A DNA stretch of 64,000 nt from Acidobacteriota bacterium (GTDB lineage Bacteria; Acidobacteriota; Terriglobia; Bryobacterales; Bryobacteraceae), in assembly GCA_026393985.1 (NCBI GenBank), contig JAPKZB010000093.1:58350-122349 (forward strand). The letters run 5' to 3'. The notes beneath the pieces are model-generated. The model searched no databases. It saw only the letters and a list, made by a program, of their open reading frames with translations, and was not told where the DNA came from. Shown here piece after piece: positions 1-64,000 of the stretch (positions are counted from its first letter, which is position 1; each line of letters starts with the position of its first letter). Made by a program: the position numbers and the translations under genes.

Positions 1-117
1 CGCTTCGGCTTCGGCCTGTGCTTTTTAAGGAACCGCGCACAACGGCCTCGCTTCGGCTTCGGCCTGTGCTTTTTAAGGAACCGCGCACAACGGCCTCGCT
101 TCGGCTTCGGCCTGTGC
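1..117. repeat. 48-bp tandem direct repeat, about 2.4 copies
   Basis: Bases 1-48 and 49-96 are identical, and bases 97-117 repeat the first 21 bases of the unit before diverging. The unit is 48 bp (16 codons) and contains a TTTTTAAGG core. The array begins at the first base of the window, so it may continue to the left. No spacers separate the copies, which excludes CRISPR. A plus-strand frame would give a 16-residue repeat, but nothing supports translation. Confidence 0.85.
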
Positions 118-693
118 GCTCGGTGGAGGCGGCCTGGTGGGTTCTGACGCGGAAACAAGATTACCGCGAGCCGACGTCAGCTCGGGTAACTTCGTCCAAT
201 AACGGGTCAGCGCGATTGTCGTTCTCGCCCTGAAAAGGCCGTTTTTGTGAATGCGAAACCCGTGACGAAAGAATGCTCCTGCTGAAGTTTTGGCGAATAG
301 GCGACTTATCGGACGGAAGACCGCAGTCCGGAGCGCAGAGGGACGAAGGTTGTCCGCAAAGGAAGGTGAACCGGAAGCAAATTCAGACGGGGCTCTGCCC
401 CGGACCCCGGCGTTTGGCGCTTGGTACCGAGATGGATTCGGCCGAGTGGGAGACGGGAGGTCCGGCGTACGGCCCTCTCGCATCTCGGCCTCTGGCTCGG
501 TGCTCGGGTTGCTCGCCAGCATTGCCCTATCCCCGGCCAGCTTGCTCGTAGTGTATTTCAACAGCGGTTGCGATGCCAGATTTTGAGGCTTTTCGGCCGT
601 TGAATCCCCTACTTGACACGAGGCGCTCTCATCGGTGCACCCCGGTTTTCCCGGGCGGGTGCACGGGGTGGCAAGCTGATAGAATCGGGGTGC
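118..693. other. Non-coding stretch upstream of the PSD1 gene
   Basis: No reading frame here looks like a real protein; the overlapping frames on both strands have atypical composition and no recognisable motif. A short GC-rich hairpin (five bases each side, three-base loop) lies at 389-401, followed by a CCCCG-rich tail, in the style of a dispersed repetitive palindrome. A TTGACA hexamer at 614-619 has no good partner -10 at normal spacing. Otherwise I see nothing here. Confidence 0.5.
680..685 (+). promoter_or_regulatory. Putative -10 element (TAGAAT) for the PSD1 gene
   Basis: TAGAAT ends 8 nt before the ATG at 694, so transcription would begin almost at the start codon. No convincing -35 stands 16-18 nt upstream. 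This is one of a recurring set of such elements in the window. Confidence 0.4.
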
Positions 694-3600
694 ATGAAGC
701 GCTGGGTGACTGTGCTGGCGATGGTGTCTTTGCTCCCGGCAGCAGAGCCGGACGAGTTTTTTGAGCGGAAGGTGCGGCCGGTGCTGGCGGCGCGCTGCCA
801 GAGTTGCCACGGGGCGCAGAAGCAGTTTGCGGCGCTGCGGCTCGATGACCGGGAGTCAATACTGAAGGGCGGGATGCACGGGCCAGCGGCGGTGCCGGGG
901 CAGCCGGAGGCGAGCCTGTTGATTCAGGCCGTGAAGCATGTGGGCCGGAAGATGCCGATGGGCGAGAAGCTGCCGGAGGCCGAAATTGCCGCGCTCGAAG
1001 AGTGGGTGCGCATGGGGATGCACTGGCCGGCGGGGGCCAAGCCGGGCGGGGCGGGTTTGGCGACGAAGGCGTTTTATGAAAAGCTGCGGCGGGAGCACTG
1101 GGCCTATCAGCCGGTGCGGAGCGGGGCGCTACCGGCGGGGAAGGCGGCGCATCCGGTGGACCGGTTTCTGGACGCCAAGCGGGCGGCGGCGGGACTGAGC
1201 ATGGCGCCGGCGGCGGACCGGCGGGTGCTGGCGCGGCGGGCGGCTTATGTGGTGACGGGATTGCCGCCGGAGGCGGGGCTGCTCGAACGGTTCTTGAACG
1301 ACCGGAGCGCGGGGGCTTACGAGCGTTATGTGGACGCGCTGTTGGCGTCGCCGCGCTACGGCGAACGGTGGGCGCGGCACTGGATGGACGTGGTGCGCTA
1401 CGCCGAGACGCACGGCTACGAGTGGAACTACGAGATTCAGGGCGCGTGGCACTATCGCGATTACTTGATCCGGGCCTTCAACCGGGACGTTCCCTACAAC
1501 CAATTCGTGCGGGAACACGTGGCGGGGGATTTGCTGGCGAAGCCGCGGGTGGTGGAGGGGCGCAACGAGTCCGTACTGGCGACGGCGTTCTACCGGCTGG
1601 GGGAGATGGGCCACGACAACTGCAACCAGTTTCGCGAGCTGCGGACGGACGTGGTGGACAACCAGATTGATACGTTAACCAGGGCATTTCAGGGGGCGAC
1701 GGTTTCGTGCGCGCGTTGCCACGACCACAAGATTGACCCGATTCCGACCGAGGACTACTACTCGCTCTACGGGATTCTGAATAGCTCGCGGCAGGTGGCG
1801 CGGACGCTCGAAGTAGGCGCGGCGCCGCCGGCGGGGGTGGCGGAGTTGAAGCGGGCCATCCGGCAGGAGCTGGCGACGGCCTGGCTGGGCGCGACGGCGA
1901 AGCTGGGCGCGGAGCTGGCGGCGGCGCTGGCCGAGCAGAAGGACGCGCCGGAGGCGGCGAGGTTGGCGGCGGGGCTGGACGCATCGCGGGTGCAGCAGTG
2001 GAGCCGGCTGCTGCAGCGGGACAAGGTGGACCTGGCGGATCCGCTGGCGGTGTTTGCGCATCCGGCGGCGGAGTATGCCAAGGAGAGGGCGGCGCGGGAG
2101 CGTTTCAACCGGGAGAAGTTTGTGACGGCGGCGGACTTCCGGGAGGGGGTGCCGGCGGGGTGGAGCGCGGAGGGGTTGGGACTGCAGGCGGGGCAGGCGC
2201 GGGCGGGCGAGTTCGCGGTGGCGACGGAGGGGCGGGCGGCTGTCGAAGGCATTTTCCCGGCGGGGCTGTTTACGAACCTGGTGACGGACCGGTGGAACGG
2301 GTCGCTGCGGTCGCCGATGCTGCCGGCGGATAAGAAGTTTGTGAGCTTTGAGGCGCTGGGGGGCAAGTTCGCGGCCCGCCGGGTGATTCTGGACCATTGC
2401 GTGATTGGCGAGAACTATGACCTGCTGGACTCGCCGCGGCTGCGGTGGGAGAAGGTAGCGGCCAAGGACGCGGGGAAGTTTCCGCTCTATCTCGAGCTGA
2501 ACACGAAGACGGATAACCCGCGCATTCCCGACCGGCCGGGGCGGCTGAAGAAGACGCCGGACGCGAGTCCGCGGTCGTACTTCGGGGTGACGCGGGTGCT
2601 TTACCACGATGAGGATGTGACGCCGCTGGAGACGCTCGAGCATTTGGAGGCGCTGGTGGCGGCGCCGACGGCGGCGCAGTTTCAGGCGATGGCGGAGCGG
2701 GCGGTGCGGGCGTGGGGCGCGGGCACGGCGACGGCGGAGGATGTGAAGTGGTTGAACTGGCTCATCGACAACGGCGTGCTGGTGAACTCGCGGAATCTGA
2801 CGCCGGCGCTACGGACGTTGACGGACCGGTACCGCGCGACGGAAGCGGGGATGGCGGACCCGACGGTGGTGGCGGGGATGGGCGATTTTGACCCGGGCGC
2901 GGATCATCCGATTTTTCAGGCGGGGTCGGCGACGAACCCGGGGCGGGTGGCACCGCGGCACTTTTTGAGTCTGATGCCGGAGGGGTTGAAGCCGGTGGGG
3001 CTGGCCGGGAGCGGTCGGCGGGAGTTGGCCGAGGCGATGGCGAGCGAGGAGAATCCGCTGACGGCGCGGGTGATGGTGAACCGGATCTGGCACCATGTGT
3101 TCGGCCGGGGGATGGTGGCGAGCACGGACGACTTTGGGAGCAACGGAGCGGCGCCTTCGCATCCGGAGCTGCTCGATTATCTGGCGGGGGAGTACGCGCG
3201 GCGGGGATGGTCGACGAAGGGGATGATCCGCATGCTGGTGACTGCGGCGGCGTTCCGGCAGGGGAGCGCGGCGGAGGCCGCGGCGCGGGCCAAGGACCCG
3301 GCGAATGCGCTGCTGCACCATTACCCGGTGCGGCGGCTGGAGGCCGAGGCGGTACGCGATACGCTGCTGGCGGTGTCGGGGCGGTTGGAGGAGAAGCTTT
3401 ACGGGCCGAGCATCCAGCCGCACCGGAGCGAGCCGCAGGAGCACCGGCGGCTGTTTCAGGGTCCGCTTGATGGCGACGGGCGGCGGAGCGTGTACCTGAA
3501 GATCACGCGGATGCAGGGTCCGCGCTTTTTGGAGATTTTTGATTTTCCTAGCCCGCTGCAGACGCGCGGCAACCGGGATGTGACGAACGTGCCGCCGCAG

Positions 3601-3882
3601 GCGCTGGCGCTATTGAACGATCCGTTTGTGCTGGACCAGGCGCGGGTATGGGCCAAGGGGTTGACGGCGCAGCGGGACGATGCGGTGGATGCGCGGATTG
3701 GGCGGATGTTCCTGCGCGGGCTGGGGCGGCCGGCGACGGAGACGGAGCTGGCCAACTGGCGGGCGTTGGCCGGGGAGTTCGCGGCGCGGCACGGGGCCAA
3801 GGATGTGCTGGGGAGCGAGGCGGTGTGGACCGATGTGGCGCATGCGCTGTTTAACCTGAAGGAGTTTGTGTACCTGCGATGA
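694..3882 (+). CDS. PSD1-type secreted cytochrome c protein (DUF1549/DUF1553)
   Basis: This 1062-residue protein starts with a short signal peptide (MKRWVTVLAMVSLLPAA). A planctomycete-type cytochrome c domain follows, with a CQSCH heme motif at residues 35-39. Next comes a DUF1549-like region holding a second CxxCH (CARCH, 339-343), and from about residue 785 a DUF1553-like domain (ENPLTARVMVNRIW). The reading frame is open further upstream to 613, but only the ATG at 694 begins directly with a signal peptide. Proteins of this build are abundant in planctomycetes and acidobacteria, are thought to be periplasmic, and have no firmly established reaction. The stop overlaps the start of the following DUF1501 gene by 4 bp, so the two are almost certainly co-translated partners. 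Confidence 0.92.
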   Translation: MKRWVTVLAMVSLLPAAEPDEFFERKVRPVLAARCQSCHGAQKQFAALRLDDRESILKGGMHGPAAVPGQPEASLLIQAVKHVGRKMPMGEKLPEAEIAALEEWVRMGMHWPAGAKPGGAGLATKAFYEKLRREHWAYQPVRSGALPAGKAAHPVDRFLDAKRAAAGLSMAPAADRRVLARRAAYVVTGLPPEAGLLERFLNDRSAGAYERYVDALLASPRYGERWARHWMDVVRYAETHGYEWNYEIQGAWHYRDYLIRAFNRDVPYNQFVREHVAGDLLAKPRVVEGRNESVLATAFYRLGEMGHDNCNQFRELRTDVVDNQIDTLTRAFQGATVSCARCHDHKIDPIPTEDYYSLYGILNSSRQVARTLEVGAAPPAGVAELKRAIRQELATAWLGATAKLGAELAAALAEQKDAPEAARLAAGLDASRVQQWSRLLQRDKVDLADPLAVFAHPAAEYAKERAARERFNREKFVTAADFREGVPAGWSAEGLGLQAGQARAGEFAVATEGRAAVEGIFPAGLFTNLVTDRWNGSLRSPMLPADKKFVSFEALGGKFAARRVILDHCVIGENYDLLDSPRLRWEKVAAKDAGKFPLYLELNTKTDNPRIPDRPGRLKKTPDASPRSYFGVTRVLYHDEDVTPLETLEHLEALVAAPTAAQFQAMAERAVRAWGAGTATAEDVKWLNWLIDNGVLVNSRNLTPALRTLTDRYRATEAGMADPTVVAGMGDFDPGADHPIFQAGSATNPGRVAPRHFLSLMPEGLKPVGLAGSGRRELAEAMASEENPLTARVMVNRIWHHVFGRGMVASTDDFGSNGAAPSHPELLDYLAGEYARRGWSTKGMIRMLVTAAAFRQGSAAEAAARAKDPANALLHHYPVRRLEAEAVRDTLLAVSGRLEEKLYGPSIQPHRSEPQEHRRLFQGPLDGDGRRSVYLKITRMQGPRFLEIFDFPSPLQTRGNRDVTNVPPQALALLNDPFVLDQARVWAKGLTAQRDDAVDARIGRMFLRGLGRPATETELANWRALAGEFAARHGAKDVLGSEAVWTDVAHALFNLKEFVYLR

Positions 3883-5234
3883 AGATCAGCCGCCGGGAGT
3901 TACTGCGTACGAGTTCGACGGGGTTTGGGTATCTGGCGATGGAGTCGCTGCTGGCCGGGGCGGCGCCGCACTTTGCGCCGCGGGCGAAGAACGTGATCTT
4001 CTGCTTTATGCCGGGGGGGGTGGGGCAGATGGACAGCTTTGATCCGAAGCCGAAGCTGGCCGAGTTGGACGGGCAGGCGGCGGTGCTCGACAACTACGTG
4101 GCGGGGCCGAAGCGGAAGTGGTTGAAGTCGCCGTGGGCGTTCCGGCAGCACGGGCAGTCGGGGCTGCCGGTGAGCGAGATTTTTCCGCATATCGCGAGCG
4201 TGGCGGACGAGTTGACGGTGATCCGTTCGATGAAGAGCGAGTTTCCGCTGCACGCGCGGGCGAATGTGTTTCTGCACACGGGGCGGAACTTTGGCGGGTT
4301 TCCGAGTCTGGGTTCGTGGGTGAACTACGGGCTGGGGAGCGTGAACAAGAACCTGCCGGGCTATCTGCTGCTGAACCACGGGGACAACCCGCCGGGTGGG
4401 TTGGAGAACTTTTCCAACGGGTTTTTGCCGGCGACGCATCAGGCGATGGGGGTGCGGGCGGACGGGGTGCCGGTGGACAACATTGTGCCGGCGGGGGCGG
4501 AGCGGCAGAGCGCGAAGATGGCGGCGGTGCGGGCGCAGGACAAGGAGTTTCTGGCCGCGACGGCGAACGCGGACGCGGTGGAGGCGGCCATCAGCAATTT
4601 CGAGATGGCCTACCGGATGCAGGCGCTGGCGCCGGATGTGCTGAACCTGGACCGGGAGACGGAGGCGACCAGGAAGCTGTATGGGCTGGACGCGGAGAAT
4701 CCGCACAAGCGGGCTTATGGGCTGCAGTGTTTGCGGGCGCGGCGGCTGGTGGAGGCGGGGGTACGGTTTGTGGAGATTACGCCGCCGAATCTTTACGGCG
4801 GGAACAACGGGACTTGGGACCAGCACGATAAGCTGCGGGAGGGCCATTCGACTAACGCGATGGTGACGGACCAGGCGGTGACGGCGTTGATTAAAGACCT
4901 GAAGTCGCGGGGCTTGCTGCAGGAGACGCTGGTGCTGTGGGCCGGGGAGTTCGGGCGGACGCCGGATACGGGCAACGGGGACGGACGGGATCATCATCCG
5001 TTTGGATTCACGATCTGGATGGCGGGGGGCGGGGCGAAGGCGGGGTTAATCTACGGAGCGACGGATGAGTTGGGGAACCATGCGGTGGAGAATGTGATGA
5101 CGGTGCATGATCTGCATGCGACGGTGCTGCATTTGCTGGGGTTGGACCATACGAAGCTGAGCTACCGGTTTGGCGGGCGGGATGTAACGCTGCCGGATGT
5201 GCACGGTCGGGTGGTGCGGGCGCTGGTGGGATAG
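3879..5234 (+). CDS. DUF1501 domain-containing secreted protein
   Basis: A 451-residue DUF1501 protein, related to the alkaline phosphatase/sulfatase fold. The N-terminus MKISRRELLRTSSTGFGYLA resembles a twin-arginine signal, implying folded export by the Tat system; a tatA gene lies at 16.4 kb. Later motifs include FMPGGVGQMDSFDPK, typical of the family's first conserved block, and WAGEFGRTPDTGNGDGRDHH near residue 360, a His/Asp-rich putative metal site. The ATGA overlap with the upstream PSD1 gene is the usual PSD1-DUF1501 pairing. The physiological substrate is unknown for the family; a role in processing polymeric carbon is an inference from its genomic company. It is followed by a convergent tRNA-Leu. 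Confidence 0.92.
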   Translation: MKISRRELLRTSSTGFGYLAMESLLAGAAPHFAPRAKNVIFCFMPGGVGQMDSFDPKPKLAELDGQAAVLDNYVAGPKRKWLKSPWAFRQHGQSGLPVSEIFPHIASVADELTVIRSMKSEFPLHARANVFLHTGRNFGGFPSLGSWVNYGLGSVNKNLPGYLLLNHGDNPPGGLENFSNGFLPATHQAMGVRADGVPVDNIVPAGAERQSAKMAAVRAQDKEFLAATANADAVEAAISNFEMAYRMQALAPDVLNLDRETEATRKLYGLDAENPHKRAYGLQCLRARRLVEAGVRFVEITPPNLYGGNNGTWDQHDKLREGHSTNAMVTDQAVTALIKDLKSRGLLQETLVLWAGEFGRTPDTGNGDGRDHHPFGFTIWMAGGGAKAGLIYGATDELGNHAVENVMTVHDLHATVLHLLGLDHTKLSYRFGGRDVTLPDVHGRVVRALVG

Positions 5235-5243
5235 TTGGGGGAG

Positions 5244-5332
5244 TGGTGCCCGGGGCGGGACTTGAACCCGCACACCCGTTACCGGATAACGGATTTTAAG
5301 TCCGTTGCGTCTGCCGATTTCGCCACCCGGGC
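5244..5332 (-). tRNA. tRNA-Leu (anticodon UAA)
   Basis: Read on the minus strand from 5332, the 7-bp acceptor stem GCCCGGG/CCCGGGC closes perfectly. The anticodon loop is CTTAAAA, giving UAA. A long variable arm (class II) is present, the T arm is GGTTCAAGTCC-like, and discriminator A plus an encoded CCA occupy 5244-5247. All arms look intact. The gene lies 9 bp past the stop of the DUF1501 gene in convergent orientation. Confidence 0.97.
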
Positions 5333-5432
5333 ACTGAGGATATTGTACCTGCTTGGCGAGAACCGCTTGGGGGTTATTGGGGCCCGCAAAGAATGATTGT
5401 GTCGATACCGGGCAGAGGGCATCCAGGGAAGC

Positions 5433-5651
5433 ATGGAACAAAAACCGGAAGATACCAGGACATGGCCCGAATTGGCGATTGGTCTGTTTGACCAACTGAC
5501 GGGCCGTGGCGCCGAGATTTCGTATGTTTTCGAGAACATGGAGGTGCATGTGCCGAGTTCGACGGCGGCGAATGCGGAACATGCTTTGTGGCGGGTGAAC
5601 GGCACGATGCGCATCCGGACGAGTGGCGCGACGATGCCGCCTCGTGCCTGA
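5433..5651 (+). CDS. Small conserved-looking protein of unknown function (72 aa)
   Basis: I do not recognise a family. The start at 5433 is chosen because a purine-rich AGGGAAG lies just before the ATG and the sequence from there (MEQKPEDTRTWPELAIGLFD) is protein-like; the frame also opens 12 codons earlier. The product is acidic and soluble, with no signal peptide or membrane segment. A hydrophobic/acidic middle (GRGAEISYVFENMEVHVPSS) suggests a small beta-rich domain. The gene lies 100 bp after the divergently oriented tRNA-Leu. Its stop overlaps a possible GTG start of a second small frame. Similar short proteins may be lineage-specific. Confidence 0.6.
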   Translation: MEQKPEDTRTWPELAIGLFDQLTGRGAEISYVFENMEVHVPSSTAANAEHALWRVNGTMRIRTSGATMPPRA

Positions 5652-5850
5652 GCCGGAGCTAGCGCTGGAGCTGCAGATTGAAAACGGGGGCCATCGTATG
5701 CGGCTTTCGGGGTCAGCGGGCCAGTACGTAGCCGAGTTCCCTTCTCTGCGGTCGCTGGTGCATTTTCTGGCCATCGGCTGGCGGTGGCGCGGACAGGTCC
5801 CCCGGGGCTGGCGAGTGCAGATGGCATGGCGTGGACTGCGGTGGGGATAA
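5644..5850 (+). CDS. Possible small ORF between the 72-aa protein and the SDR gene
   Basis: A GTG at 5644 overlaps the preceding stop codon and opens a 68-codon frame. Its first half (ALELQIENGGHRMRLSGSAG, then a PSLRSLVHFLAIG segment) reads like real protein; the last 20 residues are Arg/Trp-rich and may be frame noise. It overlaps the next gene's start in another frame. It could be a translationally coupled small protein, a displaced C-terminal half of the preceding gene after a frameshift, or chance. No family is recognised. Confidence 0.28.
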   Translation: MPEPELALELQIENGGHRMRLSGSAGQYVAEFPSLRSLVHFLAIGWRWRGQVPRGWRVQMAWRGLRWG

Positions 5851-7316
5851 CGAAAGGCACGATTGCCATTGCGGGCGCGACGGGTTACGTAGGCGGGCGC
5901 CTGGCGCCGCGGTTGCTGGAGCTGGGTTATGGCGTGCGTTGTCTGGTGCGTTCGCCGGAGAAGTTGGCCGGCCGGGCGTGGGCGCAGGGCGAGGGCGTGG
6001 AGGTGCTGCGGTGCAACTTCTCGGACCAGGCAGCGCTGACGGAGAGCCTGCGGGGGTGCGCGGCGGCCTACTATCTCGTGCATTCGATGGTGTCGGCGAG
6101 CGCCGAGTACGCTCGAGAGGACCGGCGACTGGCGGAGACTTTTGGCGCGGCGTGCGCGGCGGCGGGGGTGGGGCGGATTCTTTATCTGGGCGGTCTGGGC
6201 GAGACAGGGGCGGGACTGAGCGAGCATCTGCGAAGCCGTCGGGAGGTGGGGGGGGCGCTGGGGGCGAGCGGGGTGCCGGTGACCGTCTTCCGGGCGGCGA
6301 TGATCATCGGCTCGGGGTCGGCTTCATTTGAGATTCTGCGTTATCTGGTGGAGCGGCTGCCGGTGATGATCACGCCGAAATGGGTGGCGACGCCGTGTCA
6401 GCCGATTGCGATTCGGAATGTGATCGGTTATCTGACCGGGGCGCTGACGGCGCCGGAGACGGTGGGCGGGGTGTACGACATCGGGGGGCCTGAGGTGTTG
6501 ACTTACCGGGAGCTGATGCGACAGATGGCCGAGGCGCTGGGGCTGAGGCGGCGGTACGTGATTCCGCTGCCGATTTTGTCACCGCGGCTGAGTTCGTACT
6601 GGATTCATTTGGTGACGCCGCTGAGCAAGGAGATCGCCAAGCCGCTGGCCGAGGGGCTGCGGAACCCGGTGGTTTGCCGGGAGCAACGGCTGGCGGCGCT
6701 GATTCCGCAGGAGCTGTTGACGGTGCGACAGGCGATTGACGCGGCGCTCAAGAAGATTGCGGAGCGGGAGGTGGAGACGTCGTGGTCGATGGCGGGGGTG
6801 ATTCCGGGGGACCCGGACTGGGCCGGGGGGACAGTGTTTCGGGACGAGCGGAAGGTTACCGTGGCGGCGCCGGACTGGGCGGTGTACCGGGCGGTGTGCC
6901 GGGTAGGCGGGGGGCACGGGTGGTACGCGGCGGATTGGTTGTGGCGATTGCGAGGCTGGATGGACGAGCTGGTGGGCGGGCCGGGGCTGCGGCGGGGGCG
7001 GCGGGATCCGGAGGCGGTGGGTTATGGGGAGGCGCTGGATTTCTGGCGGGTGGTGGGGATTGAGCGGGACCGGCGGCTGTCGCTGCGGGCGGAGATGAAG
7101 CTGCCGGGGGAGGCGCGGTTGGAGTTTGTGATTGAGCGGTTGGGGGAGGGGCGGTGCGAGTTGACGCAGCGGGCGTTGTTTGCGCCGCGGGGGTTGTGTG
7201 GGTTGCTGTACTGGTATGCGGTAGTGCCGCTGCACCATGTTGTGTTTAACGGGATGCTGCGGGGGATTGAGCGGGAGGCGCGTCGACAGGCTGCAGCAGG
7301 AGCAGGTCGAGGCTGA
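5826..7316 (+). CDS. NAD(P)-binding epimerase-like protein fused to a DUF2867 domain
   Basis: The protein has about 496 residues. The N-terminal half is an atypical short-chain dehydrogenase/NmrA-like Rossmann domain with the dinucleotide motif IAGATGYVGGRLAPRLL and a YYLVHSM segment. From about residue 320 a DUF2867/SRPBCC-like domain follows, with many Trp residues (GWYAADWLWRLRGWMDELVG). This two-domain build is common in bacterial proteins annotated as nucleoside-diphosphate-sugar epimerases, but the substrate is unknown. ATG 5826 is preferred; a GTG at 5841 is possible, and the frame opens at 5784. The last 71 bp overlap the convergent rlmA gene. Confidence 0.85.
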   Translation: MAWTAVGITKGTIAIAGATGYVGGRLAPRLLELGYGVRCLVRSPEKLAGRAWAQGEGVEVLRCNFSDQAALTESLRGCAAAYYLVHSMVSASAEYAREDRRLAETFGAACAAAGVGRILYLGGLGETGAGLSEHLRSRREVGGALGASGVPVTVFRAAMIIGSGSASFEILRYLVERLPVMITPKWVATPCQPIAIRNVIGYLTGALTAPETVGGVYDIGGPEVLTYRELMRQMAEALGLRRRYVIPLPILSPRLSSYWIHLVTPLSKEIAKPLAEGLRNPVVCREQRLAALIPQELLTVRQAIDAALKKIAEREVETSWSMAGVIPGDPDWAGGTVFRDERKVTVAAPDWAVYRAVCRVGGGHGWYAADWLWRLRGWMDELVGGPGLRRGRRDPEAVGYGEALDFWRVVGIERDRRLSLRAEMKLPGEARLEFVIERLGEGRCELTQRALFAPRGLCGLLYWYAVVPLHHVVFNGMLRGIEREARRQAAAGAGRG

Positions 7317-8052
7317 AGGTGACGCGGCCGGGGGCGGGGGGCCGAGGCTGGAGCGGGCGGTAGATGGCGTGGAGGACATCGGCGACGGCGGCGGCGTCGA
7401 GGTCGGCGGTGGTGGTGGCGCGGCGGTGGGCGGCGAGGGTGAAGTAGGGGGCGAAATCGGCGACGGCGACGGGAATCCGATCGCGGGAGGGGCCGCGGAG
7501 TTCGATGAGGTCGTCGGGGGCGGGGATGGCGAGGAGGAGGCGGCCGCCGGGGCGGAGGACGCGATGGAACTCGGGAGCGTTGCGGCGGGCGGTGATGGAG
7601 AGGACGAGGGAGAAGGTTTGGCTCGCGTAGGGGATTTGGCGGTCGGCGTTGGCGAGGACCCACTGGCAGTGGGGATAGCGGCGGGCGGCGGCGAGGATGG
7701 CGGGTTGGGAGATATCGATGCCGTGGGCCTGGCAGCCGGTGTGTTCGGCAAGGGCGCCGAGGTAGTAGCCGTCGCCGCAGCCGGCGTCGAGGACGATGTC
7801 GGCGGGGGAGAGGGCGGCGAGGTCGCGGATGGCGTGGAGCAGGGGGAGGAAGAGGCCCTGGGCGGAGAGGCGGCGGCGGGCGTGGACGGCTTCGGCGGTG
7901 TCGCCGGGGTATTTGGACCGGCGGTCCTGGGGTTGGAGGAGGTTGATGTAGCCGCTGCGGGCGACGTCGAAGGAGTGATTCCGGGGGCAGGCGTAGACGG
8001 GGCCGGTCCGGGTGAGGGGTTGGCCGCAGCCCCGGACAGTACAGAGGAGCAT
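7246..8052 (-). CDS. rlmA: 23S rRNA (guanine-N1)-methyltransferase, RlmA family
   Basis: A 268-residue SAM-dependent methyltransferase. The N-terminus carries the RlmA zinc-binding pattern (CTVRGC...CPRNH) followed by SFDVARSGYINLLQPQ, the segment that defines the family. The SAM-binding motif is VLDAGCGDGYYLGAL, and an LRPGGRLLLAIPAPDDLIEL block follows. In characterised members the enzyme methylates N1 of a guanine in helix 35 of 23S rRNA (G745 or G748). It is transcribed divergently from the epimerase-like gene at 8085 and overlaps the SDR-DUF2867 gene at its 3' end. The last 20 residues are Pro/Ala-rich and probably nonessential. Confidence 0.88.
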   Translation of the reverse strand: MLLCTVRGCGQPLTRTGPVYACPRNHSFDVARSGYINLLQPQDRRSKYPGDTAEAVHARRRLSAQGLFLPLLHAIRDLAALSPADIVLDAGCGDGYYLGALAEHTGCQAHGIDISQPAILAAARRYPHCQWVLANADRQIPYASQTFSLVLSITARRNAPEFHRVLRPGGRLLLAIPAPDDLIELRGPSRDRIPVAVADFAPYFTLAAHRRATTTADLDAAAVADVLHAIYRPLQPRPPAPGRVTFSLDLLLLQPVDAPPAQSPAASR

Positions 8053-8060
8053 TGCCTTCG

Positions 8061-8078
8061 AGTGTAGCGGAGTAGACT
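8061..8078. promoter_or_regulatory. Divergent -10 elements between rlmA and the epimerase gene
   Basis: Within a 32-bp gap, TACACT on the minus strand (8066-8061) ends 8 nt before the rlmA ATG. TAGACT on the plus strand (8073-8078) ends 6 nt before the ATG at 8085. Neither start has a convincing Shine-Dalgarno sequence. Both arrangements fit leaderless or nearly leaderless transcripts. Confidence 0.45.
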
Positions 8079-8084
8079 TAGACG

Positions 8085-9065
8085 ATGGATGCGCTGGTGA
8101 TTGGCGGGACGCGGAATTTGGGTCCGGGGATTGTGCAGGAGTTGCGGGAGAGGGGGTTTCGGGTGACGGTATTTCACCGGGGCGTGACGCGCGCGGCGCT
8201 ACCGGAGGATGTGGAGACGGTGCACGGGGACCGGGCGGTGGAGGCGGATTTACGGCGGGGGTTAGGGAGCCGGAGCTTTGACTGCGTGGTGGATACGACG
8301 TTGTACACGGGGCCGGAGGCGGCGGTGGCGGCGCGGGTGCTGGCGGGGCGGGTGGGGCGGTACGTGATGCTCAGCACGGGGCAGGTGTATCTGGTGCGGA
8401 CGGGGTTGACGCGTCCGTTCCGGGAGGAGGATTACGAGGGGCCGGTGATGGCGGCGCCGGAGGGGGCCGATTATGGGGACTGGCTTTATGGGGTCGACAA
8501 GCGGGCGGCGGAGGAGACGCTGTTGGGCGCGCGGGAGCTGCCGGTGACGGTGCTGCGGCTGCCGATGGTGCACAGTGTGCGGGACCATTATCAACGGATT
8601 GGGGCTTATCTGGCCCGGCTGCAGGACGGGGGGCCGATTCTGGTGCCGGCCGGGGAGGAGCCGCAGCTGCGGCATCTTTACGGCGGCGATGTGGTGCGGT
8701 GTATCGGTGAATTGGAGGGGGGCGGGGCAGGATTGGACCGGGCTTACAACCTGTCGCAGAGCGAGGCGCCTGGGTTGCGGGAGTTTTTGGCGGAGTTGGC
8801 GCGGTTGGTGGGCGCGGAGCTGCGGTTGGTGGAGGTGGAGCGGGAGCGGCTGGAGGGGGCGGGGCTGTTGCTGGATTGTTCGCCGTTCAGCGGGCGGTGG
8901 ATGTCGGCGCTCGATAACGGGCGGAGCCGGCGGGAGTTGGGGGCGCGGTTTACGGAGTGGCGGGAGTATCTGCCGGGGCTGGTGGAGGGGTTGATGGCGG
9001 GGGTGCGGGCGGCGCCGCCGCGGTATGGGAAGCGGACGGCGGAGTTGGCATTGTTATCGAATTGA
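8085..9065 (+). CDS. NAD-dependent epimerase/reductase-like protein
   Basis: A 326-residue extended SDR protein. The start MDALVIGGTRNLGPGIVQEL carries the GGTRxxG dinucleotide-binding loop. A YVMLSTGQVYLVR segment corresponds to the SDR serine region, and YGVDKRAAEE corresponds to the YxxxK catalytic pair. It resembles the isoflavone-reductase/epimerase-like proteins common in acidobacteria; the substrate cannot be told from sequence. Codons end mostly in G, as in other genes of the left 9 kb. It is probably a single-gene unit, as it ends 48 bp before the TonB receptor, which has its own -10-like hexamer. Confidence 0.85.
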   Translation: MDALVIGGTRNLGPGIVQELRERGFRVTVFHRGVTRAALPEDVETVHGDRAVEADLRRGLGSRSFDCVVDTTLYTGPEAAVAARVLAGRVGRYVMLSTGQVYLVRTGLTRPFREEDYEGPVMAAPEGADYGDWLYGVDKRAAEETLLGARELPVTVLRLPMVHSVRDHYQRIGAYLARLQDGGPILVPAGEEPQLRHLYGGDVVRCIGELEGGGAGLDRAYNLSQSEAPGLREFLAELARLVGAELRLVEVERERLEGAGLLLDCSPFSGRWMSALDNGRSRRELGARFTEWREYLPGLVEGLMAGVRAAPPRYGKRTAELALLSN

Positions 9066-9100
9066 AACGATACGGTAACGGTGGTGCATTGTTAGCTGGC

Positions 9101-9106
9101 TACGCT
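9101..9106 (+). promoter_or_regulatory. Putative -10 element (TACGCT) for the TonB receptor gene
   Basis: TACGCT ends 7 nt before the ATG at 9114, with no Shine-Dalgarno sequence between. This suggests a leaderless mRNA. It is a weaker match to TATAAT than the other examples. Confidence 0.3.
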
Positions 9107-9113
9107 CGGTAGC

Positions 9114-12100
9114 ATGAAGATCTATCTGGGATTGTTGACGATCGCGTCGGCCTTATGGGCGCAGACCGATTCGGCCTCGTTACGGGTGCTGGTGGAGGAC
9201 CCGAGCGCCGCTGCGGTGGCGGGAGCGAAGGTGAGTTTGGTGAACCGCGGGAGCGGCGCGCGGCTGCTTGTCGAGAGTTCGGGCGACGGCTATGCGCTGT
9301 TCAGCCCGATTCAACGCGGCACCTACGATGTGGAGGTGGGGCGGAGCGGCTTTAAGAACGTGAAGCTGAGCGCGGTATCGATCAACATTGACGAGCGGCG
9401 GCTGGTGCGGGTAAAGCTGGAGGTTTCCTCGGTGAGCGAGACGGTGGAGGTGACGGCAAGCGTGGCGGCGATTCAGACCGAGCAGGGCTCGCTGGGGCAG
9501 GTGATCAGCGGGCGGACGGCGGTGGAGCTGCCGCTGGCGGGGCGGCGGTATACGGAGCTGGCGCTGCTGTCGCCCGGGGTGGCGGCGAGCACGTTGAACC
9601 CGACGACGCGCGGACCGGGATGGTTCGTCGCGAACGGCAACTACCACACGCAGAATAATTTTCTACTCGACGGCGTGGACAACAACCAGGGCACGCAGAA
9701 CGCGCAGAGCCTGAGCGCGCAGGTGGTGCAGCCAAACCCGGATGCGATTGCCGAGTTCAAGGTGCAGACCAACTCGTTTTCCGCTGAGTTCGGGCGCAGC
9801 GCCGGGGCGGTGGTGAACGTCTCAATCAAAAGCGGCAGCAACGAGACGCACGGCACCGGCTACTACTTCAACCGGAACTCGGCGCTGGCGGCGCGGGGAT
9901 GGACGAATAACCTGCAGAACGTGCCGAAGAACAACCTGAAGTGGGACCAGTTTGGCGGCACCATCGGGGGGCCGATCGTGAAGAACAAGCTGTTCTACTT
10001 TGGCGCTTATGAGGGCTTCCGGCAGAGCTTCGCCGATACGTTTCTGACGACGGTGCCGACGATGGCGCAGCGGCAGGGGCAGTTCGGGGCATTGAACATT
10101 GTGGACCCGTCAACGAACGCGGCGTTCCCGGGTAACGTGATTCCGGCGTCGCGCTTTGATGCGCTGGCAAAGAAGGTGATTGATCTGTACCCGGAGCCGA
10201 ACACGGCAGGGCAGTTTCAGAACGGGCGGCCGACCAATAACTACAGCCTGCAGCGGGACGGCAACGAGAACACGCATAAGTTCGACACGCGGTTGGACTA
10301 CAACGTGAACGACCGGAACCAGATCATGGGGCGCTTCAGCTGGCTGCGGCAGAAGTTCAACCGCGATGCGATCTTCCCGGGCCTGGCCGATGGCGTGGGC
10401 AACCAGGGCGCGCAGTTCAACGAAAACCGCAGCCTGGCGCTGGCGTGGACCAAGACGATTTCGCCGCGGATGGTGAACACGCTTCGCTACGGCAACAACG
10501 ATACGTTCGCCGAGTTTGCGCACGCCACGGCCAACGACCAGAAGGCCGACGCCTTCGGCTTCCGCGGGTTCCCGCCGGAGATGCTGCAAGTGGGCGGTCT
10601 GCCGCTCATCAACCCGACCAACTACAACCAGCTCGGCACGCGGAACTTCCGCCCGCAGTTTCAATCGCCGAAGCTGAACCAGATTATCGACACGATTTCG
10701 CTGACCGCGGGCAAGCACTTTTTGCGCGGCGGCTTTGAGATGCGTCTCAAAAACAACAGCTTCGTCGACGTGACGCGGCGCAGCCCGGCCTATAACTTCC
10801 AGGGGCGGTTCACCAACGACGCGATGGGTGACCTGCTGCTTGGCTTCCCCGAGAGCGTGCAACTGAACACGGTGCCGGAGGTGAAACAGTTGCAGGAGGC
10901 CTACAGCTTCTTCCTGCAGGACGACTGGAAACTGAGCCCGCGGCTGACGCTGAACCTGGGCCTCCGCTACGAGTACACGACGCCTTTCTACGGCAGCGGG
11001 ACGAACAAGAACATCAACTTCGACCCGGCGACGGGGGGCCTGGTGCTGGCGAGCGACAAGGACAAGTACCTGACGACGCCGGATAAAAACAACTTTGGCC
11101 CGCGGCTGGGCTTTGCCTGGCAGGCGATCGAGGAGAAGCTGGTGATCCGCGGCGGCTACGGGATCTTTTACAACACGGAAGATATCTATGGCTCGGAGGC
11201 GAGTCTGGCGTTGAACCCGCCGCAACTGATCCAGCCGACGCTGCTGCGGGTGGGCACGGGCCCGGCGCCGGTGCGGCTGAGCGACCCGCTGCCGGCGGGG
11301 GTGCTGTCGAACTTCGACAGCCGGACGATTGGCCTGCGGACGCGGGAACGCGACCAGCGCAGCGGACGCATTCAGCAGTTCAACCTGGCGGTGCAGTACC
11401 GCGTGAACCGGGCGAGCACGTGGGAGGTGGCCTACGCCGGGAACCGGGGCGTGAACCTGTTCGGGCTGTACGAGCGGAACCAGACGGCGTTCGGCGTCGA
11501 TGGTTCGGTGGCCGCCAACCGGCCGTTTCCGCTGTGGCAGGGCATCCAGACGGGCGCGAGCCGCGGCAAGAGCTGGTATAACGCGCTGCAGACGAAGTTT
11601 GAACATAACTTCTCGAACGGGTTGTATGCCCTCGTCAGCCTGACGTGGGCGAGCGCGATTGACCAGGTGGGCACGTGGGACGCGGGCGCTTCGCCGCAGT
11701 TTCTGGACCGCTTTGACCAGGAGAACGGCCGGATGACGCAGACGCCGAAGGTGCAGTACACGACGGCCGTGACCTACGAGCTGCCGTTTGGCAAGGGGAA
11801 GAAGTTCGGCAACGGCTGGAACGGCTTCACCGATGCGGTGCTGGGCGGCTGGCGGGCGGCGACGATTATCAACTGGCGCACGGGCCTGCCGCTGAACGTT
11901 AGCCTGAACAGCAACGGCATCGACCCGCGCACGGGGCAGGCCTACCGCTTCCTGAACCGCAACGGCGGCGGGCTGCGGCCGGACCGGGTGGGCGAGGCCA
12001 ACACGGGCGTCGATCCGAAGACCGACCGCTTCCGGTTCCTCGACGCGGCGGCGTTCCGCATTCAGGCCGTGAATACGCCGGGCAACGCGGCGCGGAATGC

Positions 12101-12320
12101 TGCCTACGGCCCGCGGCTGTTCAATACCGACTTCACCCTGTCGAAGGGCTTCCGCGTGACCGAGCGGCAGAGCTTCGATATCCGGTGGGAGGCCTTCAAC
12201 CTGTTCAACACAGTGAACTTCAATAACCCGCAGACGACGGTGGGCAACACCAACTTCGGCTGGATTACCTCGGCGCGCGATCCGCGGATCATGCAGCTGG
12301 CGATTCGCTACCGTTTTTAA
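9114..12320 (+). CDS. TonB-dependent receptor with carboxypeptidase-regulatory-like N-terminus
   Basis: A 1068-residue outer-membrane protein. Signal peptide MKIYLGLLTIASALWAQ; a carboxypeptidase-regulatory-like beta domain at about residues 20-105 (LVEDPSAAAVAGAKVSLVN); a plug at about 115-245, including ELPLAGRRYTELALLSPGV; then a large beta-barrel ending in the aromatic LAIRYRF, as expected for outer-membrane insertion. This is the Oar/SusC-like receptor type found in many copies in acidobacteria and thought to import oligosaccharides or other polymers. The ligand is unknown and no SusD partner lies nearby. Codon use is more C-ending than in the genes to the left. The next gene, a secreted hydrolase, starts 15 bp downstream. 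Confidence 0.93.
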   Translation: MKIYLGLLTIASALWAQTDSASLRVLVEDPSAAAVAGAKVSLVNRGSGARLLVESSGDGYALFSPIQRGTYDVEVGRSGFKNVKLSAVSINIDERRLVRVKLEVSSVSETVEVTASVAAIQTEQGSLGQVISGRTAVELPLAGRRYTELALLSPGVAASTLNPTTRGPGWFVANGNYHTQNNFLLDGVDNNQGTQNAQSLSAQVVQPNPDAIAEFKVQTNSFSAEFGRSAGAVVNVSIKSGSNETHGTGYYFNRNSALAARGWTNNLQNVPKNNLKWDQFGGTIGGPIVKNKLFYFGAYEGFRQSFADTFLTTVPTMAQRQGQFGALNIVDPSTNAAFPGNVIPASRFDALAKKVIDLYPEPNTAGQFQNGRPTNNYSLQRDGNENTHKFDTRLDYNVNDRNQIMGRFSWLRQKFNRDAIFPGLADGVGNQGAQFNENRSLALAWTKTISPRMVNTLRYGNNDTFAEFAHATANDQKADAFGFRGFPPEMLQVGGLPLINPTNYNQLGTRNFRPQFQSPKLNQIIDTISLTAGKHFLRGGFEMRLKNNSFVDVTRRSPAYNFQGRFTNDAMGDLLLGFPESVQLNTVPEVKQLQEAYSFFLQDDWKLSPRLTLNLGLRYEYTTPFYGSGTNKNINFDPATGGLVLASDKDKYLTTPDKNNFGPRLGFAWQAIEEKLVIRGGYGIFYNTEDIYGSEASLALNPPQLIQPTLLRVGTGPAPVRLSDPLPAGVLSNFDSRTIGLRTRERDQRSGRIQQFNLAVQYRVNRASTWEVAYAGNRGVNLFGLYERNQTAFGVDGSVAANRPFPLWQGIQTGASRGKSWYNALQTKFEHNFSNGLYALVSLTWASAIDQVGTWDAGASPQFLDRFDQENGRMTQTPKVQYTTAVTYELPFGKGKKFGNGWNGFTDAVLGGWRAATIINWRTGLPLNVSLNSNGIDPRTGQAYRFLNRNGGGLRPDRVGEANTGVDPKTDRFRFLDAAAFRIQAVNTPGNAARNAAYGPRLFNTDFTLSKGFRVTERQSFDIRWEAFNLFNTVNFNNPQTTVGNTNFGWITSARDPRIMQLAIRYRF

Positions 12321-12323
12321 CGG

Positions 12324-12329
12324 TATAAC
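12324..12329 (+). promoter_or_regulatory. Putative -10 element (TATAAC) for the hydrolase gene
   Basis: TATAAC ends exactly 6 nt before the ATG at 12336, the spacing expected when the start codon is the transcription start. It lies just past the TonB receptor stop. No clear -35 is visible. Confidence 0.4.
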
Positions 12330-12335
12330 GGTGGG

Positions 12336-13256
12336 ATGCTCTCCCGTCGTGATCTCGGTTGGCTGCTGGCGCTGCCGGCAATGGCAAAGGGAAAGGGGTT
12401 CGAAGCGATGGCGGGGAAGTTTCCGCCCCGCGAACGAACCCCGGTTTCCGTGGAGACGCTCGGCGCACCGCAGGCAGCCGGAGGCTACCGGCGGCAGAAG
12501 ATCCGCTACGGCGCCAAGCCGGGCAATCCGGTGTATGCGTGGGTACTGACGCCGGAGAAGTGGAGCGGCAAGGCGGCGCTGTGCCTGCACCAGACCACGC
12601 GCATCGGCAAGGACGAACCGGCCGGGCTGGGCGGCAAGCCGAACCTGCACTACGCGCACGAACTCGCGCAGCGGGGCTATCTGTGTCTGGCGCCGGACTA
12701 CCCTTCCTTCGGCGACGATGTGACGGACTTTCCAAAGGACGTTTTCGCGGCCGGGCTGGCTTCGGGGTCGATGAAGGGCATGGTGAATCACCGGCGGGGC
12801 GTGGACCTGCTGCTCGAACGGGGGGCGAAGTCGGTGGTGGCGATCGGCCATTCGCTGGGCGGCCACAATGCGTTGTTTATCACCGGATTCGACCGGCGGA
12901 TCCGCGCGGCGGTGACCAGTTGCGGCTTCACGTCGATGGCCAAATATAAGGGCGGGAACCTGAAGGGCTGGGACCAGGACCGGTACATGCCGCGGGTGCG
13001 CGAGCGGTACCACAACAATCCGGCGGAGGTGCCCTGGGACTTCCCGGACCTGTTCCGGATGATGGCGGGGCGGGCGCTGTTCATCAGCGCTCCACTGCGG
13101 GACGACAACTTCGACAACAGCGGGGTGCGCGACACGGTGGCGAAGGTGAGCGGACTGTTCCGGCCCGGGAAACTGGTGACCGCGTATCCGGACTGCGGCC
13201 ACGATTTCCCGCCCGAGATCCGGCAGCAGGCCTACGCGTTTCTCGACCGCGTTTAG
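12336..13256 (+). CDS. Secreted alpha/beta hydrolase (dienelactone hydrolase-like)
   Basis: A 306-residue protein with a probable export signal (LSRRDLGWLLALPAMA; a twin arginine is present). The hydrolase fold shows the nucleophile elbow GHSLGG with Ser173, and DCGHDFPPE near the C-terminus supplies the likely catalytic His. An YLCLAPDYPSFGDD segment matches the acetyl-xylan-esterase/dienelactone hydrolase group. The substrate is unknown; esters of plant-derived carbon are a reasonable inference. It follows the TonB receptor by 15 bp and could be co-transcribed with it or use its own -10 element. Confidence 0.85.
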   Translation: MLSRRDLGWLLALPAMAKGKGFEAMAGKFPPRERTPVSVETLGAPQAAGGYRRQKIRYGAKPGNPVYAWVLTPEKWSGKAALCLHQTTRIGKDEPAGLGGKPNLHYAHELAQRGYLCLAPDYPSFGDDVTDFPKDVFAAGLASGSMKGMVNHRRGVDLLLERGAKSVVAIGHSLGGHNALFITGFDRRIRAAVTSCGFTSMAKYKGGNLKGWDQDRYMPRVRERYHNNPAEVPWDFPDLFRMMAGRALFISAPLRDDNFDNSGVRDTVAKVSGLFRPGKLVTAYPDCGHDFPPEIRQQAYAFLDRV

Positions 13257-13347
13257 GCGGTTTTTACAAGATTTTCACAACCTGAAGACGACCGGCGGGC
13301 CGTTTTCCTCGTACTATCGGGGTCCAGACCACTTCCGGGACTCTTCG

Positions 13348-13695
13348 ATGCCTATATTCCACGACGAAAACCTTTCCATTGATTGGCCGGCCGTACGGTT
13401 TCACGACGTGAAACTCGTCCTCACCCGCAAAGAGTTTGAACTGCTTGCCATGCTGGCGCAGAACGAGGGCGAGACCATCCGGCGGGAGGTGCTGCTGCAG
13501 ACAATCTGGGGCTACCGGAGCGGTACGCGGACGCGGACGCTTGACGTGCACGTCCGGCGACTCCGGCGCAAGCTCGGCGACCACGGCGAACAGTACATTC
13601 AAACCATCTTCGGCGTGGGCTACCGCTTTGCCCGTTTGCGTCCGGCGCGGGCGTTGGTAATCCCCTCACCGGTAGCCTACGCAATCGGCGCCTGA
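13348..13695 (+). CDS. Stand-alone OmpR/PhoB-type winged-helix DNA-binding protein
   Basis: A 115-residue protein that is almost entirely a Trans_reg_C winged helix. The pattern LTRKEFELLAMLAQNEGETI, then a VLLQTIWG block, LDVHVRRLRRKLGD and FGVGYRFA is textbook for the OmpR/PhoB output domain. There is no receiver domain: only about 20 residues precede the DNA-binding fold, so control by phosphorylation cannot follow the usual route. A TACTAT -10-like sequence lies at about 13312. The gene sits directly before aroA; a histidine kinase without a sensor domain follows aroA. A truncated former response regulator is the alternative explanation. Confidence 0.85.
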   Translation: MPIFHDENLSIDWPAVRFHDVKLVLTRKEFELLAMLAQNEGETIRREVLLQTIWGYRSGTRTRTLDVHVRRLRRKLGDHGEQYIQTIFGVGYRFARLRPARALVIPSPVAYAIGA

Positions 13696-13710
13696 GCCCG
13701 CGAAACCCTC

Positions 13711-13716
13711 TACAAT
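13711..13716 (+). promoter_or_regulatory. Putative -10 element (TACAAT) for aroA
   Basis: TACAAT stands 11 nt before the aroA ATG at 13728. An AGAGG lies between them and would serve as a ribosome binding site only if transcription starts close to the hexamer. Confidence 0.45.
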
Positions 13717-13727
13717 AGAGGTTTTGC

Positions 13728-15011
13728 ATGCAGGTAACGATTCAACCCGCGTCCGCGATCAGCGGCGCCATCCGGCTTCCCGGCGATAAATCCATCTCGC
13801 ACCGCTACGCGATTCTGGCCTCGATTGCCGAAGGCACCTCCACGCTGCGCAACTACTCCACCGGGGCCGATCCGCATTCGACGCTGCACTGCGTCGAGAC
13901 GCTGGGCATTGGCGTCGAGAAGGACGGGACCACCGTGAAGGTTCACGGCAAGGGGTTGCGAGGCTATGCGGCGCCGTCGAAGACCCTTGATGTGGGCAAC
14001 TCGGGTTCGACGATCCGGATGATGAGCGGGATTCTGGCCGCGCAGCCGTTTACGAGCCGCCTTGAAGGCGACGCCTCCATTGCGCGGCGTCCGATGAAGC
14101 GGATCATCACGCCGCTCGAGTTGATGGGAGCGCGGATCAGCGCCGTCGACGGCACCTATCCGCCGCTCGAAATCGAAGGCAACCCGGACCTGCGAGCGAT
14201 TGACTATACGCTGCCGGTGGCGAGTGCGCAGGTGAAGAGTTGTGTCCTGTTTGCCGGGCTGTACGCCAGCGGGACGACGGTGACGCGGGAGTCGCACAAG
14301 ACGCGCGACCACTCTGAGATTGCGCTCAAAGAATTCGGCGCCGACATTACGGCGCGGAGCACGACGGTGTCGATTACGAGCGGCGCGGCGCTCACGGGGC
14401 GCGAGTTGCTCGTGCCGGGTGATCTGTCGGGCGCGGCGTTTTTTCTCGTGGCGGCGATCCTGGCGCGGGAGTCGAATCTGGTGATCTACGACGTGGGCGT
14501 AAACCCGTCGCGGACGGCGTTGATTGATTTTCTGGTGGGCGGCGGGGCGCAGATTAAGGTGCTCGATGTCCGCTCTTCGGGCGGCGAGCTGATCGGCGAT
14601 CTGCAGGTGCGGGCGAGCCGGTTCCGCGGCGGGTTGATTGAAAAGGGCACCACGGCAGCGCTGATTGACGAGATTCCGGCGCTCGCCGTGCTGGGCGCGA
14701 TGAGCGAAGAGGGGCTGGAGGTGCGGGACGCCGGCGAGTTGCGCGTCAAAGAGACCGACCGGATTGCCACCGTGGCCGAAAACATGCGACGGATGGGCGT
14801 GACGGTGGAGACCTCGCACGATGGCTTGCGGATTCCGGGCAAGCAAAAGTTCCGGGCCGCGGAGGTGGACTCCTTCGGCGACCACCGGATCGCGATGGCT
14901 TTCGCCGTGGCGGGTTTGTTTGCCGATGGCGCGAGCACGGTGAACGAGGCCGAGGCGGCCAGTGTGTCGTTTGCCGAGTTTTACGATACGCTCGACCGCA
15001 TTCGAGGCTGA
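13728..15011 (+). CDS. aroA: 3-phosphoshikimate 1-carboxyvinyltransferase (EPSP synthase)
   Basis: A 427-residue EPSP synthase, the sixth step of the shikimate pathway, joining shikimate-3-phosphate and phosphoenolpyruvate in the cytoplasm. Conserved blocks are complete: RLPGDKSISHRYAILASIAE (substrate-binding Lys), LDVGNSGSTIRMMSGILAAQ, PLELMGARI, LPVASAQVKSCVLFAGL, LRVKETDRI and FGDHRIAMAFAVAG. Length and motifs fit the Bacillus-like class rather than the E. coli class. It is flanked by a receiver-less winged-helix protein and a sensor-less histidine kinase; the kinase starts at a GTG 1 bp past the aroA stop. Confidence 0.97.
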   Translation: MQVTIQPASAISGAIRLPGDKSISHRYAILASIAEGTSTLRNYSTGADPHSTLHCVETLGIGVEKDGTTVKVHGKGLRGYAAPSKTLDVGNSGSTIRMMSGILAAQPFTSRLEGDASIARRPMKRIITPLELMGARISAVDGTYPPLEIEGNPDLRAIDYTLPVASAQVKSCVLFAGLYASGTTVTRESHKTRDHSEIALKEFGADITARSTTVSITSGAALTGRELLVPGDLSGAAFFLVAAILARESNLVIYDVGVNPSRTALIDFLVGGGAQIKVLDVRSSGGELIGDLQVRASRFRGGLIEKGTTAALIDEIPALAVLGAMSEEGLEVRDAGELRVKETDRIATVAENMRRMGVTVETSHDGLRIPGKQKFRAAEVDSFGDHRIAMAFAVAGLFADGASTVNEAEAASVSFAEFYDTLDRIRG

Positions 15012-15012
15012 T

Positions 15013-15648
15013 GTGGAGCGAGATACCGAGCTGACCGTCGCCGGTCTGGCGCACGACTTGAATAACGTCTTTGAGACGTTGGCGGAGTCGGCCGAACTGC
15101 TCGGGCGGGACCCCAAATGGGCGCGGCTGGCGGCCACCATCCGCCGGAGCGTCACGCGCGGCGGCCGGATTGTGGACAGCTTGACGGAGACGGCGCGTGA
15201 GTCCGGCGAGGCGCAGGCGGTGGTCGATAACGCGATTCAGCACGCCGACGACTTTTTGCAGGTGACGCGGGCGGCCACGGTGAGCTGGCACCGGGAGATT
15301 GAGCCGGGATTGCGGCTGCCGGGCTCGACGGCGGCCTGGGAGCGGGTGTTCGTGAATCTGTTCCTGAACGCGGTGCAGATCAAGCCGGAGGAGGCCGTCA
15401 TTGAGATTCGGGCGCGGCGGCAGGCCGAAAAACTGGTGATCACGGTGGCGGACAACGGACCGGGCATCTCCGCCGAGATTCTGCCCCACATCTTTGAGCC
15501 GCGTTTTACAACCAAACGAAGCCGGAGCCGGACCGGGCTCGGGCTGCACATCGTCTCCTCGATCGTCCGGGCCAACGGCGGGACGGTGAACGCGGAAAAC
15601 CGGGAGCCGCGCGGGGCGCTGTTCACGATCACGCTGCCGCTTGGTTAG
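15013..15648 (+). CDS. Sensor-less histidine kinase (HisKA-like and HATPase only)
   Basis: A 211-residue protein from a GTG at 15013, next to the aroA stop; the frame opens upstream inside aroA, but coupling favours this start. It begins directly with the phospho-acceptor helix (AGLAHDLNN, His14), followed by a complete HATPase_c: N box NLFLNAVQ, G1 DNGPGIS, F box IFEPRFTTK and G2 GLGLHI. There is no transmembrane, PAS or other input domain. The HDLNN style matches kinases that phosphorylate separate receivers. No receiver-bearing partner lies within 20 kb; the nearest DNA-binding protein, at 13348, lacks a receiver. The input signal is unknown. Confidence 0.85.
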   Translation: MERDTELTVAGLAHDLNNVFETLAESAELLGRDPKWARLAATIRRSVTRGGRIVDSLTETARESGEAQAVVDNAIQHADDFLQVTRAATVSWHREIEPGLRLPGSTAAWERVFVNLFLNAVQIKPEEAVIEIRARRQAEKLVITVADNGPGISAEILPHIFEPRFTTKRSRSRTGLGLHIVSSIVRANGGTVNAENREPRGALFTITLPLG

Positions 15649-15918
15649 GTTGGCGTCGGTCGGCGCGCGAAAGCCTGTCCTGCCGGGCTTTGCTGGACGG
15701 CAGCGCGTCCGGGAGCCCGAAAGATGGGGGCTTGGCGCACGCGGTGCGTAAAAAAGTGCGAAAAATGGGGTTCCTACAGCGAATTCCCCTTTACAGGAGC
15801 AGGAAAACTGCCTTATGATTGCAGCTGTACAGGGATCTTTTAGAACATTTCGACATGAAAATGATTGAAACGTTTTAGGCTGGTTCCGATTCTCTAGGAG
15901 AATCAGTAAAGGAGCAAC
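15649..15918. other. Intergenic leader region before the HU gene
   Basis: This 270-bp stretch has no gene I can support. A weak 6-bp stem (AAAGCC/GGCTTT) lies shortly after the kinase stop. A strong promoter for the HU gene is at 15790-15819, leaving a 5' leader of about 90 nt. Confidence 0.5.
15790..15819 (+). promoter_or_regulatory. Sigma70-type promoter of the HU gene
   Basis: TTTACA (15790-15795) and TATGAT (15814-15819) are separated by 18 bp, the best housekeeping promoter in the window. It drives the HU gene at 15919 from a leader that ends in a strong AAAGGAG ribosome binding site. Confidence 0.7.
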
Positions 15919-16239
15919 ATGGCTGTCGTAACACGTATGACGCAGACGCAACTCGTCGCTGCCCTCGTTGAGGGTGTGGAAGGGATCAACAAGAAGCAGG
16001 CGAAGGCATTTTTGACACTGTATGCCGAAATCGCCATCAAGGAAACCAAGAAGAACGGCGTGGCCGTGCTTCCGGGTCTCGGCCGCCTGGTGCGCCAGGA
16101 GCGCAAGGCGCGCACGGGCCGCAACCCTGCCACGGGCGCGACCATCAAGATTCCGGCCAAGAAGGTCGTCAAGTTCCGCGTAGCGAAGGCAGTGAAAGAC
16201 GCCATCGTTCCGCCGAAAAAGACTAAGGCTTCCAGCTAA
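15919..16239 (+). CDS. HU/IHF-family DNA-binding protein
   Basis: A 106-residue nucleoid protein. The HU fold is clear: MTQTQLVAALVEGVEGINKK at the N-terminus, a GVAVLPGLGRLVRQERKAR beta-arm region, and ARTGRNPATGATIKIPAKKV, the signature just after the DNA-binding arm. A Lys-rich tail follows. The protein is slightly longer than typical HU (90-95 residues), with an extra N-terminal stretch and a basic C-terminus. It bends and compacts DNA. The gene stands alone, with a consensus promoter, a strong ribosome binding site and an intrinsic terminator, consistent with high expression. Confidence 0.95.
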   Translation: MAVVTRMTQTQLVAALVEGVEGINKKQAKAFLTLYAEIAIKETKKNGVAVLPGLGRLVRQERKARTGRNPATGATIKIPAKKVVKFRVAKAVKDAIVPPKKTKASS

Positions 16240-16280
16240 ACGTCTCTCTCCTCCTTTCATCCAGTTCCAAAACTTGAAAA

Positions 16281-16311
16281 CCCCCGCTGGTGCTTCCAGC
16301 GGGGGTTATTT
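16281..16311. terminator. Bidirectional intrinsic terminator between the HU gene and tatA
   Basis: A perfect 10-bp stem (CCCCCGCTGG/CCAGCGGGGG, loop TGCTT) is followed on the plus strand by TTATTTTCTT and preceded by AAAA, giving a U-rich tail in both directions. It lies between the convergent HU and tatA genes. Confidence 0.9.
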
Positions 16312-16358
16312 TCTTACCGATTCCGTTCCGCCCAAATTGCGGGCGCCCAGAGGAAGCC

Positions 16359-16538
16359 TTACGCCTGCTTCTTTTCTTCGGCCTGTCCCGGGGCTTTTTC
16401 TTCCCCCTTGAGGGCGTTTTTGAAGTTTTTGATACCCTCGCCGAGACCCTTTGCGACTTCAGGAATCTTTTTCCCGCCGAACAGCAAAGCGGCAATGGCC
16501 AGGATGACCAATAGTTCTTGCCAGCCAAATCCTCTCAT
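16359..16538 (-). CDS. tatA: Sec-independent protein translocase subunit TatA
   Basis: A 59-residue protein. Short N-terminus, one membrane helix ([20 protein letters not shown]), the FGGKKIPE hinge and an amphipathic helix ([20 protein letters not shown]), then a charged tail: the standard TatA/E plan. The ATG at 16538 is chosen because an ideal AAAGGAGG precedes it by 4 nt; the frame opens 15 codons earlier inside the promoter. TatA forms the pore for folded proteins. No tatB or tatC lies in this window, so they must be elsewhere. DUF1501 and other exported enzymes here are plausible clients. Confidence 0.95.
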
Positions 16539-16564
16539 ATGGCCTCCTTTGGAATTTACGCCTT

Positions 16565-16571
16565 TATTATA
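16565..16571. promoter_or_regulatory. Overlapping divergent -10 elements between tatA and a small ORF
   Basis: Plus-strand TATTAT (16565-16570) ends exactly 6 nt before the ATG at 16577. The same AT-rich island reads TATAAT on the minus strand (16571-16566), giving tatA a leader of roughly 20 nt that includes its strong ribosome binding site. Confidence 0.6.
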
Positions 16572-16576
16572 CCCAT

Positions 16577-16741
16577 ATGGCAAGCCGTAAGAAACCCAAG
16601 CCGCCGGACAGCGGCAAAACCGTCCGCCGGGTGGCGCGCAACGTGATTGGAATCGTGAAAGGAACCCAGGCGATCGAACCCAAAGACAAGCGCAAGCCGA
16701 AGTACAAGACTGACCTGCTAGCGGACGAGGGCGCCGGCTAG
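16577..16741 (+). CDS. Small basic protein of unknown function (54 aa)
   Basis: A 54-codon gene starting [19 protein letters not shown], with a short hydrophobic middle ([16 protein letters not shown]) and a KRKPKYKTD segment. It is rich in Lys, Arg and Pro and has no membrane segment or signal. No family is recognised; composition suggests a nucleic-acid or ribosome-associated protein, which is inference. It is transcribed divergently from tatA across a 38-bp gap holding overlapping -10 elements, with no Shine-Dalgarno sequence, so it looks leaderless. Its 3' end overlaps the convergent Yip1-type gene by 24 bp. Confidence 0.6.
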
Positions 16742-17392
16742 CGCAAAGAACAGACCGAGGATCCAGACGGGCGCCGTCATGGCGAAGCCCTTGGCCTTGC
16801 TGACCCCGGCGAGAGCGGCGAAACCTAAACCCAGAATGACGATGTACCAGAGCGTGAAGAACGAGAAGTAGTTCAGCAGCCCCGCGAGCAGGCGCGGCGC
16901 TTCGTCGTCGAGCAGCAGGTCGAAGCCGAAGGCAGGCTGCATCTGTTTCATCGAATCGAGAGTGCCACGGAGTTTGACGGTGACGGCCTGCGCCACCTGC
17001 GCGAGCAATGGAATCAGCGAGCAGTGGGCGAGCAGCGTGAAGACCTCCGGGAACTGGAGACGCGCGCCCAGAATGGTGCCGAAGCCCAGGACGAGGGCGC
17101 CGCTGATAGCCAGCATCACAGCCAGCATGACGGGAGTCATGATCATCGAGAACGTCAGCGTGCCGCGGATGAACTCCATCGACTCACGGGCTTTTTGCTC
17201 GGCCATCTGGTCGAGCAGGTCGTTGTACATGGCCTGCTCCATCAGGGGGCGCAGCAGGTAGGCGAGGCCGATGGAGACGGCGGCGGCCACGGCGAGCGGC
17301 GGCAGCCAGGCCAGCTTGCCCTGAGCGCGCTGGTAGCGGACCGAGGCGGCCGGATCGAGGAAGATGTTGAGAATCGCAAGGACGGGGTTCAT
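16718..17392 (-). CDS. Yip1-like integral membrane protein
   Basis: A 224-residue protein with about five predicted membrane helices (for example [38 protein letters not shown] and [17 protein letters not shown]). The start [20 protein letters not shown] and the layout match the bacterial Yip1 superfamily, whose function is unknown. It is the last gene of the minus-strand aroB-menG unit, joined to menG by a 4-bp overlap. Its stop lies inside the convergent 54-codon gene. Confidence 0.8.
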
Positions 17393-18129
17393 GATGGGCG
17401 AGCGCTTGGTTTACGGGCGATGTGCAGGGCGACGATGCCGAAGCTAAGGCGATCGAAGGTAACGTCGGCAAAGCCGGCGGAGCGAAAATCGGCGGCCAGG
17501 GCTTCGGCGCCGGGGAATTTGCGGACCGATTCGGGCAGGTAGGTGTAGGCGTCGGGGCGGCCGCTAAGCAGGGCGCCCACGCGGGGCAGGATGTGCAGGC
17601 TGTAGAAGTTATAGAGCGCGCGGAAAGCGGCGTTGGGCGGGGTGGAGAACTCAAGGATCGCCGCCGCCCCGCCCGGGCACAGCACGCGGTGGAGTTCGGC
17701 GATGCCCTTGCGGTAGTTGGCGAAGTTGCGGAAGCCGAAGGCGCAGGTGACGAGGTCGAGCGAAGCATCGGCGAGGGGCAGCGCAAGGGCATCGGCTTCA
17801 AATAGCGGGGAGCGGGCGCGTTTGGCCTGCGAAGCGGTGAGCATGGGGTGGCAGAAGTCGCTGCCGAGGATGGGGGCGCGGCGGCGCTTTTCGAGGGCCA
17901 GCAGCAGGTCGCCGGTGCCGCAGCAGAGATCGAGGATGCGGGCGACGGGGTTGTCGAGGTAGGGCTGGACGCGGCGGACGGTGTGGGCGCGCCAGAGTTG
18001 GTCGATCTGGAAGGACAGGACGCGGTTCAGCAGGTCGTAGCGGGGGGCGACGTCGGCGAACATGCCGCGGACCCAGCGGGCGGCTTCCTGTTCGGTGCGG
18101 GCGCCGGGGGGGGTGGTGCCGCGGTTCAT
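17389..18129 (-). CDS. menG: Demethylmenaquinone methyltransferase (UbiE/MenG)
   Basis: A 246-residue SAM-dependent methyltransferase. Family marks are VRGMFADVAPRYDLLNRVLS at the N-terminus, the SAM motif ILDLCCGTGDLLLAL, FGFRNFANYRKGIAELHRVL and LEFSTPPNAAF. It performs the last C-methylation of menaquinone, or ubiquinone where present; acidobacteria normally use menaquinone, so MenG is the more likely role. It sits between aroB and the Yip1 gene with 4-bp overlaps on both sides, linking shikimate/chorismate and quinone supply in one transcript. Confidence 0.93.
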   Translation of the reverse strand: MNRGTTPPGARTEQEAARWVRGMFADVAPRYDLLNRVLSFQIDQLWRAHTVRRVQPYLDNPVARILDLCCGTGDLLLALEKRRRAPILGSDFCHPMLTASQAKRARSPLFEADALALPLADASLDLVTCAFGFRNFANYRKGIAELHRVLCPGGAAAILEFSTPPNAAFRALYNFYSLHILPRVGALLSGRPDAYTYLPESVRKFPGAEALAADFRSAGFADVTFDRLSFGIVALHIARKPSARPS

Positions 18130-19187
18130 GCCAGAGCCGCGGCGGCGGCGGCGGCGGCGACGACGTCTTCGTGGGGGATGCCGCGGACGATCTCGGTCCG
18201 GCCGATGGCGGTGGCCAGGACGAAGTGGGTCTGGCCCTGAATGGTTTTCTTGTCCTTGTAGATGTGGCCGGCAAGAGCTTCGGCGGTGACGCCGGGGACG
18301 GGGGGCAGCGGGCCGTAGAGTTGGATGACGCGGGCGATTTCGGCGGCGGTGGCGGCGCTGAGGTGGCCGGTGCGGACGGCCAGGTGGCCGGCGGCGAGCA
18401 TGCCGTAGGCAACGGCTTCGCCGTGCAGCAGCACGGAGTAGTTCGTCTCGGCTTCGAGGGCGTGGCCGAGAGTGTGGCCGTAGTTGAGAATGCGGCGGAG
18501 GCCGCCCTCTTTTTCGTCGGCCGATACCACCCCGGCCTTGATGCGGACGCTTTCGTCGATGATCGTTTCGAGTACTTCCGGGTCCTGCGCCAGCACTGCA
18601 TCGGCGCGTTCGGCCATGATCGCGAACAGTTCGGGGCTCGCGATGATGCCGTGCTTGATCACCTCGTAGAGGCCGGCGCGGAACTCGCGTTCCGGTAAAG
18701 AAGCAAGGACAGTGGGGTCGATGAGCACGGCGTGGGGCTGATGGAAGGATCCAATCAGGTTTTTGCCGCCCAGCAGATTGACGCCGGTTTTGCCGCCGAC
18801 GGCGGCGTCCACCTGCGCGAGCAGGGTGGTGGGAACCTGGATGACCGGGACGCCGCGCATGAAGATGGCGGCCAGAAAGCCGCCGACGTCGCCGCAGATA
18901 CCGCCGCCGAAGGCGACGACGACGCTTGAACGGTCCGCGCCGCGGGCGAGCATCTGGTCGGCCAGGGCTTCGACAACGCTGAGCCGTTTGTTCGGCTCGC
19001 CGCCGGGATAATGCAGCACCTCAAAACCGGCCAGGCGGGCGGCGTAGAGTGCGTGAACATCCGGGGTGGTGACCACAAAAATCTTGCCGGCTTTGGCCGG
19101 GAGAAAGTCGTGGATTTGGGCGCTGATTCCGTTCCGGACGACGCAGGTGTAGGTTTGCGCGGCAGTGGTGACAACGTGGGAAGGCAC
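18126..19187 (-). CDS. aroB: 3-dehydroquinate synthase
   Basis: A 353-residue enzyme from a GTG at 19187, preceded by AAGGA; longer frames upstream are noise. Motifs: VVAFGGGICGDVGGFLAAIF (NAD binding), PTTLLAQVDAAVGGKTGVNL, and metal-ligand segments KEGGLRRILNYGHTLGHALE and HGEAVAYGM. It converts DAHP to 3-dehydroquinate, step two of the shikimate pathway, whose sixth-step gene aroA is 4 kb away on the other strand. Its start lies 22 bp from the divergent nadB start. Confidence 0.96.
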   Translation of the reverse strand: MPSHVVTTAAQTYTCVVRNGISAQIHDFLPAKAGKIFVVTTPDVHALYAARLAGFEVLHYPGGEPNKRLSVVEALADQMLARGADRSSVVVAFGGGICGDVGGFLAAIFMRGVPVIQVPTTLLAQVDAAVGGKTGVNLLGGKNLIGSFHQPHAVLIDPTVLASLPEREFRAGLYEVIKHGIIASPELFAIMAERADAVLAQDPEVLETIIDESVRIKAGVVSADEKEGGLRRILNYGHTLGHALEAETNYSVLLHGEAVAYGMLAAGHLAVRTGHLSAATAAEIARVIQLYGPLPPVPGVTAEALAGHIYKDKKTIQGQTHFVLATAIGRTEIVRGIPHEDVVAAAAAAAALA

Positions 19188-19198
19188 TGATTTCCTTG

Positions 19199-19205
19199 TA
19201 CCATA
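19199..19205. promoter_or_regulatory. Overlapping divergent -10 elements between aroB and nadB
   Basis: In a 22-bp gap, plus-strand TACCAT (19199-19204) ends 5 nt before the nadB TTG. Minus-strand TATGGT (19205-19200) stands 12 nt before the aroB GTG. The two hexamers occupy the same bases. Confidence 0.45.
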
Positions 19206-19209
19206 GGGT

Positions 19210-20700
19210 TTGCGGATCACTACGGATTTCCTTGTCATTGGCGCCGGCGTGGCGGGGTTGCGTGCGGCGATCACTTTGGCCGAGGCGGGGCAGGTGCTGG
19301 TGCTGGCCAAGGATACGCTGCACGAATCAGCCAGCGAGTACGCCCAGGGCGGCATTGCGGCGGCGCTGAGCGACGACGACCAGGTGGCGCTGCACGAACA
19401 GGACACCATGCAGGCCGGCGACGGGCTGTGTGACGCCGAGGCGGTACGAACTTTGGTGGCCGAAGGGCCACGCGTGATTGAAGAGCTGCTCGGCTGGGGT
19501 GCCGAGTTCGACCGCGAGGATGGCGAGTTGGTCTTCGGCCGGGAAGGGGCGCATTCGCGCAACCGGATTCTGCACGCGCACGGCGACTCCACCGGCCGCG
19601 AGATCTCCCGCACGCTCTACCGCAAGGCCGCCTCGCTGGCCAATGTTCGTTTCCTAAGCTTTGCTGCGGTGACGGACCTGCTGCTGGACGACGGCGAGGT
19701 GCGGGGCGCGATGGCCTTTGACGCCCGGCATCAGCAGCAGATCCCGATCTACGCCCGCGCGGTGCTGCTGGCCACGGGCGGCTTGGGGCGGGTGTATAAA
19801 GAGACCACCAATCCCGACGTAGCCACCGGCGACGGGGTGGCGATGAGCTACCGGGCCGGCGCGGTGGTGGAAAACATTGAGTTTGTGCAGTTTCATCCCA
19901 CGGCGCTGCACCTGGACGGCGCGCCGCGGTTTCTGCTCTCGGAGGCGCTGCGCGGCGAAGGGGCCTACCTGCGGAACGCCGCCGGCGAACGGTTTCAGGA
20001 CGAGTTGGCCTCGCGTGACGTGGTGAGCCGGGCGATTGTGCGCGAGATGGCGCGCACCGGCGCGCCGCACATGTTCCTCGACATGACGGACTTCCCCCCG
20101 GGTGCGATGGAGTCTCACTTCCCGCGCATCTTTGAGACCTGCCTGCACTACGGCCTCGACCTGCGGAAGCAGCCGGCACCGGTGCATCCGGCGGCGCACT
20201 ACGCCATGGGTGGCGTGCAGACGGACCTGGCCGGGCAGACCTCGGTACCTCGTCTTTTCGCCGCCGGAGAGGTGGCCTGCACCGGCGTACACGGCGCCAA
20301 CCGGCTGGCCAGCAACTCGCTGCTCGAAGGGGTAGTCTTCGGGGCGCGCGCGGCCGAGGCGATGCGGGGCCTGCCAGCGGCCAAGGCCGAGGGCGAAGCG
20401 CCGCGGCCCGAACTGTTTCCCGCCATCAGCGAGGCGCACCTGCGGGCGATTGCCTGGGAGTATTGCGGCATCACCCGGGACGGCGCGGGGCTGCAGAAGG
20501 CGCTCGAACTGTTCCGGTCGGTGCCGCTTGAGGCCAAGCGGCAGCCGCAGCGGCTCGATTATGAGTTGCGGAGCCTGCACCAGGTGGCGCTGCTGATTGC
20601 TGAAGCGGCGCTCGCGCGGCGGGAGAGCCGCGGCGGCCACTACCGCAGCGACTTCCCGGAGAAGGGCGCGCCGGTAAACTCGCGGCTGCGGCGCGGCTGA
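19210..20700 (+). CDS. nadB: L-aspartate oxidase
   Basis: A 496-residue flavoprotein that oxidises L-aspartate to iminoaspartate for NAD synthesis, feeding NadA (31468-32424). The FAD motif DFLVIGAGVAGLRAAITLAE begins at residue 6. Further marks are SEYAQGGIAAAL, GREGAHSRNRILHAHGDSTG and MGGVQTDLAGQTSVPRLFAA. The start must be the TTG at 19210: the next upstream in-frame codons include a stop, and the FAD fold leaves no room for a later start. No Shine-Dalgarno sequence precedes it, so a leaderless or weakly translated mRNA is likely. Confidence 0.95.
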   Translation: MRITTDFLVIGAGVAGLRAAITLAEAGQVLVLAKDTLHESASEYAQGGIAAALSDDDQVALHEQDTMQAGDGLCDAEAVRTLVAEGPRVIEELLGWGAEFDREDGELVFGREGAHSRNRILHAHGDSTGREISRTLYRKAASLANVRFLSFAAVTDLLLDDGEVRGAMAFDARHQQQIPIYARAVLLATGGLGRVYKETTNPDVATGDGVAMSYRAGAVVENIEFVQFHPTALHLDGAPRFLLSEALRGEGAYLRNAAGERFQDELASRDVVSRAIVREMARTGAPHMFLDMTDFPPGAMESHFPRIFETCLHYGLDLRKQPAPVHPAAHYAMGGVQTDLAGQTSVPRLFAAGEVACTGVHGANRLASNSLLEGVVFGARAAEAMRGLPAAKAEGEAPRPELFPAISEAHLRAIAWEYCGITRDGAGLQKALELFRSVPLEAKRQPQRLDYELRSLHQVALLIAEAALARRESRGGHYRSDFPEKGAPVNSRLRRG

Positions 20701-20723
20701 AGGCGGGGCCGGGCGCGGCACGC

Positions 20724-20729
20724 TAGAAT
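20724..20729 (+). promoter_or_regulatory. Putative -10 element (TAGAAT) for hslV
   Basis: TAGAAT stands 13 nt before the hslV ATG at 20743, in the 42-bp gap after nadB. No clear -35 and no strong ribosome binding site are visible. Confidence 0.4.
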
Positions 20730-20742
20730 AGGGTGTAGATTC

Positions 20743-21281
20743 ATGTCTCAACGGATTCGATCGACGACGGTCCTGGCGGTGCGCCGGGGAGGAAAGGTCG
20801 TCATGGCGGCCGATGGTCAGGTAACCATGGGTTCGGAAGTCCTCAAGGGGAACGCCAAAAAGCTGCGGAAGTTGTATAACGGCCGGGTCATGGCCGGGTT
20901 TGCCGGCTCGACGGCCGATGCCTTTTCGCTTTTCGCCCGTTTTGAAACCAAGCTCGAACAGCACAACGGCAAGCTGGACCGGGCCGTCGTGGAGCTGGCC
21001 AAGGACTGGCGGACCGACAAGGTACTGCGCCATCTCGAAGCCCTGCTGCTGGTGGCCGACAACGAAAAGATTTACCTGCTCGGCGGCAACGGCGACGTGA
21101 TTGAGCCGGACGACGACGTGATGGCCATCGGCTCCGGGGGCTCGTTTGCGCGCTGCGCGGCGATCGCCCTGCTGCAGAACACGGACTTTGCCGCGCGGGA
21201 GATTGTCGAAAAAGCGATGAAGATCGCCGGCGACATGTGCATCTACACCAACCACACGTTCGTGTTTGAGGAGTTGAACTG

Positions 21282-21282
<1 letters not shown>
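20743..21282 (+). CDS. hslV: ATP-dependent protease subunit HslV
   Basis: A 179-residue peptidase. After removal of the short propeptide MSQRIRS, the catalytic N-terminal Thr is exposed ([20 protein letters not shown]). The [11 protein letters not shown] segment and the overall length fit the family. It assembles as a double ring capped by HslU to degrade misfolded cytoplasmic proteins. Its stop overlaps the hslU ATG (TGATG), starting a tightly packed seven-gene plus-strand run that reaches 25811. Confidence 0.97.
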
Positions 21283-22651
<1,369 letters not shown>

Positions 22652-22652
<1 letters not shown>

Positions 22653-23551
22653 TGCGGCGGCCGGCGATCATCCTGCTGTGTGGCTGGCTGGCCGCGTGCG
22701 GGTACATTGGCGACCCGCAGCCGCCGGCGCTGCTTATTCCGCTGCCGGTAGCCGATCTCGAGGCCGCGCAGGTGGGCGGGAAGATCAAGCTGCGGTTCAC
22801 CATTCCGGATCTCACGACAGAGCAGTTGCCGGTGAAGGATGTCACGGTGGACCTGCGCGGCGGCGAGCTGCCGATTCCGGTGGCGGCGCGCGAGCCGGGC
22901 GCGGTAGAGGCTGAAACGCCGGTGGCGGCGGGTTGGGTGGGCCAGGAGATCTCGTTTCTGGTGCGGCTGCAGAACGCCAAGGGCCGCTACTCGGCCTGGT
23001 CGACTGCGGTGGTGCGCCGGGTGGTGTCGCCCGTGGCAACGCCTGCCGCGTTTACGGCCAAACCCGAGCCCAACGGGATGGCGCTGCGGTGGTCCGGGGA
23101 GGCGGAGACGTGGGCCGTGCTTCGCGACGGCGCCCCGGTGGCGTCCGTGAGCAAGCCGGAGTATCTCGATCCGGCCGTGGAGGCAGGCAAGAGCTATCGC
23201 TACCAGGTGCAGGCCTCGGTGAAGGCCGGAGCGGGGGTGGCGGTGAGCGAGCCGACGGCCGAGATAGCCGTGAACTACGTGGATAGTTTCCCGCCGGCGC
23301 GGCCGGTGGGGCTGAACGTCATCGCCAGTTCGAACGCCAACGAGCTCTCCTGGGAGCGCAACACGGAGGCCGACCTCAAGCATTACCGCGTGTGGCGGGA
23401 TGGCCAACTGCTGGCCGATGCCGTCGAAGTGCCCGCATATACTGACCGTACGGCGGCCAGCGGAAAGAGCTACCGTTATGCCGTCTCCGCCGTAGACCTC
23501 TACGGCAACGAAAGCTCGCCATCGCCACCAGTGGAGATCACAACACCGTGA
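22652..23551 (+). CDS. Fibronectin type III-like lipoprotein
   Basis: A 299-residue protein. The N-terminus MRRPAIILLCGWLAACGYIG contains a lipobox (LAAC), so it is predicted to be lipid-anchored. Two or more fibronectin-III-like repeats follow; the last, near residues 210-300, contains NANELSWERNTEADLKHYRV and YRYAVSAVDLYGNESSPSPP. Function is unknown; such modules usually mediate binding. ATG 22652 overlaps the hslU stop (TGATG); a GTG one codon earlier is also possible. Its stop overlaps the next gene (GTGA). The location inside an hslVU unit suggests a link to envelope or proteostasis upkeep, but this is only context. Confidence 0.82.
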
Positions 23552-24342
23552 CCAAGTTTGTTCGCTTCAGTCTGGACCGGGGCATCGCGCCCACCGCGCC
23601 GGATAGCCATCCCGGGGTTCGCTACGGAATCCTGCAGGGCGAGATGATTCAGGAGACGCCTTCGCTGTTTGAGTACCGTCCGGGTACGACGCACGGGCTG
23701 GACGCGGTGCGGCTGCTGCCGCCGGTTTCGCCCTCGAAGATCGTCTGCGTTGGACGCAACTACGCCGACCACGCCAAGGAGTTGGGCAACGCGGTGCCCA
23801 CCGAGCCGCTGATTTTTCTCAAGCCGCCGAGCTCGCTGATTGCGCACGGCGATAAGATTCTCTATCCGGCGCTATCGAGCCTGGTGAGCTATGAAGCCGA
23901 ACTGGGCGTGATCATCGGGCGGCGCGCCCGTAACGTCCGGAAGCAGGACTGGGCCGATTATGTCTGGGGCTACACGTGCGTCAATGACGTGACGGCGCGG
24001 GACCTGCAGAAGAAAGACGGGCAGTGGACGCGCGGCAAGGGCTTTGATACGTTCTGCCCGGTGGGCCAATGGGCGGTGCCGGGCGATGCGGTGGCGGTGA
24101 GCGGGCTGCGCGTGCAGGGCTACCTGGACGGCAAGCTGGTGCAGGACGCCCCGGTGACGGATATGATTTTCGACCTGGGTGATATACTGGCCTATGTCAG
24201 TCAATTTATGACACTTGAGCCGGGCGATCTGATTGCCACCGGCACTCCCCCTGGTGTGGGCCCAATGCTGCCGGGCTCTTCGGTCCGCGTTGTTATTGAT
24301 GGCGTGGGCGCGCTCGAAAACTCAATTACCACCGAATCCTAA
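23548..24342 (+). CDS. Fumarylacetoacetate hydrolase (FAH) family protein
   Basis: A 264-residue protein of the FAH superfamily. The catalytic domain starts at about residue 60 (KIVCVGRNYADHAKELGN). Metal-binding acidic residues are visible in YEAELGVIIGRR, with YVWGYTCVNDVTARDLQ and GDLIATGTPPGVGP downstream. Family members hydrolyse or decarboxylate acylpyruvates or oxaloacetate-type diketo acids; the substrate here is unknown. The start is a GTG overlapping the stop of the lipoprotein gene. It belongs to the hslVU-transaldolase run. Confidence 0.92.
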   Translation: MTKFVRFSLDRGIAPTAPDSHPGVRYGILQGEMIQETPSLFEYRPGTTHGLDAVRLLPPVSPSKIVCVGRNYADHAKELGNAVPTEPLIFLKPPSSLIAHGDKILYPALSSLVSYEAELGVIIGRRARNVRKQDWADYVWGYTCVNDVTARDLQKKDGQWTRGKGFDTFCPVGQWAVPGDAVAVSGLRVQGYLDGKLVQDAPVTDMIFDLGDILAYVSQFMTLEPGDLIATGTPPGVGPMLPGSSVRVVIDGVGALENSITTES

Positions 24343-24351
24343 GAAATCACC

Positions 24352-24999
24352 ATGAAAATCTTTCTCGATACCGCCAACCTGGATGAAATTAGAAAAGGCG
24401 CCGACTGGGGCATTGTCGATGGCGTCACCACCAATCCTTCGCTGATTGCTAAGGAAGGCCGGCCGATTGAGGAGCAGGTCAAGGCGATCTGCGACATCAT
24501 TGACGGGGATATCTCGGCCGAGGTCGTCGCCGTGGAAGCCGCCGCCATGATTGAAGAGGGTAAGAAGCTGGCCAAGATCCACAAGAACATTGTGGTGAAG
24601 CTGCCGCTGATCCGCGATGGCATCAAGGCGTGCAAGGCGCTGTCGAGCGAGGGCATCCGCACGAACGTGACCCTGTGCTTCTCGGCTCCGCAGGCGCTGT
24701 TGGCCGCCAAGGCGGGTGCCTATCTGGTGAGTCCGTTCGTCGGCCGTCTGGACGACATCGGCCACGTGGGCATGGAACTGATCGAGCAGATTACGGCGAT
24801 TTATTCGAACTACGACTTCAAGACGCAGGTGCTGGCGGCCAGCATCCGGACGCCGATCCACGTGGTGGACGCCGCGCTGGCGGGCGCCGATGTGGCGACG
24901 ATGCCGTTCAAGACGCTGGACATGCTGTTTAACCATCCGCTGACCGACCGGGGTCTTGAGCAGTTTCTGAAAGACCACGCCAAGTCGCTCGCCAAGTAA
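24352..24999 (+). CDS. tal: Transaldolase (short TalC/Fsa type)
   Basis: A 215-residue TIM barrel of the short transaldolase family. Motifs are [36 protein letters not shown], the Schiff-base Lys region [32 protein letters not shown] and [13 protein letters not shown]. Sequence style is closer to Bacillus-type transaldolase than to E. coli fructose-6-phosphate aldolase. It transfers dihydroxyacetone units in the non-oxidative pentose phosphate pathway. It lies 9 bp after the FAH gene in the same unit. Confidence 0.95.
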
Positions 25000-25008
25000 C
25001 GTTTGCAC

Positions 25009-25440
25009 ATGCTGCCTTCGTGGTTCCCGCCACTGGTTCAGACCTCCTGGCTCGTGCCCGCCGCGGTGGGTGTGGTAGCGTTCGGCGCCGGGGCCTGGGT
25101 TCTGGTGGGAGCCATTCGGGCCCGCCGCACGCCGGAGGAGATCGAACGGCGGCGGCGGATTCGGCTGCACGTGGTGGGCCGGATGGGCGAGGCGACCGTT
25201 GAGCAGGCGGATGCGGAAACTTTGCGCTACTGCTACGAGATTGCGGGCGTCTACTACTCTACGTCCCAGGATATCGGGGCGCTGGCGGAACATCTGCCAG
25301 CCCCACCGCATCTACTGATCGGCAATGCGCTGATCAAATATCACCCCCAGAACCCGGCGAATTCGATCCTGATCTGTGAACACTGGTCCGGATTGCAGGC
25401 CGGGCGCAATGCATTCCAACGAGGAGAATCAAACCAATGA
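25009..25440 (+). CDS. Membrane-anchored protein of unknown function
   Basis: A 143-residue protein. One N-terminal membrane helix (LVPAAVGVVAFGAGAWVLVG) is followed by a basic RRTPEEIERRRRIRL stop-transfer region. A soluble beta-rich domain with YCYEIAGVYYSTSQDIGALA comes next, and the C-terminus is acidic. No family is recognised; the pattern resembles DUF3592-like cell-envelope domains. The start is ATG 25009; a TTG two codons earlier is possible. It is 9 bp from tal and overlaps the following Dabb gene by 4 bp. Confidence 0.7.
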   Translation: MLPSWFPPLVQTSWLVPAAVGVVAFGAGAWVLVGAIRARRTPEEIERRRRIRLHVVGRMGEATVEQADAETLRYCYEIAGVYYSTSQDIGALAEHLPAPPHLLIGNALIKYHPQNPANSILICEHWSGLQAGRNAFQRGESNQ

Positions 25441-25811
25441 AGCAATTTCTGATGATCGCCATGGCGGCTGTTATGCTGACCGTGGGCGCGAGTTCCGCCG
25501 CGGCCCAGAGCAAGACCGCTCCGAAGTCGGTGATTCACGTGGTTACCGTGAAGTGGAAGGCCGGCACGACGGCCGCGCAGATCAAGGCCGCGCTCGACGG
25601 CGTGCAGGCGCTGCCGGCCAAGTACAAGGGCATTACCCGCGTGTGGACCAACTCGATCAAGGTGCAGGGCGGCAAGGCCAACGCGTTCGTGATGGAGTTC
25701 AAGGACGAGGCGGCGCTGAAGGCTTACACCGACAGCCCGGCGCAGAAGGAGTGGTACGGCGTCTATCTGCCCATCCGCGAAGAGAGCACCACCTTCGACA
25801 TCACCAACTAA
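25437..25811 (+). CDS. Secreted Dabb-family (stress-responsive A/B barrel) protein
   Basis: A 124-residue protein with a signal peptide (MAAVMLTVGASSAAA followed by QS). The rest is one dimeric alpha/beta-barrel domain (VIHVVTVKWKAGTTAAQIKA, AFVMEFKDEAALKAYTDSPA), the Dabb fold. Functions in this family vary (small-molecule binding, decarboxylation) and cannot be assigned here. It is the last gene of the hslVU run, overlaps the previous gene (ATGA), and ends 10 bp before a large hairpin that lies in the convergent fdhD gene. Confidence 0.85.
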   Translation: MKQFLMIAMAAVMLTVGASSAAAQSKTAPKSVIHVVTVKWKAGTTAAQIKAALDGVQALPAKYKGITRVWTNSIKVQGGKANAFVMEFKDEAALKAYTDSPAQKEWYGVYLPIREESTTFDITN

Positions 25812-25812
25812 G

Positions 25813-26631
25813 CTACCCGGGCACCCCCGCCGGATTGGCCACAATCCGGTGGGGGTGCGTATAGACGTTGCAGCGCTCGCGGCGTAGGAAGCCGACAAGC
25901 GTGATGTGGTGCTGGCGGGCCAGTTCGACAGCCATCGTCGAGGGCGCGCCGATGGCGGCAACGATAGTGGCTTGCGCCGCGGCGCATTTTTGCAGTAGCT
26001 CGTAGCCGGCCCGGCCGCTGAGCAGGACGATGTGACCCGCCAAGGGGAGTTGGCCGGTGCGCAGGCGGTGGCCGATGAGTTTATCGAGCGCATTGTGGCG
26101 CCCGATGTCCTCGCGGAGCGCGAGGAGTTCGCCTTCGGGCGTGAAAAGCGCCGCGGCGTGCAGCGCGCCGGTGCGTTGGAAGGCCGGCTGCGCGGCGGCC
26201 AGACGGCCGGGCAGGGCGTAGAGCAGCCCGATGGGGAGCGTGACGGCGGAGGCCTCCGGCGGCGAGGCGAGGCCGGGGAGCTCTTCGCGCCCGCACAGAC
26301 CGCAGGCGGCGGTGCGGGCCAGGTGGCGGCGCGCGGTCGCGACCGGCTCAACGCTCGGCCGCAGGGCCACCAGGACGGAGCCGGGCTGCACGTGGATGCC
26401 TTCGATTTGGGCGGCGCTGGTGAGCCAGCCTTCGGCGTGGAGCAGGCCGCAGGCGAGGTCCTCCTCCTCGCCGGGCGAGGCGAGGGTGAGGCCAAGGGTC
26501 GCGATTTGGCGCCGGTCCTTGAAGGAGTACTCGACGCGGATCTCGACGGGTTCTTCGGCGCCGAGGGAGTCGGAGGCCGCCTGCGCGCGGCCCCCTTCCC
26601 AGCGGGCGACCGGAACCTGTTTTTCCGGCAT
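25813..26631 (-). CDS. fdhD: Formate dehydrogenase accessory sulfurtransferase FdhD
   Basis: A 272-residue protein. Family marks are the sulfur-transfer CGLCG motif (about residue 112), EDLACGLLHAEGWL, TGALHAAALFTPEGELLALR, EDIGRHNALDKLIGHRL, and VLLSGRAGYELLQKCA. FdhD moves sulfur from IscS to the Mo-bisPGD cofactor to activate formate dehydrogenase. No formate dehydrogenase gene lies in this window, though moaA is 4 kb away. It is the last gene of a minus-strand unit with a TIM-barrel isomerase (6-bp gap), ogt and the Ada/AlkA fusion. Confidence 0.93.
   Translation of the reverse strand: MPEKQVPVARWEGGRAQAASDSLGAEEPVEIRVEYSFKDRRQIATLGLTLASPGEEEDLACGLLHAEGWLTSAAQIEGIHVQPGSVLVALRPSVEPVATARRHLARTAACGLCGREELPGLASPPEASAVTLPIGLLYALPGRLAAAQPAFQRTGALHAAALFTPEGELLALREDIGRHNALDKLIGHRLRTGQLPLAGHIVLLSGRAGYELLQKCAAAQATIVAAIGAPSTMAVELARQHHITLVGFLRRERCNVYTHPHRIVANPAGVPG
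25821..25858. other. 17-bp hairpin covering the 3' end of fdhD
   Basis: Arms 25821-25837 and 25842-25858 pair over 17 bp with a single G-T wobble, and the loop is GCCA. It lies between the Dabb stop and the last codons of the convergent fdhD gene, so the same bases encode the FdhD C-terminus. No U-tract follows on either strand, so it is not a classic intrinsic terminator. It may block or pause readthrough between the convergent units. Confidence 0.6.
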
Positions 26632-26637
26632 GAGGGT

Positions 26638-27507
26638 TTAGCGGAGGCTGCGGAGCAGCTCGATGGCGGCTTTGATGTCGTCGACGTGGGCGAGCTTGGC
26701 CTGGTGGCGATCGTCCATGTCCTGGTCGAGCGCGACCTCGCGCTCAATGGTCAGCGGGCCGGTGTAGCCGACCTTCTTGAGCGTGTTGACGAAGTTGGCC
26801 ATGCCGACCGAGCCCTGGCCGAGCGGCATCTCCGTGCCGAGGGTGCCGGGCTTGGCGGGGTCGGGCCAGTTGCCGTCTTTGGCGTGGACGGAGACAACGT
26901 GCTTGCCGACGAGTTCGAGGGCGGCGATAGGTTCCGAGGTGCCGTAGAGGATTAGGTTGGCGGGGTCGAAGTTGAGCTTGAGATTGGTGCGGTCGACGTC
27001 TTCGAGGAAGTGCAGCAGCGAGGCGGCGGGTTCCTGGCCGGTTTCGAGGGCGAAGGTGATGGCGGATTTGGCGGCGTAGTCGCAGATGCGGCGGACGAGG
27101 TCGCGGACGGGGGCGTAATTGGGGTGGGCGTGGTCTTCGGGGACGAAGCCGACATGGCAGGCGAAGATGGGGACGCCCATGGCGGCGGTTTCGTCGATGA
27201 CTTCGTAGGTGCGGGCTTCGCGTTCGGCGCGGGTGTCAGCGGGGATGAAACCGACGGTTTGTTCGACGGTGGGGGCGTCGGCGTAGCTTTCGCCATCGTA
27301 GGCGGCGAAAACGGCGGTAACGGCGAAGCCTTCCTCGGCGAGGGCCTGCTTATAGACGGCGCCGAGACCGGCCAGGGGGACGGCGCCGGTGAAGCCGAGG
27401 TGGCCGCAGCGGATGCCGAGCGACTTGACGGCGCGGATCATCTTCAGCGGTTCGGTATCGCCCCAGAACATCAGGCCAACTTCTAACTCTTCGAGTGCAA
27501 TTGCCAT
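26638..27507 (-). CDS. Sugar phosphate isomerase/epimerase-like TIM barrel protein
   Basis: A 289-residue protein of the AP-endonuclease-2/xylose-isomerase-like superfamily. The strand-end metal ligands are visible in ACHVGFVPEDH, ITFALETGQE, LKLNFDPANLILYG, VSVHAKDGNW and LTIEREVALDQD. Members isomerise or dehydrate sugars or inositols; the substrate is not predictable. It lies 6 bp before fdhD and 5 bp after ogt in the same direction, an odd mix of functions for one operon. Confidence 0.88.
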   Translation of the reverse strand: MAIALEELEVGLMFWGDTEPLKMIRAVKSLGIRCGHLGFTGAVPLAGLGAVYKQALAEEGFAVTAVFAAYDGESYADAPTVEQTVGFIPADTRAEREARTYEVIDETAAMGVPIFACHVGFVPEDHAHPNYAPVRDLVRRICDYAAKSAITFALETGQEPAASLLHFLEDVDRTNLKLNFDPANLILYGTSEPIAALELVGKHVVSVHAKDGNWPDPAKPGTLGTEMPLGQGSVGMANFVNTLKKVGYTGPLTIEREVALDQDMDDRHQAKLAHVDDIKAAIELLRSLR

Positions 27508-27512
27508 GGATA

Positions 27513-28004
27513 CTATTCTCTGTCAGCGCCGAAGAAGTTGCACTGCCGTTCCCAGGCCAGGAGCCAAGCTTTGGCGTCGAGGCCGCCGGCGAAGCCGGTC
27601 AGGCGGCCGGAGGCGCCGATGACGCGGTGGCAGGGGACGATGATGGGCAGGGGATTGGCGCCATTGGCGAGGCCGACAGCGCGCGAGGCTTGCGGGTTGC
27701 CGAGTTCGCGGGCGAGCGCGCCATAGGTGGTGGTTTCGGCGTACGGGATCTGACGGAGGAGCTCCCAGACACGCAACTGAAAGGGGGTGCCGCGTGGGGC
27801 GAGCGGGACGGTGAAGCTTTGGAGGGTGCCGGCGAAGTAGGCTTGGAGTTCGGCGGCGGCGAGCGGGAGCTCGCCTTCCGGAAGAGCTTGGCGGAGGGCT
27901 TCGCGGCGGGGGGAGTTGGCGAAGAGGATTTCGGTGAGGGTTTCGCCGTGGCCGAGGAGGGTGAGATCGCCGATGGGCGAGGCGAGGGGCTGCCATTGGG
28001 TCAT
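27513..28004 (-). CDS. ogt: Methylated-DNA-[protein]-cysteine S-methyltransferase
   Basis: A 163-residue MGMT/Ogt protein. The suicide Cys is in the PCHRVIG motif (IIVPCHRVIGASG), with a winged-helix DNA-binding region (YAETTTYGALARELGNPQAS) ahead of it and FAGGLDAKAWLLAWE after. It transfers methyl groups from O6-methylguanine to itself. ATG 28004 overlaps the end of the upstream Ada/AlkA gene by 4 bp, so the two repair proteins are made together. Confidence 0.95.
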   Translation of the reverse strand: MTQWQPLASPIGDLTLLGHGETLTEILFANSPRREALRQALPEGELPLAAAELQAYFAGTLQSFTVPLAPRGTPFQLRVWELLRQIPYAETTTYGALARELGNPQASRAVGLANGANPLPIIVPCHRVIGASGRLTGFAGGLDAKAWLLAWERQCNFFGADRE

Positions 28005-29320
28005 GCTTGGGATCTCCAGAGGTGCACAGCGGCGTAGGCGCGCCAGGGGCGCCAGGCTTCGGCGCGTTGGGTGAGCTCTTTTTCCGTGCAGTGGGCGGCT
28101 TTGCGGAGCACGAGGTCGCCGGCGGGGAAGGCGTCGGGGTCGGCGAGGGCGCGCATGGCGTAGTAGGCGCGGGTCCAGGGGCCGATGCCGGGGATGCCTT
28201 CGAGGCGCTCGTTGCCGTCGAGTACGGCGCGGGCGTAGGCGCGGAGGGTCTGCTGGCGGGCGGCGGGCAGGCCGATCGAGGAGAGGTCGGCGTCGGCGAG
28301 CTGCTCCGGAGAAGGCATTTTGCGAAACGAAGCCAAGAGGCGGCCGGCGAGGGTACGGGCGCCGGCGACCGAGATCTGCTGGCCGAGGATGGCGCGGACA
28401 CCGATTTCGAAGGCATCCCAAGCGCCGGGGACCCGGAGGCCGGGCCGGGCGGCGACGAGGGGGGCGAGGAGGGGGTCGGCGGCGAGGGTTTCGTTGATGA
28501 GGGTAGGGTCGGCGGCCGCGTCGAACAGGCGGCGGGTGCGACGGACGATGTCGGGCCATTGGCGGGGCGCGGCGCCGGCGACGGTGAGCAGCAGGTGGGG
28601 GGCGGCGTAACGGACCGTGATGGTGGCGTCTTCCCAGTGGCGGGTATAGCGCTCGTCGTCGACTTCTTCGAGGCCGGGGATGGCGCGGGCGCGGAGGAAG
28701 GCAAGGAGGCTGGACCAGTCGTAGGGCTCGTGGACGGTGAGGCGGAGGGCGGAGGAGGGGGCGTGGAGCAGTCGGAGCTGGCCGGGGGAGCGGCCGTAGG
28801 TGGCCTGTACGACGGCGTGCAGGCGGCGGAGGCTGCCGAAGCCGCTGGCATGGGCGACTTCGGTCAGCGGAAGGCTGGTTTCATCGAGCAGGCGCTTGGC
28901 GAACTGCAGGCGCCTGGTTTGGGCGATGCGGACGGGGGTGGCGCCGGCGTGTTCGAGGAAGAGGCGGCGGAGGTGGCGGCCGGTGACGCCGAGGCGGGCG
29001 GCGAGTTGTTCGACGCTGCCGGCGTCGAGGGCGCCCTCATCAATGAGGCGGAGTCCGCGGACCACCGTGGGCGCGGTGCCGAGCCAGAGGCCGGCGCCGG
29101 GGGCGGTCTCCGGCCGGCAGCGGAGGCAGGGGCGGAAGCCGGCGGCCTCGGCCGCGAAGGCGGTGGGGTAATAGACGACGTTGGCTTCCTTGGCCGCGGG
29201 GGCGGGACAGACGGGCCGGCAGTAGATCCGCGTGGTGCGCACGGCGACAAAGAACCGGCCGTCGAAACGGGCGTCGCGCGCTCGGCGGGCTTGCTGGCAA
29301 AGATGCGGATCAAGATTCAC
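28001..29320 (-). CDS. Ada-type regulator fused to AlkA DNA glycosylase
   Basis: A 439-residue protein. Residues about 1-75 are an Ada-like zinc/methyl-acceptor domain (FDGRFFVAVRTTRIYCRPVC, then FRPCLRCRPE). Residues about 80-180 are an AraC-type helix-turn-helix (LARRLGV-like repeats, EVAHASGFGSLRRLHAVVQA). Residues about 190-439 are the AlkA N-domain plus an HhH-GPD glycosylase (LGQQISVAGARTLAG, LEGIPGIGPWTRAYYAMRAL, the last with the catalytic Asp region). It should sense methyl phosphotriesters, activate transcription and excise alkylated purines. GTG 29320 fits AAGG spacing; upstream frames are noise. The operon continues with ogt, whose domain is fused in E. coli Ada. Confidence 0.92.
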   Translation of the reverse strand: MNLDPHLCQQARRARDARFDGRFFVAVRTTRIYCRPVCPAPAAKEANVVYYPTAFAAEAAGFRPCLRCRPETAPGAGLWLGTAPTVVRGLRLIDEGALDAGSVEQLAARLGVTGRHLRRLFLEHAGATPVRIAQTRRLQFAKRLLDETSLPLTEVAHASGFGSLRRLHAVVQATYGRSPGQLRLLHAPSSALRLTVHEPYDWSSLLAFLRARAIPGLEEVDDERYTRHWEDATITVRYAAPHLLLTVAGAAPRQWPDIVRRTRRLFDAAADPTLINETLAADPLLAPLVAARPGLRVPGAWDAFEIGVRAILGQQISVAGARTLAGRLLASFRKMPSPEQLADADLSSIGLPAARQQTLRAYARAVLDGNERLEGIPGIGPWTRAYYAMRALADPDAFPAGDLVLRKAAHCTEKELTQRAEAWRPWRAYAAVHLWRSQA

Positions 29321-29403
29321 TGCTTTTACCTTACGGGATGGCCGGGATCGCCGCCTGCCGGTTTCGGACATGGCTGACGGGTGCATGCGGTTGCGTTTTG
29401 GCG

Positions 29404-29409
29404 TACGCT
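29404..29409 (+). promoter_or_regulatory. Putative -10 element (TACGCT) for the TIM-barrel gene at 29418
   Basis: TACGCT ends 8 nt before the ATG at 29418; the intervening GACAGGGT offers at best a weak ribosome binding site. It lies in the 97-bp divergent gap with the Ada/AlkA gene. Confidence 0.3.
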
Positions 29410-29417
29410 GACAGGGT

Positions 29418-30467
29418 ATGTCACAGATTAAAGGTCCCGCATTGTTCCTCGCGCAGTTCATGGGCGACGAGGCTCCGTTCAATTCTCTTCCCGCCATCAC
29501 GGAGTGGGCGAAGTCGCTCGGTTATCTCGGCGTGCAGCTCCCTTCCTGGGACAGCCGCATCATGAACCTGAAGAAGGCCGCCGAGTCCAAGACTTACTGC
29601 GATGATCTCAAGGGCCAGACCAATGGCTTGGTGATCACCGAACTGGCATCGCACCTGCAGGGTCAGTTAGTGGCGAGCCATCCGGCTTACGACGAGTTAT
29701 TCGATGTCTTTGCGGCGCCGGAGGTGCAAGGCAATCCGGGCGCCCGGAGCGAATGGGCTGTCGAGCAGTTGAAGCTGGTCATTCAGGCTTCGGCGAATCT
29801 GGGCCTGGACGTGACGCCGTCGTTTTCGGGCGCGCTGCTGTGGCCGACCATCTATCCGTGGCCGCAGCGTCCGGCGGGGCTGGTGGAGGAGGGCTTCAAG
29901 GAGCTGGCCAAGCGGTGGAAGCCGATTCTGGACTTCGCCGACCAGCACGACGTGGATTTCGCCTACGAGCTGCACCCGGGCGAGGATCTGTTCGACGGCG
30001 CCACGTTTGAACGCTTCCTTGAAGCCACGGGCAACCATCCGCGGGTCCACATCAACTATGACCCGTCGCACTTCGTGCTGCAGTGCATGGACTATGTCGG
30101 ATTTATCGACGTCTATGCCAGCCGCATCAAGGCCTTCCATGTGAAGGACGCCGAGTTCCGGCCTTCGGCCAAGGCGGGCGTCTACGGCGGCTACCTGAAC
30201 TGGCAGCAGCGGCCGGGCCGGTTCCGCAGCCTGGGCGACGGGCAGGTGGACTTCAAGCAGGTGTTCTCGCGGCTGACGGCGGCGGGCTATTCCAGCTGGG
30301 CCGTGCTCGAATGGGAGTGCTGCTTTAAAGACAGCGCGCAGGGGGCGGCGGAGGGGGCTCCGTTTATCGCCTCGCACCTGATTGACGTGCCGAAGAAGGC
30401 GTTTGACGATTTTGCGGGCGCTTCGAGCGACTCGAAGCGGAATCGGCGGATTCTGGGCTTGAAGTAA
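29418..30467 (+). CDS. Sugar phosphate isomerase/epimerase (xylose isomerase-like TIM barrel)
   Basis: A 349-residue TIM barrel. Putative metal ligands are in VDFAYELHPGEDLFDGATFE, VHINYDPSHFVLQCMDYVGF, IKAFHVKDAEFRPS and SSWAVLEWECCFKDS. This matches the larger subgroup of sugar phosphate isomerase/epimerase proteins often found in acidobacterial and planctomycete sugar-catabolism loci. The substrate is unknown. It is transcribed alone, divergent from the alkylation-repair unit and convergent with moaA (1 bp between stops). Confidence 0.88.
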   Translation: MSQIKGPALFLAQFMGDEAPFNSLPAITEWAKSLGYLGVQLPSWDSRIMNLKKAAESKTYCDDLKGQTNGLVITELASHLQGQLVASHPAYDELFDVFAAPEVQGNPGARSEWAVEQLKLVIQASANLGLDVTPSFSGALLWPTIYPWPQRPAGLVEEGFKELAKRWKPILDFADQHDVDFAYELHPGEDLFDGATFERFLEATGNHPRVHINYDPSHFVLQCMDYVGFIDVYASRIKAFHVKDAEFRPSAKAGVYGGYLNWQQRPGRFRSLGDGQVDFKQVFSRLTAAGYSSWAVLEWECCFKDSAQGAAEGAPFIASHLIDVPKKAFDDFAGASSDSKRNRRILGLK

Positions 30468-30468
30468 G

Positions 30469-31467
30469 CTAGCCGCCGATGGAGTACATCGGCCGCGGGG
30501 GCGCCACGAACTTTTGCGTGTTGATCTCGTGGCCGATCCACTTCCGCGCTACCGTCTCCCGGATGGTAGCGCGGATTGCGTCGTCGGAGGCGTTGCTGCG
30601 CAGGAGGCCTTTAACGTCGGTCTCTTCGATGGCGAACAGGCAGTAGCGGAGCTTGCCGTCCGAGGTGAGGCGGATGCGGTTGCAGTTGAGGCAGAAGGGG
30701 TGGCTGACGGAGCTGATGAAGCCGATGCGGCCGAGGCCGTCGGTGAAACGGAACTCGCTGGCGGGGGCGCGGGGGTCGCGGTCCGGAATCTCTTCGAGAG
30801 GGCCGATGCCTTCGGCGAGGAGGCGGAGCATATCGTCCTGGAGGAGGACTTTGCCTTTGTCCCAAAGGCCCTGGGCGTCGAGGGGCATGAACTCGATGTA
30901 GCGGATTTCGATGCCGCGTGCGCGGCCGAATTGGGCTAGGGGGACGATGTCGGGTTCGACGAGGTTTTTGACGGCGACGGCGTTGATCTTGATGGGCCCG
31001 AAGCCGAGGGCCTGCGCTTTATCGAGGCCGGCGAGGACTTTGGGGAGGTCGTCGCGGCGGGTGATGTGGGCGAAGCGGGCGCGGTCGAGCGTATCGAGGT
31101 GGACGTTGAGGCGGCGGAGGCCGGCGCGGTAGAGATCTTCGGCCTGATCGGCGAGGAGGACGGCGTTGGTGGTGAGGGCGATGTCTTCGACGCCGGGGAT
31201 GGCGGTGAGCTTTTCGATGAGAACCGGAAGATCTTTGCGGACGAGGGGTTCGCCGCCGGTGATGCGGAGTTTGCGGACGCCGAGCGAGACCGCGACGCGG
31301 GCAAAGCGGGCGATTTCCTCAAACGACAGGATCTCTTCGCGCGGCATGAACTTCACGCCGTCTTCGGGCATGCAGTAGAAGCAGCGGATGTTGCAGCGGT
31401 CGGTGACGCTGATGCGCAGGTTGTCGTGCAGGCGGGCGAAAGCGTCGATGAGGGGTGCTTCGGCCAT
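30469..31467 (-). CDS. moaA: GTP 3',8-cyclase MoaA
   Basis: A 332-residue radical-SAM enzyme that starts molybdopterin synthesis from GTP. The N-terminal 4Fe-4S motif is CNIRCFYC (Cys25, Cys29, Cys32), with LRITGGEPLVRKDLP following. The C-terminal cluster ligands are in HPFCLNCNRIRLTSDGKLRYC. The protein ends in GG, as in canonical MoaA, where this tail is catalytic. It starts immediately after the nadA stop, forming a two-gene unit of Fe-S enzymes. With fdhD nearby this implies molybdoenzymes in the organism. Confidence 0.97.
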   Translation of the reverse strand: MAEAPLIDAFARLHDNLRISVTDRCNIRCFYCMPEDGVKFMPREEILSFEEIARFARVAVSLGVRKLRITGGEPLVRKDLPVLIEKLTAIPGVEDIALTTNAVLLADQAEDLYRAGLRRLNVHLDTLDRARFAHITRRDDLPKVLAGLDKAQALGFGPIKINAVAVKNLVEPDIVPLAQFGRARGIEIRYIEFMPLDAQGLWDKGKVLLQDDMLRLLAEGIGPLEEIPDRDPRAPASEFRFTDGLGRIGFISSVSHPFCLNCNRIRLTSDGKLRYCLFAIEETDVKGLLRSNASDDAIRATIRETVARKWIGHEINTQKFVAPPRPMYSIGG

Positions 31468-32424
31468 TTACTTCACGGCGAGCATGCGTTCAATGGGCAG
31501 GCGGGCGCGCTCCATGAGCTCGGGGCTGAGTTCGACGCGGGGGGCGAGGGAGTCGAGACAGTCGCGGAGCTTTTCTAATGAATTTTTCTTCATGTACGGA
31601 CATTCGCTGCAGTTACAGTTTTCGTTGGTGACGAAGTAGAACTGTTTGTGGGGAGCGAATTTGCGGAGCGAGTGCTGGACGCCGCTTTCGGTCATGACGA
31701 TGAAGGAGTTGTGCTCACTTTCGATGCAGTACTTGATGAGGGCCGAGGTGGAGCCGATGAATTCAGCCTGGCTGAGGACGTTGGCGGGGCACTCGGGGTG
31801 GGCGACGACCACGGCTTCCGGGTGGGCGGCGCGGGCTTCCATGACTTTGCGGGCGGCGAAGGTGGTGTGGACGATGCAGGCGCCCTGCCAGATGCGCATG
31901 TTTTCGCGGCCGGTCTGTTGTTTGACGTAGTTGCCGAGGTTGCTGTCGGGGAGGAAGAGGATGGGTTGGTGGGCGGGGATGGAGTTGACGACCTTGACGG
32001 CGTTGGAGGAGGTGCAGATGATGTCGCTTTCCGCCTTCACCTCGATGGAGGTGTTGATGTAGCTGACGACGAGGTGGTCCGGGTACTTGCGTTTGAAGGC
32101 GCGGAGCATGTCGACCGGGCAGCTGTCGACGAGCGAGCAGCCGGCTTCGCGGTCCGGGACAACGACGGTGCGGGTGGGGTTGAGCGCCTTGGCGGTTTCG
32201 GCCATGAACCAGACGCCGCAGAAGGCGATGACCTCGCAGTCGAGCTCCTTGGCTTTGCGGGCGAGTTCGAGGCTGTCGCCGATGACGTCGGCGAGTTCCT
32301 GGATCTCGGTCTCCTGGTAGTGGTGGGCGAGGATGACCGCATTACGTTGGCGCCTCAGCGCCAGGATCTCTTCGGCAATGCCGGCACTCACTGGAGTCAT
32401 AAATTTTACGGAAACGCGGGGCAA
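31468..32424 (-). CDS. nadA: Quinolinate synthase
   Basis: A 318-residue Fe-S enzyme that condenses iminoaspartate with dihydroxyacetone phosphate, acting after NadB (19210-20700). Motifs: AVILAHHYQETEIQELADVI, FCGVWFMAETAKAL, AHPECPANVL and NCNCSECPYMKKNS, supplying the three cluster cysteines. The start is a TTG at 32424 with a GAGGG seven bases before it. An ATG at 32400 is possible, but no ribosome binding site precedes it and it would trim only 8 residues. It is directly followed by moaA. Confidence 0.95.
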   Translation of the reverse strand: MPRVSVKFMTPVSAGIAEEILALRRQRNAVILAHHYQETEIQELADVIGDSLELARKAKELDCEVIAFCGVWFMAETAKALNPTRTVVVPDREAGCSLVDSCPVDMLRAFKRKYPDHLVVSYINTSIEVKAESDIICTSSNAVKVVNSIPAHQPILFLPDSNLGNYVKQQTGRENMRIWQGACIVHTTFAARKVMEARAAHPEAVVVAHPECPANVLSQAEFIGSTSALIKYCIESEHNSFIVMTESGVQHSLRKFAPHKQFYFVTNENCNCSECPYMKKNSLEKLRDCLDSLAPRVELSPELMERARLPIERMLAVK

Positions 32425-32438
32425 CGGCCTTCCCTCTC

Positions 32439-32445
32439 TATAGTA
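32439..32445. promoter_or_regulatory. Overlapping divergent -10 elements between nadA and the gene at 32466
   Basis: The 7-bp island reads TATAGT on the plus strand (32439-32444) and TACTAT on the minus strand (32445-32440). It gives short leaders of about 15 nt each way. Confidence 0.5.
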
Positions 32446-32465
32446 TCCTGCCGGGGGGATAAAGA

Positions 32466-33230
32466 ATGTATTTACGACTCATGGGTGTGATGCTGGCGGC
32501 GGCGGGCGTGGCGTGGGGGCAGGCGACAGCGGGGGTGAACTGCCGGGCGGCGGCAGTGCCGGCGATTGTGCGGGTGGAGGGGTTGAGCGAGCGGGTGGGC
32601 GATATGGTGCTGAACTGCACGGGCGGGGCGCCGGGGGGAGTGCTGCGGGGCGAGTTGACGTTGATTTCGTTCGACGGACCGGTGACGAACCGGCTGCTGG
32701 CGAACGGCGCGCTGGACATTATCGTGACGGCGAACAACGGGTCCGGGGAGACGATTGTGAATACGACGGCGCTGGCGGCGGCGGCCAACCAGGTGACGCT
32801 GGGTGGACTGCAGCTGGTGTTGTCGGCGACCGGGACGGCGGCGCTGCGGATTACGAACGTGCGGATTGCGCCGCCGAGCGCGACTGAGCAGCCGGTGCGG
32901 GTGGCGCTGGCGTCGGTGGCGGCGGGGCCGATCCGGACGGATGCGTCACCGTTTACGGTGGGAATTACGCAGCGGGGACTGTTAGCGACATATGCGACGA
33001 CGTTTTTGTGCACGCAGTCGCGGCTGCCAGAGGTGGTGAATTTCGGGGAGTTTGTGCGGCGCGGAGTGCGGTTTGCCTCGGTGCGGTTGACCGAAGGGTT
33101 TGCGGCTGCGTTTGAGCGGCGGGGAGCGCAGACGGACGCGGGGACGCGGCTGCTGGTCCGCTACTCCGGGTTTCCGGCGGGGGCGCGGCTGTTTACGCCG
33201 GCGGTGGCCTGCCCGGTGAAGATGGCTTAA
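32466..33230 (+). CDS. N-terminal half of a secreted TIGR03437-type protein (frame disrupted)
   Basis: A 254-residue frame with a signal peptide (MGVMLAAAGVAWGQA) and a GGGGGGAT-like ribosome binding site. The rest is Ala/Val/Thr-rich beta-sandwich-like sequence (LRITNVRIAPPSATEQPV) ending LLVRYSGFPAGARLFTPAVA and a stop. The next frame, shifted by one base, continues the same kind of sequence and ends in a TIGR03437-like domain. I read the two as one gene broken by an indel near 33216-33300. Function of the family is unknown; such proteins are surface or secreted, and abundant in Solibacter relatives. Confidence 0.7.
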   Translation: MYLRLMGVMLAAAGVAWGQATAGVNCRAAAVPAIVRVEGLSERVGDMVLNCTGGAPGGVLRGELTLISFDGPVTNRLLANGALDIIVTANNGSGETIVNTTALAAAANQVTLGGLQLVLSATGTAALRITNVRIAPPSATEQPVRVALASVAAGPIRTDASPFTVGITQRGLLATYATTFLCTQSRLPEVVNFGEFVRRGVRFASVRLTEGFAAAFERRGAQTDAGTRLLVRYSGFPAGARLFTPAVACPVKMA

Positions 33231-33277
33231 GCCTGTCCAACCGCTTGCGGCGAACGCTACCCGATGCGGGCATTTTG

Positions 33278-34651
33278 ATGGGCTCTAATTGCGCGACGCC
33301 GACGTCGGCGGGGGATCTCGGCGTGCCGGTGAGCGGCGGACGCTATTTTTCGGGGGGCGGCGGGCAACTGCTGCTGGCGCGGGTGGGAGGGGCCGATCTG
33401 GCTGGGGCGGGTGGAACGCCGCTGTTCACGCCGGGCGGCGGGGTGGGGGTAACGGAGTTCGATCTTTTGGCCGAGGTGCCGCTCGTCAATGGGGCGGGGG
33501 CGGCGGTGTATGAGGTGATGGACAGCGCGGCTACCCTGCGGGAGTCGGCGCAGGTGCCGACGTTTCTGATTCTGGAGCAGCGGCCGGAAGGGGGCTCGGT
33601 GCGGGCGGGAGTGGGCTTGAATCTGGGGCCGCTGTCGAACGCGGCGGCGCCGAGCGTGATTGCGCCGGTGCCGCGGTTTCAGGAGATGGCGCCGCCGGGC
33701 GACTGCACGGCGTTGGGGGACTGCGACGCGAACCTGTTTCCGCGGCTGGCCGTGGAGTCGGCGGAGCTGACCTACGATGTGCTGATTGGTTCGAGCGGAC
33801 AGACGCGGTACATCCGGGTGCTGAACCAGGGGGGTGGGGTGCTGGCGTGGACGGCATCGGTAGTGTATCGCCAGGGCAGCGGCTGGCTGCGCCTGGACCC
33901 GGAGAGCGGGGTGAATAACGCAACGGTACGGCTGGACGCCGTGGCCGGCACTGGCTTTGCGCCGGGGACCTACGAGGCGGCGGTGATTATCGACGCGGGA
34001 CCGCTGGCGGGGACGCGGCAGGCGACGGTGCGGATGGTGGCGCGGGAGTTGAGTGGTCCAACGGCTCCGGCACCGGTAGTGCCGGCGGTGATGCACGGGG
34101 CGTTTGTCGAAGGGCCGCTGGTGCCGGGTTCCCTGGGTACGGTGTTCGGACAGAACCTGGCGGGGGCGGCGGTGCGGTTGACCATGGACGGGTTGGAGAG
34201 CCGGATTCTCTACGGGGACAGCCGGCAGATCAACTTTCAAGTACCGCCCGGGTTAGCGGGGCGGGCCAGTGCGCAGTTGATTGTGACGGTCGATAGCCAG
34301 CAGTCGACGCCGCGGGCCGTGCCGCTGGCGGCAGCGAACCCCGGGGTGTTTGCGGGCGCGATTCTGAATCAGGACAACTCGGTGAATTCTGCGGAAAATC
34401 CGGCGGAGGCGGGCAGCGTAGTGCAGGTATTTCTGACGGGGCTGGGCGAGGGGGGAGCGACGGTGCGGGTGCACGACCGGGCGTTCAGCGAGGCGCTCTA
34501 CGCGGGATCGGCGCCGGGGCTGATCGGGGTCCAGCAAGTGAATGCCCGAATTCCGATGGATCTGCAAACGATTACGAGCGACCTGGTGATCTGCGCCGCG
34601 GTGAACTGCAGTTCGCCGCGGCGGGTTTCCGTTCGGCAGAGCAATCGCTAG
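33278..34651 (+). CDS. C-terminal half of the TIGR03437-type protein
   Basis: A 457-residue frame, open upstream to about 33209 with a TTG at 33245; no ribosome binding site or signal peptide fits any start here. It begins CATPTSAGDLGVPVSGG. It contains a BACON-like beta domain (WTASVVYRQGSGWLRLDPES) and ends in the TIGR03437-like Solibacter C-terminal domain (GVFAGAILNQDNSVNSAENP, VVQVFLTGLGEGG). An exported domain with no export signal strongly suggests it is the rear half of the gene at 32466. It overlaps the convergent gene at 34648 by 4 bp. Confidence 0.65.
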   Translation: MGSNCATPTSAGDLGVPVSGGRYFSGGGGQLLLARVGGADLAGAGGTPLFTPGGGVGVTEFDLLAEVPLVNGAGAAVYEVMDSAATLRESAQVPTFLILEQRPEGGSVRAGVGLNLGPLSNAAAPSVIAPVPRFQEMAPPGDCTALGDCDANLFPRLAVESAELTYDVLIGSSGQTRYIRVLNQGGGVLAWTASVVYRQGSGWLRLDPESGVNNATVRLDAVAGTGFAPGTYEAAVIIDAGPLAGTRQATVRMVARELSGPTAPAPVVPAVMHGAFVEGPLVPGSLGTVFGQNLAGAAVRLTMDGLESRILYGDSRQINFQVPPGLAGRASAQLIVTVDSQQSTPRAVPLAAANPGVFAGAILNQDNSVNSAENPAEAGSVVQVFLTGLGEGGATVRVHDRAFSEALYAGSAPGLIGVQQVNARIPMDLQTITSDLVICAAVNCSSPRRVSVRQSNR

Positions 34652-35202
34652 TTGACGAGGAGGCCGGCGGTCGAGGTTTTGGCGTCAGCCCGGTGGACGA
34701 GCCGGGGGCCGGGAACAAAAGCTGGCGCCGGGGCGGGCAGGACCTGATCGGAGTGCGCCGGGGCGCCGCCCTGCTCGGCGTTGAACACCGAGACTGCTTT
34801 GGCCAGACGGCCGAGATCGCCGCCTTCGTCCACCGTCATTTCGTGCTCGACCCAGTTGGAAAGTGGGATGTTGCGGAAGAAGAGCCGCTCCTGAAGGATC
34901 ATGGCGCGTTTGTCCATGGTGAGCGATTTGGACTCGCGGACGTAGTGGCGTTCTTCGACGCGGATATCGGCCAGGAAGTTATCGAGCGAGCGGCGCTTCA
35001 TCTCTTCTTCCGCCGCGCGGACCTTGTCTTCGATGGACTGCTGCTGGGCGTTGAGTTGGGCCTGCAGCTTGGCGATGGATTCGCGTTCCAGCGAGACGGC
35101 GACTTCGAGCCTCGCCTGCATGACAAAGTAGGAGAGGAGCGACGAACCGGCCGCGATGAATAAAGGCAAGAGGATCCAGAGGAGACCGTCTACGGACATC
35201 AT
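34648..35202 (-). CDS. Membrane-anchored coiled-coil protein of unknown function
   Basis: A 184-residue protein. An N-terminal membrane helix (LLWILLPLFIAAGSSLLSYF) is followed by a heptad-like, Gln/Glu-rich coiled coil (AKLQAQLNAQQQSIEDKVRA) and the charged segment RVEERHYVRESKSLTMDKRA. The tail is Pro/Ala-rich. No enzyme motif is present and no family is recognised; the layout suggests an inner-membrane scaffold. Two adjacent ATG codons could start it. A perfect 14-bp palindrome sits 11 bp upstream of the start, where a ribosome binding site is missing. Confidence 0.7.
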   Translation of the reverse strand: MMSVDGLLWILLPLFIAAGSSLLSYFVMQARLEVAVSLERESIAKLQAQLNAQQQSIEDKVRAAEEEMKRRSLDNFLADIRVEERHYVRESKSLTMDKRAMILQERLFFRNIPLSNWVEHEMTVDEGGDLGRLAKAVSVFNAEQGGAPAHSDQVLPAPAPAFVPGPRLVHRADAKTSTAGLLVN

Positions 35203-35458
35203 GCTGGGGATATCGGCAGAACTGCCGAAAAACTTGCCAACCGGGCGTAAATTTTAATTTCGCCTTGGAAACACCTTAGAACGACCGGTTGTTTGGCCGC
35301 GTCTGCGGTACCGCGTTGCTCAAACAGCGGACCACCGCCCACTCGCTTGCCGGTTCTGACTGCGGAGAGTCAGCACCGGAGCGCAAGCGAACCCGGGTGG
35401 GCCTGCGCGGAAGCGTGAGAGCGAATGGAGGACGATTCCAGGCTGCCGACGGCAGGGG
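35203..35458. other. Structured intergenic region (palindrome and 64-nt hairpin)
   Basis: Two structures stand out. At 35214-35227 a perfect palindrome (CGGCAG AA CTGCCG) lies just before the minus-strand start at 35202. At 35338-35401 a long interrupted hairpin pairs 35338-35342 with 35397-35401, 35343-35350 with 35383-35390, 35351-35354 with 35375-35378, and 35356-35361 with 35368-35373, capped by GCGGAG. No open frame fits. It could be a small RNA, a leader element for the minus-strand gene, or a repeat-type element. Confidence 0.5.
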
Positions 35459-37687
35459 TTAGAATTGCACGATCAGGCCGAGGCTAAATACGCGTCCAAA
35501 CTGATTCAGCGATGTCTCGCTGAGTACGCGGCCGGTTCGCGGATCAAACGATTCCAGGCCCACAAAACCGCGGTTTCCCCGATTGAGCAGGTTGATTCCT
35601 TCGAGTGTCACGGTCCAGCGCGTTGGCCCGAGATGGATACTTTTGTTCAGCCTAAGGTCGAACCGGCTGTAAGGCCGCAAGCGGAGTTGATTTCGGTCGC
35701 TGGCGAGGAAAAGCGTACCGTCGACCTTGCGGAAGAAGCCTGCTTCCGGTTGCCCGCTGCCGTAACGCCACAGGCTGCTCAAGCTCCAACTTTGCGAGAG
35801 GCGGTAGAGCCCGAAGGCGGTGGCGGTGTGACGTTGGTCGAAGTCGTCGGGAAAGCGCAAGCCCGTGGTGTTCTCCCGCAGGCGAGTCTGCAGCCAGCCA
35901 TAAGAGAGCCAGCCGGAGAAGCGATTGCCGCTCCGGCGCTGCAGCATGATTTCCAAACCCTTCGCGTGGCCGTTGACTGCATTGAGCGGCAGGCCGGCAG
36001 GGGAGACAACGCGATTGTTAATCAGCCGGGGTTCGTCCAGCGCAAAAATCTGCCGGCGGTCTTCGCGGCGGAAAAGTTCCAGCGTGAGTCGTGCCTTCTC
36101 ACCGACGGGATAATCGAGGCCGAGCGTGAAATGATCGGAGCGTTCGGCTACGAGCGCAGGATTGCCGTCGCGGCTCAAGAGTTGCGCGAGCGGGGCGAAT
36201 TGGTAGTGGCGTCCGAAGCCCGCGCGGAGGGCGCCGCCGAAGCGACCCGGTTTCCAAACAAGACCCGCACGGGGAGAGACCAGGGTTTGCCGGGTGTAGC
36301 GGTCGTTTTCGAGGCGGGCGCCGGTCGTCAGACTCACATTCTCGCGGAGCGCAAGGGTGTCCTGCACATAGAAGCTCCGTTGCGTCGTCGAACCGCGGAA
36401 GCGATCGGCGAGTATCGGTTGGCGTACGGAAGGCAGATAGAACTGGGCTTCGCCCTCGGTAGCCACGGAACGGAGATAGGTGCCCGCCTCTACGCGGTGG
36501 CCAGCGGACTGCACCAACCAGTCGTGGCGGCCACCGAATTGGGTTTGTGGTTGGCGGGCTAGAAGGATCGCCTCAGCGTTGCGGGCACGGAGGCCGGCTT
36601 GCAGGGCAAAGACCTTGGTCTGAGCGATGGCGCGCGGCGAAAGCGTCCAATCCCAACTGAGTACGCCCATACCGTTGACCGAGTCCTGCTTCGTGGCGGT
36701 ATTGAGGCCGAAGCGCTGGGTGCTCTGGCGGTCATCGATGCGGAAACGTCCGCCTACGGCGGAGAAGCCGAGGCGATGGTGTGAGCTGACGTCGAGGAGC
36801 AGCTTCACCTGGCCGTCGTCGAAAACGGTGCCGCCATCACCTTCTTTAGCTGACAGGCGGCGGACGTAGTCGAGCGCGCTGGAGCGGTAGCCGACCAGGA
36901 AGGAACCGCGGCGGGTGAAGGGGCCATCGACCACGAGGGAGGTGCCGAGTTGCAAGCCGGTGCTGATGCGGGTATCGATCTTCTGACGGTTGCCTTCGCG
37001 GGAGACGAGGTTGACCACGCCGCCGGTGACGAAGCCGTGCCGGGCCGGGAAGGCGGCGGGCAGGACGCTGATCTCGGCGATGCGGTCAGTAGGGATAATG
37101 GAAAATGAGCCGCGGTCGCGATCGTTGCCCACCGAGTCGCCGGAGATCAGGTGCTGAAAGCCGTCGAGATAGATGCCGTCAAGCATGATGGCGGTGCGTT
37201 GGAAGCTGGCGCCGCGAATGGAGATTTCGCCCCGGGAGTCATCGGCCACGGTGACGCCGGGCAGTGCCTGCACGGAGCGTAGCGGATCGGCAACGAGGTT
37301 GGTGCCGAGCGCCTGCACTTCGGTCTTGTTGAGCGTGTACTCCGACGGGGCGGACTTGCCTTCGAGTCCGTCGAAAACACCGGCGGTGACGTTGACGACA
37401 GAACTGATGCTGGCGGCGTCGGGCTGCAGGAAGATCTCGACATCCGTACCTGCTTCGGCAACCTCGATGGTCTTCTTGAGCAGGGCGTAGCTGGGCAGGG
37501 AGATACGCAAGCTGAGTTCGCCGGGCGTGGCGCCCGCGATGACAAATTTGCCTTGGGCATCAGTGGAGGCCGTACCAGCCGGGGAAGCCACTCTGACGGC
37601 CGAGAGGGGCTCCTTGGTGCGGGCGTCCACCACGCGCCCGCGCACGTCGATCGACAGGAGCAGCAGCATTAACGTACCCATAGCCAT
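35459..37687 (-). CDS. TonB-dependent receptor
   Basis: A 742-residue outer-membrane receptor. The N-terminus (MGTLMLLLLSI) is a short signal peptide. A carboxypeptidase-regulatory-like domain follows (VDARTKEPLSAVRVASPAGT, about 15-95), then a plug (ALPGVTVADDSRGEISIRGA, DGIYLDGFQHL) and a barrel ending FSLGLIVQF with terminal Phe. The start overlaps the upstream serine-hydrolase gene by 19 bp; a Met two codons later gives better spacing to AGGGA. The receptor and a secreted hydrolase in one unit suggest linked processing and uptake of one substrate, which is unknown. Confidence 0.9.
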   Translation of the reverse strand: MAMGTLMLLLLSIDVRGRVVDARTKEPLSAVRVASPAGTASTDAQGKFVIAGATPGELSLRISLPSYALLKKTIEVAEAGTDVEIFLQPDAASISSVVNVTAGVFDGLEGKSAPSEYTLNKTEVQALGTNLVADPLRSVQALPGVTVADDSRGEISIRGASFQRTAIMLDGIYLDGFQHLISGDSVGNDRDRGSFSIIPTDRIAEISVLPAAFPARHGFVTGGVVNLVSREGNRQKIDTRISTGLQLGTSLVVDGPFTRRGSFLVGYRSSALDYVRRLSAKEGDGGTVFDDGQVKLLLDVSSHHRLGFSAVGGRFRIDDRQSTQRFGLNTATKQDSVNGMGVLSWDWTLSPRAIAQTKVFALQAGLRARNAEAILLARQPQTQFGGRHDWLVQSAGHRVEAGTYLRSVATEGEAQFYLPSVRQPILADRFRGSTTQRSFYVQDTLALRENVSLTTGARLENDRYTRQTLVSPRAGLVWKPGRFGGALRAGFGRHYQFAPLAQLLSRDGNPALVAERSDHFTLGLDYPVGEKARLTLELFRREDRRQIFALDEPRLINNRVVSPAGLPLNAVNGHAKGLEIMLQRRSGNRFSGWLSYGWLQTRLRENTTGLRFPDDFDQRHTATAFGLYRLSQSWSLSSLWRYGSGQPEAGFFRKVDGTLFLASDRNQLRLRPYSRFDLRLNKSIHLGPTRWTVTLEGINLLNRGNRGFVGLESFDPRTGRVLSETSLNQFGRVFSLGLIVQF

Positions 37688-39603
37688 ACTCCCTGGCGGC
37701 TGGAGCCGTCGGCGCTGGACAGTTCGACAAAGGCCCGCCCGGCGGAGGCGTTCGCGGGCACGCGTACGTTGAACTGGAGCACGCCCGCCACAAAGCCGGG
37801 TGCGGCGCCGGCGTACAGGACATCAGCGGCTTGGTCGCCGATGCGAGCGCGCGGGGCGGTGCGGAGCGCGTTGGCGCCTCTAGGCACCTCGCCGTCCTGG
37901 AGTACGGTAGAGAAGTTCTCAAGGCCCGAGCCCCAGAGCGTAACGACGCTGCCGCGCGCGGCGGGCGTCTGCTCGCCGTTGAGGGCGCCATCGCTATTCA
38001 GGGCGACGGCCAAGGCGCGGCCGTTGCCGGAAAGCGTGAAGACGCCGGGTGCGGTGTCGAGCACGGACGCCGTGAAGGTGGCCGAGCGTTGACCGTTGCG
38101 CACTACTTCCACCCGCGCCAGGGCCCGACCTTTCAAGGCCATGGGCGCGACCGCGTTGATCTGGTTGCGCGAGACGTACAGCAAGGGCGCGGACAGGCCG
38201 TCGAAGAGCACCTCCACGCCGCCCAGCGAGGTGGCGACGCGGCCGCTCGAGTCGAGCCGGGTGCCGAGCGCTTCGACCGGACCGAGGTTCATGCCGTGGA
38301 GGGAGACGAGGCCGCCGGGGCTTACGCCCGCCACTTGAGTGGCCGCGCTGACGGCTCCCGCGACGCGAGGCGCAGCCGACGGCAAGAGCGAGTCAAAGGC
38401 ATCGCCGGTGGGCCACTGGCGGACACTGAGCAGGGTGCTGCCGATGGCCTCCAGCAATTCATCGGAGGCCGTCTCCGACTCCGGCAAGCCGTTGAACGTC
38501 ATGGCAAAGCAGACGCCGCCGGCCAGGTCGCTGCGGTAGAGCAATGCGTAAGTCCCCTCGAGGGCGCCACTGTCGCTCCAGTCGAGGCTCGCGCCATTTT
38601 GGTCGAGCATCCAGCCCAAGCCATAGTAGCCACCGGTGGGCGTGAACGAGGGGCGGTTGGTCATCTGCCGGATGGTTTCGGGCCGCAAGAGCGCCGGACC
38701 CTTGCGCCCGTCGACACCGTTGGCAAAGCGGACGAGGTCAATGGGAGAAGCGATCCAGGCGCCAGCGCCCTGGATGACCTCAAAGTAGTAGCCGCCATCG
38801 GGTGCCGGCACTTCCGCGCCAATGCCCGGATAGAACGCGGGAAGCCGCTCCGCGGAGTAGTATTCGACTTCTCCCAGGCGCCGCTGCGCAGGGAGGGCGC
38901 CACCGAGCGCCATGCGCTGGATGCCCATCGGCTCCAGCACCGTGTCGCGCACGAGCTTTTCGTAGGGTACGCCCGCGACGCGTTCGATCAGACGGCCCAG
39001 CAACAGCATTCCGAAGTTGGAATAGGCGTAGCGCGTCCCAGGAAAAAACTGGAGCGGCTGCTTCGCCATAAAGCGAATCACATCGTCAACGGTCAACGGC
39101 TGGCGCAACGGCAGGGTGAGGCCCAGGCCCTCCACCACGGCGTAGCTCGACAGGGGGTCGAAGGACGCTTCGGCATCCCAGCCACCGGAGTGCTGCAGCA
39201 GGTGGCGAACGGTGATCTGATTCCAGCGGGCATCGGCGAGAATACCGGCCGGCAGCACCGCGGTTCCGAGCAGAGGCACGATCGGGGCGTCGAGCGACAG
39301 GCGCCCATCCTGGACGAGGCGCAGCGTGGTGATGGATGTGATCGGTTTGCTGATGCTGCCAACGCGGAAGAGTGAATCGGGCTGGACGGGTGTTTTGAGC
39401 GCGGTGTCGGCCAAGCCGAAGCCGCGGGCATAGACGAGGCGCCCACCCTGCGTCACGGCGAGGGAGCCGCCGTTGGTTTTGGTCTTACTGAGGTAGTTGG
39501 TCATGGCCCGGTCGAGGGCCGCCAGGGCTGGTACGGCGGTCCCGGTTTGGGCCGGTAGGACGGGGAGCAACGCGAGGAGGATTGCAAATAGGGGAAATCG
39601 CAT
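37669..39603 (-). CDS. Secreted serine hydrolase (beta-lactamase-like) with TIGR03437 C-terminus
   Basis: A 644-residue protein with signal peptide MRFPLFAILLALLPVLPAQ. Residues about 25-400 form a class C beta-lactamase/DD-peptidase-like domain: SxxK motif Ser83-Ile-Ser-Lys86 and the YSN motif in GTRYAYSNFG. Residues about 410-644 form a TIGR03437-like domain (VAGVSPGGLVSLHGMNLGP, RNQINAVAPMALKGRALARV, APGVFTLSGNGRALAV, GSVVTLWGSGL). This fusion is an acidobacterial style of exported hydrolase. The target is unknown. It precedes and overlaps the TonB receptor and is divergent from a two-component pair. Confidence 0.92.
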   Translation of the reverse strand: MRFPLFAILLALLPVLPAQTGTAVPALAALDRAMTNYLSKTKTNGGSLAVTQGGRLVYARGFGLADTALKTPVQPDSLFRVGSISKPITSITTLRLVQDGRLSLDAPIVPLLGTAVLPAGILADARWNQITVRHLLQHSGGWDAEASFDPLSSYAVVEGLGLTLPLRQPLTVDDVIRFMAKQPLQFFPGTRYAYSNFGMLLLGRLIERVAGVPYEKLVRDTVLEPMGIQRMALGGALPAQRRLGEVEYYSAERLPAFYPGIGAEVPAPDGGYYFEVIQGAGAWIASPIDLVRFANGVDGRKGPALLRPETIRQMTNRPSFTPTGGYYGLGWMLDQNGASLDWSDSGALEGTYALLYRSDLAGGVCFAMTFNGLPESETASDELLEAIGSTLLSVRQWPTGDAFDSLLPSAAPRVAGAVSAATQVAGVSPGGLVSLHGMNLGPVEALGTRLDSSGRVATSLGGVEVLFDGLSAPLLYVSRNQINAVAPMALKGRALARVEVVRNGQRSATFTASVLDTAPGVFTLSGNGRALAVALNSDGALNGEQTPAARGSVVTLWGSGLENFSTVLQDGEVPRGANALRTAPRARIGDQAADVLYAGAAPGFVAGVLQFNVRVPANASAGRAFVELSSADGSSRQGVWLWVR

Positions 39604-39700
39604 GAGTCCAGCGTAGGGGTCGGCCGGAGAAGCCGCATCGGCCGGAAGTCTCGAATCGGTGTCATCCTTTTGGCGGAGGCGGCAGATGCCTCACAGCCGT

Positions 39701-39706
39701 TACACT
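39701..39706 (+). promoter_or_regulatory. Putative -10 element (TACACT) for the histidine kinase gene
   Basis: TACACT ends 7 nt before the ATG at 39714. The GAGAGG that follows directly abuts the start codon and would be too close to act as a ribosome binding site, so a leaderless mRNA is likely. Confidence 0.4.
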
Positions 39707-39713
39707 CGAGAGG

Positions 39714-40859
39714 ATGGAAGCTCGACCGCTGCTGTTCTGGGTTCGCTGGGGAGGCGCGGTCGTTTGTCTTATTGCGGTCCTGACCTCGCAGATTGACAAT
39801 TCTGTCAAGCCGCAACGCTGGCTGATCGCCGTCAGCCTGCTGCACGTAGGTTCATTCCTCCGCGTCACCCGGCAGTTTCCTCCCGGCCCGCGCTGGCCGA
39901 CGGCCTGGCTTGTCTTGCAATTCGCGCTGGCCTCGCTACTTGATAGCGGCACGCCCTGGATTGTAAATGCCCTCTCCGTCCCTCTGGCCGTGCCGCGCGC
40001 AGCACGCCGGCGTTGGCTGAGCATCGCGTTGGCATTCACGATGACCGGGGGCGCGCTGAACATCTGGTGGAGCCTGCGCGGCGTCCCGCCGGAAAAGCTG
40101 CCCAGTCAGGAACTGGCGGTCGTGTTTACGTTGAGTTACTTCGAGACGCTGCTCTGGGGGTTGATCGCCTACGTTGCGGCCGGGCTGATTGTGAAGATGG
40201 AAGCCGATAAGCGGCAATTGGCGGCGCTCAACGCTGAGTTGATCGGTTCGCGCGCGATGTTGGCTGAATCGAGCCGGATGGCGGAGCGGCTCGACGTCGC
40301 GCGCGAACTGCATGACTCGCTGGGGCATCACCTGACGACGTTGAACCTCGACCTCGAGATCGCCCAGCACTGCCCGCCGGTCGAGCGCGACGAACAGGTG
40401 CGCAAGGCGCAGTTCCTAGCCCGTCTGTTGTTGGCTGACCTGCGCGACACGGTGACGTCGTGGCGGCGGGAACTGAACGACGGGCTGCCGGAGGCTCTGC
40501 ACAGCCTCTCCGCCGGAGTGTCCCACACGAAAGTACATGTGAAAATCGACCCGGAACTGCCCGCGCTGGCACCGCCGCGGGCGCACGCATTGCTCCGCTG
40601 CGCGCAGGAAGCATTGACGAATGCGTTGCGGCATAGCGGGGCTTCGGAAATCTGGATCGAGGCGGTGGCTGCTGCTGGGGAGGTGGAAGTGCGGGTGCGC
40701 GACAACGGTGTGGGTTGCGCGAGGATCTCGCCGGGCAACGGGCTGACGGGTATCCGTACGCGCGCGCAGGAACAAGGCGGGTCGGCCGCCTTCGAGTCAC
40801 CGGTCTCGGGAGGATTCCTGCTAAGCGTGCGCATTCCGCAAACGGGAGACGCGGCGTGA
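39714..40859 (+). CDS. Sensor histidine kinase (NarL-type, HisKA_3)
   Basis: A 381-residue kinase. The first 165 residues hold about five membrane helices (WGGAVVCLIAVLTSQ, VVFTLSYFETLLWGLIAYVA) with no extracellular domain. A short linker then leads to the HisKA_3 motif RELHDSLGHHLTTLNLDLEI with phospho-acceptor His200. The HATPase region shows AQEALTNALRHSGASEI, RVRDNGVG and GNGLTGIRTRAQEQGG. The membrane part probably senses a membrane or lipid signal. Its stop overlaps the response-regulator start (GTGA), so the two form one unit. Confidence 0.92.
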   Translation: MEARPLLFWVRWGGAVVCLIAVLTSQIDNSVKPQRWLIAVSLLHVGSFLRVTRQFPPGPRWPTAWLVLQFALASLLDSGTPWIVNALSVPLAVPRAARRRWLSIALAFTMTGGALNIWWSLRGVPPEKLPSQELAVVFTLSYFETLLWGLIAYVAAGLIVKMEADKRQLAALNAELIGSRAMLAESSRMAERLDVARELHDSLGHHLTTLNLDLEIAQHCPPVERDEQVRKAQFLARLLLADLRDTVTSWRRELNDGLPEALHSLSAGVSHTKVHVKIDPELPALAPPRAHALLRCAQEALTNALRHSGASEIWIEAVAAAGEVEVRVRDNGVGCARISPGNGLTGIRTRAQEQGGSAAFESPVSGGFLLSVRIPQTGDAA

Positions 40860-41497
40860 TCCGGTTGTTGGTGGTGGAAGACGAGACGCTCTTTCGCGTG
40901 GGGCTGCAGAAACTGCTGAGTCTGCATGAAGAGTTCGAGATCATCGGAGAGGCAGCCGATGGGGAAGAGGCGGTGCTGGCCGCCCAGGAACTGCGGCCCG
41001 ACGCGGTGATTATGGACGTCCATCTACCGCGGTGCTCCGGTATTGTGGCCTTGGAAAAGTTGCGCGAGCTTGGCTTGCAAACGCCCGTGATTCTGCTTTC
41101 AACCTTCGACGAGGAGGACTCCTTTCTGAAGGGGATGCGGGCGGGCGCCAGCGCGTTTTTGCGCAAGGACGTGTCATTTAATGATCTGGTGGCCACGATT
41201 CATGCCGCACTCCGCGGGGAACGGGTCTTCCGCCCGAGCATTACGGCCAAGGCGGCACAGCGGGCCTCGGCAATGAAACCTGCGTTTGACGTGCTGGATC
41301 TGCCCGATCCCCTTACCAAACGCGAGGTGGAGGTCCTACGCTTGATGGCCGCCGGGATGAGCAATAAGGAAATCGCCACCGTCTTGGGCGCGGGCGAGGC
41401 GACGGTGAAGAGCCATGTGTCGAGCTTGCTGTCGAAGATGGGTGTGCGCGATCGGACGCGCGCGGTGCTGCGCGGGCTCGAACTGGGGTACGTCTGA
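40856..41497 (+). CDS. NarL/FixJ-family response regulator
   Basis: A 213-residue regulator from a GTG at 40856. The receiver domain has the acidic pair VVEDE, phospho-acceptor Asp54 (VIMDVHLPRCSG), LLSTFD and the conserved Lys (AFLRKDVS). The C-terminal LuxR-type helix-turn-helix shows LTKREVEVLRLMAAGMSNKE and EATVKSHVSSLLSKMGVRDR. It should be phosphorylated by the kinase before it. The divergent serine hydrolase-TonB receptor unit is the nearest possible target. Confidence 0.93.
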   Translation: MIRLLVVEDETLFRVGLQKLLSLHEEFEIIGEAADGEEAVLAAQELRPDAVIMDVHLPRCSGIVALEKLRELGLQTPVILLSTFDEEDSFLKGMRAGASAFLRKDVSFNDLVATIHAALRGERVFRPSITAKAAQRASAMKPAFDVLDLPDPLTKREVEVLRLMAAGMSNKEIATVLGAGEATVKSHVSSLLSKMGVRDRTRAVLRGLELGYV

Positions 41498-41631
41498 TCA
41501 AGAACGTTTCCGCGACGGCCATCCGATATTCAGGACACGCCCCCAGATGAGGGCCTTCCCGCCTTCGCCTGTCCAGCTATTGGGGGCGCGGTTGGCGGCC
41601 GTCGGCGGCTTCAGGTCCGCCCGCCGAGTTT

Positions 41632-41829
41632 TCAATTCGCGTAGAAGGTATCGATGTCGGGTGCGTTGACCTGGTCGGGTGCGTTGACCCGATTGAGCAT
41701 CACGTATCCACGCGAGTTGACCAGTGCGCGAATCTGCTTGACGAACTGCTTATGCTTGCGTAGCGTCGACGCCGGGATGCATGAGCCTTCGCGTACGGCG
41801 AGGAACGCACGAATAGCATCAGTTAGGCA
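41632..41829 (-). pseudogene. Fragment of a tyrosine recombinase (N-terminal core-binding domain)
   Basis: The minus-strand frame reads LTDAIRAFLAVREGSCIPAS, then TLRKHKQFVKQIRALVNSRG and DIDTFYAN before a TGA. This resembles the SAM-like N-terminal domain of XerD-type integrases, where a Trp normally follows at the TGA position, so the stop looks like a TGG-to-TGA nonsense change; the frame continues KLGGRT and meets another TGA. No catalytic domain follows. An in-frame six-residue duplication (VNAPDQ/VNAPDI) is also present. The assignment rests on pattern only. Confidence 0.5.
41656..41691. repeat. 18-bp tandem duplication inside the integrase fragment
   Basis: Bases 41656-41673 and 41674-41691 are identical except at one position. 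The duplication keeps frame and adds six residues, consistent with a slip during decay of an unselected gene. Confidence 0.85.
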
Positions 41830-42218
41830 GGGTGATCCGCGACTTGGTGGCCACCGCCGCAGAAGCCGCCCGCGCCACGTTCGCCACCGGAGGCAGGAAA
41901 GGGTACGGTCCACGATCGGGCGGACTCTCAGGCCGCAATAACCAACCTGGCCTGCGCCCAGTTGGACTTCTCCGTGTTCGCTCTTTTGAATTCTTCGCTG
42001 CGGGTGGCCGATGCGAGGATGGACAAAAGACATTTCCGGGCGGTGCGCCGAGGTTCGCCGGGTTCGCAGGTTCGACCGTCAAACGGGCGTCCAAACGCGC
42101 AGTCGGATGCGGACCGACGGCAGACAACAAAAGAGAGCGAGCAATACTCACACCGGCACGCAGGGAGCAAAATTGGCCGAAGACCGAAGCTGCGATCGCT
42201 AACTCGTTAAAACGATTG

Positions 42219-42308
42219 TGGCGGTGAGGGTGGGATTCGAACCCACGGTACCCTTTCGGGTACGTCGGTTTTCGAGACCGATCGATTCAACCACTCTCGC
42301 ACCTCACC
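42219..42308 (-). tRNA. tRNA-Ser (anticodon CGA)
   Basis: Read from 42308 on the minus strand, the acceptor stem GGTGAGG/CCTCACC is perfect. The anticodon arm TCGGT-CTCGAAA-ACCGA gives CGA. The long variable arm (GTACCC GAAA GGGTAC) marks a class II tRNA, the T arm is GGTTCGAATCC, and discriminator G plus an encoded CCA end the gene at 42219. It lies 38 bp downstream of dnaJ in the same direction, with the integrase fragment beyond its 3' end. Confidence 0.97.
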
Positions 42309-42346
42309 GCGAGGCACTGCTTCAGTTTACCAGACCGCCGGGCTCT

Positions 42347-43480
42347 CTACATGAAGTAGTCTTTCACCTTGTCAAATAAGCCGCGTTCCTGCGGCTCGGT
42401 ATCGGTGGGCAGCACTTCGCGGAGCTGCTCGAACAGCTTGCGCTGCTCGCGGGAGAGCTTGCCGGGCACCTTGACGTGGATATTGACGATGACATCGCCG
42501 CGGCCGCCCGAGTTCAGATACGGCACGCCTTTGTTGCGAATGCGGATCTGTTCGCCGTGCTGGGCGCCTTCGGGGACCTTGACGCGGTCGAGACCGTCAA
42601 AGGTCAGTACGTCGAGTTCGGTGCCGAGGGCGGCTTGGGCGACGTTGATCGAAACGGTGCAGTGGAGGTCGTTTTCGCGCCGCTCAAAGACAGAATGTTC
42701 CTTGATCTGGAGGACGACGAAGAGGTCGCCCGGGGGGCCGCCGTTGGTTCCGGACTGGCCTTCGTTGGCGAGGCGAAGGCGGGTGCCGTTGTCGACGCCG
42801 GCGGGGATGGTGACGCGAAGCTTGCGGTCGATGCGCTGGAAGCCTTCGCCGGCGCACTTGGCGCAGGCTTTCCGAATGAGTTGGCCACGGCCGCTGCAGG
42901 TGCGACAGGTCTGGCGGATGGTGAGAAAGCCCTGCTGGAGCAAGACCTCTCCGCGTCCTTTGCAGGTGGCGCACTGGGTAAGTCCGTCGTTGGCATCGGC
43001 GCCGGTGCCCTTGCACAGGCCGCACTGTTCGGCGCGGGGCACCTGAATTTCGGCGCTCATACCGCGGATGGCGTCTTCGAGCGTGATTTCGAGGTCGTAG
43101 CGGAGGTGTTCGCCTTGGCGGGCGCGGGTGCGGCCACCGCCGCCACCCCGGCGGCCGCCGCCAAACAGGTCGCCGAAGCCGAAGAAGTCGCCGAGGATAT
43201 CGCTGAAGTCGCCGAAGGTTTCCGGGTCGAAGCCGGCCTGCCCGCCGGCGGCGCCGCTGACGCCCTGGTGGCCGAAGCGGTCGTAGGCGGCGCGTTTTTG
43301 GGCGTCGGCAAGGACGCCGTAGGCTTCGGCGGCCTCCTTAAACTTCTCCTCGGCCGCTTTATCGCCAGGATTCCGGTCGGGGTGGTATTGGAGGGCGAGC
43401 TTCCGGTAGGCGGCCTTGAGCGCAGCTTCGTCGGCGCCCTTGGTCAGCCCGAGGACCTCGTAGTAGTCCCGTTTACTCAC
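42347..43480 (-). CDS. dnaJ: Molecular chaperone DnaJ
   Basis: A 377-residue type I Hsp40. The J domain has HPD at 33-35 (RKLALQYHPDRNPGDK), then a Gly/Phe-rich region (SDILGDFFGFGDLFGG). Four zinc-finger repeats follow (CGLCKGTG, CATCKGRG, CRTCSGRG, CAKCAGEG), then the substrate-binding C-terminal domains. It delivers unfolded proteins to DnaK and stimulates its ATPase; dnaK itself is not in the window. It is the third gene of hrcA-grpE-dnaJ and overlaps grpE by 4 bp. Confidence 0.97.
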   Translation of the reverse strand: MSKRDYYEVLGLTKGADEAALKAAYRKLALQYHPDRNPGDKAAEEKFKEAAEAYGVLADAQKRAAYDRFGHQGVSGAAGGQAGFDPETFGDFSDILGDFFGFGDLFGGGRRGGGGGRTRARQGEHLRYDLEITLEDAIRGMSAEIQVPRAEQCGLCKGTGADANDGLTQCATCKGRGEVLLQQGFLTIRQTCRTCSGRGQLIRKACAKCAGEGFQRIDRKLRVTIPAGVDNGTRLRLANEGQSGTNGGPPGDLFVVLQIKEHSVFERRENDLHCTVSINVAQAALGTELDVLTFDGLDRVKVPEGAQHGEQIRIRNKGVPYLNSGGRGDVIVNIHVKVPGKLSREQRKLFEQLREVLPTDTEPQERGLFDKVKDYFM

Positions 43481-43992
43481 CGGACTGCAACCTTCACCAT
43501 CGCCGGCCGCAGATTCCGGCCTTTGAAGTTATAGCCGCGCTGGAAGGCGGCGAGGACGGTCTGGTCCTCCGCCTCTTCGGTGGAAACCATTTCGATGGCG
43601 TGGTGCAGATGGGGGTCGAACTTCTGGCCGACGGCGTCGAGCGGTTCGAGGCCAAGTTTTTTGAGGGTTTCCTGCGTGCGCTGGTAGATGAGTTCCATGC
43701 CGCGGACGTACTCGGCATCGGCGCAGGGCACCGTGAGGGCGCGCTCGAAATCATCGAGCACCGGGAGGATGGCGCGGACGGCCTCCATGGCGGCGTACTC
43801 ACTGGACTCCATGCGCTCTTTTTCCGTTCGCCGACGGAAGTTTTCAAAATCGGCGCGCTGGCGCAGCAGCAAATTCTGCAATTCGGTCTTTTCGGCGATC
43901 AAGGCATCCCGCTCGGCGAGCAGGTTCGGGGCGGTGTTTTCGGACGGCGGCTCGCTGGGGGCGCCCTCTTTGTTTTCCATATCCAGGCTCAC
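43477..43992 (-). CDS. grpE: Nucleotide exchange factor GrpE
   Basis: A 171-residue GrpE. A long N-terminal coiled coil (LLAERDALIAEKTELQNLLL, RADFENFRRRTEKERMESSE) is followed by VLPVLDDFERALT-like and KKLGLEPLDAVGQKFDPHLH segments and the C-terminal beta domain (GYNFKGRNLRPAMVKVAV). It releases ADP from DnaK. The start is a GTG at 43992; an ATG four codons later is an equally good choice. It lies between hrcA (40-bp gap) and dnaJ. Confidence 0.95.
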   Translation of the reverse strand: MSLDMENKEGAPSEPPSENTAPNLLAERDALIAEKTELQNLLLRQRADFENFRRRTEKERMESSEYAAMEAVRAILPVLDDFERALTVPCADAEYVRGMELIYQRTQETLKKLGLEPLDAVGQKFDPHLHHAIEMVSTEEAEDQTVLAAFQRGYNFKGRNLRPAMVKVAVR

Positions 43993-44032
43993 CGTTCCAG
44001 TGTATCGCCCCGCCTACCGGTTTTGACAGGGG

Positions 44033-45067
44033 CTACTCAGAAAGGGATTCGACGGTGGCGCCGACCTGAAAGACGGCGGCCATGACCTGGGAGTAGTTCA
44101 TGCGCAGGGGGCCGAGGACGGCGAACTTGGTGGCGAGGCCGGTGGGGAGGGTGACGGTGAGGCCAATCAAGCTCAGCTCCTCCATGCTCGGGTGAACATC
44201 GCCGAGGCCGACCTGGACGCCGACGGCGCCGGGCTGGGCTTCGAGGAAGCGTTCGAGCAGGGCGAGAAGACGCTGCTTTTCTTCGAGCGTACGGAACAGG
44301 TCGCGGAGTTTTTCCTTGTCGAGGGCGAGGTCGATGAGGAACAGGTTGGAGGTTCCGTCGAGATGCACCTCCGGGGTGAGGCCGACTTCGAGCAGCCCCT
44401 TCTGGTAGAGCATCTCCAGGCGCTGGAGCATGGCGTCGTACATGGCCCGCTCCTGGGCGAGGCGGTCGCGGAGTTCGACCTGGATGCGAGAAAGCGTCCA
44501 ACCCTTGAAGTTTTCGTTGAAATAGTTGCGAACGGCGTTGAGTTCGTCCTGGGTGACGGACTGATCGAGGCCGACGACGCGGTTGCTGACGCGATGGTCC
44601 CGGGTTTCGACCACCATGAGGACGCGGCGGTCGGCGAGCAGGAGGAGTTCGATTTGGGCGAGGGTCTGCGACTTGGTGGGGATGGATGCCGCAATGCCGA
44701 CGTTGTGCGTCATCTCGGTGAGGAGATGACTGGACATTTCAAGACGCCCCTCCATGCTTTCAGCGCGGCGCAGTTCGCTGCGCATGCGCTGCACTTCGCC
44801 GAGCGAGGGCCGCCGGGTGGTGAGCGTCTGGACGTAGCTGCGAAAGGCCTTGACGGTAGGGATACGCCCAGCCGAGGTGTGGGGCTGGGCGAGATAGCCT
44901 TCGTCATAGAGGTCGGCCATGACGTTGCGAACCGTGGCCGGGCTCAGGTGGCCGCCGGCTTTGGCGATGGTACGCGACGCTACGGGCTCTCCGGACTCGA
45001 TGTAAGTTTCTACAATTGAGTGCAGGATGGAACGGGCCCGCTCAGCAAATTGCGACCGATTCACCAT
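44033..45067 (-). CDS. hrcA: Heat-inducible transcription repressor HrcA
   Basis: A 344-residue repressor. The N-terminal winged helix (ILHSIVETYIESGEPVASRT, LSPATVRNVMADLYDEGYLA, QPHTSAGRIPT) and the C-terminal regulatory domain (GLTVTLPTGLATKFAVLGPL) are complete. HrcA normally binds the inverted repeat CIRCE upstream of chaperone operons. No TTAGCACTC/GAGTGCTAA pair is visible upstream of this gene, so autoregulation may use a diverged operator. It is the first gene of hrcA-grpE-dnaJ. Confidence 0.96.
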   Translation of the reverse strand: MVNRSQFAERARSILHSIVETYIESGEPVASRTIAKAGGHLSPATVRNVMADLYDEGYLAQPHTSAGRIPTVKAFRSYVQTLTTRRPSLGEVQRMRSELRRAESMEGRLEMSSHLLTEMTHNVGIAASIPTKSQTLAQIELLLLADRRVLMVVETRDHRVSNRVVGLDQSVTQDELNAVRNYFNENFKGWTLSRIQVELRDRLAQERAMYDAMLQRLEMLYQKGLLEVGLTPEVHLDGTSNLFLIDLALDKEKLRDLFRTLEEKQRLLALLERFLEAQPGAVGVQVGLGDVHPSMEELSLIGLTVTLPTGLATKFAVLGPLRMNYSQVMAAVFQVGATVESLSE

Positions 45068-45081
45068 AACGCTTTCGACTG

Positions 45082-45087
45082 ATTGTA
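45082..45087 (-). promoter_or_regulatory. Putative -10 element (TACAAT) for hrcA-grpE-dnaJ
   Basis: Minus-strand TACAAT (45087-45082) stands 14 nt before the hrcA ATG. The bases between contain no strong ribosome binding site and no CIRCE-like repeat. Confidence 0.45.
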
Positions 45088-45126
45088 GGGGACGCGTAAC
45101 CCAAGCGCAACACCCTAATCTTTACC

Positions 45127-46863
45127 CTAGTCCTTCGCCCCCTCCGTGATCAGGTTCACAATGGCCTGGGAGAAACCCTCGACGAAGGTAGCGCCGCGGT
45201 TCATGAGATTGTCGCGGGTCATGTAATCGGCGGGAATATCGGGCTGAACGCCAATGTTTTCGATGTAGCTGGTGGTGGCATAGCCGGGGGCGGTGTAGGC
45301 GCGGGCGCGGGTGACGAGCGAGATGGTGGCGCTTGCTCCGCCTTCCGAGTAAAAGCCAACGAGGCTGCCGGTGACGGTGCCGCCGGCGCCGGCCGTGCGG
45401 TAGCCATAGAGCTTGGCGATGCCGTTGTCCTGGGCCATGGCGGCGAAGATGTCGCCGGCCGAGGTAGAGAACTCGTCGACGAGCAGGAGAATCGGCTTGT
45501 TGTAGCCGAGCGGCGCGAGCGAGCGGTCGAGGGCCGGGGTCGCCTCGAGGGAGGCCGAGCAGAAGGGGAGCGGGCCGGTGCGGCCGCGGTTTTCGCCAAA
45601 GGCGGCCAGGACGTCGCGGTAGGCGCCCTCGAACATCTTGATCTCCCAAGGTTCGAAGCCATCCTCCGTGGTGACCTGGGCGGAGTCATAGAACGCCTGC
45701 ACGAATTCGAGCGTCGGGCGCAGTTCGTTGCCGAAGGTGAAGTAGGGCTTGGTGGTGAGGTAGCCCATCAGCTGGGTGGCGTAACAGCCGAAGCCGCCGG
45801 GATTGCGCATGACGTCGACGACGAGGCCGTCGGTATTCGCCTTGAAGAAAGCGATTTCGGCAGCCCACTGGCGGACGGCGAGGAAGAGCAGCGAGTAGTC
45901 GACGGGCAGGAAGTCGCCGATGCGGATATAGCCAATGCGCTTGCCGCCGCTTTCGTAGGTGCCCGAGTAGAAGTAGTCCGAACGATTGCGGCCGAGGCGC
46001 TGCACGAAATCGGAGGGGAGACGGAAGACGGGCGTCCGGCTGCCGAAACCGGCGAGATGGCGCACCCCGTCCAGCACCATGTTGCTTTCGAGACGCTCCC
46101 GCAGGCGGCGGGCCTTGGTGGTGACGATTTGCCGCCGTTCAGACTCCGCGAGTTGGGGGGACGGCTGGCTGCCCGCCAGGTTGGCCGGGAAGGGGACGTT
46201 GGGCACGGGGCCGAGTTTGGTTACGGGATAGCCGGTTTTATCCCAGTCAATGGAGTAGGTCTGTTCGGTGCCATCGGCGTGGCGGACCAGCAGGCTGGCT
46301 GAATCGCCGAGACGCGAAGCAAACGGCAGTTTGGTCTGGGGCCGGTAGACGAGGAAGTCGGCGGCGAAGCGCAGGGTGGACCGTTCGTTGGCGAAGCGGA
46401 CGACCTTGGCGATCTCCTTGACGACGTCCATGGCGGGGCGGCCGTCAAACAGAACGATCTCATCGCCCACCTCAAAGGGATAGCGGGAGACGGGTAGGTA
46501 GGTCCGGTCGATCTGTTCGATGAGCACGCGGCCATCGTAGATATCGGTGTACAGGTGCAGGTCGGCGACAAATTCCGACCGGACCGAGTAGGAGGAGTGG
46601 ATATCGTTGAAAGCAGCAACGTACTCGGCGAGAGTCTGGAGGTATTCGAGATCGTCGGTGGTGCGCCGGATCCGGTCCACCCAGGGGGCGACGTTGTAGA
46701 GATCAAAGCCCTGGGTATCGCGCTTCCATTCATAGGGCGCGTACTGTTTGGCGTAGAGCGAGACGAGCGACTGGAAGTCGGCGAGCTTCTGGGCGACGGT
46801 CAACTGGGCCGCGGCGGGCCAGACCAAAAGCGCGACGAGCGCGGCGGTGCGTCCGCACGCCAT
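45127..46863 (-). CDS. Secreted S41-family peptidase
   Basis: From ATG 46863 the protein has 578 residues and starts with a signal peptide (GRTAALVALLVWPAAAQ). The frame extends upstream to an ATG at 46947, which would add 28 residues, but that start would lie inside the divergent gene at 46906. A PDZ-like middle (VGDEIVLFDGRPAMDVVKEI) and the S41 catalytic core (GLVVDVMRNPGGFGC, LLLVDEFSTSAGDIFAAMAQ with the likely nucleophile Ser, AGAGGTVTGS) mark a C-terminal processing-type protease of the larger tail-specific family. The substrate is unknown, probably periplasmic proteins. It stands alone. Confidence 0.9.
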   Translation of the reverse strand: MACGRTAALVALLVWPAAAQLTVAQKLADFQSLVSLYAKQYAPYEWKRDTQGFDLYNVAPWVDRIRRTTDDLEYLQTLAEYVAAFNDIHSSYSVRSEFVADLHLYTDIYDGRVLIEQIDRTYLPVSRYPFEVGDEIVLFDGRPAMDVVKEIAKVVRFANERSTLRFAADFLVYRPQTKLPFASRLGDSASLLVRHADGTEQTYSIDWDKTGYPVTKLGPVPNVPFPANLAGSQPSPQLAESERRQIVTTKARRLRERLESNMVLDGVRHLAGFGSRTPVFRLPSDFVQRLGRNRSDYFYSGTYESGGKRIGYIRIGDFLPVDYSLLFLAVRQWAAEIAFFKANTDGLVVDVMRNPGGFGCYATQLMGYLTTKPYFTFGNELRPTLEFVQAFYDSAQVTTEDGFEPWEIKMFEGAYRDVLAAFGENRGRTGPLPFCSASLEATPALDRSLAPLGYNKPILLLVDEFSTSAGDIFAAMAQDNGIAKLYGYRTAGAGGTVTGSLVGFYSEGGASATISLVTRARAYTAPGYATTSYIENIGVQPDIPADYMTRDNLMNRGATFVEGFSQAIVNLITEGAKD

Positions 46864-46905
46864 CAGGCGCTGGTACAATGAGCGTTTGCCCGAAGGAATG
46901 ATCTG

Positions 46906-47301
46906 ATGGTTCAAGCTCTCTTGCGCGGTTACAGTGTTCTGTTTCATGGGGTTCTCTGCCTTTTTTGCCTGGCGATGGCGTTTGTTGGCTGGTTGGTGGG
47001 CAGCACACAGATGACGATCGACGTGCTTCCCTGGACGGGCCAGGAGCTGCAAGCCTGGCTACTGAGGTTATCGGCTATCGGGCTGATTGCAACAGGGTTG
47101 GCGGCAACGGGAAAGGTTAAATTTTTGTTCTTGCCTTGGACGCTGGCGGTGGTGGGGCTGGTGGCGCGGGGTCTATGGTCCAGCCGCTATTATGACGGCC
47201 CGGAAGACCTGCAGGCTTCCCTCTTTTTTCTGGTCGGCGCACTAGCAACCGTGCTGGGGGGGATCAGTTTTCTCCGGCAGGCTTCTGTTAAGCGCCGGTG
47301 A
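46906..47301 (+). CDS. Four-helix integral membrane protein of unknown function
   Basis: A 131-residue protein with about four membrane helices (VLFHGVLCLFCLAMAFVGWL, LSAIGLIATGLAATGKV, LFLPWTLAVVGLVARGLW, LFFLVGALATVLGGISFL). AAGGA 8 bp before the ATG is a good ribosome binding site, and TACAAT (46874-46879) may be its -10. No family is recognised. It is divergent from the S41 peptidase and its stop overlaps the DUF429 gene start (GTGA). Confidence 0.75.
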   Translation: MVQALLRGYSVLFHGVLCLFCLAMAFVGWLVGSTQMTIDVLPWTGQELQAWLLRLSAIGLIATGLAATGKVKFLFLPWTLAVVGLVARGLWSSRYYDGPEDLQASLFFLVGALATVLGGISFLRQASVKRR

Positions 47302-48038
47302 TCGCGGTTGGCATTGACCTGACGGGCAGTGAGAAGAAGCCGAGCGGGTGGGCCTGCCTGCGGGACCGGGAGGCGGAGTTGCGCCTGTTGCGGACGGATG
47401 CCGAACTCGTGGAGGCGACGCTCGCGGCGGGGCCGGCGGTGGTTTCGCTCGATTCTCCGCTGGGTTTGCCGCGGGAGCGGGGTTCGATTATCCGGGACGC
47501 GGAGCGGGAGATGATGGCGCTGCGGATTGGGGTGTATCCGTGCCTGCTGCCGTCGATGGTGCGGCTGACGGAGCGGGGCATGGCGCTGGCCCGGGCATTC
47601 GCGGCGGCCGGGTTGCCGGTGATTGAGGGCTTTCCGGGATCGGCGCAGGACGCGCTGGGGATTCCGCGGAAGAAGACGGACCTGGGGGCGCTGCGGCAGG
47701 GGTTGATCGATTACGGGTTGACGGTTCCGGAGCGGCGGATCCAACACGACGAGCTGGACGCGTTGACGGCGGCGCTGGTGGGGCAGTTCTGGCTGCGGGG
47801 GGAGTTCCACGCCTTCGGCAATGCTGAAGAGGGCCCGATCATCACGCCGTGCCGGTGGCGGGGGACGGTGCAGTTGGCGCCGTACACGCGGGTGGGAGAG
47901 AACTATCTGGCGTTCCGGTGGGGTCTGCGGGTGGGCGCGACGGGGCCGGTGCTGGCGCCGCCGCGGGTGAAGACGAACAAGGCGCTGTTTGCGGCGCTGG
48001 ACGCGCTGGCGGCGGAGGCGGGGTTTACGGCCGGGTGA
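47298..48038 (+). CDS. DUF429 family protein (predicted RNase H-like nuclease)
   Basis: A 246-residue protein from a GTG overlapping the previous stop. The first strand carries AVGIDLTGSEKKPSGWACLR, an RNase H-like first Asp. VVSLDSPLGLPRERGSI and ERRIQHDELDALTAALVGQF give later acidic residues of the DUF429 fold. The biochemical role is not established for the family. Its last 14 bp overlap the convergent S10 peptidase gene. Confidence 0.82.
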   Translation: MIAVGIDLTGSEKKPSGWACLRDREAELRLLRTDAELVEATLAAGPAVVSLDSPLGLPRERGSIIRDAEREMMALRIGVYPCLLPSMVRLTERGMALARAFAAAGLPVIEGFPGSAQDALGIPRKKTDLGALRQGLIDYGLTVPERRIQHDELDALTAALVGQFWLRGEFHAFGNAEEGPIITPCRWRGTVQLAPYTRVGENYLAFRWGLRVGATGPVLAPPRVKTNKALFAALDALAAEAGFTAG

Positions 48039-49491
48039 CGAAGGCTTCGATGTCCTGGGTGAACCGGGCGAGGGCGCCTTTGACGCTGTAGAACATGTGG
48101 CCGGCTTCGTAGAGGCGGGTGGTGATGTTTCTGCGGTACTCGGCGGGCAGGCCCATGTGGCTGAAGGTGTAGTCGGTGGCGAAGTAGGGGGTGGCGAGGT
48201 CGTAGTAGCCGGAGCCGATGTAGACCTTGAGATAGGGGTTTTTGGCGAAGGCGTCGCGGAGGGAGTCGGCGGTTTCGACGTAGCGGTTCTGGCCGGCGGG
48301 CCCGTAGTCCCAGGGGCCGATGCCGCCGCCGAGGATGTAGTAGTGGAGGTCGGACTCGTAAGCGAGTTCGCGGCGGGCGTAGTCGTTGAAGGCGGCGGTG
48401 TAGGGGGCGCGGATGGCGGTGAGGGAGGGGTCGAAGCTGGGGGTTTCGTCGCTGTCGTTGCCTTCGGTGGCGGTGAGGCGGCCATCGAGGCGGCCGACGA
48501 TTTTGCCTTCGGCGCGGCGGAGTTCCTTGGTGAACTGCATGATTCTGGGCCGGAGGTTGTTGCGTTCGAGGTAGTCTTTGGAGAGGCCGGTGAGGCGGCT
48601 GAGCTTATCGAGGGTGGCGGCGCGTTCGGCGGGGGTGAGGCGGTCGCCTTTCATGAGGGCGACGGGGTATTCGTTGAGGGCGAACTTTTCGGCTTCGGCG
48701 GTGGCTTCTTTGAGGCCGGCCTGTTGGAGCGGGGCGGGGAGCTTTTTGTGATACCAGGCGATGGCGGTGTAGGTGGGCAGGAAGAGCGGGTAGGGCAGGT
48801 CGTTGCCGCGGTCGAAGCGGGCGGTCTGGTATTGCAGGATGGAGGAGACGAGGACGATGCCGTGGCAGGCGATGCCGCGGTCGACGAGCCAGCTGGCAAG
48901 GCCGGCGGCGCGGAAGGTGCCGTAGCTTTCGCCGGTGAGGTAAAGCGGCGAGCTCCAGCGGTTGTACTTGCCAAGATAGAGGCGGATGAATTCGCCGACG
49001 CTGGCGATGTCGCCGGGCACGCTCCAGAATTTCTTGCCGAGTTCGGGCTTGGCGGCGCGCGAGTAGCCGGTGCCGACAGGGTCGACGAAGACGAGGTCGG
49101 TGAAGGGGAGGAAGGTGTGGGGGTTGTCGGTTACCTGATAGGGGGGCGGCGGGTAGGAGCCGTCGTCGCGCAGGGGGATGTAGCGGGGGCCGAGGACACC
49201 GAGGTGGAGCCAGACGGAGGCCGAGCCGGGGCCGCCGTTGAAGGCGACCATCAGCGGGCGGCGAGGGGCGGCGGGCGGATTGTCGAGGGTGTAGGCGACG
49301 AAGAAGACGTGGGCTTCGGGCTCGCCGGCTTCGTTGAGGAGGGGGAGGCGGCCGGTGGTGGTGGTGTACTGCAGGGTCCGGCCGCCGAGGGTGATGGAGT
49401 TTTTCTTTTGGACAGGGGCCGGTTCGGCGGGCGGTTTGGCCGCCTGTCCGCAGAGCATCACGGGCAGCAGAAGCGAGCAGAGGAGACGCAT
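48025..49491 (-). CDS. S10-family serine carboxypeptidase-like protein
   Basis: A 488-residue secreted protein (signal MRLLCSLLLPVMLCGQAA). Oxyanion-hole segment FNGGPGSASVWLHLG, the nucleophile in LYLTGESYGTFRAAG, a catalytic Asp candidate in GSGYYDLATPYFATDY and the His in LYEAGHMFYS make an intact S10 triad. It removes C-terminal residues from peptides in the periplasm; bacterial S10 proteins are common in acidobacteria. It starts 4 bp after the MFS transporter gene, so the two are probably co-transcribed; a TACACT overlapping the MFS stop lies 6 nt before its ATG. Confidence 0.92.
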   Translation of the reverse strand: MRLLCSLLLPVMLCGQAAKPPAEPAPVQKKNSITLGGRTLQYTTTTGRLPLLNEAGEPEAHVFFVAYTLDNPPAAPRRPLMVAFNGGPGSASVWLHLGVLGPRYIPLRDDGSYPPPPYQVTDNPHTFLPFTDLVFVDPVGTGYSRAAKPELGKKFWSVPGDIASVGEFIRLYLGKYNRWSSPLYLTGESYGTFRAAGLASWLVDRGIACHGIVLVSSILQYQTARFDRGNDLPYPLFLPTYTAIAWYHKKLPAPLQQAGLKEATAEAEKFALNEYPVALMKGDRLTPAERAATLDKLSRLTGLSKDYLERNNLRPRIMQFTKELRRAEGKIVGRLDGRLTATEGNDSDETPSFDPSLTAIRAPYTAAFNDYARRELAYESDLHYYILGGGIGPWDYGPAGQNRYVETADSLRDAFAKNPYLKVYIGSGYYDLATPYFATDYTFSHMGLPAEYRRNITTRLYEAGHMFYSVKGALARFTQDIEAFVTRP

Positions 49492-49495
49492 AGGG

Positions 49496-50746
49496 CTAGT
49501 GTAAGCGGATGCGCCGGTTCGGGTTGATGAACACCCAGCAGAGGGCGGCGCCGACTAGCATGACGCCGGTGATGTTCAACGGGGTATTCCAATCGCCGGT
49601 CTCGCGGATCAGCGTGGCGAGGACGATGGGGCTGAGGAAGCCGCCGACCTGGCCGGCGGTGTTCATGACGGCGCCGACGACGCCGGCGTGGGGGCCGGCG
49701 ATGTCCATGCAGGTGCCCCAGGCGGCGCCGAGGCAGAAGGCGCCCCAGCCGGCGCCGAGGGCGAGATAGAGGGCGGCGGTGGTGGGGTCGGCGGCCGAGG
49801 CGCCGAGCAGGGTGAACAGGCCGGCGAAGATGAAGCCGCTGCCGCCGGCGATGGTGCGGCCGAGGCGGAGGCCGAAGCGTTTGGTGATGGCGTCGGTGGC
49901 GAGGCCGCCGGTGAGGTCAGCGACCATGCAGGCGACCATCGGCGCGCCGGCGAACAGGCCGAGGTCGGTGGCTTTGAAGCCGCGGATGCGTTCGAGATAG
50001 GTGGGCATCCAGGTGAGGTAGAAGTAGAATGCGTAGCTCTGGATGAAGTACATGACGCAGAGCAGCAGGACGTTGGGATCCTTGAGGATATTGAGCCAGG
50101 GGACGTTGCCGTGTCCGGCCTGCTCCTCGCGGCCTTCGAGAATCAGCGCGAGTTCGGCGGCGTTGACTTCGGGATGGTCGGCCGGCTCACTGCGAAACCA
50201 GCGGTACCAGAGCAGGGCCCAGACGAAGCCGACCGAGCCGAGCACGAGGAAGACGGTTCGCCACTCCATGAACGTGAGGAGCCAGGCGATGAGCAGGGGC
50301 GAGTAGGCGCCGCCGCCGTGGGCGCCCATGAAAAAGATGCCCTGCGCGCGGCCGCGTTCGGTTTTCGGGAACCAGCGCGAGAAGGTTTTGGCGGAGTTGG
50401 GCCAAGCGCCGGCCTCGCCGATGCCGAATAAAAACCGGATGACGAGTAGACTTCCGAAGCTCCAGGCGGCGGCGGTGAGCATGGTGAAGGCGCTCCACCA
50501 CGTGACGATGCGCATGAGGACGCTGCGGGTTCCCACCTTGTCGCCCCACCATCCGGTGGGGATTTCAAACAGCCCGTAGGCGAGGGTGAACGCGCTGAAA
50601 ACGAAGCCCATCTGCTGGTCGGTGAGGCCCAAATCGCGGGAGACCTGCTTCGACGTGATGGAGATCGCAATGCGGTCCATGTAGGTGATGGCGGCGAGCG
50701 CCACCCCGAAGGCGAGAACTTTGTAACGAGTCCGGCTGGGAGTCAT
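49496..50746 (-). CDS. MFS transporter (anion:cation symporter type)
   Basis: A 416-residue transporter with about 12 membrane helices. The first helix region AAITYMDRIAISITSKQV and FEIPTGWWGDKVGTRSVL match the ACS family (GudP/DgoT/ExuT-like), whose members import hexuronates, galactonate or similar sugar acids. RFLFGIGEAGAWPNSAKTFS is a further family mark. It is upstream of the S10 gene. The substrate is unknown; the sugar-acid type enzymes at 52-55 kb are a reasonable functional partner, but this is inference. Confidence 0.9.
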   Translation of the reverse strand: MTPSRTRYKVLAFGVALAAITYMDRIAISITSKQVSRDLGLTDQQMGFVFSAFTLAYGLFEIPTGWWGDKVGTRSVLMRIVTWWSAFTMLTAAAWSFGSLLVIRFLFGIGEAGAWPNSAKTFSRWFPKTERGRAQGIFFMGAHGGGAYSPLLIAWLLTFMEWRTVFLVLGSVGFVWALLWYRWFRSEPADHPEVNAAELALILEGREEQAGHGNVPWLNILKDPNVLLLCVMYFIQSYAFYFYLTWMPTYLERIRGFKATDLGLFAGAPMVACMVADLTGGLATDAITKRFGLRLGRTIAGGSGFIFAGLFTLLGASAADPTTAALYLALGAGWGAFCLGAAWGTCMDIAGPHAGVVGAVMNTAGQVGGFLSPIVLATLIRETGDWNTPLNITGVMLVGAALCWVFINPNRRIRLH

Positions 50747-50792
50747 GGTCTAAAGGTTGTATCACGGGTACGCTAAAATCGCAGATACGCGC

Positions 50793-51584
50793 ATGTTGAA
50801 AATTTCGAAATGGTCCGCCACCCTGCTGGCGATGTTCTGTCTGGGCGTGCCCGGACTGCAGGCGCAGGCGCCGACGCCCGCACCCTCTTCAAGCAATACG
50901 CAGAGCACCGAGAAGCGTATCAACTACGTTCGCCGCCTGAGCCTGGGCGTGGGCGTTTCGGTGATCGTGCTCGATACGATCAACAATGGCGACAAGTCCC
51001 TTACGACGACGACTCCGCCGGCGACGGGAAACTATTCGACGACGGCGGTGCGGAAGCGGGTGGGCTACAACGGCACGCTGCAGATTGCGGTCACCAACCG
51101 CTTTGCGGTGACGGTTGGCGCGGTGCTGCGCAATGTGGCCTTCACGCGCAACGGCGAAGTGCTGAGCGGGGTGGACAACCCCACGACGGCGATTGACGAC
51201 CGGCGCTATGCGAACATTTTCGAGGATACACGCGCCCGTTTCATCGACATCCCGGTGACCGTGCGCTACTTCGGCAAGAACAGAACGCGCCCGGGGCACC
51301 GCTGGTTTCTTGAAGGCGGCATCGTGCAACGGAATGTTTCGAACATCAGGTCGACCGTCACGACCGTGCTCGGCGCCGACGAGCCGGGTTGCTGCAACCC
51401 GACGAAGGCGACCAACGGGGTACGCGGCGTGATTGCCGGTTTCGGCGGACAGTTGATCGACCCGTTTGGCATTCGCGTCGTGCCGAGCGTTCGGTATACC
51501 CGTTGGATGGGCGAGACGTTCAACTCGTTCTCGACGGTGAGCAAGAAGAATCAGATTGAGGCGATGATCACCATCGGGTTCTAG
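50793..51584 (+). CDS. Outer-membrane beta-barrel protein
   Basis: A 263-residue protein with a signal peptide (MLKISKWSATLLAMFCLGVP, cleaved near LQA-QA). The mature part alternates polar and hydrophobic residues (LQIAVTNRFAVTVGAVLRNV, RVVPSVRYTRWMGETFNSFS) and ends in Phe, as expected of a small porin-like barrel. It is Thr/Ser-rich near the N-terminus. The start at 50793 is chosen for the signal peptide; TAAAAT (50774-50779) is a possible -10. The next gene starts 1 bp later. Confidence 0.75.
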   Translation: MLKISKWSATLLAMFCLGVPGLQAQAPTPAPSSSNTQSTEKRINYVRRLSLGVGVSVIVLDTINNGDKSLTTTTPPATGNYSTTAVRKRVGYNGTLQIAVTNRFAVTVGAVLRNVAFTRNGEVLSGVDNPTTAIDDRRYANIFEDTRARFIDIPVTVRYFGKNRTRPGHRWFLEGGIVQRNVSNIRSTVTTVLGADEPGCCNPTKATNGVRGVIAGFGGQLIDPFGIRVVPSVRYTRWMGETFNSFSTVSKKNQIEAMITIGF

Positions 51585-51585
51585 A

Positions 51586-51978
51586 ATGGGTCCCCTGCGC
51601 GCCGGCCTCGTCTACTTTTTTCTGGTTTTCGGGGCCGGTTTCGTTTTGGGGGTGGTGCGCACGCTGTTTGTCACGCCGTGGGTGGGGGCATCCCGTGCCG
51701 AACTGCTCGAAACGCCGTTGATGCTGCTGGTGGTTTGGCGGGCGGCCCGGTGGCTGCAGCCGCGTCTTCGGCCGGGGGCGGCGCTGCCAGCGGGATTGCT
51801 GGCGCTGGCGATTTTGTTGGGCGCGGAGACGGGGGTGGGGGTGTTTCTGCGGCAGATGACGGTGGCCGCGGTGTTTCTGCACCGCGACCCGCTGCCCGCC
51901 GTGGCCTACTACGGCGCGCTGCTCGTCTTTGGACTGCTGCCGGCGCTTCTCGAGCGGCGCGCCGTCGCCGGTCGCTAA
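51586..51978 (+). CDS. Four-helix integral membrane protein of unknown function
   Basis: A 130-residue protein with about four membrane helices (GLVYFFLVFGAGFVLGVV, LMLLVVWRAARWL, LPAGLLALAILLGAETGVGV, YYGALLVFGLLPALLE). No family is recognised. It directly follows the outer-membrane barrel gene and is probably co-expressed. It overlaps the convergent amidohydrolase by 4 bp. Confidence 0.72.
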   Translation: MGPLRAGLVYFFLVFGAGFVLGVVRTLFVTPWVGASRAELLETPLMLLVVWRAARWLQPRLRPGAALPAGLLALAILLGAETGVGVFLRQMTVAAVFLHRDPLPAVAYYGALLVFGLLPALLERRAVAGR

Positions 51979-52877
51979 GCCCAGTACGGGAAGAAGGCCT
52001 TCCAGTTTTCGTACAGGATCATGTCCTGCACTTCGTCGGGGATCTTGGGCAATCCCGTGCCGGCCACGACCTGATTGATATTGCGCAGGCCGGCGATGAT
52101 GTTGGCCATGGTGCCGGACGGGAAATCGGACCCGGGCAGGATTTTGTGTTCGACGCCGTACTCCATGGCGGTAACCATCGCCTGCCAGTAGCGCCAGGGG
52201 CGATAGTGAACCGCACTGATGTCGGCGTACAGATTGGGGCACTTGCGGATCAGGACGATGAGATCGGTCTCCCAGGGATGACCCAGATGCGCGATGATCA
52301 TCTTCAGATCCGGGAAGTCCATGGCGAGGTCCTCAAGCTGCAGCGGCAGGCCCCATTTGAGCTTGGCGGCGGAGGGGAACGTGGTGCCCTGGTGCCACAT
52401 GATGGGCAGGCCATGCTGCTGGACCCGCTTAAAGAACGGCCAGTGTTTGCGGTCCTGCGGATCGAAGTGCTGGTAGACGGGGCCCAGCTTCAGGCCCTTC
52501 AACTTGAGCGTGTTGACGCAGTAGTCGAGATGCTCGATGCAGTCGGGCCGGTTGGGATCGACGCTGGCCCAGCCCTCCATCTTTTCCGGATGCTGGGCCA
52601 CATACTCGGCGATGACTTCGTTCGGGATATCGAGGCCGCAGGCCTTGGCCTGGAGGCCGAAGACGACGACGTGGGACATCTCTTCAGAGGCCTTCCAGTG
52701 CGTCTCCGGCGTCGAGTCATAGACGTGCTTGTTGAGATTGGCGGAGTAGGCGAGGCCGCCGCTGCGCTTCAGCTTGACGAGCTTGGAAGCCAGCGCCTCT
52801 TCGGCATACTGCTCGCTGATGTGGTCCGGATACCACATCAAATGGGTGTGGCAATCGATGATCTTTCTGTCACTCAT
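51975..52877 (-). CDS. Amidohydrolase family protein
   Basis: A 300-residue amidohydrolase-2 protein. From ATG 52877, with GGAGG seven bases before it, the protein begins MSDRKIIDCHTHLMWYPDHI, placing the HxH metal motif in strand 1. Further metal or active-site segments are GLPIMWHQGTTFPSAA, MIIAHLGHPWETDL and ILPGSDFPSGTM. It hydrolyses or decarboxylates an unknown ring or lactone compound. It is the last gene of a four-gene unit and overlaps the enolase-superfamily gene by 4 bp. Confidence 0.9.
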   Translation of the reverse strand: MSDRKIIDCHTHLMWYPDHISEQYAEEALASKLVKLKRSGGLAYSANLNKHVYDSTPETHWKASEEMSHVVVFGLQAKACGLDIPNEVIAEYVAQHPEKMEGWASVDPNRPDCIEHLDYCVNTLKLKGLKLGPVYQHFDPQDRKHWPFFKRVQQHGLPIMWHQGTTFPSAAKLKWGLPLQLEDLAMDFPDLKMIIAHLGHPWETDLIVLIRKCPNLYADISAVHYRPWRYWQAMVTAMEYGVEHKILPGSDFPSGTMANIIAGLRNINQVVAGTGLPKIPDEVQDMILYENWKAFFPYWA

Positions 52878-53995
52878 TCCTTTACCTCCATGGTTCGTAT
52901 CGCATCCCAATCGAGCTCGACGCCCAGCCCCGCGCCGGGCGGCGGCGTGAGCCAGCCCTGCGCAATCATCCCGGCGCCCGTGATGATGTCGCGCTCGTAG
53001 CGCAGGGGACCAAAGGTTTCAATCGGGTAGGGCAGTTCCGGCAGCGCGACGGCCAGATGGGCGCAGGCCGCCGTGGCGATGCCCATTTCGGCCTGGCTCC
53101 CCAGGATGCACGGCACGCCGACGGCGGCGGCCAGCGCGAAGATTTCGGCGGCGGAGCGGAGGCCGCCGGCTTCGGTCACGTAGACGTTCCAGACATCGGC
53201 CGCTTCGGCGCGGGCCAGTTCATAGGCATCGCGCAGGGTATGGCAGCTTTCGTCGGCCATCACCGGCAGACCGGTCTGGAGCCGCAGGGCGCGCAGGCCT
53301 TCGAGATGGCGGCGGCCGAGCGGCTGTTCGAACCAAGCCACGGGCGCGGCGTCGGCGAGGGTGCGCATGGCGCGGACGGCTTCGGGCACCGTGCGCCAGG
53401 CCATATTGGCATCAAGACGCAGCGGCACATCGACGGCGCGGGCGACGGCGGTAACGGCCGCGAGGTCGGCGGCCAGCTCGCGGCCCACCTTCAGCTTGAT
53501 GGCTTGAAAGCCGGCCGCGCGGCCGGCTGCCGCATCGGCGGCCATCTCGTCGGGGGACTTCTGATAGATGCCCCAGGCGAGCGCGGCCCGGTCGCGGCGG
53601 CGGCCGCCGAGCAGCGCCCAGACGGGGACGCCGAAGTGGCGGCCGGTGGCGTCGAGCAGGGCCATTTCGAAGGCGGCGCGCAGGTAAGGCGCGCTCAACT
53701 CGCCGCCGAGCACGCGGTCGACTTCGGCGAGCACGGTGGGGATGGCCAGGGCATCCAGGCCGGTGATGGCGGGCGCGATCAGCTTCCGCGCGGCGTGGCA
53801 GAGCGAGTGGCCGATGCGCGGGAAGGTGATGGAGATTTCGCCGAGGCCTTCGACGCCGTCTTCGGTGAGCAGGCGCACGACGCCGAACTCGGAAGCCGTG
53901 ACGGGGTCGGCCAGATTCAAGCCGGAGCGAACGGCCTCCTTGCGCGGCGCGCGGATGGCGAAGACGTCCACCTGCCGGATCCGCGACCCGCTCAC
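52874..53995 (-). CDS. Mandelate racemase/muconate lactonizing enzyme family protein
   Basis: A 373-residue enolase-superfamily protein. The capping domain is followed by the barrel with the KxK base motif (FQAIKLKVGRELAADLAAV), metal ligands at PLRLDANMAW, WFEQPLGRRH and LPVMADESCHT, and a final CILGSQAEMGIATAA. It dehydrates or racemises a carboxylate substrate, possibly a sugar acid or dipeptide; the motif set alone does not fix it. It overlaps the acetamidase gene before it and the amidohydrolase after it by 4 bp each. Confidence 0.92.
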   Translation of the reverse strand: MSGSRIRQVDVFAIRAPRKEAVRSGLNLADPVTASEFGVVRLLTEDGVEGLGEISITFPRIGHSLCHAARKLIAPAITGLDALAIPTVLAEVDRVLGGELSAPYLRAAFEMALLDATGRHFGVPVWALLGGRRRDRAALAWGIYQKSPDEMAADAAAGRAAGFQAIKLKVGRELAADLAAVTAVARAVDVPLRLDANMAWRTVPEAVRAMRTLADAAPVAWFEQPLGRRHLEGLRALRLQTGLPVMADESCHTLRDAYELARAEAADVWNVYVTEAGGLRSAAEIFALAAAVGVPCILGSQAEMGIATAACAHLAVALPELPYPIETFGPLRYERDIITGAGMIAQGWLTPPPGAGLGVELDWDAIRTMEVKE

Positions 53996-54870
53996 AGGTA
54001 CCTCTTGGCGACCTTGGCGGCCACGGCGCCGGACTGGTAGTAGCCTACCGAGATCCGGCCCGTGTGGGTGAGCAGATCATAGGCTTTCCAGCGGTTCCAG
54101 CCGTAGTCCTGCTCCATCCAGAGAATCAGCCAGGCGTAGGCCTGGGCGATGCCGCGTTCGAGCGGCGCGGCCGAGGAGATGCAGACGATCTCGTCCGCTG
54201 TTTCGAGGCGCGGGCCGGGAATGGTCCAGCCCTTCCGGACATCGACGGTGATGTCGGTTTCGGCCGGCATCTCCAGGCCCGAGGCGGAGAGTTCACGGTG
54301 GCCCATGGCGGCGTGGGCGTCACCGAGATAGAGCAGGGCGCCGGGGACGAACACGGGCAGATACAGCGTGGCGCCTTCGGCCACTTCGACGATGTCCATG
54401 TTGCCGCCGTGGGGGCCGGCGGGGTTGGTGGTGGGCGCGCCCCAGTCGGGCGCGGTGCCGATGCAGCCGAGCATAGGCCGGTAGGGGATCTTGGCGTGGG
54501 CGCTCCAGTGGATAACGCCGTCGGAGATTTCGCAGACGTGGGTGCCGGGCGGGCAGTCCGTGCCGAGCCACTCGGCGAGCATTTTGGGGTCGGAGGTGCG
54601 CGTGAAGCACTGGCCCAGGGTGGGGTGGATGCGATGAATCGTGACCGCGAGGGTATCGCCTTTCTCGGCGCCTTCGACGTAGATCGGACCGGTGGTGGGG
54701 TTCGAGTACGGCATGGTGGCTTTGTTTCGCACGTCGGCTTCGGTGCGAATCTGGCCGGAGAAGGCGTCCTGGCTCTCGACGCGGATGCGGGCGCCAGCCG
54801 GGACGCGCAGGCGGGGCTCATCGAGCCGGTTGAACTCGTAGCAGAGTCGGCCGAGCGGAAGATGTTCCAT
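53992..54870 (-). CDS. Acetamidase/formamidase family protein
   Basis: A 292-residue FmdA/AmdA-type protein. Family marks are NPTTGPIYVEGAEKGDTLAV, AGPHGGNMDIVEVAEGATLY, LPVFVPGALLYLGDAHAAMG and VCISSAAPLERGIAQAYAWL. Family members hydrolyse short amides to ammonia and a carboxylate. It lies 2 bp after the DUF1080 gene and overlaps the enolase-superfamily gene, so amide release and carboxylate processing look coupled. Confidence 0.92.
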   Translation of the reverse strand: MEHLPLGRLCYEFNRLDEPRLRVPAGARIRVESQDAFSGQIRTEADVRNKATMPYSNPTTGPIYVEGAEKGDTLAVTIHRIHPTLGQCFTRTSDPKMLAEWLGTDCPPGTHVCEISDGVIHWSAHAKIPYRPMLGCIGTAPDWGAPTTNPAGPHGGNMDIVEVAEGATLYLPVFVPGALLYLGDAHAAMGHRELSASGLEMPAETDITVDVRKGWTIPGPRLETADEIVCISSAAPLERGIAQAYAWLILWMEQDYGWNRWKAYDLLTHTGRISVGYYQSGAVAAKVAKRYL

Positions 54871-54872
54871 GG

Positions 54873-55679
54873 CTATTTCCCGAGCGGACGGATTTTGATA
54901 TTGCGGAACCAGGCCGCGTCGCCGTGGTTTTGGAGGGCCACGGGGCAGAGCTGCTGCGGCTGGTTGGCGAGCGCCTGATAGATGGGCGACTCCTTCGTCC
55001 AGCGGTCGGCGGTTTTGGCCAGCGCCGCCGGGGCGTTCATGTCGCCTTCGGCCACCTTGACGCCGTTCAGCCAGTGTTCGAAGTGCTTGCCTTTGACGAC
55101 CACGCGGGCCTGGTTGAACTCGCCCACGGGCTTCGAGGCCGGCTGCGCGGCGGGAACCATGCCGTAGAGGGCGCCGGCCTGGTAGTAGGCGCCGCGCTGG
55201 GCATCGCGATGGGCGCCGTTGTCGATTACCTGATACTCGAAGCCGACGATGTACTCCTGCGTGCCGGTGGCGCGGGTGCCGTTGCGCTTGCGGGCGGAGT
55301 CGTTGGCGAGGTCTTCAAACTTTTTGTACTCCTTCATGCGGCGCTCGTCGAGCCAGAAGCGGTCCTGAATGCGATACTTCAACCCGCTGTTGCCGCCGGG
55401 GGAAACCTTCCATTCAAAGGCCAGTTCGAAGTCGCCGAATTTGGCCGCGGTGAACAGATCCTCTCGCAGCTTCGGATGGGGAACCGCCTTCAGGCAGCCG
55501 TCTTCAATCGTCCAGGAGTCGCCCGGCGGGGTCTGCTGGCGAAGGTCGTTCCACCCCTTCATCGACTTGCCGTCGAAGAGCAGCTTCCAGCCGGCGGCTT
55601 TTTCTTCGGCAGTGAGCGTGTTGGGGTCCGCCGCGCCGAGGGCGGCGGCAAAAAGGGCAGCTAGATATACGGTCCGCAT
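54873..55679 (-). CDS. Secreted DUF1080 protein (3-keto-disaccharide hydrolase-like)
   Basis: A 268-residue protein with signal peptide MRTVYLAALFAAALGAA. The DUF1080 jelly-roll shows GWKLLFDGKSMKGWNDL, DSWTIEDGCLKAV, FELAFEWKVSPGGNSGLKYR and EFNQARVVVKGKHFEHWLNG. Members have been linked to 3-keto-glucoside hydrolysis and to glycan binding. The start at 55679 gives the signal peptide; the longer frame upstream is noise from the opposite strand. It is the first gene of the 52-55.7 kb unit and is divergent from the esterase across 21 bp. Confidence 0.9.
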   Translation of the reverse strand: MRTVYLAALFAAALGAADPNTLTAEEKAAGWKLLFDGKSMKGWNDLRQQTPPGDSWTIEDGCLKAVPHPKLREDLFTAAKFGDFELAFEWKVSPGGNSGLKYRIQDRFWLDERRMKEYKKFEDLANDSARKRNGTRATGTQEYIVGFEYQVIDNGAHRDAQRGAYYQAGALYGMVPAAQPASKPVGEFNQARVVVKGKHFEHWLNGVKVAEGDMNAPAALAKTADRWTKESPIYQALANQPQQLCPVALQNHGDAAWFRNIKIRPLGK

Positions 55680-55685
55680 TGCCTT

Positions 55686-55692
55686 TACACTA
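55686..55692. promoter_or_regulatory. Overlapping divergent -10 elements between DUF1080 and esterase genes
   Basis: In a 21-bp gap, plus-strand TACACT (55686-55691) stands 9 nt before ATG 55701. Minus-strand TAGTGT (55692-55687) stands 7 nt before ATG 55679. Both hexamers use the same bases, so the two transcripts would compete for polymerase. Confidence 0.55.
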
Positions 55693-55700
55693 GCAAAACC

Positions 55701-56570
55701 ATGCTTCGTGCTCTGGCTCTGCTTCTCGCCGCCCTGCCGCTGGCCGCCCAGTATCCGCCTGTCCTGCCGGGCTCGCAGGAGGAGGTCTACAAGACGGTGG
55801 GGGAGACGCGGCTGCGGCTCTGGATCTTCTCCCCGGAACCGGCCGCCAACGCGCAGCCGCGACCGGCCATCGTGTTCTTTTTCGGCGGCGGCTGGTCGAG
55901 CGGTACGCCGGGGCAATTCGCGCCGCACGCCAAGCTGCTGCGGGCTCGCGGCATGGTGGCCATTCTGGCTGACTACCGCGTCGCCACGCGCCACCAGGTG
56001 AAGGCGGACGCGTGCGTGCGCGATGCCAAGTCGGCCCTGCGCTACGTCCGCGCGAACGCGCGGCGGCTCGGCATCGACCCGAACCGGATTGCGGCCGGTG
56101 GCGGCTCGGCGGGCGGCCACCTGGCCGCCGCGACGGCCGCGGTCCGCGGCTTTGAGGAGCCGGGCGAGGATCTCGCCGTCAGCTCGCAGCCCAACGCCCT
56201 CGTGCTGTTCAACCCGGTGCTGGTGCTTGGCGCGGTGGCCGGGGCGGAGCTGCCCCAGGATCCCATCCGGCTCGACGCCAAACGCTTCGGCGTGCCGCCG
56301 GCGGAGCTTTCGCCCTACCACCAACTGCAGCGCAACGGCCCGCCCACCCTCATCTTCCACGGCGAGGCGGACACCACGGTGTCGATCGCCTCCATCGAAC
56401 TCTACCGCGAACGCGCCGTTTCCCTCGGCATCGCCTGCGAACTGGTTCGCTATCCCGGCCAGACCCACGGCTTCTTCAACTACGGTCGCGGCAACAATGA
56501 GTTCTTCGAAAAGACGACGGCGCGGATGGTGGCCTTCCTCGACCAGCTTGGCTATTTGGCCGGCGCCTGA
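55701..56570 (+). CDS. Secreted alpha/beta hydrolase (BD-FAE/esterase type)
   Basis: A 289-residue esterase with a signal peptide (MLRALALLLAALPLAAQ). The HGG-like oxyanion segment is FFFGGGWSSGTPGQF, the nucleophile Ser136 is in GGGSAGGHLAAAT, and the C-terminal GQTHGFFNYG carries the catalytic His. HGEADTTVSI gives the Asp region. The family includes feruloyl and acetyl-xylan esterases; the substrate is unknown. Codons end mostly in C, unlike the left-hand genes. It overlaps the convergent oxidoreductase gene by 19 bp. Confidence 0.9.
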   Translation: MLRALALLLAALPLAAQYPPVLPGSQEEVYKTVGETRLRLWIFSPEPAANAQPRPAIVFFFGGGWSSGTPGQFAPHAKLLRARGMVAILADYRVATRHQVKADACVRDAKSALRYVRANARRLGIDPNRIAAGGGSAGGHLAAATAAVRGFEEPGEDLAVSSQPNALVLFNPVLVLGAVAGAELPQDPIRLDAKRFGVPPAELSPYHQLQRNGPPTLIFHGEADTTVSIASIELYRERAVSLGIACELVRYPGQTHGFFNYGRGNNEFFEKTTARMVAFLDQLGYLAGA

Positions 56571-58195
56571 TAGGCGAGCACCTGGCCGTCTTTCTCAAGC
56601 TGGCTGCGCAGTTCGGCGTACGGCACGTCCTGCACGGCGATACCCCGGTCGATCGCCATCACGGCCGCCGTCGCCGCCGACTGGCCCAGAATCATGAACA
56701 CCGGCTCCATGCGGATGGAGCCGTAGGCGATGTGCGAACTCGATAGACACACCGGCACGAGCAGGTTCTCCACCTGCTCCTTCTTCGGCACGAGCGAGCC
56801 GTAGGCGATCTGGTACGGCCCGTTCGTGCTGACGCCGATGTCGCCTTCGTTCTGCACATAGCCTTCGGGTGTGATGTAGCGCTGGATGTTGTGCGAGTCG
56901 ATGCCATAGGAACCCATGCCGATGGGCTCGGGCGTGGGCCGCTGCTTGGTCAGTTCGCTGGCGGTCATGACGAAGCGGCCGATCATGCGCCGGGCCTCGC
57001 GGATGTACATCTGATGGGGCCAGTGGCCCGTCGTCTTGAACTCGTCCTTGGCGAGGCCCCAGCGGCTCATCGCCTCGCGGACGGCGGCGGGCACGCGCGG
57101 GTCGTTGGCGACGAAGTAGAGCCAGCCCTGCTGGTAGCGGACGTGCTCGTCGAAGATCTCCTGCCGGCGGGCGTAGGTGGCTTCCGGATAGTCCCAGTTG
57201 CGGCCGATGTTGTCGCTGCTGAAGGGGCCGTGGTTGTTGGTGTCGGTTTTGGCGTTGGGGATGGCGTCGAACTTCTGGAAGGTCTCGGTCCATCCGGCGT
57301 CGTAGATGCGGGCGAGCAGTTCGTACTCGCGGGGGTCGTAGCCGGCGGGCTTTGGAAAGGGGACGCGGTTCTTTTCTACTTGCGTGAGGCAGAGACGGAA
57401 GCAGTAGGCTTGCACTTTCTTATCGGCCGCGCCGTAGTCGCCCGGCGGTTCGGTGCTGATGCGAGGCAGGACGCCGCTGCGGGGGTCGCCGGGGATGACG
57501 TAGGGGGAGATTTTGGTGGGTAGCACGCCGAAGTGATGGCGGTGGTGGAGGACGCCGGTCTGCACCCCGGCCCACTTTTCGCCGTACTGCTGCATCGACT
57601 CGCGGCCGACGTGATAGCTGACGCCGGCGGCGGCCATCAGGTCGCCTTCGTAGGTGGCGTCGAGGAACATGCGGGCGGCGTAGGTTTTGCCATTGAGCAT
57701 GGTGATGGAGCTTATGCGGCCGCCGGATTTTTTGACGCCGTTCGCGCGGTCGAGCCAGGAGTTGCGAAAGACAGGGATGCGCATCTCCTTGACCCACTCT
57801 TCGTAGACGCGTTCGGCGACGTGGGGCTCGAAGATCCACATGGTGCGGGCCGCCTGATCGAGCGCGACGGTGCCCTGCCCTTTGTTGCCGAACGCAGACT
57901 GCGGCTGCCACTTCCAGGCGGCGGGTTGGGCGTAGTGGCGCCAGACGCGGTGGTAGAACTCACGCGACAGACCGCCGATGACGGCTTTGTTGCCGGAGTC
58001 GGTCCAGCCCAGGCCGCCGGCGGTGAGCCCGCCGAGGTGTTTTTCGGGGCAGACGAGGGCGACCGATTTGCCCATTTTCCTCGTCTGGACGGCGGCGGTG
58101 ATCGCGCCGGAGGTACAACCGTAAATGACGACGTCGTAGGTGGCCGGGAGGGCCGGGGCGGCGGCGAGGAGGACAAGAGCGAGAGTCCGGAACAT
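56552..58195 (-). CDS. Secreted FAD-dependent oxidoreductase
   Basis: A 547-residue flavoprotein with a signal peptide (MFRTLALVLLAAAPALPA), then YDVVIYGCTSGAITAAVQTR as the FAD dinucleotide-binding motif and KHLGGLTAGGLGWTDSGNKA. This matches the PF12831-type FAD-dependent oxidoreductases common in acidobacteria and planctomycetes. MEPVFMILGQSAATAAVMAI is the conserved C-terminal FAD block. The substrate is unknown. TAAAGT ends 6 nt before its start on the minus strand, followed by AGAAGG directly before the ATG. Confidence 0.9.
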   Translation of the reverse strand: MFRTLALVLLAAAPALPATYDVVIYGCTSGAITAAVQTRKMGKSVALVCPEKHLGGLTAGGLGWTDSGNKAVIGGLSREFYHRVWRHYAQPAAWKWQPQSAFGNKGQGTVALDQAARTMWIFEPHVAERVYEEWVKEMRIPVFRNSWLDRANGVKKSGGRISSITMLNGKTYAARMFLDATYEGDLMAAAGVSYHVGRESMQQYGEKWAGVQTGVLHHRHHFGVLPTKISPYVIPGDPRSGVLPRISTEPPGDYGAADKKVQAYCFRLCLTQVEKNRVPFPKPAGYDPREYELLARIYDAGWTETFQKFDAIPNAKTDTNNHGPFSSDNIGRNWDYPEATYARRQEIFDEHVRYQQGWLYFVANDPRVPAAVREAMSRWGLAKDEFKTTGHWPHQMYIREARRMIGRFVMTASELTKQRPTPEPIGMGSYGIDSHNIQRYITPEGYVQNEGDIGVSTNGPYQIAYGSLVPKKEQVENLLVPVCLSSSHIAYGSIRMEPVFMILGQSAATAAVMAIDRGIAVQDVPYAELRSQLEKDGQVLAYQAPAK

Positions 58196-58272
58196 CCTTC
58201 TACTTTAAGATCAACTGCGGGGCAGCACATCGAACCGGCGAAAGTTCGCTAGCCTGGTGGGCGGAGTATTCT

Positions 58273-59748
58273 ATGAGCCTTGAGGTGCTGGTCGATCTCG
58301 TTCATCAGGGCACTGCCGCCTCTTGGGAAGAAGCCAACCAACGATGGTTCGAAGGCCTCTTCGGCGCGGGCTCCGGCCGCTACGCGGAGAAGGCCAGGAA
58401 CGATGTGCAGCTTCGCTCGCCGGAGATGAAGGACGACAAGGGCGTCTCCTACGCCGCGATCATTCACAAAGACAATCCGCGCTCCGGACGCTATCGCGGC
58501 ACCAGCTTTGTTGTTTTCCCCTCGAAGGAGGGCCCCTGTCTCGCCGGTCTCGTCGTCGGCACCGACGGGCTATCTCCCGACGAAGCCATCCTGGGCCGGC
58601 CCGGCCATGCGCGGAAGGCCCGGGCCATCGCCGCCTGGCTGAACGCCGAGTATGGCCGCGGCGAGAGAGTCGCCTGGGCCAAGCAGGATCCCACCCGGAC
58701 CGACGAAGAGCTTCCGGGCGACCTCCTGCACGACTGGCAAGAGCATTGGGATGCCCTCAAGCGTTATGGCAAGGAGGTCTATCTGCTCTTCCGTCCCACG
58801 GCAGACCGCGCGGCTACTCATGCCGCCGTGACCAGTTGTGTCGATCTGCTGTTCGCCGAGCGGGGCCACCAACCGTTGGCCAAATACAGAGACCAGGCGA
58901 AGGCGATGGAAGCCGCGTGGTTCGACCACCTAATGCCGGGCGTTGAAGAGAGCACTGTAGCCGGTCTGCTCGGTCGGCGCCGCTTCGTGATTCTGCAGGG
59001 CCCGCCGGGCACCGGCAAGACACGGTTGGCGGTGAATCTGCTGCGCGGGGTTTACAAAGGCCACGGACAGTCGATTCAGTTCCACGCCAACACCACCTAC
59101 GAATCCTTCGTCGGGGGCCTCGCTCCGCAGCACGCGGGCGATACACTGGGCCTGCGTTTCGCACCCGAACCCGGCTTCCTGATGCGAGCCGCGGCAGCCG
59201 CTCTCGAAGATCCATCGCGCCCCTATCTGCTCCACATCGACGAGATTAATCGCGCCGATCTCGGCAAGGTACTGGGCGAAGGCCTCTTCCTGCTCGAAGC
59301 GCATGCCGACGGGCCCCGCGCCATCGAACTTCCCTACGATTTTGGTCCGCCCTTCCGCCGTCGTCTCCACCTGCCGCCTAATCTCCATCTGCTCGGCACC
59401 ATGAACTCGGCGGACCGCAGTATAGCGCTGGTGGATGCCGCAGTCCGCCGCCGCTTCGCGTTTCTGTCGCTGTGGCCGCGCACGAGCGTGGTCAGCGCGA
59501 ACAGCTGCCCTTTGATGGTCGATGCCTTTACGCGCCTGGTGAGTCTGTTTGTGGAGTTCGCCGGCGATGACCCCCTGCCGCTAGTGCCCGGGCACTCGTA
59601 CTTCCTCGAGGCTGACCCGGCGGAAGCCCCCAGGGCACTGCGAACCAACCTCGCGCCATTGCTTGAGGAGTATCTCGCGCAGGGCTACGTCGGCAGTTTT
59701 GCCGAATCCATGCGGGGCTACCTCCAATGGCTGCAAGCAAAGGCGTAA
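58273..59748 (+). CDS. McrB-like AAA+ GTPase/ATPase of a McrBC-type restriction system
   Basis: A 491-residue protein. The C-terminal half is an McrB-like AAA_5 domain: Walker A GPPGTGKT (243-250), Walker B HIDEINRADLGK (from 321) and the family signature GTMNSADRS (375-383) with AAVRRRF. The first 220 residues do not match E. coli McrB's DNA-binding domain by eye; they contain RYRGTSFVVFPSKEGPCLAG and may read a particular DNA modification, which is inference. McrB proteins form rings that translocate to activate McrC cleavage of modified DNA. GGAG lies 6 nt before the ATG. The next gene, the McrC-like nuclease, overlaps it by 22 bp but carries an in-frame stop. Confidence 0.9.
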   Translation: MSLEVLVDLVHQGTAASWEEANQRWFEGLFGAGSGRYAEKARNDVQLRSPEMKDDKGVSYAAIIHKDNPRSGRYRGTSFVVFPSKEGPCLAGLVVGTDGLSPDEAILGRPGHARKARAIAAWLNAEYGRGERVAWAKQDPTRTDEELPGDLLHDWQEHWDALKRYGKEVYLLFRPTADRAATHAAVTSCVDLLFAERGHQPLAKYRDQAKAMEAAWFDHLMPGVEESTVAGLLGRRRFVILQGPPGTGKTRLAVNLLRGVYKGHGQSIQFHANTTYESFVGGLAPQHAGDTLGLRFAPEPGFLMRAAAAALEDPSRPYLLHIDEINRADLGKVLGEGLFLLEAHADGPRAIELPYDFGPPFRRRLHLPPNLHLLGTMNSADRSIALVDAAVRRRFAFLSLWPRTSVVSANSCPLMVDAFTRLVSLFVEFAGDDPLPLVPGHSYFLEADPAEAPRALRTNLAPLLEEYLAQGYVGSFAESMRGYLQWLQAKA

Positions 59749-61199
59749 GGACCGCTCCGCTCCAAGCCCCGCCCCGGGAGCGGAATCCGTGCATTGAACT
59801 CGCCGACCAATCCCCGCGAGATCTGCCGGCCGCGGCGCTGTTCACCGGAACCGACGCACCTACGGCCGCGCGCCTGGCCGAGCAATTTGCCCGGTTGAAC
59901 GAACCACTCCTGCGCCGGTTCGATGTCCAGCTTGCATCGCGCTTCGACGGCAGCCAGGTGCATCTCAGCTTCCAGGCCGGCAATCAGGTCGGGGCGATTC
60001 CGCTGCTGTCGCCAACGACCGCTCGCCCCGACTTCGGCCTGGTCGTCCAACCGCGTTTTCCATGGGCCGGCATCGGTCCGCTGCTGGCCCACATGGGCTG
60101 GCGCGTGGCGCCCTAACCGCTGCGCCTCCCTCTCCTGCGCCGCTCCGAGCGCCGCGTGCCGCCCTGGGTGCTTTCCTCGATGGTGCTCGTTCGCATGAAG
60201 GCGCTCCTGCAGTCGCTGGCGCGGCGGTTTGAAACCGCCACCGAAGACCTGGCGGCGCCGCGCGGCCAAGTCGACTGGACCGCTTACTCCCGCGCCCGCA
60301 TCCCTTTCGGCCGCTTAACCTCCATTCCGTGCACGTTCCCGGAGTTGCGCGACGATCGCCACCTGCTCTCCGCTATCCGCTACACGGTGGAGCGCCACGC
60401 CCGGTCCCTCGCAGGGCAGCGGATGCGGGGAGGGTTTGTCGGCACGTTGATTGCCCTTGCCGAGGATCTGCTGGCCGCACTCCGCGGAGTTTCCGCGGTG
60501 GCCCCGGCTCCCGGGATGCTCCAGACCTGGAGCCGGCGTCCGTTGCTGCCGCTGCCGTTCCGCGAGGGGCTCCAGGCGATCGATTGGACCGTTGAAGACC
60601 GGGGGCTGGCCGGTTTGAGTGAGCTCGAAGGAATACCCTGGGTGCTGCCCATGGACCGCTTTTTCGAAGCCTGGGTGGAGACGCAGTTCGCCGCGCTGGC
60701 GCGCCGAACCGGAGGAAGACTCCGCAGCGGACGCAAGAACGAAACAGTCGCCGCCCTGCACTGGCAACCCGGCTCTCTCGGCTCGCAGCGCACGCTCGTG
60801 CCGGATCTGATCCTCGAATGGCCCGGGCTGACTCTGATCGTCGACGCCAAGTACAAGCGGCACTTCGAAGATCTGCAGGAGAGCCACTGGCGCTACACCG
60901 CCACCACGTTGCAGGAGGCACACCGGCACGATTTATTGCAAATGCTCGCCTATGCCAACCTCGCGAGAGAGAATCGCGTGATCAGCTGTCTTGCCTATCC
61001 CTGCGCCCGCCCGCTCTGGGAGGACCTCTCACGCCGCGGCCGCATCGTGCAGACCGCCGAGATCCCCAGCGCAGCACGCCCTCTCTCGGTCTGGCTCACC
61101 GCCATGCCCATGGTGGAAGAGGCCGCCGAACTCCTTGCCCCGCTCGAAAGCCAGGTCCTCTCCCTGCTGCGGGAACCACACGGCGCCCCCTACAGCTAA
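59727..61199 (+). pseudogene. McrC-like restriction endonuclease interrupted by an in-frame TAA
   Basis: One continuous frame of 490 codons holds an internal TAA at 60114-60116 (codon 130). The N-terminal part ends GPLLAHMGWRVAP. Directly after the TAA the same frame continues PLRLPLLRRSERRVPPWVLS, clearly coding, through to the C-terminus. The PD-(D/E)xK nuclease site is intact: Asp360 in LVPDLILEW and DAKYK at 373-377. No frameshift is needed. Either the gene is a recent nonsense pseudogene, the TAA is a sequencing error, it is read through, or the 347-residue C-terminal part (GTG 60156 or ATG 60180) is made separately. It overlaps the McrB-like gene by 22 bp. Confidence 0.85.
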
Positions 61200-61865
61200 T
61201 CCCCACGCTTGGCCAGCAAACCATACAACATCGGACGCCGGAACGGGACCGTATATTCAAGCGCCGCGCGCGCCATCCGCAACTGCTCTGCCGTTGACTC
61301 CGCCACCAGCAACCCATCGGCCTCCTCGCGGATCACCGCCCCGCGTGGCCCCACCACCATCGCCCCACCCGGACACCTCTGGTCCGCGCTCGCAAACGCG
61401 ACCCTCCCGCGATAGTTGCACGCTCCCCTTTCTCCGCGCACCGAGCCCACAGCAAAGGACGCGCCCCGGCCGTCCCCGGTGCCGGATCCGCCGCAAATGG
61501 AAAGAGAGCAATCTCACAACCCTGCACCGCCAGCAGCCGCGTCGACTCCGCCACCACGGGTGCCCCGCCGCCGTTACAAAACGGCATCTCGAACAGCGGC
61601 ACATGCGCGTCATGCAAAACATCCCCGGCGTTTTCGAGCATCCCGGCCGCCAGGAAGTCTCCCTCCCTCAACGACATCCGCGCCTATGCCGCCACGGCCG
61701 CCCCGTCCATCCGTTCGGCGCACTTCAAGCGCCGCGCAGCGCCTCGGCCAGCCACGCCACAGGATCACCCACCGGGTGATTGGGCATAAACCCGGTAACG
61801 TTCAACTCCAGCAAGAGCACCAGATCCGCTCCCGCCACCGCGGCCGCGCGCAACACTGCTTGCAT
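61196..61865 (-). pseudogene. Carbon-nitrogen hydrolase (nitrilase family), broken in three frames
   Basis: On the minus strand three blocks of one nitrilase-like protein lie in different frames. The N-terminal block (61865 down to a TGA at 61725) includes LVLLLELNVTGFMPNHPVGD. The middle block (about 61665-61440) includes DFLAAGMLENAGDVLHDAHV and TRLLAVQGCEIALFPFAADP. The C-terminal block (about 61440-61196) includes NYRGRVAFASADQRCPGGAM and reaches the natural end at a TAG. The segment that normally carries the catalytic Lys, between HDAHV and LFEMPF, looks deleted, and the Cys region is scrambled. The gene is dead. Confidence 0.72.
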
Positions 61866-61925
61866 AGTTCGATCTCACGCGTTCCGGCCCCGAACCTGAC
61901 ACAATAAAGGCTCGTCCTATACCCA

Positions 61926-63089
61926 ATGCCCGAACTCGTTACCCCGCCACGGGAAACCAGAACGGAAGCGGTGCCGCGCACCCTGCGGCTCCCGGCCTTC
62001 GATGCACTGCGAGCCGCCGCCGCGACCATCGTGTTTCTCTTTCACTACGGCGGCTTTGTCACGCTGCAATCCGCAACCACGGGAGTCGAAGATTCCCTCA
62101 GTTGGCTCGCCGCGCGCCTCGGTAGTACGGGCACCAATCTGCTGCTGCTGCTGAGCGGCTTCTTCATCGCGAACAACGTAGCCAGCGGCCGCTTCTCCTA
62201 CTCCCGCTTCGTCGCCCTCCGCCTCGTCCGCATCTACATCCCCTACCTCACTGTGCTCCTGATGGCTGTCGCGTTCGCCCACATCGCCGCCGGATTCTCC
62301 CGCGCCGATGTCGCCAACGCCTCGCTGACAACCGTGCTGCGGCAACTGCTGCTGCTGCCGGGCTTGTTTCCAGACCACCCGATCCTGACCGTCACCTGGA
62401 CGCTCAGCTACATCGTGGCCGGCTACCTCTTGTTCCCCCTGCTCGGGTTCGCCATCCGGCGCTGGGAACTTTCTCTCGGCCAACGGATGGCCATCTGGGC
62501 CGCCGTGACGGGCCTCTCGCTCGCCTCCGGCCTGTTGTGGGGCACGCCCTCACTCCGCTTCGCTTACATTCCGGCCGGCTGCCTGGTATTTGAAACCCAG
62601 ACGCGCGACTCCTGGCGAACCCGGTGGCCCCGCATGATGCTCAAGCTTGCAGCCGGCGGCCTGCTCTTCCTTCTCATCCGGATTCTGCTCGAAACCGGAA
62701 CGCTGGGCTCCGCCTGGCCGGACGTCCCGAGACGGGGACTATTCACCTCCAGCGGATTGATTCTCGCCTCCTGCCTCGTCGGCATCACCCTGCTGGTGCA
62801 ACGGTACGAAGGCTTTCGCCCCCTGATGCCGTTGCTGTCTCTCATTGGCGGATTCGGCCGCACCGGCTACTCGTTCTATCTGATCCATGGCCCGGTGGTC
62901 AAACTGTTCGCTTTACTCGTCTTCCCAATCCTGGCGGCCAGCCACGCATCGCCCACCACCTATTGGCTGCTCATGCCACTCTGCTGGGTGCTCGCCGCCC
63001 TGGCCGGCCTGATCCTCTACCGCATCGTGGAACGGCCGTCGCGTCAGATCCTGGTCCGCAAGGTGGGCGGCCTGGCCGACGGCCGATAG
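61926..63089 (+). CDS. Acyltransferase family 3 membrane protein (OafA/YrhL type)
   Basis: A 387-residue protein with about ten membrane helices. The family's N-terminal motif appears as PAFDALRAAAATIVFLFHYG, with the putative catalytic His40, followed by LSGFFIANNVASGRFSYSRF and RLVRIYIPYLTVLL. Members transfer acyl groups, such as acetyl or succinyl, to sugars of lipopolysaccharide, glycans or lipids at the membrane. The glycan target is unknown. It is transcribed alone. A TATACC close to the start is a weak -10 candidate. Confidence 0.88.
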   Translation: MPELVTPPRETRTEAVPRTLRLPAFDALRAAAATIVFLFHYGGFVTLQSATTGVEDSLSWLAARLGSTGTNLLLLLSGFFIANNVASGRFSYSRFVALRLVRIYIPYLTVLLMAVAFAHIAAGFSRADVANASLTTVLRQLLLLPGLFPDHPILTVTWTLSYIVAGYLLFPLLGFAIRRWELSLGQRMAIWAAVTGLSLASGLLWGTPSLRFAYIPAGCLVFETQTRDSWRTRWPRMMLKLAAGGLLFLLIRILLETGTLGSAWPDVPRRGLFTSSGLILASCLVGITLLVQRYEGFRPLMPLLSLIGGFGRTGYSFYLIHGPVVKLFALLVFPILAASHASPTTYWLLMPLCWVLAALAGLILYRIVERPSRQILVRKVGGLADGR

Positions 63090-63113
63090 TCCTGTGATAG
63101 CATCACCTCAAAA

Positions 63114-64000
63114 ATGAAGGGATTTCTCCTTTGCGCGCTCTCGCTTGGTCTGGCGATGGGCGCCGATCCGGTTCAACACCGCCTCCCCATCGCGGCCGCC
63201 GTCTACCCGATGGGCGCCCGGCCGGGCACGACCTTTGAAGCCGAGATCCTCGGCGAACACCTCGACCGCGCCCAGGCCATCCTCTTCCACCAACCCGGCG
63301 CCGCCGCTGCAATCCTCGCCGCCGAACCCACCCGCCTCCGCCTGCGCGTCACCGTCGCCGCCTCGGCCGCTTTCGGTCAGCACCCCTTCCACGTCGTCAC
63401 CCCCCGCGGCGCCAGCGGCCCGCTGCTGCTCCGCGTCAGCGACCAGCCCCGCATCCTTGAAAACGAACCCAACTCCACCGCCGCCGAGGCCCAACCCGTC
63501 CCCCTCCCCGCCACGGTGATGGGCCGCCTGAACCTCGACGGTGACTTCGACTTCTACAAAATCCGCGTCGAAAAAGGCTCCCGCTGGATCTTCGATCTCC
63601 GCTCCGCCCGCAACGGCAACGGCCTCGACGCCGCCCTCTTTCTGCTCCACGCCAACGGCGCCAAAATCGACTACAACGAAGAACGGTTCATCTGGGATCC
63701 CTTCCTCTCGCACCAGTTCGCCGAAGCCGGCGACTACCTCGTCGTCGTCCAACCCACGCACGTCCGCCTCGACCCCGCCTTCGCCTACGAACTCGATATC
63801 CGCCAGGCGCCGCACCTCGACACCGTCTCCCCGCTCGCCATCCCGCCCGGCGTCGAGCAGGAGGTCACTCTCCTGGGCGAAGGCCTCTACGGCGAAGCCC
63901 GCCTCGAAGGAGCCGCGGGGGCCATCCTGTCGATGGACGGCGCCTCGGCCCGCGCCCGCCTTCGCGTCCCCGCCGCCACCGCCAACGGCTCGGTGCAGCT
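63114..64000 (+). CDS. Secreted protein with a pre-peptidase C-terminal-like domain (cut by window end)
   Basis: From ATG 63114 the frame stays open to the last base (295 codons seen). A signal peptide (GFLLCALSLGLAMGA) is followed by an IPT-like region (YPMGARPGTTFEAEILGEHL). At about residues 130-230 a pre-peptidase C-terminal-like domain shows ILENEPNSTAAEAQPVPLPA and LDGDFDFYKIRVEKGSRWIF. A second module starts LLGEGLYGEARLEG. Such proteins are large secreted proteins of planctomycetes and acidobacteria with unknown roles. Codons end overwhelmingly in C. TAGCAT (63098-63103) may be its -10. Confidence 0.8.
   Translation, partial: MKGFLLCALSLGLAMGADPVQHRLPIAAAVYPMGARPGTTFEAEILGEHLDRAQAILFHQPGAAAAILAAEPTRLRLRVTVAASAAFGQHPFHVVTPRGASGPLLLRVSDQPRILENEPNSTAAEAQPVPLPATVMGRLNLDGDFDFYKIRVEKGSRWIFDLRSARNGNGLDAALFLLHANGAKIDYNEERFIWDPFLSHQFAEAGDYLVVVQPTHVRLDPAFAYELDIRQAPHLDTVSPLAIPPGVEQEVTLLGEGLYGEARLEGAAGAILSMDGASARARLRVPAATANGSVQ

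Follow-up and report, generated by a model that had tools for sequence, protein, structure and literature searches.

We found that the mcrC-like gene of an acidobacterial mcrB-mcrC pair is interrupted by a single in-frame TAA, and we conclude that a recent single-base nonsense mutation has probably disabled the nuclease subunit of an McrBC-type system on the chromosome of this organism. The window, by which we mean the whole stretch of 64,000 nucleotides that was analysed, is part of contig C17; the draft genome to which it belongs totals 5.93 Mb, is split into 96 contigs and is 97.9% complete. The features of the locus, in window coordinates, are as follows.

58273..59748, + strand: mcrB-like gene, intact, 491 aa; an uncharacterised N-terminal stretch of about 200 aa, then an AAA+ motor with GPPGTGKT (Walker A) and MNSADRS
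59727..61199, + strand: mcrC-like frame with one internal stop, 490 codons; shares 22 bases with the end of mcrB
59727..60116, + strand: N-terminal fragment, 129 aa; putative scaffold-like part and first helix of the finger domain, at low to moderate model confidence
60114..60116, + strand: in-frame TAA at codon 130, from translation of the mcrC frame; a sense codon in 22/22 readable relatives
60117..61199, + strand: C-terminal fragment; putative rest of the finger domain, and the PD-(D/E)xK nuclease (PF10117)
60156..60158, + strand: first in-frame start after the stop, GTG at codon 144; GTG also in 3/5 close relatives
60180..60182, + strand: in-frame ATG nearest to the stop on its 3' side (codon 152), shared as ATG by 5/5 close relatives
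60804..60851, + strand: catalytic PD...DAK motif, intact (D360, D373-A374-K375), from translation and alignment

A sequence-only reading of this DNA had described an McrC-like nuclease gene that stays in frame on both sides of a single TAA, with no indel and with a complete catalytic motif downstream, next to an intact McrB-like ATPase; each of these points held. Translation of 59727-61199 gave one TAA, at codon 130, ahead of the terminal stop (TAA, codon 491). The 360 aa encoded after the internal stop (60117-61196) matched the Pfam family PF10117 (McrBC) at E 3.8e-11, with 43.0 bits against a cut-off of 23.9, as did 9/9 members of one McrC alignment set. The 129-aa part before the stop matched no Pfam family by itself, and it aligned with the N-terminal region of the McrC of relatives. 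Wherever both tblastn matches reached the gap, exactly one codon lay between the N and C parts. Because a homologous frame of 360 aa continues in phase after the TAA, the arrangement is more than chance. Finally, the frame has D360, D373-A374-K375 and Q405, none of which varies in an McrC alignment of 19 rows that includes the window frame read through its stop.

The assignment of the pair to McrBC is supported by both genes. McrB gave a Pfam match to AAA_5 (E 1.6e-14), its best match in a profile search of the PDB was E. coli McrB (6ut6_A, E 7.2e-46), and E. coli McrB also came out best in a fold search (6hz4_A, E 6.8e-14); against the NCBIfam McrB model it scored 101 bits, under the cut-off of 637. 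MNxxDRS is the consensus form of the McrB-type signature motif. The window carries MNSADRS, and M377, N378, D381, R382 and S383 are invariant across 14 aligned McrB rows. For McrC, residues 149-231 aligned with positions 47-124 of the NCBIfam E. coli-type model (353 positions) at E 1e-5, with 24.9 bits against a cut-off of 338, and a Foldseek search with the predicted structure returned four PDB chains at E < 0.001, all from McrBC entries (6hz4, 7vsr, 6ut6), at low TM-scores. PADLOC matched neither McrC part up to E 0.1. A sequence-profile search of the PDB with McrC gave nothing up to E 1, and our mapping of McrC domains therefore uses the weak NCBIfam match, Foldseek and a low-confidence model. 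Judged by sequence, the gene pair belongs to the McrBC (type IV restriction) family as a lineage-specific member: it encodes a PD-(D/E)xK nuclease of the McrC type, which does not imply that the protein is produced, in a frame that is broken by the TAA at codon 130.

The likenesses to the McrBC systems of E. coli K-12 and Thermococcus gammatolerans are the mcrB-mcrC order, the AAA+ motor with an MNxxDRS-type signature and the PD-(D/E)xK McrC. The window differs from them in McrB residues 1-201, which matched no Pfam family at E 0.01, in the length of the McrC frame (490 codons versus a 353-position E. coli model) and in the in-frame stop. It also shares McrB and McrC homologues with the CoCoNuT branch of McrBC; an excerpt of PMC11090510 associates that clade with long coiled coils and with a motif of the form NxD, and the NxD signature is absent from the window, where the motif reads N-S-A-D. 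The N-terminal part of McrB is possibly an uncharacterised recognition module. As a separate observation, this stretch of about 200 aa (window 58273-58875) is conserved among relatives.

The order mcrB then mcrC was found in all relatives that carry both genes. In the window the pair is flanked by an FAD oxidoreductase gene and an acyltransferase gene, so no defence island is visible beside it. The same FAD-oxidoreductase gene adjoins the pair in the window and in genomes G010, G016, G017 and G009. A further genome, G001, keeps this gene (89% identical), with a DNA alignment to the window that ends at 58204; no mcrB or mcrC match was found in the 12 kb examined, and three ORFs beyond it match Pfam families that, to our knowledge, are not known as defence genes. 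On the 3' side of mcrC, window 61227-61850 did not align to G010, in which about 110 bases separate mcrC from the acyltransferase gene, and three ORFs tried in this segment had no Pfam match.

To place the stop among homologues, we compared codon 130 across relatives. The search set comprised 121 genomes (the organism's own and 120 relatives), among which McrC was found in 23 and McrB-like matches in 39, many of the latter over the motor domain alone. The acidobacterial setting proposed from the sequence was right: the records that carry nine relative loci are acidobacterial metagenome genomes, two of the nine labelled Bryobacteraceae and one Bryobacterales. Codon 130 is a sense codon in all 22 readable relatives (Q in 5, R in 2, T in 9, S in 3, A in 2 and N in 1), and none has the stop; this count leaves out L027, whose row is out of register, and L010 and L033, which end short of codon 130, takes L030 from the multiple alignment, and includes L032 and L034 despite fragmentary or broken genes. 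The TAA thus replaces a sense codon in a variable alignment column. In L002, L003 and L004 the codon is CAA, one base from TAA, and the two closest McrC copies (98% and 91% identical) both have CAA, encoding Q. The same-genus copies in G010 (L002), G016 (L003), G017 (L004) and G009 (L005), with McrC 98, 91, 81 and 79% identical to that of the window, lie in the same operon and, unlike the window, have a sense codon at 130. Homologues that naturally consist of two proteins divided at this point had been named as evidence that would count against a broken gene. We found none: the matched mcrC part is one open frame in 21/21 relatives checked, from 25 distinct relatives in all, the other four being partial (L010) or broken or fragmentary (L052, L053, L054). 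In L052 (genome G027) the frame changes elsewhere, near residue 218, and further stops follow.

We next consider how long the stop may have been in place. With G016 as the outside reference, dN/dS after the stop came to 0.106 in the window and 0.103 in G010, whose copy is intact (0.088 for both without codons 384-423), and the values for mcrB were 0.081 and 0.066, respectively; this comparison is a weak one, as the G016 branch is common to both pairs. Compared directly, the window and G010 gave a dN/dS after the stop of 0.192 (16.3 non-synonymous and 28.7 synonymous differences), or 0.129 without codons 384-423, and of 0.102 for mcrB; before the stop there were 4 synonymous and 0 non-synonymous differences (dN/dS 0). 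Constraint is thus not clearly relaxed after the stop: either selection acted on the gene until very recently or the stop is not real. An old stop with relaxed selection is unsupported: against G016 the window resembles its intact sister, although the direct values after the stop exceed that of mcrB. Within the same gene, window 60876-60995 (mcrC codons 384-423) has 75% DNA identity to G010, between segments of 98% and 100%, and 15 of the 22 changed codons are synonymous. One 100-base bin in this tract holds 26 differences, where the 16-kb aligned block has a mean of 2.9 and a next highest bin of 11; the tract may reflect recombination import or strain mixing in the assembly.

These data suggest how the system may have been lost. 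The stop would postdate the divergence from the closest relative and be too young for decay of the remaining gene. Translation would end at codon 130 and leave a 129-residue stub, the nuclease half would not be produced in useful amount, and McrB, although it may still assemble into rings, would have no partner to stimulate the ring or to cut DNA, so that the system would be off. A second McrC that could act in trans was not found, PF10117 being matched once in the organism's own draft genome. As described in an excerpt of PMC7680126, T. gammatolerans McrC consists of a scaffold (1-98 and 289-298), a finger (99-288) and a nuclease (299-458), and the McrC finger plugs the McrB hexamer and stimulates the McrB GTPase. 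The weak NCBIfam match described above, of residues 149-231 to model positions 47-124, places codon 130 near position 28 of the model; in our predicted structure (mean pLDDT 61.2) this codon falls after helix 116-122 and before helix 146-169, bordering residues 131-145, where confidence is below 50. The break would thus fall inside the finger, ahead of most of it; in solved McrC structures this is the element that inserts into the McrB ring. The nuclease and most of the finger would be missing from the stub, and the start of the finger from a C part that is translated anew; if the cut is indeed inside the finger, neither McrC piece should work. Separately, we asked about a cause for such a loss in an incompatible cytosine-C5 methyltransferase, given the host-killing idea set out for McrBC in part of PMC2614495. 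This explanation is unsupported: PF00145 was matched 0 times in the organism's own genome and 3 times in G010, whose McrBC is intact. Among the literature matches listed, no title or abstract opening concerned this McrC stop or this acidobacterial branch.

The sequence-only reading had left three readings side by side: a very recent loss, a sequencing error, or deliberate use of the stop by readthrough or a separately started nuclease. Very recent loss is the best supported of these: a single base separates the TAA from the CAA of the closest relatives, and the sequence downstream shows no clear relaxation of constraint. An artefact of sequencing, assembly or binning, in which codon 130 is sense in the population but the assembled consensus took up an erroneous base or one from a minor strain, seems unlikely to us, although it keeps some weight from the draft state of the assembly (96 contigs, one genome for the species), from the single-base nature of the difference and from the divergent tract at codons 384-423 within mcrC itself. 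The stop does not lie within a long homopolymer, however, and against G010 only 2 of 27 filtered reference ORFs contained stops: mcrC and a 992-aa ORF, whose stop falls inside a wrong-frame extension across the gene at 63114-65063. Against G016, where mcrC was not among the filtered ORFs, stops were present in 3 of 36: the 992-aa ORF again, an ORF whose stop lies opposite another retained ORF, and a 172-aa ORF (window 24195-24710) with two stops. A looser first scan also flagged three stop-bearing ORFs that overlap or extend past other genes. On inspection, these scans gave no sign of widespread in-frame stops, save for the two-stop 172-aa ORF; the result counts against a contig full of errors, though it does not prove the base at 60114-60116 itself. 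Turning to a two-piece nuclease, with the C part restarted at 60156 or 60180 and working with the stub or alone, we consider this very improbable. Starts are available in frame (GTG 60156, GTG 60168, ATG 60180, GTG 60183 and ATG 60195), the GTG 40 bases and the ATG 64 bases past the stop; the would-be product of 347 aa is close in length to the E. coli McrC model (353), and E. coli McrC lacks the N-terminal part of the scaffold (PMC7680126, from an excerpt). Yet the ATG is found in 5/5 and the GTG in 3/5 of the intact close relatives, none of the 21 relatives checked is split at codon 130, and about 40 positions at the start of the E. coli McrC model would have no counterpart in the product. 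The finger boundary is drawn from a weak match and a low-confidence model (mean pLDDT 61). By eye, no Shine-Dalgarno sequence was evident at the internal starts or at the normal mcrC start (59727); since the normal start also lacks one, its absence at the internal starts counts for little.

Functional readthrough of the TAA, programmed or basal, yielding some full-length McrC, would be more improbable still. In its favour, the base after the stop is C, rather than the U of strongest termination, and a tRNA-Gln(UUG) is present that would insert the residue of the nearest relatives; according to an excerpt of PMC5289835, a U in the +4 position strengthens termination in bacteria, and tRNA-Gln(UUG) misreads UAA in yeast (cited there). 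The same excerpt gives UAA as the least leaky stop, however, and mcrB itself terminates with TAA. The stop is conserved in none of the 22 readable relatives, and a TTA or CTA anticodon was absent from the 43 tRNA matches in the organism's own genome, each with an anticodon called, an incomplete set from which Ile-GAT and Ala-TGC, for instance, are missing. Additional to the 43 is a tRNA-SeC gene of this genome (L080, positions 797-891, - strand) with the sole TCA anticodon, which suggests selenocysteine use. Basal readthrough is probably slight in extent, and little speaks positively for deliberate use of the stop that would not hold for any stop of this kind. The least probable account that we entertain is that the stop works as a dimmer: tRNA-Gln(UUG) would misread UAA at a basal rate, giving a little full-length McrC while a self-damaging nuclease is kept low, the allele being maybe one side of a reversible polymorphism. 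A small amount of McrC could suffice in such a case, because the E. coli complex needs only two McrC per twelve McrB (PMC6344862, from an excerpt).

A recent nonsense mutation in mcrC, the reading that we prefer, would not be an isolated event. Broken or fragmentary mcrB or mcrC genes were present in 7 of the 22 other McrC-bearing genomes, or 8 of 23 with the window. The count enters G044 (McrC match from residue 61) as intact, which is uncertain, and excludes L008, L009 and L010, the last of which also has mcrB in two frames. The broken pairs are as follows.

Window: stop in mcrC
G025 (L045): mcrB in two frames; mcrC open
G026: TAG in mcrB
G027 (L052): mcrB split over frames and mcrC broken
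G031: mcrB almost gone; McrC from residue 73
G046 (L050): mcrB in several frames; mcrC open
G038: mcrC fragment, no mcrB match
G020: mcrC fragment, no mcrB match; near a contig end

Sequencing errors may account for some of these breaks. McrBC is described as frequently lost and transferred (Fukuda et al., PMC2614495, from an excerpt). Taken singly, the window adds one more apparently inactivated restriction system. Taken as a set, the relatives form a small natural record of restriction-system loss: close species have an McrBC pair at the same chromosomal site, and in several others of the family one gene or the other is broken.
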